Below, piece by piece: positions 1 to 32,473 of a DNA stretch of 32,473 nt (positions are counted from its first letter, which is position 1; every line of letters starts with the position of its first letter). The notes beneath the pieces are model-generated. The model was not told the DNA's origin. It did not search any database and saw nothing but the letters and a program-made list of their open reading frames with translations. The DNA is taken from positions 1-32,473 of the forward strand of contig JAFWMD010000075.1 in assembly GCA_017510725.1 (NCBI GenBank). The letters run 5' to 3'. Source of the stretch: Mogibacterium sp. Lineage in GTDB: Bacteria > Bacillota > Clostridia > Peptostreptococcales > Anaerovoracaceae. The translations under genes and the position numbers were made by a program.

Positions 1-1
1 A

Positions 2-193
2 GACAGCACAGAGAAGAACCTCAGAATGAGAGTAGAAGCTGAGAACGGCGCTACACTTGGAAAATTCATGCTTGCTAAGAAGGCTAAAGAGCAGAACCTC
101 GATGCTATTCATGACACAGTTCACGAGATGGCAAGAGACGAGGCGAGACACGGCAAGGCATTTGCGGGACTTCTGAAGAGATACTTCGGCTAA
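2..193 (+). CDS. Rubrerythrin-family peroxidase, C-terminal part only (5' end outside window)
   Basis: The open frame runs in from the left edge and ends at TAA 191-193, giving the last 63 residues. It contains the second helix pair of a ferritin-like di-iron domain, with the motif DEARHGKAF (an ExxH iron ligand pair) and the family-typical ending GLLKRYFG. Rubrerythrins and the clostridial NADH peroxidases reduce hydrogen peroxide in the cytoplasm of anaerobes, using rubredoxin-type iron centres for electron supply. No rubredoxin domain follows the di-iron domain. If one exists it must be N-terminal and outside the window, as in reverse rubrerythrin. The family call is firm from the motif; the exact subtype cannot be decided from this fragment. 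Confidence 0.85.
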
Positions 194-195
194 AA

Positions 196-313
196 GCTCG
201 TTCTTTTCGTCCGTGACTTTGTTGGCTGCGCACTTCTGCGGTGCTCACTTACTTCAGTAAGCTCCGCTTCTCGAGTGCTTGCCGCCTCGTCACAAACGAA
301 AACAACTTCGCTT
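196..313. repeat. Large imperfect palindromic repeat filling the gap after the rubrerythrin gene
   Basis: The segment is almost symmetric around 254/255. The core is TTACT-TC-AGTAA (249-260). Moving outward, GCGG/CCGC, GCAC/GTGC and TTTTCGT...GTGAC / GTCAC...ACGAAAA pair with small bulges. It contains stop codons and shows no coding pattern. The length (about 118 bp), the dyad and the position immediately after a gene fit a dispersed REP/MITE-like palindromic element, which would also fold into a long RNA hairpin at the end of the rubrerythrin transcript. I recall similar 'ggctgcgcac...gcggtgctcac' elements from clostridial genomes, but this is memory and not a search result. Confidence 0.55.
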
Positions 314-341
314 TAAAAATTATTCTTTCAGAAAATATGAA

Positions 342-369
342 GAGGGCAGTGGATCGATCCACTGCCCTC
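342..369. terminator. 28-bp perfect palindrome, bidirectional terminator between convergent genes
   Basis: Bases 342-355 are the exact reverse complement of 356-369 (arm GAGGGCAGTGGATC). It lies between the 3' ends of the plus-strand rubrerythrin and the minus-strand DUF1508 gene, 21 bases beyond the stop of the latter. The flanks are T-rich on both strands but the U-tracts are interrupted, so termination may be moderate. Confidence 0.65.
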
Positions 370-390
370 ATTTCTGTAATGGTTTATTGT

Positions 391-759
391 CTATTCTTCC
401 TCGAAGATTTCGGAATCAGCATTTTTACGGATGCTTTCAATGCCGTTCAGGCAGCTTTTCTTAGCTTTATAGCCTTCGCCTGTTGCGATGATCTCACCGT
501 TCTTTGCCTTGAGACGGAAGCGGAATTCTCCGGCCTTGTCTACATATACTTCGAACTTCGGATGCTTGCATGTCTCAAATCCTTCAACAGTCTGGTCTTC
601 AACTGCAGCGACAGGAGCGTTGGTCATTACGCTCTTGATGCCGTTAAGGCATGCAGCTTTTGTAGTATAAATCTCTGAGTTTGCGATGACCTCACCGTTG
701 CCGGCTTTCAGGTCAAACTTAATGCCTGTATTGGTCTTTTTAACTACATATTTTCCCAT
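391..759 (-). CDS. DUF1508 (YegP-like) protein with two tandem domains
   Basis: A protein of 122 residues. Two tandem copies of the DUF1508/YegP fold are visible, each with an NGE-(V/I)-IA core followed by a (T/A)KK(A/S)CLNGI(K/E)S segment; copy 1 is about residues 3-50 and copy 2 about 67-113. The family's molecular function is not established; it is a small cytosolic beta-alpha protein widespread in bacteria. The start at 759 (MGKYVV) is preferred because GAAAGGGG lies 8 bases upstream. A longer frame reaching 810 has no better ribosome binding site. It follows the arginase gene on the same strand but has its own extended -10 promoter and a conspicuous inverted repeat upstream, so it is probably expressed separately. 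Confidence 0.85.
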   Translation of the reverse strand: MGKYVVKKTNTGIKFDLKAGNGEVIANSEIYTTKAACLNGIKSVMTNAPVAAVEDQTVEGFETCKHPKFEVYVDKAGEFRFRLKAKNGEIIATGEGYKAKKSCLNGIESIRKNADSEIFEEE

Positions 760-808
760 GGTATCGTCCCCTTTCTCCATAAAGCTGCTGAACTTTTGGT
801 TTGGGAAC

Positions 809-817
809 ATTATACCA
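809..817 (-). promoter_or_regulatory. Extended -10 promoter of the DUF1508 gene
   Basis: On the minus strand the sequence TGGTATAAT (817 to 809) is a perfect extended -10 element. No good -35 hexamer sits 16-18 bases upstream; instead one arm of the 820-871 inverted repeat occupies that place. The leader would be about 40 bases long. Confidence 0.55.
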
Positions 818-819
818 TA

Positions 820-871
820 ATTGTTACCGCTATAGTATTATCAACGTTTACAGTATATAAGCGGTAACAAT
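820..871. promoter_or_regulatory. 12-bp inverted repeat pair, operator-like, upstream of the DUF1508 gene
   Basis: ATTGTTACCGCT (820-831) and its exact reverse complement AGCGGTAACAAT (860-871) are separated by 28 AT-rich bases. The arms are 40 bp apart centre to centre, close to four helical turns. One arm abuts the extended -10 of the DUF1508 gene. There is no U-run after the structure in either direction, so a paired operator is more likely than a terminator for the arginase gene. The regulator is unknown. Confidence 0.5.
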
Positions 872-876
872 ATCTC

Positions 877-1791
877 CTAATAGAATTTTTTCCCCAGTGC
901 GAGCTGTATCAGATCCGATGCAAGTTGTCCGGTCTTGTTGCGTTCGTCAAGAATAGGATTGACCTCAACGAGGTCCATGGACAGAAGTTTGCCTGAATCT
1001 GCGAGCATTTCAACAGCGAGGAAAGCTTCTCTTGCTGTTATGCCGTTAGGTACCGGAGTTCCTGTACCGGGTGCGTACTCAGGTGTGATGGCATCCACAT
1101 CGAAGCTGAGGTGTATGCCAACAGTACCTTCGCCGGCGATCCGTATGGCATCCTTCATTACTTCAAACATTCCGCGTCTGTCGATGTCACCCATAGGGAA
1201 TACGTGCATTCCGGCTTCTTTCATGCGTGCTGCTTCAGGTTCATCGAAATCGTGGCCTCCTACCTGCACACAATGAGCTGTTGGCACATAGTGAGGCTTC
1301 TGCCCGAAATCCACCATGCTTGCCGGACCCCATCCGCATATTGCGGAGTAAGGCATGCCGTGCATGTTGCCGCTTAGCGTAGACTTATCATCATTCCAGT
1401 CGCCGTGAGCATCTATCCAGATCACGCCTATCTCGCCTTCGGGTTCATAGTGTTTTGCGACTGCCGAAACGCTTCCGGCGGCTATGCTGTGATCGCCTCC
1501 AAGAACAAGAGGAAAGTGGTCTTTGGAAAGAGTTTCGTAAACAGCTTCATAGAGCTGCCTGTTGGTCGCGTTGACCTGCTCATATCGGATCATGTGGCGA
1601 AGGCTCATGCCGTCCGGAGGCGGTATTATATCGCCCTTGTCGCGGACAGTGTAGCCCATCCTGCGAAGATCCTCTCTGACGCCTGCGTAACGTATCGCAA
1701 GAGGGCCCATCGCAACGCCTTTCTGTGATGCTCCGAAGTCGATCTGAACACCAATAATATCTATATCTTTAATCCTGTGAAGTCTGTACAT
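877..1791 (-). CDS. rocF: Arginase-family ureohydrolase (probable arginase)
   Basis: A protein of 304 residues, the usual length for bacterial arginase, which hydrolyses L-arginine to ornithine and urea with a binuclear manganese centre. The metal ligands are all visible: H101 in GGDHS, D127/H129/D131 in DAHGDW, and D231/D233 in SFDVDA. SGNMHGMP (140-147) and the C-terminal MDLVEVNP (272-279) are typical of the arginase branch. Agmatinase and formiminoglutamase share the fold, so the substrate is inferred. DAHGD replaces the commoner DAHAD, a known tolerated variant. The start is fixed by AAAGGAGATG five bases before ATG. It has its own sigma-A promoter and no arginine-pathway neighbours. Confidence 0.88.
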   Translation of the reverse strand: MYRLHRIKDIDIIGVQIDFGASQKGVAMGPLAIRYAGVREDLRRMGYTVRDKGDIIPPPDGMSLRHMIRYEQVNATNRQLYEAVYETLSKDHFPLVLGGDHSIAAGSVSAVAKHYEPEGEIGVIWIDAHGDWNDDKSTLSGNMHGMPYSAICGWGPASMVDFGQKPHYVPTAHCVQVGGHDFDEPEAARMKEAGMHVFPMGDIDRRGMFEVMKDAIRIAGEGTVGIHLSFDVDAITPEYAPGTGTPVPNGITAREAFLAVEMLADSGKLLSMDLVEVNPILDERNKTGQLASDLIQLALGKKFY

Positions 1792-1813
1792 TGAATCATC
1801 TCCTTTGAAAAAA

Positions 1814-1842
1814 ATGATAACTTATTAACGGATGCAATACAA
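1814..1842 (-). promoter_or_regulatory. Sigma-A promoter of the arginase gene
   Basis: On the minus strand TTGTAT (1842-1837), a 17-bp spacer and TATCAT (1819-1814) lie just upstream of the AAAGGAG ribosome binding site. Confidence 0.6.
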
Positions 1843-1917
1843 GGCGTTAACAGTCTCAGAATGAATGGAGAGGCATGCTGGTTCGGATTAAAAAACATAA
1901 AAAGTTTGAAAAGAATA

Positions 1918-1965
1918 TAACAATATATTGACACAAAATAACGCTGTGACTACAATATATAGTGT
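1918..1965 (+). promoter_or_regulatory. Tandem NrdR boxes at the nrdD promoter
   Basis: Box 1 is TAACAATATATTGACA (1918-1933); box 2 is CTACAATATATAGTGT (1950-1965). Both match the core CWATATATWG of the known NrdR consensus at every position. They are separated by 16 bp (32 bp centre to centre, about three helical turns), which is the arrangement established for NrdR, the ATP/dATP-sensing repressor of ribonucleotide reductase genes. Box 1 overlaps the -35 and box 2 overlaps the -10, so bound repressor would exclude RNA polymerase. Confidence 0.88.
1928..1956 (+). promoter_or_regulatory. Sigma-A promoter of nrdD
   Basis: A perfect -35 TTGACA (1928-1933), a 17-bp spacer and -10 TACAAT (1951-1956). 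The predicted start near 1963 gives an untranslated leader of about 147 bases. Confidence 0.85.
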
Positions 1966-1986
1966 TCGGAAAGGAACACTATTTTT
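1961..1986 (+). other. Terminator-like hairpin at the very 5' end of the nrdD leader
   Basis: AGTGTTC (1961-1967) pairs with GAACACT (1974-1980) around a six-base loop and is followed by ATTTTTT. It looks like an intrinsic terminator, but it starts at the predicted transcription start, so it may instead be a 5' stabilising stem or cut off transcripts from further upstream. A second small stem, GCCTT/AAGGC, follows at about 1990-2006. Confidence 0.45.
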
Positions 1987-2109
1987 TACGCCTTAAAATG
2001 AAAGGCGCGTAAAAAGCGTTAAAATCAAGGCTTTGGGAGCCCGGGACATAAATACAGATAATACTTAAAAATCAATATATAGAACTACAATCAAACGGAG
2101 AGAACAATC

Positions 2110-4386
2110 ATGAAAAGCATTATCAAAAGAGACGGCAAGGAAATGCCGTTTGATGAGTCCAAGATCTTCAACGCTATCTATTCCGCTAACAAAGCTGTAG
2201 ACGGCGAGAAGATGACGAGCATCGACTACACTTATCTCACTAAGAAAGTCGTAGAGCAGCTCGATGGCGAGACATGCACTGTAGAACAGGTACAGGACAT
2301 CGTCGAAGCAATGCTCATCAAGTATGACTGGGAAAAGACTGCCAAGGCTTACATCCTTTACCGCGCTGAGCACGCAAAGATCCGTGAAGCTGAGTCTGAT
2401 TTGATGAACATCTACAACGAGCTCACATATTCATACTCTAAAGACGCGGATATCAAGAGAGAGAACGCCAACATTGACGGTGACACATCGATGGGAACCA
2501 TGCTCAAGTATGGTTCGGAAGGCGCAAAGTACTTCGTAGATAACTACGTGCTTCCGAAAGACATCGCAAAGGCTCATATAAATGGTGACATCCACATCCA
2601 CGATAAGGACTTCTACATGCTCACGGAGACATGCTGCCAGATCGATCTGATCAAGCTTTTCAAGGACGGATTCTGCACAGGCCACGGCTACCTCAGGGAG
2701 CCACAGTCGATCATGAGCTATGCTTCGCTGGCATGCATCGCGATCCAGGCCAACCAGAACGAGATGCACGGCGGACAGTCGGTACCAAACTTCGACTACG
2801 CCATGGCTCCTGGTGTTGCAAGAACATATATAAAGGAATTCTTCTCAGCACTGACAGAGATAATCGCTGCGAAACTCGATGCAGCATATCCGGACGCCAA
2901 GGCCATCGCTGAAAAGATCAGGGCAGAAGCATCATCGCCTACACTCGCAACAAACGGTTCATACGGTGAAAAACTGGGCGAGTGGTTCGACAAGACAGGC
3001 TGGGCAGGCGGACTCACAAGAGAGCAGCTGGTAAGGTGCAGCGCACAGGCAGCAGAGGCAGCATGGGCAAGGACAGACAAGATGACCTACCAGGCAATGG
3101 AGGCTCTTATCCACAATCTCAACACCATGAACTCCAGAGCCGGCGCACAGGTGCCGTTCAGTTCGGTAAACTTCGGAACAGATACGACTCCTGAAGGGCG
3201 CATGGTCATCAAGAATTTCCTGCTCGCTACAGAAGCCGGACTCGGAAACGGTGAAACACCGATCTTCCCTGTATCGATTTTCAAGGTAAAAGAGGGCATC
3301 AACTACAACGAGGGAGATCCTAACTATGATCTCTTCAAGCTGGCAATAAGATGCAGCGCAAAGAGGCTGTTCCCTAACTTCAGCTTCCTCGATGCTCCGT
3401 TCAACAAGAAGTTCTACAGAAAGGGAGACTACAACTCTGAAGTTGCATACATGGGATGCCGCACCAGAGTAATGGCCAACAACTACGACCCTACAAAGGC
3501 TGTAGTATGCGGCAGAGGCAACCTCTCGTTCACATCGATCAATCTGCCTAGACTTGCCATAGAGTCCAACAGAGATTTCGACGTATTCTACAAGAAACTC
3601 GATGCAATGATGGATCTCGTTGCAAGACAGCTGCTTCACAGATTCAAGATCCAGTGCAGCAAGAAGGGCCGCAACTATCCGTTCCTGATGGGACAGGGTA
3701 TCTGGATCGATTCCGATAACATCGGACCTGACGACAGCGTTGCAGAGATCCTGAAGCATGGTACACTCTCAATCGGCTTCATAGGACTTGCCGAAACCAT
3801 GAAGGCGCTGACAGGCAAGCATCACGGCGAGGATGAGAAAGTAAGAGAGCAGGCGTTTGAGATCATCAAGCACATGAGAGAGGTCTGCGACAGAAAGAGC
3901 GCAGAGACAGGCCTCAACTTTACGCTGCTGGCTACACCGGCTGAGGGACTCTCCGGAAGATTCGTCAAGATTGACAGAGAAAAGTACGGCAAGCTGCCTG
4001 GTATCACAGACAGGGATTACTACACTAACTCATTCCACGTTCCTGTGTACTTCCCGATCGGAGCATTCGAGAAGATCGCTATCGAGGCACCTTACCACGA
4101 CCTCACAAACGCAGGTCACATCAGCTATGTTGAACTCGACGGCGACACAGCCAAGAACCCGGAAGCTTTCGAATCCGTCATCAGATTCATGAAGGAATCC
4201 GGCGTCGGATACGGTTCGGTCAACCATCCAGTAGACAGGGATCCTGTCTGCGGATATACGGGAGTGATCGATGACGTCTGTCCGAGATGCGGAAGACGCG
4301 AAGGCGAGCCTGTAACTATTGAGAGACTGAACGAACTTCGCATGAGATTCCCGAGCGTACCGGTACCATGCGATTGCAACCGTTAA
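2110..4386 (+). CDS. nrdD: Anaerobic (class III) ribonucleoside-triphosphate reductase, catalytic chain lacking the glycyl-radical domain
   Basis: A protein of 758 residues that reduces ribonucleotides to deoxyribonucleotides under anoxia. Residues 1-90 form an ATP-cone, the allosteric site for ATP/dATP. The ten-stranded barrel follows, with GDIHIHDKD (159-167), TETCCQIDL (172-180), GGQS (221-224) and an MGCRTR finger-loop segment typical of NrdD. The C-terminus has the zinc-site remnant PVCGYTG / CPRCGR (C714, C724, C727) and then runs on for about 30 residues to a CDC motif (754-756) before TAA. The canonical FERIRRITGYLVG radical domain is missing from this chain and is found in the next gene. 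The start has GGAGAG 10 bases upstream. Alone this chain should be inactive; with the 4556-4723 product it should be a complete enzyme (inference). Confidence 0.95.
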   Translation: MKSIIKRDGKEMPFDESKIFNAIYSANKAVDGEKMTSIDYTYLTKKVVEQLDGETCTVEQVQDIVEAMLIKYDWEKTAKAYILYRAEHAKIREAESDLMNIYNELTYSYSKDADIKRENANIDGDTSMGTMLKYGSEGAKYFVDNYVLPKDIAKAHINGDIHIHDKDFYMLTETCCQIDLIKLFKDGFCTGHGYLREPQSIMSYASLACIAIQANQNEMHGGQSVPNFDYAMAPGVARTYIKEFFSALTEIIAAKLDAAYPDAKAIAEKIRAEASSPTLATNGSYGEKLGEWFDKTGWAGGLTREQLVRCSAQAAEAAWARTDKMTYQAMEALIHNLNTMNSRAGAQVPFSSVNFGTDTTPEGRMVIKNFLLATEAGLGNGETPIFPVSIFKVKEGINYNEGDPNYDLFKLAIRCSAKRLFPNFSFLDAPFNKKFYRKGDYNSEVAYMGCRTRVMANNYDPTKAVVCGRGNLSFTSINLPRLAIESNRDFDVFYKKLDAMMDLVARQLLHRFKIQCSKKGRNYPFLMGQGIWIDSDNIGPDDSVAEILKHGTLSIGFIGLAETMKALTGKHHGEDEKVREQAFEIIKHMREVCDRKSAETGLNFTLLATPAEGLSGRFVKIDREKYGKLPGITDRDYYTNSFHVPVYFPIGAFEKIAIEAPYHDLTNAGHISYVELDGDTAKNPEAFESVIRFMKESGVGYGSVNHPVDRDPVCGYTGVIDDVCPRCGRREGEPVTIERLNELRMRFPSVPVPCDCNR

Positions 4387-4402
4387 TCAGGCGGATAAAC
4401 AA

Positions 4403-4435
4403 TTATCCACAGGGTTTTCCACAGACTTATCCACA
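4403..4435 (+). promoter_or_regulatory. Three DnaA boxes at 12-bp spacing
   Basis: TTATCCACA (4403-4411), TTTTCCACA (4415-4423) and TTATCCACA (4427-4435) are in the same orientation with exactly three bases between them. The outer two are perfect DnaA boxes and the middle one fits the relaxed consensus TTWTNCACA. CCACAG (4419-4424) can also pair with CTGTGG (4441-4446), flanked by AGGG/CCCT, so a hairpin is possible in RNA. Confidence 0.7.
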
Positions 4436-4465
4436 AGATGCTGTGGTATGCCCTAAAATAAACAA

Positions 4466-4483
4466 CAATATACATTAATATTG
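4466..4483. promoter_or_regulatory. Inverted repeat CAATAT-N6-ATATTG upstream of the small radical-domain gene
   Basis: CAATAT (4466-4471) and ATATTG (4478-4483) flank six bases, just upstream of the candidate -35. The half-sites resemble the NrdR box half CAATAT, but the spacing does not fit the NrdR consensus, so this is at best a degenerate or different operator. Confidence 0.35.
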
Positions 4484-4484
4484 C

Positions 4485-4513
4485 TTTACAAATCCCTATG
4501 CAGGGATTAGAAT
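4485..4513 (+). promoter_or_regulatory. Candidate promoter of the separate glycyl-radical-domain gene
   Basis: TTTACA (4485-4490), a 17-bp spacer and TAGAAT (4508-4513). The spacer holds the stem AATCCC/GGGATT (4491-4496 / 4503-4508). It would allow expression of the small gene without nrdD. Confidence 0.5.
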
Positions 4514-4555
4514 AATTGCGCGTCAAATAAGAAGATAACGTACGGAGGTACTGAT

Positions 4556-4723
4556 ATGAATAATAAGGTTGTAAAGAATGTAAACGGTCAGGTCGGCGAA
4601 GGTGTTGGCTTTGAGAGAATCAGAAGAATCACAGGATATCTCGTTGGAACACTCGACAGATTCAACAACGGCAAAAGAGCTGAGGTACAGGACAGAGTTA
4701 AGCACGGACTGTCCCACAACTAA
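4556..4723 (+). CDS. Stand-alone glycyl-radical domain of class III ribonucleotide reductase (split NrdD C-terminus)
   Basis: A 55-residue protein. Residues 19-51 are the complete C-terminal domain normally fused to NrdD: FERIRR, the radical motif RITGYLVGT (Gly27 is the expected radical site), then RFNNGKRAE and the ending DRVKHG. The start is well supported by GGAGG (4544-4548) seven bases before ATG. The frame is separated from the nrdD stop by 169 bases that contain stop codons, so it is neither a simple frameshift nor a read-through product. Its likely role is to insert into the NrdD barrel, where NrdG generates the glycyl radical. The closest known analogy is GrcA (YfiD), a free radical domain that rescues pyruvate formate-lyase. 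Residues 1-18 (MNNKVVKNVN...) are polar and probably a linker or docking tail. Confidence 0.92.
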   Translation: MNNKVVKNVNGQVGEGVGFERIRRITGYLVGTLDRFNNGKRAEVQDRVKHGLSHN

Positions 4724-4744
4724 TTGACCATCTGAATGCAAATG

Positions 4745-4780
4745 GCCGCCTGAACCGGAAAGCGGTGGGCGGCTATTTTT
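4745..4780 (+). terminator. Intrinsic terminator / attenuator between the radical-domain gene and nrdG
   Basis: GCCGCC (4745-4750) pairs with GGCGGC (4768-4773), with an inner ACCG/CGGT helix and a GAAAG loop, followed by TATTTTT. It lies 21 bases after the small gene's stop and ends 20 bases before nrdG. Partial read-through would give less NrdG activase than radical subunit. Confidence 0.8.
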
Positions 4781-4800
4781 GTGAAAGAAGAGGTGCTGCA

Positions 4801-5373
4801 ATGGTCGAGATGGATAAAAGCAAGGACAAGAGCAAAATAATAAGAATGTGCGGTATCGAACCGGAGTCGATAGTTGATGGCCCTGGTTTCAGGTACGTGC
4901 TTTTCGTACAGGGCTGCCCGCATCACTGTCATGGATGTCACAATCCTGAGTCATGGTCCTTCACTGAAGGATATGACATGACAGTCAATGAGATCTTTGA
5001 GGACATATGCGGCAGACCATGGCTGCGCGGAGTGACTTTTTCAGGAGGAGAGCCTTTCGAGCAGGTACCGGCGCTTCTGGACCTTGCGAAGAACATAAAG
5101 GGAGCAGGGCTCACTCTGATGAGCTACAGCGGTTATACGCTTGAAGAGCTCGAGGCAAGGCATGATAAAGATACCGATGAGCTTCTGGAAATGCTCGATA
5201 TTCTTGTAGACGGGAGATATGACGAGAAGCTTCGTAATCTGACTCTCGTATATTGCGGATCCGAGAACCAGCGCGTTATTGATATGAAGAAGACAAGAAC
5301 AGCGAGAAGGGAGGGGGATACCGGAATGGTGATCCCTTACAAGTCGGGATTCGATTTCGAGATAAAGATATAG
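4801..5373 (+). CDS. nrdG: Anaerobic ribonucleotide reductase activating protein (radical SAM)
   Basis: A protein of 190 residues, slightly longer than the common 155-175. It uses a [4Fe-4S] cluster and S-adenosylmethionine to make the glycyl radical of NrdD. The cluster motif CPHHCHGC gives C39, C43 and C46 in CxxxCxxC spacing. FSGGEP (80-85) is the SAM-binding GGE motif, and ILVDGRYD is typical of NrdG. The ATG at 4801 is chosen because AGAGGTG precedes it and it clears the terminator; an ATG at 4765 would lie inside the terminator stem. It is functionally linked to nrdD and the small radical-domain gene just upstream. Confidence 0.93.
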   Translation: MVEMDKSKDKSKIIRMCGIEPESIVDGPGFRYVLFVQGCPHHCHGCHNPESWSFTEGYDMTVNEIFEDICGRPWLRGVTFSGGEPFEQVPALLDLAKNIKGAGLTLMSYSGYTLEELEARHDKDTDELLEMLDILVDGRYDEKLRNLTLVYCGSENQRVIDMKKTRTARREGDTGMVIPYKSGFDFEIKI

Positions 5374-5391
5374 TCACGGAGGTATCGTGAA

Positions 5392-6573
5392 ATGAAACTC
5401 GAACTTGTAGCAACCGCGACATTCGGTCTCGAGGCGGTAGTGAGGCGAGAGATCGAAGCGCTCGGTTACAAAATAATTAAGACAGAGGACGGACGGGTCA
5501 CGTACATGGGCGACGAACGTGCCATAGTAAGATCGAACCTGTGGCTCAGGAGCGCAGACAGGGTGTACGTGCGCATGGGTGAATTCAGAGCGACCGAATT
5601 TGAGGACCTCTTTCAGCAGACGAAAGCTCTGGAATGGGAGAGCCTGATTCCTCTTGAGGGGGAGTTCCCGGTGGTGGGCGGATCGGTCAAATCGGTGCTC
5701 CACAGTGTGCCTGCATGTCAGAAAATAATTAAAAAGGCAGTCTCAGTGAGGCTGTCAGAGTTTTATTGCAGGGAGATGATGCCTGAAACCGGCGCCGAAT
5801 ACCGGATAAGGTTCATTGCCCACAAGGATCAGTTCCTGCTGCTTCTGGATACCAGCGGTGCCGGCCTGCATAAGAGGGGGTACAGGGTGCGCGATGTGGC
5901 GGCCCCAATGAAGGAGACTCTTGCCGCTGCACTCGTTCAGCTCAGCTTTTACAGAAAGGACCGCATACTGGTGGATCCGTGCTGCGGTTCGGGCACCATA
6001 CCGATCGAAGCCGCCCTCATCGCGCGTAATATAGCGCCGGGCCTGGGGCGGTCATTCGCTTCTGAAGGATGGGATATAACAGACGCCGGCCTCTGGAAAG
6101 AGGAGAGGCGGCTGGCATATGAGGCCGCCGATACAGGCGCGGACGGACCACTTCACATAACAGCAACGGATATCGACCCGAGAGCCGTCCGCGCGGCCAA
6201 AGAGAACGCGGACGAGGCCGGCGAATCCGATGACATTGACATAGTGAGAATGGACATGACCGCATGGGAGCCCGGCGCGGGTATCCCGAAAGGCGCGTCA
6301 AAAGACGACCACGTCGTGGTCATATCCAACCTGCCATACGGAAAGCGCATTGGCGATGAGACCGGCCTGAAGGCCATTTATGCGCATATCCGTGAAATTA
6401 TGGAGGAGTGTCCGAACTGGTCGTTCTTCCTTATAACATCCGACAAGTCTTTGGAAAAAGAGCTCGGACGTAAGGCAGACAGGCGCAGAAAGTTGTATAA
6501 TGGAACGATAGAAACGCAGTTTTATCAGTATCACGGAGCCAGACCGGCAAAACGCGAGGTGAATCATGACTAA
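5392..6573 (+). CDS. THUMP-domain class I SAM-dependent RNA methyltransferase (YpsC/RlmL-like)
   Basis: A protein of 393 residues with an N-terminal ferredoxin-like plus THUMP RNA-binding region (about 1-160) and a C-terminal Rossmann methyltransferase domain. Motif I is DPCCGSGT (195-202); motif IV is NLPYG (313-317), the catalytic N-x-PYG loop of guanine-N2 methyltransferases. The family modifies guanosine in 23S rRNA (RlmL half in E. coli, YpsC in Bacillus); the exact site here is inferred. GGAGG lies 8 bases before the ATG. The 3' end overlaps the next gene by 8 bases, so the two are translationally coupled. Confidence 0.88.
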   Translation: MKLELVATATFGLEAVVRREIEALGYKIIKTEDGRVTYMGDERAIVRSNLWLRSADRVYVRMGEFRATEFEDLFQQTKALEWESLIPLEGEFPVVGGSVKSVLHSVPACQKIIKKAVSVRLSEFYCREMMPETGAEYRIRFIAHKDQFLLLLDTSGAGLHKRGYRVRDVAAPMKETLAAALVQLSFYRKDRILVDPCCGSGTIPIEAALIARNIAPGLGRSFASEGWDITDAGLWKEERRLAYEAADTGADGPLHITATDIDPRAVRAAKENADEAGESDDIDIVRMDMTAWEPGAGIPKGASKDDHVVVISNLPYGKRIGDETGLKAIYAHIREIMEECPNWSFFLITSDKSLEKELGRKADRRRKLYNGTIETQFYQYHGARPAKREVNHD

Positions 6574-7501
6574 AAAAGAATTTTATTATCCTTCGACTGA
6601 CGGCAAGACTCAGATCCACGCGATCAGATGGGAGCCGGAAGGCGAACCAAAGGCGATACTGCAGATAATCCACGGCATGGTCGAGTTCATCGACAGGTAT
6701 GACGACTTTGCAAAATATCTTACTGAACACGGATACCTGGTCGTGGGTGAAGACCACATCGGCCACGGCGCTTCGGTACAGTCTGATGAATACCATGGTT
6801 ACTTCGGCAAGGAAGGCAACGCATGGGTCATCGCCGACATTCACCGTCTCAGAGAGATGATGCAGAAGGAGTTTCCTGATCTGCCTTATCTGATGCTGGG
6901 TCACAGCATGGGTTCATTCCTGATAAGGCAGTACATAACCGAGAACGGTGCAGACTATGCGAAGGGACTCTCGGGAGTCATCATCATGGGAACCGGCTGG
7001 CAGCCGGCTGCTGTACTTGCAGCAGGCAAGGTGGTCGCTAAAATGCTTGGCACCAACAAGGTCGGCAAGGCGGCAAAGCTTATAGACGGCATGTCGTTTG
7101 GCTCGTACCTCAAGAAAATAAAGAATCCGCGCACCATATCTGACTGGCTTACCAAGGATGAGAAGATAGTAGACTGGTACAGAAAACAGCCGTGGTGCAC
7201 ATTCCACTTCACTCCTAATGCGTATTATCACATGTTCAGCGGAATGCAGAAGGCTCACGATATCGAACGCATGAAGAAGCTCCCGGAGGGACTCCCTATC
7301 CTCATCACATCAGGTGCGGAAGATCCTGTAGGAGCCTGGGGCGAGGGCGTTCGCAAGTGTTTCATGGTATACACCGATAACACAAAATGCGACGTTTCGA
7401 TAAAGATTTACGACGATGACAGGCACGAGATCCTCAACGAGACTGACAGGGATCAGGTCTACGCAGACATGCTGGAGTTCCTTGACAGCTGCCTAAAGTA
7501 G
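6566..7501 (+). CDS. Alpha/beta hydrolase (serine aminopeptidase S33 / monoacylglycerol-lipase type)
   Basis: A 311-residue cytosolic hydrolase without a signal peptide. The nucleophile elbow is GHSMGS (Ser114), with the acid probably Asp253 in SGAEDPVG and the base His287 in DDRHEIL. The early HGM (36-38) supplies the oxyanion hole. The lid-type Hydrolase_4 family includes lysophospholipases and monoacylglycerol lipases; the substrate cannot be told from sequence. The start overlaps the methyltransferase stop, with GAGGTG upstream inside that gene. The pairing with an rRNA methyltransferase does not suggest a shared pathway. Confidence 0.85.
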   Translation: MTKKEFYYPSTDGKTQIHAIRWEPEGEPKAILQIIHGMVEFIDRYDDFAKYLTEHGYLVVGEDHIGHGASVQSDEYHGYFGKEGNAWVIADIHRLREMMQKEFPDLPYLMLGHSMGSFLIRQYITENGADYAKGLSGVIIMGTGWQPAAVLAAGKVVAKMLGTNKVGKAAKLIDGMSFGSYLKKIKNPRTISDWLTKDEKIVDWYRKQPWCTFHFTPNAYYHMFSGMQKAHDIERMKKLPEGLPILITSGAEDPVGAWGEGVRKCFMVYTDNTKCDVSIKIYDDDRHEILNETDRDQVYADMLEFLDSCLK

Positions 7502-7526
7502 TGCCGGACTTACGTATTTATATCGG

Positions 7527-8294
7527 ATGGAATACAGTGCGGCTCTCATATCGCGAATAATCATCGCTGCCGTTTTGGCCATATTATTTGGCAACGGCAG
7601 TGTTGTCGCGTTTAACCGCATAAAACCGAGATGGTTCGAGGACTACGATGAGGATCAGTCAGGCACCGTTCCGGGGGAACCCCGAAAGGTGCTGCCGCCT
7701 AAGCTCCTGGAAGCCGACAACGCCGGCCGTCAGAGAGTCCCGAGCAGCCCATGGAAGTACGCATTCACGGGATATTTTGCGATTACAGGCGTTTATCTTG
7801 CCATAAGGGGCGGGAGCCTCACATACGAGATTTCGGTGCTCTGTGTGCTGTTTATCGTGCTTGAGATGGCTATAGCCGACCAGATGTACAGGATAGTGCC
7901 TGACGAATTCAGTATAATGCTCGCAATATCTGCAGCGGCTTTCGTACAGTATCATGAGAAGTGGTGGGAGCCCGCGGCCGGAGCTGCATTGGGATTCGGG
8001 ATATCCCTTGCAATACTGCTGCTGGGGCTGATTCTCTTCAGGACCGGCAGTCTGGGAGGTGCGGATATCAAGTTCTTCACCTGCATGGGACTGGTGACGG
8101 GCAGGACCGGCATAGCGATAATCTTCGTACTGACTACGCTGCTCTTTGCAGTCCACTCGGCAGTGATCATTGCGGCGGGCAGGGGAAGCATCAGGGACAG
8201 GAATCCTATGCTCCCGTCTGCATGTGCAGCAGTAACTGCATACTTTCTGTTTCTCTTCAACACAGGAGACATGCTCCTGCTGAATCTGTTCTGA
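7527..8294 (+). CDS. Prepilin-type peptidase, A24 family
   Basis: A 255-residue polytopic membrane protein. The two catalytic aspartates of the A24 aspartic proteases are visible: Asp118 in ADQMYRIVPDEF and Asp180 in the G-x-x-D-x-K box (GGADIK). Hydrophobic segments fall at about 8-28, 78-94, 101-117, 129-142, 152-172, 194-216 and 232-254. The cytosolic loop at 32-75 is polar and lacks the zinc cysteines of PilD-type enzymes, so the N-methylation domain is absent or minimal, as in TadV/archaeal-type peptidases. No pilin or secretion genes are adjacent. The ribosome binding site is weak, making the exact start less certain. Confidence 0.78.
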   Translation: MEYSAALISRIIIAAVLAILFGNGSVVAFNRIKPRWFEDYDEDQSGTVPGEPRKVLPPKLLEADNAGRQRVPSSPWKYAFTGYFAITGVYLAIRGGSLTYEISVLCVLFIVLEMAIADQMYRIVPDEFSIMLAISAAAFVQYHEKWWEPAAGAALGFGISLAILLLGLILFRTGSLGGADIKFFTCMGLVTGRTGIAIIFVLTTLLFAVHSAVIIAAGRGSIRDRNPMLPSACAAVTAYFLFLFNTGDMLLLNLF

Positions 8295-8314
8295 ATCCCG
8301 GGAGTTCTCATACG

Positions 8315-9088
8315 ATGGGCGTAAACGTGCTGATAAAAATTGAATATGATGGTACGGATTTCAGCGGATGGCAGATACAGCCCAATGTACGCACAGTGCA
8401 GGGCGAGATAGAACACGTGCTCAGATACATCGCAGGCGAAGAGGTACACATCCACGGTACCAGCCGTACGGATGCGGGAGTGCATGCCCTCGGCCAGTGC
8501 GCTACATTCGAATGGAATTCGAACATGCCCGTCGAAAAGCTGCCTGAAGTAATGAACCGCAGGTTCGGAGCCGGAGGCGAAGGAAGGAGCGGTGCGCCGG
8601 GAGACATCCGCATAGTTTCTGCTGAAGTGATGCCGGATGACTTTCACGCCAGATACTCCTGTAAGGGAAAGACATACAGGTATGTGATCGATAAGACGGG
8701 CGACATCTTTGTCAGAAACCGCGCATTCCAGTATCCGGGAGCAGCAGATCTTAACACTGATGCCATGAGAGAAGCAGCAGCATACATCGTGGGTACTCAT
8801 GATTTCAAATGCTTTGAGACAGCAGGAGGCACCCCGCGTGAGTCGACAGTACGAACAGTCAGCAGGCTCGACATTACTGAAGACGATAAATCCATTGTGA
8901 TGGAGATAACAGGAGACGGCTTCCTGTATAATATGGTGAGGATAATCACCGGAACGCTCGTGGAAGCAGGTGCAGGAAAAAGGACTCCGGACAGCGTACG
9001 TGACGCCATTGAGAGCCGCGACCGTTCAAAAGCCGGATTCACTGCACCGCCGCAGGGCCTTTATCTGAAAGAAATATATTTCGAATAG
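8315..9088 (+). CDS. truA: tRNA pseudouridine(38-40) synthase
   Basis: A 257-residue enzyme that converts uridines 38-40 of the tRNA anticodon arm to pseudouridine. Asp53 in SRTDAGVHA is the catalytic residue. YDGTDFSGWQ (11-20), FHARYSCKGKTYRY and FLYNMVRI are standard TruA signatures. An open frame extends far upstream in the same phase, but that stretch is out of frame with the real peptidase gene and not protein-like. ATG 8315 with GGGAG upstream gives the canonical N-terminus. It lies 20 bases after the peptidase gene. Confidence 0.94.
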   Translation: MGVNVLIKIEYDGTDFSGWQIQPNVRTVQGEIEHVLRYIAGEEVHIHGTSRTDAGVHALGQCATFEWNSNMPVEKLPEVMNRRFGAGGEGRSGAPGDIRIVSAEVMPDDFHARYSCKGKTYRYVIDKTGDIFVRNRAFQYPGAADLNTDAMREAAAYIVGTHDFKCFETAGGTPRESTVRTVSRLDITEDDKSIVMEITGDGFLYNMVRIITGTLVEAGAGKRTPDSVRDAIESRDRSKAGFTAPPQGLYLKEIYFE

Positions 9089-9104
9089 ACCAACAGGAGA
9101 TAAA

Positions 9105-9863
9105 TTGTACAAAGTCAGGATAGACAAATTTGAAGGACCGTTCGACCTTCTCATATACCTGCTCGAGAACGCGAGGATGGACATATATGACATAAAGGTC
9201 GCAGAGATAACGGAGCAGTATATCGGCTATCTCAAGGAGATGGAGGAGCTCAACGTTGAAGTCGATACCGAGTTTATAGTGCTCGCTGCCGTACTGATAC
9301 GTCTGAAGTCGCGCATGCTGCTGCCGAGGATCAACGAAGCAGGCGAGATAGAGATAGTAGAAGACCCGAGAATAGAGCTCAGGGGAAGGCTTCTCGAATA
9401 CATGCGCATAAAGAAGGCAGCTGAGCTGCTCATGGCTGCAGAGGAGTATAACCTTGCTGTGCACGAGAAACCGGCCGAAGACATGTCTGCGTATCTTGAC
9501 AATCCGGACGAGATACTGCAGGTGAGTGACGATCAGATGGTCAATGCCTTCATACAGTTCCTGACCCGCAAGAGAAAGATAGAGGAGGTAACCAGGCGTT
9601 ACAGCAGGGTGCGCCGCCGCAAGGAGACCATTGAAACGCGCATCCTTGAGATGACGGAGATCCTCGAAAGAAAGTTCAAAGAAGGAAACGGCAAGGTGCT
9701 CTTCAACGAGCTTCTGCCTGAAAAGCCGGACAGATATGACATAACGCTCAGCTTTATGTCGCTGCTCTCAATGATAAAGAACCAGGGCTATGACGCTGAG
9801 CAGACTGAGAACTTCGGCGAGATAAAAGTCATCAGGAGGGAGACCGCAGATGTACAGCAATAA
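9105..9863 (+). CDS. scpA: Segregation and condensation protein A
   Basis: A 252-residue kleisin subunit that bridges the SMC dimer and binds ScpB for chromosome compaction. The N-terminal FEGPFDLLIYLLE and the following IAxITEQY-like helix are the ScpA signature; the C-terminal winged helix (KVLFNELLP...) binds the SMC head. It uses a TTG start, supported by AGGAGA placed 5 bases upstream and by the family N-terminus beginning immediately after. It overlaps scpB by 14 bases. Confidence 0.94.
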   Translation: MYKVRIDKFEGPFDLLIYLLENARMDIYDIKVAEITEQYIGYLKEMEELNVEVDTEFIVLAAVLIRLKSRMLLPRINEAGEIEIVEDPRIELRGRLLEYMRIKKAAELLMAAEEYNLAVHEKPAEDMSAYLDNPDEILQVSDDQMVNAFIQFLTRKRKIEEVTRRYSRVRRRKETIETRILEMTEILERKFKEGNGKVLFNELLPEKPDRYDITLSFMSLLSMIKNQGYDAEQTENFGEIKVIRRETADVQQ

Positions 9864-10434
9864 AACTATGAAATCCGCTCTCGAGACCATGATGTTCATG
9901 TGGGGAGAGCCGCTCGAAGTCAAGGATGCTGCAGAAGTACTCGAGGCTGATAAAAAAGATATACGTGAGCTCTTCAGGGAGCTTCAGGCAGAATACGAGC
10001 AGGAAGGCAGAGGCATAAGGATACGCGAAGTCGATGATGCATTCGGATTTGTTACCCTGGCTGATAACGACATGTTCCTCAAAAAGCTCTGCACTCCGGT
10101 AAGGATCAGAAGGCTGTCACAGGCTGCGCTCGAGGTGCTTGCGATAATCGCATACCGCCAGCCGGTGACGAGGTCTGAGATCGACTCCATAAGAGGCATA
10201 AAGAGCGAAAGAGTCATAGACGGACTCATCGATAAAGAGCTGGTAGAGGTCTCGGGCAGATCTGAAGGTGTCGGAAGGCCGCTGCTCTATGTAACAACAA
10301 AGGAATTTCTCAAGAAGTTTGGTTTTTCCTCACTCAGGGATCTCCCGGAGGTACCGGAGTATGAAGAGATGAGACGCGAGCGTGAAGAGGAAAGATACGG
10401 ACAGTTAGCGATTGATTTTGAGGATAAGGAATGA
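9850..10434 (+). CDS. scpB: Segregation and condensation protein B
   Basis: A 194-residue winged-helix protein that dimerises and binds ScpA in the SMC-ScpAB condensin complex. The block RRLSQAALEVLAIIAYRQPVTR and the following IRGI..ERVIDGLIDKELVE region are diagnostic. AGGAGG lies 9 bases before the ATG, inside scpA. The 3' end overlaps rluB by four bases (ATGA), so scpA-scpB-rluB is one translationally coupled unit, as in many Bacillota. Confidence 0.94.
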   Translation: MYSNKTMKSALETMMFMWGEPLEVKDAAEVLEADKKDIRELFRELQAEYEQEGRGIRIREVDDAFGFVTLADNDMFLKKLCTPVRIRRLSQAALEVLAIIAYRQPVTRSEIDSIRGIKSERVIDGLIDKELVEVSGRSEGVGRPLLYVTTKEFLKKFGFSSLRDLPEVPEYEEMRREREEERYGQLAIDFEDKE

Positions 10435-11132
10435 GAATAAACCAGTATATAGCATCAGCAGGCGTTACAAGCCGCCGCAAGGCAGATGAATTGATAGAAG
10501 ACGGCCGCGTGAAGGTCAATGGCGCAGTGCTTACCACGCCGGGATATCACGTGGAGCAAGGGGATATAGTAGAAGTAGACGGCGTACGCATCGCTCCGGC
10601 AGAGCGCAAGGTATATTACCTTCTAAACAAACCGGCAGGCTATGTGACATCGACTGCAGACAAGGAAGGCAGGCCTCTGGTTACGGAACTTGTTCCGGAT
10701 GATATCAGAGTGTTCCCTGTGGGAAGACTCGATCTCAATACTACAGGCCTCCTGATACTCACAAACGACGGGGATCTGTCTAATAAACTGATGCATCCGT
10801 CCCACGAGTTCAGCAAAAGATATCTCGTAAGAGCCCAGGGCATAGTTACCAGGGCTGAGGCTGCTAGACTCGAAAAGGGCATAGACATAGGCGGATTTGT
10901 CACATCTCCGTCTGACGTGCATCTGCTGAAGCACGACCGTAACTCTACGGTGGCAGAGATTGTCATCCACGAGGGCAAAAACCGCCAGGTACGCCGCATG
11001 TTTAAGGCGATAGGTCATCCTGTGCTGGAACTCTGCCGCACAGGCCTGGGGAATCTGGAGATCGGAAGGCTGGCAGTAGGGCAGTGCCGCAAGCTGAGTC
11101 CTGCCGAAGTAGAGCAGTTAAAGCGCATATAA
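10431..11132 (+). CDS. rluB: Ribosomal large-subunit pseudouridine synthase B
   Basis: A 233-residue RsuA/RluB-family enzyme. The N-terminal S4 RNA-binding domain is at 1-60 (MRINQYIASAGVTSRRKADE). The catalytic Asp101 lies in GRLDLNTTGLLILTNDG, and the family-specific HEGKNRQVRRM segment follows. RluB modifies helix 89 of 23S rRNA (U2605 in E. coli numbering). The start overlaps the scpB stop by 4 bases. A strong bidirectional terminator follows. Confidence 0.93.
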   Translation: MRINQYIASAGVTSRRKADELIEDGRVKVNGAVLTTPGYHVEQGDIVEVDGVRIAPAERKVYYLLNKPAGYVTSTADKEGRPLVTELVPDDIRVFPVGRLDLNTTGLLILTNDGDLSNKLMHPSHEFSKRYLVRAQGIVTRAEAARLEKGIDIGGFVTSPSDVHLLKHDRNSTVAEIVIHEGKNRQVRRMFKAIGHPVLELCRTGLGNLEIGRLAVGQCRKLSPAEVEQLKRI

Positions 11133-11140
11133 TCGCATGA

Positions 11141-11164
11141 AAAAAGGAGCTGAAGCTCCTTTTT
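11141..11164. terminator. Bidirectional intrinsic terminator between rluB and livF
   Basis: AAAAAGGAGC (11141-11150), TGAA loop, GCTCCTTTTT (11155-11164). Since the stem is flanked by A's and T's it has a U-run on either strand and serves both converging operons. Confidence 0.88.
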
Positions 11165-11182
11165 GTGTGTTTATTATAATAT

Positions 11183-11887
11183 TTATTCTCCGAGGTAAGC
11201 CTGCTGTACACGAGTGTCGTTGAGCAATGCTTTTCCCGGACCGGCCATCGTTATGACGCCAGTCTCCATTACATATGCATAGTCGGAGATCTCAAGGGCG
11301 GCCTTGGCGTTCTGCTCGATAAGCAGGATGTTTACGCCGTCTTCTTTGATCTTCTGTATTACTGCAAAGATGTCCTTGATGACAAGCGGAGCGAGTCCGA
11401 GCGAAGGCTCGTCGAGCATGAGAAGCTTTGGCTTGGACATCAGTGCTCGTGCTACCGCAAGCATCTGCTGCTCTCCTCCTGAGAGAGTGGCGCCAAGCTG
11501 CCATGTTCTGCCTGCTATTCTAGGGAAAAGCTCATATACCCAATCCCTGTCCCTTGCGATTTCGGCCTTATCCTTGCGGAGATATGCGCCAGCGGCTATG
11601 TTCTCGTCTACAGTAAGATCCGGGAAGATCCTGCGCCCCTCAGGACAGAGGATTATGCCTTCACCGACGATGTCTTTCGTCTTGAGCGATGTGATCTCTG
11701 TGTCGTCCCAGTAAACGTGACCGTCGCTCTTAGGAACCAGTCCCATGACCGACTTGAGCGTCGTGGACTTTCCTGCACCGTTGGCGCCGATCAGTGAGAT
11801 GATCTTGCCGTCCGGCACATCGATATCTATACCTCTGAGAGCGTGGATACCGCCGTAATGTACATTCAGATTCCTGATTGCCAGCAT
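11183..11887 (-). CDS. livF: Branched-chain amino-acid ABC transporter ATP-binding protein LivF
   Basis: A 234-residue ABC ATPase, one of the two nucleotide-binding subunits powering high-affinity leucine/isoleucine/valine uptake. Walker A is GANGAGKS (34-41), the signature is LSGGEQ (135-140) and Walker B is LLMLDE (155-160). The switch-region Gln in LLIEQN, replacing the usual His, is typical of LivF. It starts with TAATG, sharing one base with the livG stop, and has GGGAGGTG within livG as ribosome binding site. It is the last gene of the livKHMGF operon. Confidence 0.93.
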   Translation of the reverse strand: MLAIRNLNVHYGGIHALRGIDIDVPDGKIISLIGANGAGKSTTLKSVMGLVPKSDGHVYWDDTEITSLKTKDIVGEGIILCPEGRRIFPDLTVDENIAAGAYLRKDKAEIARDRDWVYELFPRIAGRTWQLGATLSGGEQQMLAVARALMSKPKLLMLDEPSLGLAPLVIKDIFAVIQKIKEDGVNILLIEQNAKAALEISDYAYVMETGVITMAGPGKALLNDTRVQQAYLGE

Positions 11888-12735
11888 TATTCGTCACCTC
11901 CCAGATAAGCTTCAATAACAGCAGGGTTAGCCTGGATCTCAGCAGGCGTGCCGTCAGCGATCTGACCGCCGTAGTTGAGCACGTAGATGTGTTCGCAGAT
12001 ACCCATGATGACCTGCATGTGGTGCTCGATCATCAGTATGGACAGGTCAAACTCATCACGTATCCTTCCTATGAATCTCATTAGATCGTCGGATTCCTGC
12101 GGGTTCATGCCTGCGGCCGGTTCGTCGAGCAGCAGGATCGAAGGGTGCGTAGCGAGCGCACGCGCGATCTCGAGATGTCTCTGCTTTCCGTAAGGAAGTG
12201 AGGTCGCAAGATCGTTTCTGTTCTCATAGAGGTCGACCTTGCGGAGCAGTTCTTCGGCTTCGGCTCTCATCGCTGCTTCCTCGGTGCGTGCCTTCTTGCT
12301 CCTGAATGTCGCTCCGAATACCGATTCGGTCTGGTTCATGTGCATCGCCACCATTACGTTTTCCATTACAGTCATGCCCTTGAAGAGCCTGATGTTCTGG
12401 AAAGTACGGGCTACACCCAGCTTGGTAACCTTGTCAGGCAGCATAGTTATTGCTTTTGTGTATTTACCCGCATTGCGTCCTTTGTAGGCATCTTTCATCT
12501 TGCCCTGCGGATGGTTTTCTATTACGACTTTGCCGTTGATTTCAACGGATCCGTTGGTCGGCTCATAAACGCCTGTTATGCAGTTGAATGCAGTAGTCTT
12601 GCCGGCGCCATTAGGTCCGATAAGGCCTACGATCTCATTCTTGTGAACATCAAGGTTCAGATTGTCGACAGCGACTACTCCGCCGAACTGCATTGTTATA
12701 TCGGAGAGCCTGAGTACTACTTCTCTGTTGTCCAT
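11887..12735 (-). CDS. livG: Branched-chain amino-acid ABC transporter ATP-binding protein LivG
   Basis: A 282-residue ABC ATPase, the partner of LivF. Walker A is GPNGAGKT (40-47). The signature is the LivG-typical LPYGKQR in place of LSGGQ, and Walker B is ILLLDEPAAGMNP. A LivG-specific insert lies between Walker A and the signature. ATG 12735 is chosen because AGGAGG sits about 7 bases upstream; a GTG at 12738 is possible but too close to that site. Start and livM stop share one base (TGATG). Confidence 0.93.
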   Translation of the reverse strand: MDNREVVLRLSDITMQFGGVVAVDNLNLDVHKNEIVGLIGPNGAGKTTAFNCITGVYEPTNGSVEINGKVVIENHPQGKMKDAYKGRNAGKYTKAITMLPDKVTKLGVARTFQNIRLFKGMTVMENVMVAMHMNQTESVFGATFRSKKARTEEAAMRAEAEELLRKVDLYENRNDLATSLPYGKQRHLEIARALATHPSILLLDEPAAGMNPQESDDLMRFIGRIRDEFDLSILMIEHHMQVIMGICEHIYVLNYGGQIADGTPAEIQANPAVIEAYLGGDE

Positions 12736-14042
12736 CACTTGCCCTCCTTATCGAATACTATTACGGAGTCAGAAACCTCAAGAGGTGTGAAGAGAGCTTC
12801 TCCTGAAGCCTTCCTTGCCTCATTGGAGGCTTTTGCTTCCTTTGCTCTGCTCTTTGCCGCCGCGTTTGCAGCCCTTGCTTCACGCTTTGCAGATGCTTTT
12901 GCCTTGCGTCTTGCAGGCCACGACTTCAGATTGGCAGGGAGGTTTTTCAGCCCTGAGACAAATTTGTCCCAGTTGAATTCCCTGTCGCCCATGATACCGC
13001 GGGAGTAGAAGAGCACTATCAGCATGATAAGTACCGCGAACACGACTTTACGGAAACCAGGTCTCATGAATGTAGCCGAAATACCCAGCCACTTTCCTGC
13101 GTCGAGACCTCTGAGCCACCATTCAGATGCAGCCGTGAACAGGAATGCACCTATCACGGAACCCGTGATTGAGCCGATTCCTCCGATGACCACTATGAGA
13201 AGGATTTCGTAGGTCATAACGGTGTTGAACGGTGTGGCGTTGATCGTGGTCTGGAACATCGCCAGGAGTGCACCGCTTATGCCGGCAAAGAAGGAAGATA
13301 TTACGAACGATATCTCCTTATGTTTGAAAAGGTTGATTCCCATGGCCTCTGCGGCTATTTCATCATCACGGATGGCACGGAATGCACGTCCGTATGTTGA
13401 GTTTATGAGCAGCAGGATTATAGCTATGCATATGCCCGAAATAAGAACAGGGAATATGGCGTTGCCGTATGTTGTGTACTTACGCAGCACGTTCGATCCG
13501 TTGGTGACAGGGCCGAGTGTGTTCCACTGGAAAAATGCCCTGAGGATCTCAGCAAAGCCGAGTGTGGCGATCGCGAGATAGTCTGACTTGAGTCGCAGTA
13601 CCGGGATACCGATGAGGAATGCGACTACAGCGACCAGAAGTCCTGCACCAAGCATAGGGAGCAGCATGCCCAGATAGTGGCCGAATACTCCGAGGCTGCC
13701 CTCGAGTGTCTCTACGATCGACCATTTGATGACGCCGCCTTCAAAGTACTGATATACGGCATCATGCGATGCTGCAGGTATGGTGAATATGGCGTATGTG
13801 TATGCGCCTATGAGCATGAATCCGGCCTGGCCGAGTGAGAAGAGTCCCGTGAAGCCGTTCAGCAGGTTCATCGATGCAGCTACCAGCGCGTAGATGGATC
13901 CTTTTTCGATAACGGTGATCAGCATCTTCCAGGATGACCCAGGGGAGATCATAATGTCTCCGACATATACAAAGACCAGGAAGAGAGCGATGGCCGCTAC
14001 GGAGAGAGCCGCTTTGGTTTTCTTGTTCAGTGTCGTTTCCAT
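12735..14042 (-). CDS. livM: Branched-chain amino-acid ABC transporter permease LivM, with an Ala/Lys-rich C-terminal tail
   Basis: A 435-residue inner permease subunit with around ten membrane segments in the first 350 residues. The conserved permease segments ASMNLLNGFTGLFSLGQAGFM, YLAIATLGFAEILR and the EAA-like loop AFRAIRDDEIAAEAMGIN are present. The family is usually 300-360 residues long. Here the last 80 or so residues form a soluble tail rich in Ala, Lys, Arg and Glu (WPARRKAKASAKREARAAN and similar), predicted helical and cytosolic, ending in an acidic stretch. GGAGGGCG lies before the ATG. The gap to livH is nine bases. Confidence 0.92.
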   Translation of the reverse strand: METTLNKKTKAALSVAAIALFLVFVYVGDIMISPGSSWKMLITVIEKGSIYALVAASMNLLNGFTGLFSLGQAGFMLIGAYTYAIFTIPAASHDAVYQYFEGGVIKWSIVETLEGSLGVFGHYLGMLLPMLGAGLLVAVVAFLIGIPVLRLKSDYLAIATLGFAEILRAFFQWNTLGPVTNGSNVLRKYTTYGNAIFPVLISGICIAIILLLINSTYGRAFRAIRDDEIAAEAMGINLFKHKEISFVISSFFAGISGALLAMFQTTINATPFNTVMTYEILLIVVIGGIGSITGSVIGAFLFTAASEWWLRGLDAGKWLGISATFMRPGFRKVVFAVLIMLIVLFYSRGIMGDREFNWDKFVSGLKNLPANLKSWPARRKAKASAKREARAANAAAKSRAKEAKASNEARKASGEALFTPLEVSDSVIVFDKEGK

Positions 14043-14051
14043 GGCGCCCTC

Positions 14052-14930
14052 CTATACCTTGTCGATATTCTTCTCTCCGAAGAGTCCCGTAGGCTTTACC
14101 ATAAGGATGACTATCAGGAGAACGAATGTGAAAGCGTCAGAGAATGTAGTCCAGCCGGCACCCTTGATGAGGTTCTCACAGATACCGATTACAAAGGCTC
14201 CTACAACAGCGCCAGGTACAGATCCGATTCCTCCGAATACTGCCGCTACGAAGGCCTTGAGGCCAGGCATCGCTCCGGACATCGGGTTGATGCCCGTGTA
14301 ATTGGAGAAGTAGAGGACTGATCCGATCGCTGCGAGTCCGCAGCCTATTACGAATGTTACTGTGATGACCCTGTTGATATCTATGCCCATCAGAGAGCTG
14401 GTCTCGAAGTCGCGTGATACTGCGCGCATAGCCATGCCGATCTTTGTGTGCTTGATAAGCATGACAAGCAGGAACACAAGAACGATCGTAAGCACCGGTG
14501 TGATTACAGTAACCATCTTTGTTGTAGCGGAGCCGATCTTTACCGTCTTCTGCAGGAAGCCGATCTCCGGATAAGTCTTTGTGAGACCTCCGGTTATGTA
14601 GAGCGCAAAGTTCTGCAGCAGGTACGATACACCGATCGCGGAGATCATGATGGACATACGCGGAGCAGAACGCAGAGGACGGTAGGCGACCTTTTCAATC
14701 GTAGTGCCGAGTACTATCGCGAAGATTATTACCAGTATGACCGATAGCCAGAGCGGCAGCACGGTGATGAGGTAAACCATGATAAGTCCCGACCACATGA
14801 ACACATCGCCGTGCGCAAAGTTGATGAGCCTCAGGATACCGTAAACCATTGTGTATCCTATGGCTATCAGTGCGTATTGGCCGCCGACAGCAATGCCGGC
14901 GAGTATGTATGGTAACCAGGTTTGTAACAT
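14052..14930 (-). CDS. livH: Branched-chain amino-acid ABC transporter permease LivH
   Basis: A 292-residue polytopic permease, the partner of LivM in the membrane channel. The N-terminal GGQYALIAIGYTMVYGILRLINFAHGD is the LivH signature; the loop AMRAVSRDFETSSLMGIDIN is the ATPase-contact region. The length matches the family. The ribosome binding site (AAGGGAC) is modest. It is separated from livK by a hairpin that probably lowers its expression relative to the binding protein. Confidence 0.93.
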   Translation of the reverse strand: MLQTWLPYILAGIAVGGQYALIAIGYTMVYGILRLINFAHGDVFMWSGLIMVYLITVLPLWLSVILVIIFAIVLGTTIEKVAYRPLRSAPRMSIMISAIGVSYLLQNFALYITGGLTKTYPEIGFLQKTVKIGSATTKMVTVITPVLTIVLVFLLVMLIKHTKIGMAMRAVSRDFETSSLMGIDINRVITVTFVIGCGLAAIGSVLYFSNYTGINPMSGAMPGLKAFVAAVFGGIGSVPGAVVGAFVIGICENLIKGAGWTTFSDAFTFVLLIVILMVKPTGLFGEKNIDKV

Positions 14931-14954
14931 TTTTTGTCCCTTTTTTACAAAATT

Positions 14955-14978
14955 GCGGGAAGCCTCGCGGCTTCCCGC
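14955..14978 (-). terminator. Attenuating hairpin between livK and livH
   Basis: GCGGGAAGCC (14955-14964) and GGCTTCCCGC (14969-14978) form a perfect 10-bp stem with a four-base loop (GCGA on the transcript). It is followed on the minus strand by AATTTTGT. The weak U-run suggests partial read-through, the usual way to make binding protein in excess over permease. Confidence 0.7.
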
Positions 14979-15036
14979 TTTTCTACTTGATCAGAGGAAT
15001 GTCAGTCTCTGAAACTGTCCGGTGTCTGTGAAAGAA

Positions 15037-16215
15037 TTACTCTGCGGACTGTGTCTTGACGAATTCCCAGGTGCCTGTCTCTGTGTTGCATCTCTTTACG
15101 AATGCTTCAGTCTTGTTGGCGTCGCCTGTCTCGTTGAACGAAACATCTCCGCAAACCAGACCGCTTACCTGCAGTGAAGGAAGTGCAGCAAGGATGTCAG
15201 CAGGAGCAGTTGAGCCTGCAGCCTTCATAGCCTCAAGAGCAACGAAGTATGCGTCATAACCCATTGCTGTTACAGCTGCGAGATCTGTGTTGCCGCCGTT
15301 GTTTGTCATAGCTGTTGAATCTTCTTCCATCCATGCCTTGATGCCTTCGTCGAATTCAGGGTTTCCGCCTTCCTGATAGAAAGTGGTAACAGTGATATCA
15401 ACATTCTTGCCCTTGGCTGCCTCTGTGATTACGTTGGAATCCCATGTGTCGCCGGCGAGGATAGGCATTCCGAGTGACTGAGCCTCAGCCTGGTCGATGA
15501 TGAGTGCAGCAGCTTCTGTCGATACTGGTGCAAAGAATACATCGCAGCCCTTGTTCTTAGCGTTTGCTACATAGGATGTGAAGTCTGAGTTCTTGTCAGG
15601 GAACTGCTCCTCAACAACTTCTCCGCCGAGTCCCTTGAATGCTTCTACGAAGTAGTTTACAAGTCCTACAGAGTAGTCATCGCCCAGCTTGGAGAGGCAG
15701 TAAGCTTTCCTGCATCCGCTGTCCCATGCATAGTTAGCAAGTACTGTGCCCTGGAAAGGATCCAGGAAGCAGATTCTGAAGTACTGCTCGCAGTCTGCAG
15801 TTACCTGCGGGTTAGTGCATGTTACGCCGATAGCAGGCATGCCTGCGTCAGCAAATACATCAGCAGCAGCGATCGATACGCCCGATCCATATGATCCGAG
15901 AACGATGGAGACGTTCTGGGATACTAGATTCTGAGCTGCGGTCACGGCTTTTGAGTTGTCAGACTCGTTATCTACGATAGCGAGCTCTACGTTATACTCC
16001 TTGTCGCCGATAGTGACGGTAGGGCACATTTTGTTAGCATACTGGATGCCGAGAGTCTCCTGCTTTCCGCCTGCGCCGTTGTCGCCCGAAGCTGGTTCGA
16101 AAACACCGATCTTGATTGTGTCGCCGCCCGAGCCGGAATCACCGCCGCCGCCACAGCCGGCGAGTGCCAGCATTGCGAGTACCAGAGAGAGTACCAATAC
16201 CAAAACTTTCTTCAT
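15037..16215 (-). CDS. livK: Branched-chain amino-acid ABC transporter substrate-binding lipoprotein
   Basis: A 392-residue extracellular binding protein tethered by lipid. The lipoprotein signal is MKKVLVLVLSLVLAMLALAGC, cleaved before Cys21 (lipobox LAGC), followed by a Gly/Ser/Asp-rich linker. The mature part has the periplasmic-binding type 1 fold of LivJ/LivK, starting IKIGVFEPASGDNGAGGKQ. The start is taken at the second Met of the frame because GGAGG sits 8 bases upstream; the earlier ATG at 16230 overlaps that ribosome binding site. Substrate specificity (Leu/Ile/Val or a related ligand) is inferred from the operon. Confidence 0.92.
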   Translation of the reverse strand: MKKVLVLVLSLVLAMLALAGCGGGGDSGSGGDTIKIGVFEPASGDNGAGGKQETLGIQYANKMCPTVTIGDKEYNVELAIVDNESDNSKAVTAAQNLVSQNVSIVLGSYGSGVSIAAADVFADAGMPAIGVTCTNPQVTADCEQYFRICFLDPFQGTVLANYAWDSGCRKAYCLSKLGDDYSVGLVNYFVEAFKGLGGEVVEEQFPDKNSDFTSYVANAKNKGCDVFFAPVSTEAAALIIDQAEAQSLGMPILAGDTWDSNVITEAAKGKNVDITVTTFYQEGGNPEFDEGIKAWMEEDSTAMTNNGGNTDLAAVTAMGYDAYFVALEAMKAAGSTAPADILAALPSLQVSGLVCGDVSFNETGDANKTEAFVKRCNTETGTWEFVKTQSAE

Positions 16216-16298
16216 TTTAGATTCCTCCATTTATACTTTTCAAGACGATACTGAATGATCAAAAAGACCATACAATATAATGTATAAAGTTATTTTAG

Positions 16299-16326
16299 AT
16301 TTTACACGATTTATTCGTGAATTCAA
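16299..16326 (-). promoter_or_regulatory. Candidate promoter and operator of the liv operon
   Basis: On the minus strand TTGAAT (16326-16321), a 16-bp spacer and TAAAAT (16304-16299). The spacer holds the inverted repeat CACGA-N5-TCGTG (16305-16319), a possible repressor site. The leader would be about 75-80 bases. The AT-rich stretch at 16271-16290 gives an alternative -10. Confidence 0.45.
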
Positions 16327-16353
16327 GGCTCGCAGAAGAATGAGCAAAGAAAA

Positions 16354-16373
16354 AGCGGCAGAATTCCGCCGCT
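16354..16373 (-). terminator. Intrinsic terminator after the cytidylate-kinase-like gene
   Basis: On the minus strand AGCGGC and GCCGCT (16373-16368 and 16359-16354) enclose an eight-base loop and are followed by TTTTC. A second stem, ACCGTCCG/CGGACGGT (16392-16399 / 16407-16414), lies between it and the stop codon. Confidence 0.75.
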
Positions 16374-16446
16374 CACGCACATTGATTGTTTACCGTCCGT
16401 ATACTGCGGACGGTGTTTATGAAACCCGTACATTTGTGCTCTTATC

Positions 16447-17091
16447 TTAGTATTCCAGATCCGACATGAGATCCTTGTCCTTGCCGCCCTTGATATACGC
16501 CTCGATGATATCCACTGCACCTTCGACTCCCGCGCGGCTGGTGTTTATCAGCAGATCGTACTCGTCACGGCCGCCCCATTTGTTGTCGGTATAAAACTCG
16601 TAGTATCTGCGGCGCTGTTTGTCGATCTGCCTGACCTGCTTTTCTACTGTCTGAAGATCAAAGAGATTCTCAGGTTCCAGCGTGTTGTGGATCTGGAGTT
16701 TCCTTCTGACTCTTTCTTCGAACGGTGCGAAGAGGAATATGCTTACATGGCGTTCTTCTGAAAGTATGTAGTCAGCGGCACGTCCGACTATGACGCAGCT
16801 GCCTTCAGCTGCGATCTCGCGAATGATGTTGAACTCTTCTTCCTGCACTTTAGCGAAAGGTGAAGTCTGGAATGAGTCAAATCCTGAGAATACACTGCTG
16901 AAAGAAAAGTCAGGAGCCTTCTCGTCGTTTTCGCGGATGTATTCTTTATTGTAGCCGGTACTTTCTGCAGCTCTGGCTATGATTTCCTCGTCGTAGAACG
17001 GGACACCAAGCCTTTCTGCCAGACGCCTTGCGACTTCATGACCGCCGCTGCCGAATTCCCTGTCTATAGTTACGATGACCTTGTCATTCAT
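16447..17091 (-). CDS. Cytidylate kinase-like family protein
   Basis: A 214-residue P-loop protein of the 'cytidylate kinase-like' (PF13189-type) family. The N-terminal VIVTIDREFGSGGHEVARRLAERL carries the phosphate-binding loop in its family variant (REFGSGGH, 11-18) instead of the classic GxxGxGK[ST]. CVIVGRAADYIL and the RRxYYxFYTD segment are also family-typical. Members are common in anaerobes and the true substrate is not settled, so dCMP/CMP phosphorylation is only a suggestion. The start at 17091 has AAGGAGG six bases upstream. It lies 45 bases after the AlaX gene and probably shares its transcript. Confidence 0.82.
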   Translation of the reverse strand: MNDKVIVTIDREFGSGGHEVARRLAERLGVPFYDEEIIARAAESTGYNKEYIRENDEKAPDFSFSSVFSGFDSFQTSPFAKVQEEEFNIIREIAAEGSCVIVGRAADYILSEERHVSIFLFAPFEERVRRKLQIHNTLEPENLFDLQTVEKQVRQIDKQRRRYYEFYTDNKWGGRDEYDLLINTSRAGVEGAVDIIEAYIKGGKDKDLMSDLEY

Positions 17092-17136
17092 ATCGATCCT
17101 CCTTGTCTCTGTACTTTTATATTGTACCACGGGATT

Positions 17137-18372
17137 TCATTTCTGAGAGGATATTTCTCCGATGAAAGCGTCCATGTCCGCAGTGGAAGGGAAAATTGCC
17201 CTCGCATTGTCGTCGCGGCCGCCGCCTTTGCCGTTGAAGTTTTTCACGTTTGCCTTTACCAATGCTCCGCACTTGTGCTCCTCCGAAGAAGACAGAAGCA
17301 GGCATGTGTGCGATTCAGGCTGTCTCAGGATCAAAAAGAGTCCCGGCACGTCATTTATGACCGAAAAGCCAAGCTTCAGAAGATCATCGGCATTAAGTAT
17401 CTCAGAGCTGTATACATAACTCGATGCTCCTGTGCTTCTGACCGATCCGAGGATTTTTTCTTTTTCCGCATCTTTAATATATGCTGTCATTTCTGCGAGT
17501 CTCGCCTTGAGTGCAGAGATGCTTTCTGCTTCGGCATCGAGTCGGCCGATGAGGTCCGCAGGGGAGCATGAGTAGCGTCTGGCTGCCTCGGCGAGCAGTC
17601 TGGAATCGGTGCTGAGTTTGCTGAGAGCGGCTTTTCCACAGTCAAAGTATATGCGGTTCATGCCTTTGTTAGGTTCGCGTTTATATATCGCAAGCAGACC
17701 AACTTCGGATGATCTTGCAGGATGTGTGCCGCAGCAGGCGATGCAGTCATATGGATGGTGCAGGTCGCCGACTGTCACCACTGATACTTTTCCGTCATGA
17801 GGTACCTTCTTGCGCACAGGAAGCGCAAGGGAGGATTCATAATCGTCGAACCATGTGACTGTAACCGGAAGATCTGCCCAGATCGCCTCGTTTACAGTAC
17901 GCTCAGCGAGGTCGAGCTCATCGTCCGTGAGCATGCGGCCTCCGAGATCTATGTCTATGGTGATGTACTCGTCACCCATGTGGAATCCCTTATTGACCCC
18001 TCCGAAGAGGGTGTCCATGGTTCCGCTCAGCATGTGCTCTCCGCAGTGGCGCTGCATGTTTCTGAAGCGGAAATCGCGGTCGATGCTGAGTGTGACCTTG
18101 TCTCCGGGAGTGAAAGTACCTGCAGGAGCATCGGTGATATGCCATACATCTCCAACGAGGGACTCGTCGAATGCGCGGGTTATTCTGAAGCGCTGCTGCG
18201 ATCCGTTAAGGGATACGTTTCCGGTGTCAGAAGGCTGTCCTCCGCCCTCCGGATAGAATACCGATGTGTCACATGCTATGACATCCATGCCGTTTTTTTC
18301 ACGGATACCGGTGACCACGGCATCGTTTTCTGAAGCATATGGATTACTCTGGTATAGCCTTTCTGTTACCAT
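17137..18372 (-). CDS. alaX: Alanyl-tRNA editing protein, long form with DHHA1 domain
   Basis: A 411-residue trans-editing hydrolase that removes Ser or Gly mis-attached to tRNA-Ala. GGGQPSDTG (43-51) and the zinc-binding HxxxH (H109, H113 in RHCGEH) and CxxxH (C213, H217 in CCGTH) motifs are those of the AlaRS editing domain. A coiled-coil stretch (about 270-310) leads to a C-terminal DHHA1 domain with GKGGGRDD. This corresponds to the AlaX-L class. The start at 18372 follows AAAGGAACAGG; an upstream ATG at 18417 has no ribosome binding site. The upstream DNA is AT-rich with DnaA-like sites. Confidence 0.88.
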   Translation of the reverse strand: MVTERLYQSNPYASENDAVVTGIREKNGMDVIACDTSVFYPEGGGQPSDTGNVSLNGSQQRFRITRAFDESLVGDVWHITDAPAGTFTPGDKVTLSIDRDFRFRNMQRHCGEHMLSGTMDTLFGGVNKGFHMGDEYITIDIDLGGRMLTDDELDLAERTVNEAIWADLPVTVTWFDDYESSLALPVRKKVPHDGKVSVVTVGDLHHPYDCIACCGTHPARSSEVGLLAIYKREPNKGMNRIYFDCGKAALSKLSTDSRLLAEAARRYSCSPADLIGRLDAEAESISALKARLAEMTAYIKDAEKEKILGSVRSTGASSYVYSSEILNADDLLKLGFSVINDVPGLFLILRQPESHTCLLLSSSEEHKCGALVKANVKNFNGKGGGRDDNARAIFPSTADMDAFIGEISSQK

Positions 18373-18445
18373 TCCTGTTCCTTTCTGATGTTTCACGCGT
18401 TTCACAAAATCGAACAAAACAGCGTGCTACAAAAAATCTAAAATA

Positions 18446-18631
18446 TGTGGATAAATCCTGTTGACACAAAGAAAAAATCGTTTCAAACGTTGAAATTTCA
18501 ACGAAACACCACTTGGAGTTTTCCACATGCATAAGTGGAAAAGATTGTATACGATTTTTGAAAACCTTGTGGAAAAGTCGTAAACCTTGCAAATTAAGGC
18601 TTTTCTGTTTTGTTGAAAAAGCTGTGGCAAA
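18446..18631. promoter_or_regulatory. Cluster of DnaA-box-like sites in AT-rich DNA
   Basis: Perfect TTATCCACA on the minus strand (18454-18446); TTTTCCACA on plus (18519-18527); TTTTCCACA on minus (18576-18568). One-mismatch sites occur on minus at 18542-18534 and 18631-18623. The 18519 and 18534 sites form an exact inverted repeat TTTTCCAC-N8-GTGGAAAA. Dense boxes in AT-rich DNA suggest DnaA binding: an origin-like or DnaA-titration site, or regulation of the downstream alaX gene. No dnaA, dnaN or other origin-linked genes are in the window. Confidence 0.5.
18488..18503. promoter_or_regulatory. 16-bp perfect palindrome, possible operator
   Basis: CGTTGAAATTTCAACG is fully self-complementary. 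It lies about 115 bases upstream of the alaX start, between DnaA-like sites, and is a typical size for a dimeric repressor site. Confidence 0.4.
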
Positions 18632-18640
18632 AAATCGAAC

Positions 18641-18662
18641 AAAATGTGAAGAAGCACATTTT
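18641..18662 (-). terminator. Weak terminator after the unrecognised 430-residue gene
   Basis: AAAATGTG (18641-18648) and CACATTTT (18655-18662) form an 8-bp stem with a six-base loop, 21 bases past the stop on the minus strand. It is followed by GTTCGATTTTTT. Confidence 0.5.
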
Positions 18663-18682
18663 TGTATTTTATAAAAACCTGA

Positions 18683-19975
18683 TCAGTCTCCTTCAGGTTC
18701 GACCAGATCGTCGAACATCGCCCCTGGTGCTCCGCACAGTGTCTGGAACACCGGAGTGTCCAGACGGTACCTTCCTTTTGTGCTTATGAACGGAGAATAC
18801 ATAGAAAAAATGGTGGCGTCATCGAGCATCGAGATATACCTGAGTTCATTGCTCATGAGTACGAGTTCGCCCGCTATCGAAATGAGGGCAAAGCCGTAAA
18901 CATCATCATTGAGCCTGTACTTCGGGGAATCAACATGCGAATTGTCTCCCTTATAGGCGGTATAAAGCCATCCATTCGGCACGGCCATCTGCGTGGAGTT
19001 CGCAAACAGATTGATGTACTTCGGATCAAAGCCTTTCAGCATCTCATCCTTACAGTCAAAGACCGTGAGAAACTCAGGGCGGCTGACCTGGATGGCGGCC
19101 TCATAATCCGAAAGCTTTATTACGGAGCCAACCTTGATGTCTGTTACCAGTGGATTCCTGGCGCGATGGTTTCCGTTAAGCCATATGACAAGCGTGTAGT
19201 GATAATATGCATCCCTTGCAAGAGTCGTTAATCGGCAGCGGAAAGGGAAGGAGAACCTGTCTGCAGGAAGATCCTTCTTTCTGTCGCTTCTCTCAATGTC
19301 ACATTTTATCAGGGTCTGTATTCCGGGACCGGTAAGCTCACATTCGCGCAGGTCTTCCATTTTCATCGATGAAAGATACGATGCCGCCGCGAAGTCACTG
19401 TCGACCATCCTCATTATAAAATAGTTTATAGTCTCGTAAGCTGACAGCCTGAGAGGAGAGGTGGTCTCTATCGCATCCCTGGTGCTGCAGTCTGCCGATG
19501 TAATGCCTTCACAGTTGAGTGCATCCTGCATGAATCCAAGGCGCATCTTTGCATATGCTCGGAATTCCCGGTTCTCTTCATTGTCATATTCGCGGGAGAT
19601 GTCTTCCGATGCGAGAGGCAGGGCGTCTTCGATGAGCCTCATCATGCACGGTGCATCGATGCTTTCCATGCTGCCGCCCATGACGTAGACGAAGTGATTC
19701 CAAAGAGACGTCATCTCTTCTTTCTTCTCGGCGAAGTCATCGTTCCCCGGAGTGCAGATGAACTCCTTATATTCGTCGATGCCGTATTCCGAATAATCCA
19801 GGTGTATAACCTGATACATGCGCTCGCGCCTGTCAGTCCTGCTGCGCCAGGTCACTTTAAGAGCGACGACTCCCATGAGCCTCGTGCACACAGCCCGGCA
19901 GGACTCAAAGTCGAACTCTTTGAAATGATTATATTTTACGGATTGCTTTCCATGTATCAGTTTTAATTCAGCCAT
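18683..19975 (-). CDS. Conserved-looking protein of unknown function, 430 residues
   Basis: I do not recognise this family. The protein appears soluble: no signal peptide, no membrane segment, many acidic residues, scattered aromatics and no repeated unit. It has a basic patch TWRSRTDRRER (42-52) near the N-terminus and a polar middle with GNHRARNPLVTD. Codon use resembles its neighbours and the frame is uninterrupted, so it is a real gene. No Shine-Dalgarno precedes ATG 19975, and a TATACT -10 element lies only six bases before it, so the mRNA may be leaderless. It diverges from metK with interleaved promoters. Function cannot be inferred from context. Confidence 0.75.
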   Translation of the reverse strand: MAELKLIHGKQSVKYNHFKEFDFESCRAVCTRLMGVVALKVTWRSRTDRRERMYQVIHLDYSEYGIDEYKEFICTPGNDDFAEKKEEMTSLWNHFVYVMGGSMESIDAPCMMRLIEDALPLASEDISREYDNEENREFRAYAKMRLGFMQDALNCEGITSADCSTRDAIETTSPLRLSAYETINYFIMRMVDSDFAAASYLSSMKMEDLRECELTGPGIQTLIKCDIERSDRKKDLPADRFSFPFRCRLTTLARDAYYHYTLVIWLNGNHRARNPLVTDIKVGSVIKLSDYEAAIQVSRPEFLTVFDCKDEMLKGFDPKYINLFANSTQMAVPNGWLYTAYKGDNSHVDSPKYRLNDDVYGFALISIAGELVLMSNELRYISMLDDATIFSMYSPFISTKGRYRLDTPVFQTLCGAPGAMFDDLVEPEGD

Positions 19976-19981
19976 GCATCA

Positions 19982-20010
19982 AGTATAGCAGATGAGACTT
20001 GACTTTGCAC
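19982..20010 (-). promoter_or_regulatory. Promoter of the unknown gene, giving a leaderless start
   Basis: On the minus strand -10 TATACT (19987-19982) with a 17-bp spacer to a poor -35, GTGCAA (20010-20005). The expected transcription start is at or next to the A of ATG 19975. It interleaves with the metK promoter on the other strand. Confidence 0.45.
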
Positions 20011-20026
20011 ACGGCGAGGATATAAT
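19999..20026 (+). promoter_or_regulatory. Sigma-A promoter of metK
   Basis: -35 TTGACT (19999-20004), a 16-bp spacer and -10 TATAAT (20021-20026), just upstream of the SAM riboswitch. Confidence 0.8.
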
Positions 20027-20033
20027 AAGTACG

Positions 20034-20143
20034 TCCTTATTAAGAGCGGGGGAGGGAATGGGCCCTTTGATCCCGCGGCAACCTCACAGGAAGTGAAGGT
20101 GCCAATTCCCACGGGGCGAAGGCCAGGCTCCGGCAGATGAGGA
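20034..20143 (+). ncRNA. SAM-I riboswitch (S box) aptamer
   Basis: P1 pairs TCCTTAT (20034-20040) with ATGAGGA (20137-20143). Inside are the conserved S-box blocks AAGAGC..GGAGGGA, GGCCCTTTGATCCCGCGGCAACC, GGTGCCAATTCC and GGCAGATGAGG. The class binds S-adenosylmethionine and switches off transcription of methionine/SAM genes. The downstream hairpin and metK match the expected logic: high SAM stabilises P1 and permits termination. Confidence 0.95.
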
Positions 20144-20152
20144 TCTATTGTT

Positions 20153-20181
20153 CTCTCTGCGTGCGGCAGGGAGATCTTTTT
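20153..20181 (+). terminator. Riboswitch-controlled terminator before metK
   Basis: CTCTCTGC (20153-20160) pairs with GCAGGGAG (20166-20173), with possible outer GATCT/AGATC pairing, followed by TTTTT. The outer strand overlaps the 3' side of P1. Confidence 0.88.
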
Positions 20182-20221
20182 ATTTGGCCAATAAGAGTAA
20201 TGAAAGGATAATAGATAAAAA

Positions 20222-21409
20222 ATGAAAAAACTTTTCACATCTGAATCAGTTACTGAAGGCCATCCTGATAAGTTATGCGATCAGGTGTCCGATGCTGTGC
20301 TCGATGCGATACTGGCGCAGGATCCTAACGCACACGTTGCATGTGAATGTGCTGCCAAGACGGGTTTCCTCATGATATTCGGCGAAGCTTCGGGCAATTT
20401 TGATGTCGACTACGAAGCGATAGCGCGCAAGGTTATATGCGATATTGGTTATGACAGTGAGGATGCGTGCTTCGACGGCAACACCTGCAGAATAATCGTG
20501 CACATGGAGGAGCAGTCGGCAGATATTGCAATGGGAGTCAACAAGTCGTATGAAGCCAAGAAGGGTCTGGAAAACGATGAGCTTGCACATATCGGTGCCG
20601 GTGACCAGGGCATGATGTTCGGTTATGCCAATTCGGAGACAGAAGAGCTGATGCCTATGTCTGTCAAACTTGCACACGTGCTTGCGCTGAGACTGACGGA
20701 GGTCAGAAAGAACGGTACTCTGCCTTACCTCAGACCGGACGGAAAGACTCAGGTAACGGTCGAGTATGATGACGGCAAAATCACAAGGATAGACACCATC
20801 GTAGTGTCGACCCAGCACAGTGAAGACGTGACACTGGAGCAGCTCAGGCAGGACATACATACTCACGTGATTGCTCCGGTAGTTCCGGCAGAACTTATCG
20901 ACGAAAAGACTAAATACTATATCAATCCGACCGGTAGATTCGTCATAGGCGGACCTATGGGAGATTCCGGCCTGACAGGGCGCAAGATCATCGTCGATAC
21001 TTACGGCGGCCATTCGTCGCACGGCGGCGGAGCCTTCTCGGGCAAGGATCCTACAAAAGTAGACCGTTCAGGAGCCTATATGGCGCGCTATATTGCCAAG
21101 AACATCGTGGCTGCAGGGATCGCAACTGAATGCGAGGTGCAGCTGGCATATGCGATCGGAGTAGCAGAACCGGTTTCGGTATGTGTAGATACATTCGGCA
21201 CGGGAAAACTCGATGAAGAGCAGATTGCCAATATGATTATGGATCATTTCGATATGCGTCCTGCTGCTATCATCAGAAAGCTGGAACTCAACAAGCCTCA
21301 GTACAGAGCACTGGCTGCCTACGGACAGATGGGCAGAACTGCTCTTGGTGTAAAATGGGAAGAAACAGACAAGGCAGACGAGCTCAGAAGAGCAGCAGGC
21401 TCTTACTAG
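20222..21409 (+). CDS. metK: S-adenosylmethionine synthetase
   Basis: A 395-residue cytosolic enzyme making S-adenosylmethionine from methionine and ATP. TEGHPDK (11-17) with His14 and Asp16 binds methionine and magnesium; GAGDQG (125-130) and the phosphate-loop GGGAFSGKD (268-276) are the two MetK signatures. The length is standard. The upstream SAM-I riboswitch shows feedback control by its product. AAAGGA lies 13 bases from the ATG, slightly long. It heads an apparent operon with dut and a flavoprotein (gaps of 9 and 13 bases). Confidence 0.97.
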
Positions 21410-21418
21410 GAGGACGGC

Positions 21419-21922
21419 ATGTCACATTTCGAGAAAGTTTCGTTCGACCAATGGAAAGCTGACTGCGGGGTAAAGGGACTTCCTGACAGCGGTCTCAGGG
21501 ATTGGTATGACGCTATAAAGATGCCGAGACAGGCGACTGCTGCATCAGCGGGCTGCGATTTCTTTATGCCTTTCAGCCTCAACTTTGAAGGTGGCAGCAG
21601 CTTCAGAATCGCGACCGGTGTTCGCTGGGTCTGTGATGAAGGGGAAGACAGAGACAAGGTACTCCTCATGATGCCAAGAAGCGGACTTGGATTCAGATAT
21701 GGTATCAGACTGTCGAATACAGTAGGAGTCATAGATGCTGACTACTGTGATTCCGACAATGAAGGACATATAATAGTGAGCCTTGTGAATCCATCGGATA
21801 AGACGGTTTTGCTCGAAGAGGGAAAGCCTTTTGCGCAGGGTATAGTTGTAAGATATGAGGTGCCGGACGGCGCGGAGTCTGAAAGCCTGCGCAACGGCGG
21901 ATTCGGAAGCACGGACAGATAG
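21419..21922 (+). CDS. dut: dUTP diphosphatase (dUTPase)
   Basis: A 167-residue trimeric-type dUTPase that hydrolyses dUTP to dUMP, keeping uracil out of DNA. The five motifs are visible: ASAGCDFF (42-49), PRSGLGFRYG (86-95), GVIDADY (103-109, Asp106 the catalytic base), a motif IV region around KPFAQ (136-140), and C-terminal GGFGSTDR (160-167). It has a longer N-terminus than the minimal enzyme and a short acidic insert (CDSDNEG) after motif III. GGAGG lies 5 bases before the ATG and next to the metK stop. Confidence 0.88.
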   Translation: MSHFEKVSFDQWKADCGVKGLPDSGLRDWYDAIKMPRQATAASAGCDFFMPFSLNFEGGSSFRIATGVRWVCDEGEDRDKVLLMMPRSGLGFRYGIRLSNTVGVIDADYCDSDNEGHIIVSLVNPSDKTVLLEEGKPFAQGIVVRYEVPDGAESESLRNGGFGSTDR

Positions 21923-21935
21923 TCCGGGAGCAGCA

Positions 21936-23249
21936 ATGGACAGAGAAATAAGAAGAGCAGATGTTGTAATAGCAGGCGGCGGTGCATCGGGACTGGCAGC
22001 AGCAATAGAACTTGGGATGAAAGCTCCGGATCTTAACGTGCTTGTCATAGAGAAGATGCCTGAACCGGGGCGCAAAATACGTGCCACCGGAAGCGGACGC
22101 TGCAATATCAGCAATACAGGCGCCGCAGGATTCAGCCGTATAATGGAGTTCTTCAGGGAGATAGGGCTGGTCACAAAGGCATATGGAAACGGACTGGTTT
22201 ACCCGTATTCCGAGTCGGCTGCAGACGTAGTTGCACTCCTGACTGAAAGAGCAGCTTCGCTTGGCGTGAATTTCGCCTGCGGAGAAGAGATCGTGTCTGT
22301 GAAATATCTGCCGGCAACACTTGCAGCTGATGCAGCTCCGGGCAGCAGAAATATCTTCAGGCTCGAGTCGGTCATAAAGGATCGCGATGGACTCAGGAGT
22401 ATCACTACACATGCATCATTCGTCATTCTCGCGATGGGAGGCAAGGCCGGTCCTGCTTACGGAACGATAGGTGACGGATACAGGATAGCCAGAAACCTCG
22501 GTCACAGAGTGGTGACCCCGGTGCCGGCTCTGACAGGCATAGAGTGCGACGAGTGGGATGCAGGACACGTGCCTTGCGGAATAACTCTGGGCGGAACAAG
22601 AAGCGCCGGAGTGGTGTCTCTGTATAAAGACCCTCGTGAAGTCTTCGGCGAAGAGACCAAGGTGTTTGAAGAGGCAGGCGAGATACAGTTCACCAGATAC
22701 GGCCTGTCGGGAATCTGTGTTTTTAATATGACAAGGCAAATGAGATATGACAGGCGGGCAGGGGAAAGCCTTGATGAATTCCTCGTGAAAGTCGATCAGT
22801 TCCCGGGCGGCAAAATTGCAGAGTACATACGTGACAGACAGAGAGGAAGGTTTGCGGACACTCCTGTAGGAGAGATCCTGCGCACTGTTCTGAAGGAGCC
22901 GCTTGCAGACTATGTGATTGCATCGGCAGATGACGGACCGGACGAGAACGGAAGAATCCTGGCAGACAGGCAGCTTTCATCACTCAGTGATGAAGAGGTG
23001 CGTTCGATTGCTGATCACGTGCATTCGCTCGAGTTCCACCCGGTACAGATACGCGGATGGAACGATGCACAGGTCACAATGGGAGGGGTGTCTCTTGACG
23101 AAATAAATGAAGCGACTTCGGAGTCGCTTCTCATAAAGGGCCTGTATTTAACAGGAGAACTCGCAGACAGGGATTTCCAGTGCGGAGGCTACAATCTCAG
23201 CAATGCATGGATCACAGGTCTTGCTGCGGCGGACGATATCGCTCAATGA
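21936..23249 (+). CDS. NAD(P)/FAD-dependent oxidoreductase, HI0933/BaiN family
   Basis: A 437-residue flavoprotein. The dinucleotide-binding GGGASGLAAA (14-23), the family block RKIRATGSGRCNISN and the C-terminal GGYNLSNAWITG are the HI0933-like signature. Most members have no proven substrate; one clostridial relative (BaiN) acts in bile-acid dehydroxylation, which must not be assumed here. The start is ATG 21936 with GGGAG upstream, 13 bases after dut; an in-frame upstream extension overlaps dut and is not protein-like. The last 38 bases overlap the 3' end of the flavoprotein gene on the opposite strand. Confidence 0.85.
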   Translation: MDREIRRADVVIAGGGASGLAAAIELGMKAPDLNVLVIEKMPEPGRKIRATGSGRCNISNTGAAGFSRIMEFFREIGLVTKAYGNGLVYPYSESAADVVALLTERAASLGVNFACGEEIVSVKYLPATLAADAAPGSRNIFRLESVIKDRDGLRSITTHASFVILAMGGKAGPAYGTIGDGYRIARNLGHRVVTPVPALTGIECDEWDAGHVPCGITLGGTRSAGVVSLYKDPREVFGEETKVFEEAGEIQFTRYGLSGICVFNMTRQMRYDRRAGESLDEFLVKVDQFPGGKIAEYIRDRQRGRFADTPVGEILRTVLKEPLADYVIASADDGPDENGRILADRQLSSLSDEEVRSIADHVHSLEFHPVQIRGWNDAQVTMGGVSLDEINEATSESLLIKGLYLTGELADRDFQCGGYNLSNAWITGLAAADDIAQ

Positions 23250-24786
23250 TGTGCCATGCAGCCCGGATGCCGTCACAGGCGGCAGACGTGATACCACCGG
23301 CGTAACCCGCGCCTTCACCGGCAGGGTATACGCCTTTTATATTGCTTTCACCGTGCTCGTCTCTGATTATTCTTACAGGTGACGAGCTTCTTGTCTCAAC
23401 GGCCGTTACCACTGCGGACGGATCGTCATATCCGTGAATCCTGCGGGCGAAATCCGGAACGGCTTCCCTGATGGCATCTGCAGCAAATGCCGGAAGCGAG
23501 CCGCTTACTTTTGCTGCCTCCGGAGCTTCGCTCAGAAATGCATCCATCGTGCAGGCCGGAGCCGTGAAGTCACCACCTCCGTTGATAAATGCCAGACGCT
23601 CATATTTTTCCTGAAATCTGACACCGGCGAGCACGTCATCGCTGCCGAAGTCTTCAGTCCTTACATCGCAGAGTATCCCGCTGTTAGCAGTGCCGCTGTC
23701 ACGCTTTCTGTTGCTCATGCCGTTGACACAGAGCTCGCCGTCCTTTGTGCTGCAGACGACTACTTCTCCTCCCGGGCACATGCAGAATGAATATACACCA
23801 CGGCCGTTAGAAGCCTTGTAATTGATCCTGTAGTCGGCAGGAGGCAGCTTGCCTGCGTTTTCCCTGCCGTACTGTGCCTCATCGATCAGCGCCTGAGGAT
23901 GCTCCATGCGCACGCCTATCGAAAACGGCTTTTGCTGCATGTTAAGACCGGAGTCCTTTATCATGGAGAAAGTATCCCTTGCGCTGTGACCTATGGCGAG
24001 TATGAGTGTATCGGTTTTTATGCGTGCTGCTGAAGATCCTTTTTTCAGGATGTCGGCTGCCTTCAGACAGCCGTCTTCAATCACCAGTGTTTCGAGCTTT
24101 GTATCAAACAGGATCTCACCACCGAAACTTTCTATCTTTTTGCGTATATTTACGATCACTTCCCGCAGAACATCGGTTCCTATATGAGGTTTGGCGAGAT
24201 ACATGATATCATCCCCGGCCCCGGCATCACGGAACTCCTTCAGGACTTCCCGTATGAGACTGTCCTTTATGCCTGTTCCGATTTTTCCGTCAGAAAAAGT
24301 GCCGGCTCCGCCTTCACCGAAGAGCATGTTGGCTTCCGGGTCGAGCAATTTGTTTCTTCTGAATCTTTCAACAGCCTCAATGCGGACGTTCATGGCAGGA
24401 CCCCGCTCCAGCACAAGCGGGCGGTAGCCTGCTTTCGCAAGCTCCAGCGCCGCAAAAAGTCCGGCAGGACCCATTCCTACAACTACAGGACGCTGATCCA
24501 GAGGTGTATTGCCCGGAGCAGGAGGGAAGGTACGCTCGCTTTCAATATCTACTATATTTATGTCTGAGGAGAGCTTTTTAGGTATACGGAGTTTTTTGTC
24601 CGTATCGAAATCGACCGTATATACGAATTGTATATACGGTTTCTTTCTGGAATCCACCGATTTGCGACGGACCTCGAACCCCTTTATGTCAGATGCCGGG
24701 ATACGGAGCTTATCAGCAACGATCTCCGGAAGAACGGACATGGGTACATCGATATTCGTTTTTATTCCTTTGAATCTGTATCTCAT
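23212..24786 (-). CDS. FAD-dependent oxidoreductase, COG2509 type
   Basis: A 524-residue protein. Residues 1-90 form a small N-terminal domain, followed by the FAD Rossmann motif VVVGMGPAGLFAALELA (101-117). FGEGGAGTFSDGKI, LAIGHSARDT and the terminal YPAGEGAGYAGGITSAACDG match the uncharacterised FAD-dependent dehydrogenase family found across Clostridia. The substrate is unknown. It begins 10 bases after the dapB stop with a weak ribosome binding site, so it is probably translated by coupling in the dCMP deaminase-dapB-flavoprotein operon. Its 3' end overlaps the convergent BaiN-like gene. Confidence 0.85.
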   Translation of the reverse strand: MRYRFKGIKTNIDVPMSVLPEIVADKLRIPASDIKGFEVRRKSVDSRKKPYIQFVYTVDFDTDKKLRIPKKLSSDINIVDIESERTFPPAPGNTPLDQRPVVVGMGPAGLFAALELAKAGYRPLVLERGPAMNVRIEAVERFRRNKLLDPEANMLFGEGGAGTFSDGKIGTGIKDSLIREVLKEFRDAGAGDDIMYLAKPHIGTDVLREVIVNIRKKIESFGGEILFDTKLETLVIEDGCLKAADILKKGSSAARIKTDTLILAIGHSARDTFSMIKDSGLNMQQKPFSIGVRMEHPQALIDEAQYGRENAGKLPPADYRINYKASNGRGVYSFCMCPGGEVVVCSTKDGELCVNGMSNRKRDSGTANSGILCDVRTEDFGSDDVLAGVRFQEKYERLAFINGGGDFTAPACTMDAFLSEAPEAAKVSGSLPAFAADAIREAVPDFARRIHGYDDPSAVVTAVETRSSSPVRIIRDEHGESNIKGVYPAGEGAGYAGGITSAACDGIRAAWHIIERYRPPQQDL

Positions 24787-24796
24787 TTATCAGAAA

Positions 24797-25597
24797 TTAC
24801 AGTCCCATTGACTCCCGGATGCCATAGAGGCCTGCAGGCTTTCCGACCATCCATCTGCATGCGTTGACTGCTCCTTTTGCACATCCCTTCCAGTTGAGGC
24901 AATGATGTGTTATCTCAAGGCGTTCTCCCTCACCAAAGAAATAGACCGTGTGGCTCGACGGTGTGTCTCCGCCGCGGACTGCGTGAAATGTCACTTTGCC
25001 TTTCTCGCGCGGATGGCGGCCGAGCGGCCTGCCGTACACGGCATCGCCGACGAGGTCGACGCCGACCGCTTCGCCCATTGACTCGATAAGCTCGCGGGCG
25101 GTGCCGCTCGGCGCATCGAGTTTTGTGTTGTCATGCATGTCTATGATTTCAATGTCAGTATCATCATAGAGTTCTTTTGCTGCATCCATAAGGAGCTTTC
25201 TCATCACGTTTACCATACGGTCGGTGTTGGCTGCTATCATGATGGGAATCTCAGCAGCAGCCGCTTCAAGGCGGGCACGCTGCTCTGCACTGAATCCTGT
25301 TGTGCCCACAACAAGGGCTTTTTTATGTTTAAGACAGGCTTCGAGAACTTCCATGCCAAGCTCAACAGTTGAAAAATCACATACGACATCGGCTTTGTCG
25401 ATTACCGACTCTATATCATCTACGACCGGAGCACCTACGGCCTTTCCGATCATGGCGACCTCGCCGATGTCTTTGCCGATATAGTCCCTGCCTGCAGGGC
25501 CGATGCCTGCTACTATCTCTACATCATCTCTGGACGCAGCATCGGCAACTATAAGTCCGGCCATCTTGCCGCGCGGAGCGGTAATGATCATTTTCAT
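24797..25597 (-). CDS. dapB: 4-hydroxy-tetrahydrodipicolinate reductase
   Basis: A 266-residue enzyme of lysine/diaminopimelate synthesis that reduces hydroxy-tetrahydrodipicolinate with NAD(P)H. VGTTGF (96-101), DAPSGTA (160-166) with Lys158 four residues after His154, and the C-terminal HTVYFFGEGERLEITHH are diagnostic. Two departures are visible: the nucleotide loop reads TAPRGKMAG rather than GxxGxMG, and the usual HHRHK is MHDNTK, keeping only the first His and the Lys. I believe such a variant occurs in other clostridia. GGAGAAG precedes the ATG. No other lysine genes are adjacent. Confidence 0.87.
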   Translation of the reverse strand: MKMIITAPRGKMAGLIVADAASRDDVEIVAGIGPAGRDYIGKDIGEVAMIGKAVGAPVVDDIESVIDKADVVCDFSTVELGMEVLEACLKHKKALVVGTTGFSAEQRARLEAAAAEIPIMIAANTDRMVNVMRKLLMDAAKELYDDTDIEIIDMHDNTKLDAPSGTARELIESMGEAVGVDLVGDAVYGRPLGRHPREKGKVTFHAVRGGDTPSSHTVYFFGEGERLEITHHCLNWKGCAKGAVNACRWMVGKPAGLYGIRESMGL

Positions 25598-25614
25598 TTA
25601 TGCTTCTCCTTTAT

Positions 25615-26106
25615 TTATTTAGCGACTCTGAAATCAAGTACAAGCTGATCGATATCAGGGTGCATCTGGGTCAGTTTAACACCTGCAGTTGTCAGCATCA
25701 GCTTGGATGCCTGTGTAGATGGCGTATCGGCATATTTGTCGGAGAGGTAGATGACTTCCTTGATGCCTGACTGGATTATTGCCTTGGCACATTCATTGCA
25801 AGGGAAAAGAGCCACATATATACGTGAACCGCTGAGATCCTTACCTGACGCATTCAGTATGGCGTTGAGTTCCGCATGCACAACGAAAGGGTACTTTGTG
25901 ATCTCACCCTCGCGGTCCCAAGGAAATTCGTCATCAGAGCAGCCTTTTGGGAACCCGTTGTAGCCTGTCGTGAGTATGACATTGTTCTTATCTACTATGC
26001 AGGCTCCGACCTGAGTATTAGGATCCTTGCTTCTCTTTGCGGCCAGAATGGCAACTCCCATGAAATACTCATCCCATGAAATATAATCTTCTCTCTTGGT
26101 CACCAT
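25615..26106 (-). CDS. Deoxycytidylate (dCMP) deaminase, ComEB family
   Basis: A 163-residue zinc enzyme converting dCMP to dUMP, the precursor for thymidylate. The zinc site is H77-A-E79 (HAELNAI) with P-C103-x-x-C106 (PCNEC). WDEYFMGVAILAAKRSKDPNTQVGACIV is the typical N-terminus. The start at 26106 has GGAGG six bases upstream; the upstream ATG at 26124 lies before that site. It is first in a three-gene minus-strand operon (17 bases to dapB). With the nearby dUTPase it supplies both routes to dUMP. Confidence 0.92.
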   Translation of the reverse strand: MVTKREDYISWDEYFMGVAILAAKRSKDPNTQVGACIVDKNNVILTTGYNGFPKGCSDDEFPWDREGEITKYPFVVHAELNAILNASGKDLSGSRIYVALFPCNECAKAIIQSGIKEVIYLSDKYADTPSTQASKLMLTTAGVKLTQMHPDIDQLVLDFRVAK

Positions 26107-26212
26107 ATAAACCTCCGATATCACTGCTTCGTGCCGGTAAAATAATGTTCATTTGATGTGATTTTACAACTGCAGGGAACTGTTATCAAGCCTGCAGAGA
26201 AGGGCCACATAC

Positions 26213-26242
26213 TTGAAAAGACAGCATTATGAGTGCTAAAAT
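26213..26242 (+). promoter_or_regulatory. Promoter of the DUF2207-typA operon
   Basis: TTGAAA (26213-26218), an 18-bp spacer and TAAAAT (26237-26242). The inverted repeat CTGCAGG/CCTGCAG (26170-26176 / 26191-26197) lies just upstream. Confidence 0.5.
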
Positions 26243-26280
26243 ACTAATAACTATGGCTTAAAAAAGGATAAACATAAAAA

Positions 26281-28137
26281 TTGAACGAATCATCCAGATC
26301 AAAGAGGAATAAAAAGAATATATTACACCTGGCAGCGTTTCTTGTTATTGCGCTCCTCGTCTTTGTTTTACCGTTTGTTGTATTGGCTATCGATGATCCT
26401 AATAAAGCTGTGTCCGAAGAGCAGGAAAGTAACGTGCCTGTTCAGGGCGGTGCTTTTGAAGTCACGGACTACGACCTGACCGCTGTAGTGGAGAAGGATC
26501 ATTCATATGCAGTTGAAGAGAAGATCAGCGTCAATATACCTGACCGGTTGAAGAGTGTGGAATTCGCAATACCGAGCGGCAATTTCCGCATAGACGAAAT
26601 AGAGGTGGAGAATGCACTTTACGAGGCAAAGACAGCCTCGGAGGCAAGCAGGGTGGTGATCTCGGATCCTGAAAAGCTCACGAAAGGTTCCCATGTATAT
26701 ACAATAAAATACAGGATACGTGAATACCGCGATCGCGACAGTTCTAAGGACATGTTCTTCTTCAACGTGCTCCTGCCTGAATGGAAACAGCCGATAGGAA
26801 AGGTGTCGATCAATGTCAGTTTTCCTGATGACTTCCCGTTCGACGACATGCAGTGCTATGCCGGACAGTTCGGAGTTCAGGACTCTACTAACAAGATCAG
26901 AACCAAAGTAAACAGGTCGTCTCACTCAGTCAGCGTCAGAGGTGAGCTGATCCCTGAAAACTTCGGTATAACACTTAAAGCACAACTGCCGGACGGATAC
27001 TGGCAGAATACGCTTGACGGAAGCTGGTCGATAACAGCTGTCACACTTATGATGACAGGACTGACTCTCATACTGCTGATCCTGTGGTTCATCGGAGGAA
27101 GAGATCCCCGGGTTAAAAAGGAGATCGTTACAAAGCCGGTGGAGGATCTCACACCTGTTGAGCTGGGATACATATTCAATGGCGAAGTAAGGACCAAGGA
27201 CGTGCTGAACCTGCTGCTGCAGTTTGCGCAGAAGGGATACCTTACGATCAGTGAATACGAGCCTAAGCGCTACAGGCTGATAAGAGGAAAGACGCCTGTC
27301 AATGAAGAGAGAATGTACCGTAATGCGTTCAGGATCCTCTTTGAAGACGTATACAAAAACAGACCGCTCAGCATGGATAAGATCGGTCCTAGGGTCGAAA
27401 AGATCAGAACCGCGATAACAGATGATGTTGCCGCCGGATTTACAACAAGCGAGAGCCTGCCTTTCACGCCGATTTCCCGTGTGTTCAGGGCTGTAGGCGC
27501 TGCACTGCTTGGTATTGTACTCGGTCTTTCTGCCATGCTCTCATACTATTACAATTACAGGACGCCTAATTACGTTGAAGCTATCCTGATAGCTGTTGCG
27601 GGAGCTGCCGCAGCGCTGCTGTTCTGCAAGGTTATAGATGACAAAGATTCATCATCTGCAGAATCGGGCAGATATGCGGAGTTGCTTGCATCGATGGTAT
27701 TTGCGCTACCTGTCATCTATACGGTCTACAGGGTCGTAAAGAACACGGGCAAGCCTTACGTGGCTGTCCCGATGATAATAGCATCGGTCGTTGCTGAATT
27801 CCTGATCGTAATAATGAGAGCAAGAGGTAAGGAAAACGCAGTGATCGTAAACAAGGTCCGCCGCCTCAGGCATTTCATATCTCATCCGACACCGAAAGAG
27901 GTACTCGAGAACCATCTGGCGGACAGCAATTACTACTACGACATGCTTCTGTACGCTCTGGCGTTCGGCTCTGAAGAGGCATGGGCGATTTCATTCCTGA
28001 CTCTGGATGTACCGGAGCCTGAGTGGTATTCAGACGATATTGAAGGGCACGCCTTCTCCAATCTGAGGCTTGCACCTACAACAATAGATTATGCGAGAGA
28101 TCTGAGATCTTTCATCAGAACATTTGATAATAACTAA
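26281..28137 (+). CDS. DUF2207 family membrane protein
   Basis: A 618-residue membrane protein with a TTG start, AAGGAT about 11 bases upstream and no better alternative. One N-terminal membrane segment (about 15-36) leads to an extracellular beta-rich domain (about 45-245). A second segment (about 254-275) ends in GGRDP, followed by a winged-helix-like cytosolic part (VELGYIFNGEVRTKDVLNLLLQFAQKGYL). Four more hydrophobic segments follow between about 395 and 515. The C-terminal YYYDMLLYALAFGSEEAW is the DUF2207 signature. Function is unknown. It lies 10 bases before typA and probably shares its transcript. Confidence 0.85.
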   Translation: MNESSRSKRNKKNILHLAAFLVIALLVFVLPFVVLAIDDPNKAVSEEQESNVPVQGGAFEVTDYDLTAVVEKDHSYAVEEKISVNIPDRLKSVEFAIPSGNFRIDEIEVENALYEAKTASEASRVVISDPEKLTKGSHVYTIKYRIREYRDRDSSKDMFFFNVLLPEWKQPIGKVSINVSFPDDFPFDDMQCYAGQFGVQDSTNKIRTKVNRSSHSVSVRGELIPENFGITLKAQLPDGYWQNTLDGSWSITAVTLMMTGLTLILLILWFIGGRDPRVKKEIVTKPVEDLTPVELGYIFNGEVRTKDVLNLLLQFAQKGYLTISEYEPKRYRLIRGKTPVNEERMYRNAFRILFEDVYKNRPLSMDKIGPRVEKIRTAITDDVAAGFTTSESLPFTPISRVFRAVGAALLGIVLGLSAMLSYYYNYRTPNYVEAILIAVAGAAAALLFCKVIDDKDSSSAESGRYAELLASMVFALPVIYTVYRVVKNTGKPYVAVPMIIASVVAEFLIVIMRARGKENAVIVNKVRRLRHFISHPTPKEVLENHLADSNYYYDMLLYALAFGSEEAWAISFLTLDVPEPEWYSDDIEGHAFSNLRLAPTTIDYARDLRSFIRTFDNN

Positions 28138-28147
28138 GGGACTAATA

Positions 28148-30034
28148 ATGGCAAACAAGCAGAAGATAATTAACATTGCAGTAATAGCGCACGTAGACGC
28201 GGGCAAATCGACCCTTGTTGACGCATTGCTCGCCCAGTCGCATGTATTCAGGGACAACGAGCAGATAGTGGACTGCGTGATGGATTCCGACGCTATCGAG
28301 AGAGAGCGCGGCATCACGATCTACTCCAAGAACTGTTCCATAATGTACAAAGACTATAAGATCAACATCGTTGATACACCGGGACACGCAGACTTCAGCT
28401 CGGAAGTAGAGCGTATTATGAAGACCGTCGATACGGTCATACTGCTGGTAGACTCCAGCGAAGGACCTATGCCTCAGACAAGGTTCGTGCTCAGCAAGTC
28501 GCTCGCACAGGGCATCAACCCGATCCTTTTCATCAACAAAATCGACAAGAAGGATGCCCGCATAGATGAGGTAGTCGATGAAGTGTATGAACTGTTTATG
28601 GACCTCGAAGCCAATGACGACCAGCTGGACTTCCCGATCCTTTACGGAATAGCCAGACAGGGCATCGCAGTAAACGATCCTTCGGAGGTAGAGGGCATAC
28701 AGATAGGAGAGGGCGCTGCAAAGATCCGCAAGTCGCCAAAGGGCTACGGCGGACTCAACATCGAACCGCTCCTCGAATGCATAACCAGACACTGCGATCC
28801 GTATCCGGATAAGGACGATGAGCCGCTGCAGCTCCAGGTGTCAACGCTCGCTTATGACGACTATATCGGCAGACTGGGAATAGGAAGAATCACCCGCGGC
28901 ACCATAAAGGAAGCTCAGATGGTTTCCGCTACCAGAGGAGATGGCAGTGTTACAAAAAACAAGATCAATCAGATCTTCGTTTACAGAGGACTCAGCCGTA
29001 CCGTTACGGCGGAAGCCGGCTCCGGTGACATAGTGGTAGTATCCGGTATTCCGGATATATCGATCGGAGATACGATCTGTGACCCTGATCATCCTGAATC
29101 GCTCGGAACGATCAGCATAGAAGAACCAACACTCTCCATGAACTTCATGGTCAATACCTCGCCATTCGCAGGGAAGGTGGGCAAGTACGTCACATCGAGG
29201 CACATCAAGGACAGACTTGAGAAGGAGCTGGAGGTAAATGTCGGACTTCTGGTGGAGCCGACGGATACGACCGATTCATTCAAGGTGTCGGGCAGGGGTG
29301 AACTTCATCTTTCTATCCTTATAGAAAACATGCGCCGCGAAGGATATGAGCTTGCAGTGTCAAAGCCTGAAGTTGTCATAAAACGCGGACCGAACGGTGA
29401 AAAGCTTGAACCGGTCGAGGAAGTAGTAGTGAGTGTTCCTGACGAATATACAGGCCCGGTTATCTCGAAGATGAACCTGCGCAAGGCATTAATGACCGCG
29501 ATGATGTCTGAGGGCAATGGTTATTCCAGGATTGTATTTACCGCTCCGACAAGAGGTCTGATGGGATATCGTTCGGAGTTTATCAATGACACGCGCGGCG
29601 AGGGCACTATGGTAAGGCGCTTCAGCGGCTTTGAGCCTTGGAAAGGCGACATACAGGGCCGTATAAACGGCGTTGCTGTCGCTCAGGAGGAAGGAAACTG
29701 TACAGCATATGCCATTTTTGCCATCCAGGAGAGAGTGCAGATGTTTGTAAAGCCTCAGGATCACGTATATGAAGGCCAGCTGGTAGGCATGAACGCCAGA
29801 TCTGATGACATGGTAGTCAATCCGTGCAGAGCCAAAAAGGCTACAAACATGAGAGCTGCAGGTTCTGATGATACAATCAAACTGACACCTCCGCGCACAT
29901 TCACTCTTGAGGAAGCCCTCGAATTCATTGACGATGACGAGCTTGTAGAAGTGACACCGACAGACATCCGTCTCCGCAAAAAGCTCCTCACTGAGCTCGA
30001 GAGGCGTAAATATAACAACCGCATGAACAGGTAA
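28148..30034 (+). CDS. typA: TypA/BipA ribosome-associated GTPase
   Basis: A 628-residue translational GTPase acting in ribosome assembly and stress responses. The GTP motifs are AHVDAGKST (14-22), RGITI (54-58), DTPGH (76-80) and NKID (130-133). The TypA-specific stretches [24 protein letters not shown] and the C-terminal domain segments GLMGYRSEF and [13 protein letters not shown] are all present. G1 reads HVDAGKST instead of the common TypA HVDHGKTT; the GK[ST] core is intact. ATG 28148 has AAGGGA eight bases upstream. It is not a TetM-type protein, because the C-terminal TypA domain is clear. Confidence 0.92.
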
Positions 30035-30104
30035 TCATGCCGGAAAAAGGGAAACGAATCGACAGAGATCAGCTATTTCAGATACTGAAAGGAGAATCCA
30101 AAAA

Positions 30105-31172
30105 ATGAAAATTCTTGTAATCAACCCGGGTGCTACTTCGACCAAGATCTGTGTATTTGAGGACGAAGAAGAAGTCATGCGTGTAGGCATCGATCATGAT
30201 GCTTCTGAGATTGCAAAATACCCGCACGTGGTAGATCAGGCGCCATTCAGAAAGGCTGCCATCCTTGAGACCATCGAAAAGAACGGCTATAAGCTGGAGG
30301 ACTTTGATGCTATCTGCGGAAGAGGCGGACTCTTCAAGCACATCCCTTCGGGCACATACAAGGTAAATGATGCTGTCATCCACGATATTGAGAATCCTCC
30401 TTACGGCGAGCATGCTGCCAACCTCGGGGCATATATCTCGAAAGAACTGGCTGACTCTGTAGGTATCCCTGCTTTCTTTGTCGATCCTGTATGCGTTGAT
30501 GAGATGGAGCCTCTCGCAAGATACTCCGGACTCGGACTTGAAGGATTTGAGAGACAGTCGTTCTTCCATCCGCTCAATCATAAGTCAGTTGCACGCAAGG
30601 CTGCAAAACACCTTGGCAGAGCTTATGAAGAACTCAATCTGGTCGTATGTCATCTCGGAGGCGGAGTATCTGTTGCTGCTCACAAAAAGGGAAGAGTCGT
30701 TGATGTAAACAATGTTAAGGACGACGGAGCAATGGGCATGGACAGAGGCGGAGCTCTCCCGGCTAACGCACTCGTGAACCTCTGCTTCAAAGAGGGCATG
30801 ACTAAGGCTGAAGTAAAGAGAATCATCGGACAGGAAGCCGGTGTTTACTCCTACACAGGCACAAAGGACTTCAGGGATGTAGAAAATGCTGCATTCAATG
30901 ACGGCGATAAAAAAATGCTGATGGCATTCAAGGCGATCGCCTATCAGCTGGCAAAGGACATCGGCGCAATGTCGGCAGTTCTTCGCTTCAACGTTGACGC
31001 CATTATCTTTACAGGCGGAATGGCATACTCTGAGAGATTCTGCGATGAGATCGCTTCGTATGTAGAGAAGATCGCTCCAATAATGAGATTCCCGGGTGAA
31101 GAGGAGATGAGAGCCCTTGCAGAAGGAGCCCTCAAGGCGCTCAGAACAAACCATTGGGAGACCTACGAATAA
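30105..31172 (+). CDS. buk: Butyrate kinase
   Basis: A 355-residue acetate/butyrate kinase-family enzyme. It interconverts butyryl phosphate and butyrate with ATP, the last step of one clostridial butyrate route. NPGATSTK (7-14) is the ASKHA phosphate-1 motif. GRGGLFKHIPSGTY, FFHPLNHKSVARKAA, HLGGGVSVAAH and DRGGALP are butyrate-kinase specific and differ from acetate kinase. AAAGGAG lies 10 bases before the ATG. Phosphotransbutyrylase (ptb), the usual partner, is not adjacent, so it is either elsewhere or the enzyme serves another branched or short-chain acid. Confidence 0.93.
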   Translation: MKILVINPGATSTKICVFEDEEEVMRVGIDHDASEIAKYPHVVDQAPFRKAAILETIEKNGYKLEDFDAICGRGGLFKHIPSGTYKVNDAVIHDIENPPYGEHAANLGAYISKELADSVGIPAFFVDPVCVDEMEPLARYSGLGLEGFERQSFFHPLNHKSVARKAAKHLGRAYEELNLVVCHLGGGVSVAAHKKGRVVDVNNVKDDGAMGMDRGGALPANALVNLCFKEGMTKAEVKRIIGQEAGVYSYTGTKDFRDVENAAFNDGDKKMLMAFKAIAYQLAKDIGAMSAVLRFNVDAIIFTGGMAYSERFCDEIASYVEKIAPIMRFPGEEEMRALAEGALKALRTNHWETYE

Positions 31173-31195
31173 AAACTGATTATTAACCTGAGAAT

Positions 31196-32188
31196 ATGAC
31201 ATGGGATAAGGAAAAGCGCCTTTCGGGGCGCTTCATCTCAATATTGGTATTTTTGATCATTGCCGCAGCGGCACTGGCGTTTTGCTTTGCCGCTGCGTCG
31301 CTTTCAGTTGCAGCTGAAGACCTGGAATACCATGATAACGAAGTAGAAGCTTCAGAAGAGCTCAGGCAGATCCTGAAGGAGCGTAAAAGTACAGCGACAA
31401 TAGGGATAAAAGGCAAAACGGATCAGGAAGGGCTTCAGCAGATCATCGGAAGGCTGATGGCAGAAGCGACAGAGCACACCGGAAAACCTGATGAAGGCGA
31501 TTACCTCCTGTTTCAGTATGCCTCTTATAAAGGTCAGGGGCGAACTGCATTATCTGGTGTTTCACCTGTTGTTGAGCTGGAATATGACATGTCGTATTAT
31601 GATGATGCGAAGCAGGAGGAAGAGGTCAGCGATAAAGTAAAGGAAATCCTGAAAAATCTTGACCTGGATAATAAAACAGACTACGAGAAGATCTCCGCCA
31701 TACATGATTACATATGTGACAATATAGAGTACGAATCATCGGAAGAAGGCAGCGACATCAGGCGCACTGCTTATGGAGCGCTTATTGAGGGAAGAGCTGT
31801 ATGTCAGGGTTACTCAGTGTGCCTTTACAGGCTTCTGCTTGAAGCCGGCATTGATAACAGGATCATCTTCGGAACAGGGGTCTCACCGCTTGGGATCAAC
31901 GGTCCACATACCTGGAATATTGTGAAGTTATATGGAAAGTATTATTATCTGGACTGCACGTGGGATGACTGCGACGGAAGCCGGGACTTCTTTCTTTTAC
32001 CTGCCGGGTCCGGTTTTGAAGACGAACATATAGCCGGCGAAAATTACGGAGAAGACTTTTTTGAACAATATCCTATGGCTGATGAGAAGTTCAATGCAGA
32101 CACAGACGGTTTGCTGGCAGCACTTCAGGGTCTGGCGCATTCAATAGAGGAATCCATAATAAAGCCTTTCAAAAGGACAGAAGAGTAA
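31196..32188 (+). CDS. Membrane-anchored transglutaminase-like protein
   Basis: A 330-residue protein. One N-terminal membrane segment (about 13-37) anchors an extracellular domain. A papain-like transglutaminase core at about 165-262 carries the full triad: Cys203 in AVCQGYS, His238 in PHTWNIV, Asp253 in YLDCTWDD. Bacterial members may be proteases, cross-linkers or amidases; the substrate is unknown. The preceding region 45-160 is acidic and may be a spacer. The ribosome binding site is weak (TGAGAAT). It lies 23 bases after buk and may be on the same transcript. Confidence 0.82.
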   Translation: MTWDKEKRLSGRFISILVFLIIAAAALAFCFAAASLSVAAEDLEYHDNEVEASEELRQILKERKSTATIGIKGKTDQEGLQQIIGRLMAEATEHTGKPDEGDYLLFQYASYKGQGRTALSGVSPVVELEYDMSYYDDAKQEEEVSDKVKEILKNLDLDNKTDYEKISAIHDYICDNIEYESSEEGSDIRRTAYGALIEGRAVCQGYSVCLYRLLLEAGIDNRIIFGTGVSPLGINGPHTWNIVKLYGKYYYLDCTWDDCDGSRDFFLLPAGSGFEDEHIAGENYGEDFFEQYPMADEKFNADTDGLLAALQGLAHSIEESIIKPFKRTEE

Positions 32189-32210
32189 TAGTTTTTTCTT
32201 GTTCTTTCAG

Positions 32211-32239
32211 TTGCAAACAGCTGTCCGATATGTTAAGAT
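32211..32239 (+). promoter_or_regulatory. Candidate promoter of the tRNA-Ser gene
   Basis: TTGCAA (32211-32216), a 17-bp spacer and TAAGAT (32234-32239), placing the start about 34 bases before the tRNA. Confidence 0.45.
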
Positions 32240-32279
32240 ATTCGGGCTGACATAATAAAGTATCAAAAGAATTAGCCGT

Positions 32280-32367
32280 GGAGGATTGACCGAGTGGCTA
32301 AGGAGCCTGATTGGAAATCAGGTAAGGCGTACCAGCCCCGTGGGTTCGAGTCCCATGTCCTCCGCCA
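32280..32367 (+). tRNA. tRNA-Ser(GGA)
   Basis: The acceptor GGAGGAT (32280-32286) pairs with GTCCTCC (32357-32363), then discriminator G and an encoded CCA (32365-32367). The anticodon stem CCTGA/TCAGG encloses TTGGAAA with anticodon GGA (32313-32315), reading UCC and UCU. The long variable arm (GTAAGGCGTACCAGCCCCGT region) is that of a class II serine tRNA. The T-loop is GGGTTCGAGTCCC. Confidence 0.96.
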
Positions 32368-32374
32368 AAATTTG

Positions 32375-32405
32375 GCCCTGAGAGACGTTTTCTCAGGGCT
32401 CTTTT
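32375..32405 (+). terminator. Intrinsic terminator of the tRNA-Ser gene
   Basis: GCCCTGAGA (32375-32383) pairs with TCTCAGGGC (32391-32399), followed by TCTTTT. Confidence 0.88.
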
Positions 32406-32442
32406 GTTGCAACGGACACAGGCTCTATCCCTTGAAATATCA

Positions 32443-32472
32443 ATATGCAGCGGATTTTTTGCAACTGCATAT
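32443..32472. repeat. Inverted repeat at the right edge
   Basis: ATATGCAG (32443-32450) and CTGCATAT (32465-32472) flank 14 bases. Its context is cut by the window end; nothing else is recognisable in 32406-32473. Confidence 0.35.
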
Positions 32473-32473
32473 G

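Follow-up and report, generated by a model that had tools for sequence, protein, structure and literature searches.

The window, the whole 32,473-nt stretch analysed here of DNA from Mogibacterium sp., a gut bacterium, probably encodes, as many other anaerobes seem to, a two-chain class III ribonucleotide reductase (RNR) whose radical-bearing piece is a separate 55-residue protein, predicted from its sequence to be active in trans on the catalytic chain and to be exchangeable. The initial annotation had described a 758-aa NrdD that stops without the radical motif and a glycyl radical domain (GRD) in a gene of its own with a GGAGG site; the open reading frames and their complementary profile coverage agree with this description. 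The unit also includes nrdG (4801-5373) and a promoter region (about 1928-2109), beyond the span first noted. Its features are:

1928-1956, forward strand: nrdD promoter region, TTGACA-17-TACAAT (sigma-70 consensus)
1952-1965, forward strand: NrdR-like box overlapping the nrdD promoter (NrdR consensus)
1959-1982, forward strand: hairpin with a T run, after the nrdD promoter and NrdR-like box
2110-4386, forward strand: nrdD core subunit, 758 aa (ORF and profile matches)
4297-4383, forward strand: new NrdD C-terminal tail (REGEPVTIERLNELRMRFPSVPVPCDCNR), in the place of the radical loop of fused relatives
4403-4435, forward strand: three DnaA-box-like 9-mers, 12 bp apart, in the nrdD-GRD gap (box pattern)
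4485-4513, forward strand: GRD promoter-like site, TTTACA-17-TAGAAT, 42 nt 5' of the ATG
4556-4723, forward strand: free GRD subunit, 55 aa (ORF and profile matches)
4801-5373, forward strand: nrdG, radical SAM activase, 190 aa, 77 nt 3' of the GRD gene

We take 1928-1956 to be sigma-70-like, 1952-1965 to be NrdR-like and the 9-mers at 4403-4435 to be DnaA-box-like, all from consensus sequences or patterns; the NrdR-like box was seen before its consensus was set.

Profile matches place a class III catalytic core (ATP-cone plus NRDD domain) in the 758-aa chain, which comprises an ATP-cone (residues 3-89), a barrel with an MGCR finger loop (Cys450) and the cysteines of a Zn finger. The finger loop, Met448-Gly449-Cys450-Arg451, is invariant in 34 aligned NrdDs, split and fused, as are the other core motifs. 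The chain ends in ...CGRREGEPVTIERLNELRMRFPSVPVPCDCNR and lacks the radical motif. The free 55-aa ORF, preceded by GGAGG at 4544-4548, 7 nt 5' of its ATG, carries FERIRRITGYLVGTLDRFNNGKRAEVQDRVKH; Gly27, encoded at 4634-4636, is the predicted radical residue and falls on the RITGYLVG loop when aligned with the P. copri NrdD (8p23). Together the two ORFs span the models for a single protein: the large ORF covers positions 2-711 and the small one 711-744 of PRK07111 (746 positions), and the corresponding matches to Pfam NRDD are 1-531 and 533-562. The Zn finger is kept on NrdD, and the detached part consists only of the radical loop and C-terminal tail. The adjacent nrdG product scores 149.7 bits against TIGR02491 (cut-off 126.1), as expected of an NrdG activase. 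With the P. copri enzyme (PRK07111/NF005497, PF13597) the window shares the ATP-cone, barrel, finger loop, Zn finger, neighbouring NrdG and GRD sequence type; it differs in having the radical domain on a gene and polypeptide of its own and a new tail at the end of NrdD. Class III RNRs normally have the GRD as the C-terminal end of NrdD itself; with the GRD on an ORF of its own, the window NrdD is a variant and no ordinary member of the class.

Taking anatomy, complementarity, conservation, selection and distribution as established, we infer the following scheme of docking, trans activity, exchange and route. NrdD would contribute the ATP-cone, the Zn finger and the catalytic barrel, where the thiyl cysteine lies; the radical loop and C-terminal tail would come from the small subunit. 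NrdG would turn Gly27 of that subunit into the radical, and the subunit may dock where the attached domain sits in an ordinary NrdD and use its radical to oxidise the barrel cysteine in trans. Oxygen cuts glycyl radical enzymes at the radical. As a protein of its own, probably under its own promoter, the GRD could be made in excess and swapped: one cut by oxygen would be replaced from the surplus, sparing the 758-residue core. Replacement after oxygen damage is consistent with extra free GRD copies, one of which adjoins rubrerythrin, and with genomes that hold both a fused NrdD and a free GRD. The likely route would begin with such a spare copy, as in Ruminococcus, followed by loss of the attached domain. 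The earlier suggestion that the radical part is made in excess finds some support in the promoter-like site before the GRD, present in 28/34 genus genomes (6/34 are without it) against 2.9% of mononucleotide shuffles; these sites were called by consensus in sequences that are related, and hits of this kind are frequent, 9 in 3.7 kb against 4.6 in shuffles.

We found no second NrdD core, which would make the pair dispensable, and no class I or II reductase in the window's own 84.5% complete assembly; because this is an incomplete draft, a second reductase may have been missed. Among the genus relatives, 34 of 35 likewise yielded no class I/II reductase. Complementary profiles, the adjacent nrdG, the presence of a sole detected NrdD and no detected class I/II enzyme, conservation in the genus and in several phyla, and purifying selection on the GRD support the two-piece NrdD well.

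The initial annotation asked how many NrdD-bearing genomes show the split and whether a clade conserves it. In a whole-genus search, core and GRD were separate matches in 41/47 genomes, including the window's own (sequences were inspected for 34 of the 41), and the free domain was matched in 29/35 same-genus genomes; with such conservation, chance is excluded. The best 80 named loci, mostly from metagenome-assembled genomes (MAGs), comprise 58 in which an nrdD without a GRD has a free one next to it, 15 with an unlinked GRD and 7 fused. The 58 span Bacillota, Fibrobacterota, Desulfovibrio and Anaerobiospirillum, and 53 of them have nrdG in the locus. Fused NrdDs occur in other families of the same order (7/24 genomes matched, all in long frames), and the split is not recent within the Mogibacterium-like genus; a recent break among fused close relatives, which would have told against a two-piece enzyme, is not what we see. 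Fused NrdD together with an unlinked free GRD was found in 7/20 genomes chosen through loci, five of the seven named Ruminococcus, and also in three single-contig genomes. The radical glycine is retained in 49/49 genus copies, 80/80 named loci (7 fused) and 79/80 viral loci. The genus GRD is under strong purifying selection, with pN/pS = 0.043 for 30 linked copies, a value that pools related pairs; beyond this linked genus set, pS approaches saturation.

That the locus is an artefact of assembly or annotation, or a gene pair in decay, is very unlikely, to the point of being negligible, because relatives show the same arrangement. The window does come from a draft genome and most named relatives are MAGs, but the split recurs in strain-titled, non-MAG contigs (Massiliimalia timonensis L043 and Bacterium 1XD42-1 L046) and in 41/47 genus genomes, under strong purifying selection and with no other reductase found. 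It is also highly improbable that stop read-through, frameshifting or splicing joins the ORFs into one ordinary NrdD. At 11/57 linked loci they do lie in one frame without a further stop between them; however, same-frame pairs amount to only 21/57, the share expected by chance, and in the window the two ORFs are in different frames. Genus gaps range from 10 to 304 bp with both ORF ends conserved, and the GRD has its own ribosome site and promoter-like site. At the split loci inspected, stop codons separate the two genes, each NrdD has its own tail and no frame is favoured. Frame agreement at chance led us to reject read-through and frameshift. Single open frames of 828-853 aa reported for some genus genomes were also discarded, as the sequences at L283-L285 contain separate ORFs and the figure joins two matches.

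Two further explanations accept a functional split. It could bring no benefit from exchange: once a free copy existed, the attached domain would be redundant and decay by drift, leaving the cell dependent on two genes. This is possible, if doubtful. It fits a tree with at least six changes between split and fused forms, four of them forced by strong branches, and rejection of a single origin of the split (one clade of splits without L126, p 6e-5, a value that is only indicative because the group was chosen after the tree was seen). At locus L126, NrdD is truncated within the radical domain and is sister to a fused NrdD, resembling a recent loss; the one GRD detected in its genome lies unlinked. 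The same locus counts in favour of the two-piece reading. Drift would leave lost attached domains. The NrdD tails are suggestive, and only that, of decayed radical domains: E[RK][LIVM] lies 6-9 residues after the Zn finger in 46/61 tails against 2.1% of shuffles, a radical-domain profile scores above a tail's own shuffles at p<0.05 for 17/61 (the window's tail, p 0.055), and profile-profile comparison gives P 0.039 with a probability of 1.3%. On the other hand, the promoter-like site of the GRD, its additional copies, found both within the genus and on mobile elements, and the rubrerythrin neighbour suggest a gain from separate supply. Dosage control, in which a replication-linked regulator (DnaA or NrdR) would set a limiting radical subunit so that reductase activity tracks the cell cycle and not damage by oxygen, seems unlikely. 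The gap contains DnaA-box-like 9-mers at 14/29 listed genus loci, including the window, and NrdR-like boxes in 8/34 genus genomes, a disjoint set; yet each set is confined to particular lineages and depends on matches to consensus patterns, and the other genus loci examined have neither.

The exchangeable radical subunit that we favour has its nearest parallel in GrcA/YfiD and phage T4 Y06I, the spare parts of pyruvate formate-lyase (PFL), which, like the 55-aa ORF product, are small free GRD proteins. The likeness to the NrdD GRD extends to activation, here predicted, by the enzyme's own activase and to the existence of a phage version, and bacteria that combine a fused NrdD with a free GRD resemble the GrcA case for PFL. 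In contrast to GrcA/YfiD, the window GRD would serve NrdD and is the sole radical domain found in split genomes, not a spare. The 55-aa protein has no match to the PFL-type domain PF01228, PF13597 being the only Pfam family listed; the one PF01228 match in the genome lies in a 791-aa frame elsewhere. Andorfer (2021) states that spare parts are validated for PFL only and that others may exist. For RNR the sequences answer yes, in a case that touches DNA synthesis itself, with the radical piece the sole one found in some genomes and apparently a spare in others. A two-part enzyme would allow radical installation, docking and exchange to be studied with a small purified protein.

Division of an RNR chain over two genes has precedents: the class II reductase of Pseudomonas is reportedly split in this way, and phage RNR genes are also split. 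The latter breaks arise from introns, inteins, endonucleases or unknown causes, and in the portions of Dwivedi (2013) used here none separates the glycyl radical domain, unlike in the window. We found no paper on a separate NrdD radical domain in the full-text collection searched, which covers few subscription journals, and no standalone-GRD family in PHROGs, Pfam or NCBIfam, which hold full NrdD models only. The Pfam NRDD model reaches its cut-off on the 55-aa protein and NCBI naming models fall far below theirs (44.4 bits vs 764), so free GRDs are probably often unnamed.

Conjugative elements and phages also carry free GRDs. Among the extra genus copies, 15/19 lie in conjugative elements, and 75 of the best 80 viral matches are free GRDs without NrdD nearby. 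Cultured phage and plasmid records add little (104/50,697 phage records match, 85 of them Vibrio or Aeromonas, and 29/72,556 plasmid records, 18 of them Clostridioides; one matching record of each kind was inspected). We tentatively suggest that the NrdD radical subunit is a mobile exchangeable piece. Many anaerobic phages, and conjugative elements as well, would bring it without the enzyme and plug it into the NrdD core of the host, securing or reviving dNTP synthesis for the DNA that they have to make. Hosts in which the attached domain had become redundant would have lost it and now rely on free subunits. The free copies found on such phages and elements suggest that about 165 bases of DNA could be a minimal means of getting hold of a host's dNTP supply.

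The initial annotation described a class III ribonucleotide reductase (nrdD) split into a catalytic chain and a free glycyl radical domain (GRD). Profile searches confirmed this arrangement: two ORFs cover complementary parts of the same profiles.

Features around the gene pair (positions in the window)
2110-4386: nrdD, 758 aa, radical motif absent at the end
4369-4377: C-x-C pair, NrdD residues 754 and 756
4403-4435: three DnaA-box-like 9-mers at 12-bp intervals, in the nrdD-GRD gap
4556-4723: free GRD ORF, 55 aa, GGAGG 7 nt upstream
4801-5373: nrdG (radical SAM activase gene), downstream of the GRD ORF

The large ORF matches positions 2-711 of PRK07111 (NCBIfam, 746 positions) and 1-531 of Pfam NRDD; the small ORF, which contains FERIRRITGYLVG...KRAEVQDRVKH, matches 711-744 and 533-562, respectively. 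In a search of solved structures, P. copri NrdD (8p23, one chain) aligns through residues 286-705 with the best stretch of the core and through 707-738 with the small protein, whose Gly27 is the predicted counterpart of the 8p23 radical glycine. The structural report gives Gly711 as the radical residue (eLife 2024); if residue numbers in the chain and in the paper differ by 4, as we infer, this is the glycine of RITGY. The Zn finger is retained on the core, not on the small protein. A two-piece NrdD is thus supported, in which the small subunit would act in trans and could be exchanged after oxygen damage.

The host assembly, probably a MAG, is a 2.4 Mb draft in 91 contigs (84.5% complete, 5.7% contaminated; the window is contig C58), and is closest, among named relatives, to Mogibacterium MAGs. 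The split pair appears to be this cell's own ribonucleotide reductase: PF13597 matched one core and the free domain. The second full-length nrdD that could make the pair dispensable was therefore not found with this profile, an absence that is not proof in an assembly 84.5% complete. PF02867, the class I/II catalytic domain, went unmatched in this genome and among 34 of the 35 relatives from the genus, which likewise is not proof of absence because the assembly is incomplete; the one exception, G022, has a fragment of 120 positions, and its bin is 7% contaminated.

The split is conserved genus-wide. The free domain is present in 29 of the 35 relatives. Counting the host, NrdD was found in 43 of 47 genus genomes (none in 4), and in 41 of the 47 the domain is a separate match while the core stops at profile position 531 or at a contig end; the NrdDs of G035 and G032 are all of other, fused types. 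Seven of 24 genomes from other families of the order matched, all seven in long frames (455-798 aa), that is, fused. One genus genome (G513, locus L284) has a free GRD gene on either side of one split nrdD (588 and 3288).

A contig scan for GRD relatives, from which the best 80 of at least 560 were retained, gave 58 free GRDs with a GRD-less nrdD in the locus, 15 free without nrdD and 7 fused; because this set favours the type of the query, it gives no estimate of prevalence. The 58 linked loci, 53 of which include nrdG, come from Bacillota (50), Fibrobacterota (4), Thermodesulfobacteriota (2), Pseudomonadota (1) and one record without phylum. In a phylum sample of 398 genomes (requested completeness at least 95%, host shown alongside), the domain matched in 156 and lay in a frame shorter than 200 aa in at least 28 besides the host, counted by eye.

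We collected 102 NrdD cores, skipping partial ones. Eleven that the motif test scored as split but that carry other fused radical motifs were relabelled by hand, and ten rows were dropped, five as duplicates and the rest as divergent, truncated or doubtful, leaving 61 split and 31 fused cores. The tree of these 92, built by a quick method with tails removed and SH-aLRT as the only support, requires at least six changes between split and fused states, four of them forced by strong branches. A single clade of splits, with L126 left out, was rejected (p 6e-5). The window's clade lies within an all-split group of 20 that includes Desulfovibrio and Oscillospiraceae (SH-aLRT 99), a mixture suggestive of transfer across phyla.

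L126 is a split core sister to a fused NrdD (SH-aLRT 100). Its tail, VSHERIQRLKA, breaks off at the place that FERIRRITGYL would occupy, and a single radical domain was found in its genome, in an unlinked 116-aa frame, which fits a course in which a spare part came first and the attached domain was then lost. Across the split tails, E[RK]L stands at the FERI position in 46 of 61 (2.1% in shuffles; profile tests were weak). C-x(0-2)-C occurs near the C-terminus in 27 of 61 split versus 2 of 23 fused tails (5.3% of shuffles; related rows all counted); these cysteines could form a redox pair or ligate Zn.

Spare domains also occur beside intact enzymes. We chose 20 genomes through their loci: 15 that had unlinked domains and five more. 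Seven of the 20, five of them named Ruminococcus, have a full-length fused NrdD plus a separate radical domain in a 99-116 aa frame; the single-contig genomes G250, G405 and G459 also combine the two. The long free GRDs (within L263-L277) have ~50 extra N-terminal residues, for which five scanned proteins gave no Pfam or NCBIfam match above cut-off. By analogy with the proposal for YfiD, this part might be a safety catch. In two other genomes (L275, L276) a long GRD lies directly upstream of nrdG, identified by eye.

One paper regards spare parts as validated for pyruvate formate-lyase only and thinks others possible (Andorfer 2021, PMC8683613), and a further study reports that E. coli with GrcA forms formate despite a PflB without its radical glycine (PMC12338860, FEBS Lett 2025). 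The GrcA rescue is a close functional parallel to a free GRD with a GRD-less NrdD. The available portions of other papers make the radical domain part of NrdD or mention no separate one (PMC9669993, PMC9531940, PMC11226230, PMC3019208, PMC4390871, PMC2795772, PMC11528403, PMC8463856, PMC12662201, PMC3653736, PMC12288474, PMC12386605, PMC11194802). We found no description of a separate NrdD radical domain in the full-text literature, a scope that mostly excludes subscription papers.

Free GRDs also occur on viral contigs. Of 293 relatives from a first IMG/VR scan, 80 were kept: in 75 the GRD is free and the locus lacks NrdD, in 3 it is free and NrdD is present, and 2 are fused by an automated test; a second scan, with another GRD as query (80 of 243), gave 62, 6 and 12. 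The scans share 28 contigs, matched by name, and among the matches listed 111 of 132 distinct contigs have a free GRD without NrdD nearby. Only the radical domain matched in 34 of 36 whole viral records from the first scan (30-251 kb), the others having a fused NrdD (1) or NrdD core pieces with a free domain (1); none is rated 90% complete, so a missing NrdD in a single record is weak evidence. In virus record G498 (L211, 54.8 kb), a free GRD accompanies an NrdD core divided between two frames. Ten neighbour proteins from six viral loci were picked for their phage-like look, and 9 of them matched phage protein families (endolysin, holin, baseplate or tail, terminase); some IMG/VR contigs may be misclassified. 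The signature ERTRR is shared by 2 of 77 viral domains and 2 Desulfovibrio loci, and RRVTGY by 12 of 77 and 3 Anaerobiospirillum loci; by overall identity 59 of the 77, some RRVTGY ones included, are nearest to Bacillota. Phages may use a free GRD. Matches in deposited phage records are sparse (104 of 50,697, with Vibrio or Aeromonas phages making up 85 of the 104), and those listed rows that carry an annotation are whole NrdD, which counts against a general phage role. With a small purified protein, phage use, activity in trans and exchange are directly testable.

Selection was compared over the 34-codon GRD core. pN/pS was 0.043 among linked genus copies (30), 0.196 among extra genus copies (17 different ones), 0.165 among named free copies (73) and 0.178 among viral copies (75 different ones), with pS near saturation in all sets except the linked one. 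The radical glycine is kept in 30/30 linked, 19/19 extra, 80/80 named and 79/80 viral loci (2/80 fused); the remaining viral locus did not match the glycine search pattern.

We inspected all 19 extra genus copies and one linked copy (L162). For 15 of the 19, recurring neighbour proteins place the copy in a common conjugation gene cluster. Pfam, run on nine proteins from four such regions (L144, L152-L154), matched PrgI, TraG/VirB4-like and VirD4-like genes above cut-off and TrbC and TrbL_2 below it; a recombinase was also among the matches. In Candidatus Crickella (L143, 4235-5004) a free GRD lies directly upstream of a rubrerythrin gene, away from nrdD, and L150, L158 and L160 have other contexts. 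Three conjugative-element GRDs (L149, L159, L161) show an altered loop, RRVTGYLSGDLSRFNNAKRAEVADRLEHG, with the glycine kept. A split NrdD with a free GRD is encoded on a circular record of 90.5 kb from Subdoligranulum that is catalogued as a plasmid (L288, 1601-4111).

Sequence around the gene pair was inspected in 34 of the 41 split genus genomes. Within the genus, nrdD and the GRD gene are 10-304 bp apart. Of the 34 genomes, 28 have a promoter-like site (at least 10 of 12) in the gap (29 rows out of 35, since G028 is entered twice) versus 2.9% of mononucleotide shuffles, and these sites end 26-56 nt upstream of the GRD ATG; gaps in the six genomes lacking one are 10-89 bp in five and 227 bp in one. 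The window's site is TTTACA-17-TAGAAT. Single matches mean little, since a 3.7 kb scan of the window gave nine where 4.6 are expected; the argument for a separate supply of the GRD is the shared position. Using patterns that we take to be the DnaA-box and NrdR consensus, we found DnaA-box-like 9-mers in the gap of 14 of 29 genus loci listed, the window's among them, and NrdR-like boxes in the gap of 8 of 34 genomes, a group disjoint from the former. The window's GRD gap has no NrdR-like box at 11 or more of 14 positions. The window's nrdD promoter has one identical to the consensus, which was set after the box had been seen. Directly after this promoter, overlapping the box, a hairpin followed by a T run (1959-1982) looks like an attenuator; the same scan gave six terminator-like sites versus 3.0 expected. 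About 1.9 kb upstream of nrdD is the end of a rubrerythrin-like ORF (26-193; PF02915, just below cut-off), and an ORF at 25615-26124 resembles, by eye, dCMP deaminase, another dNTP gene.
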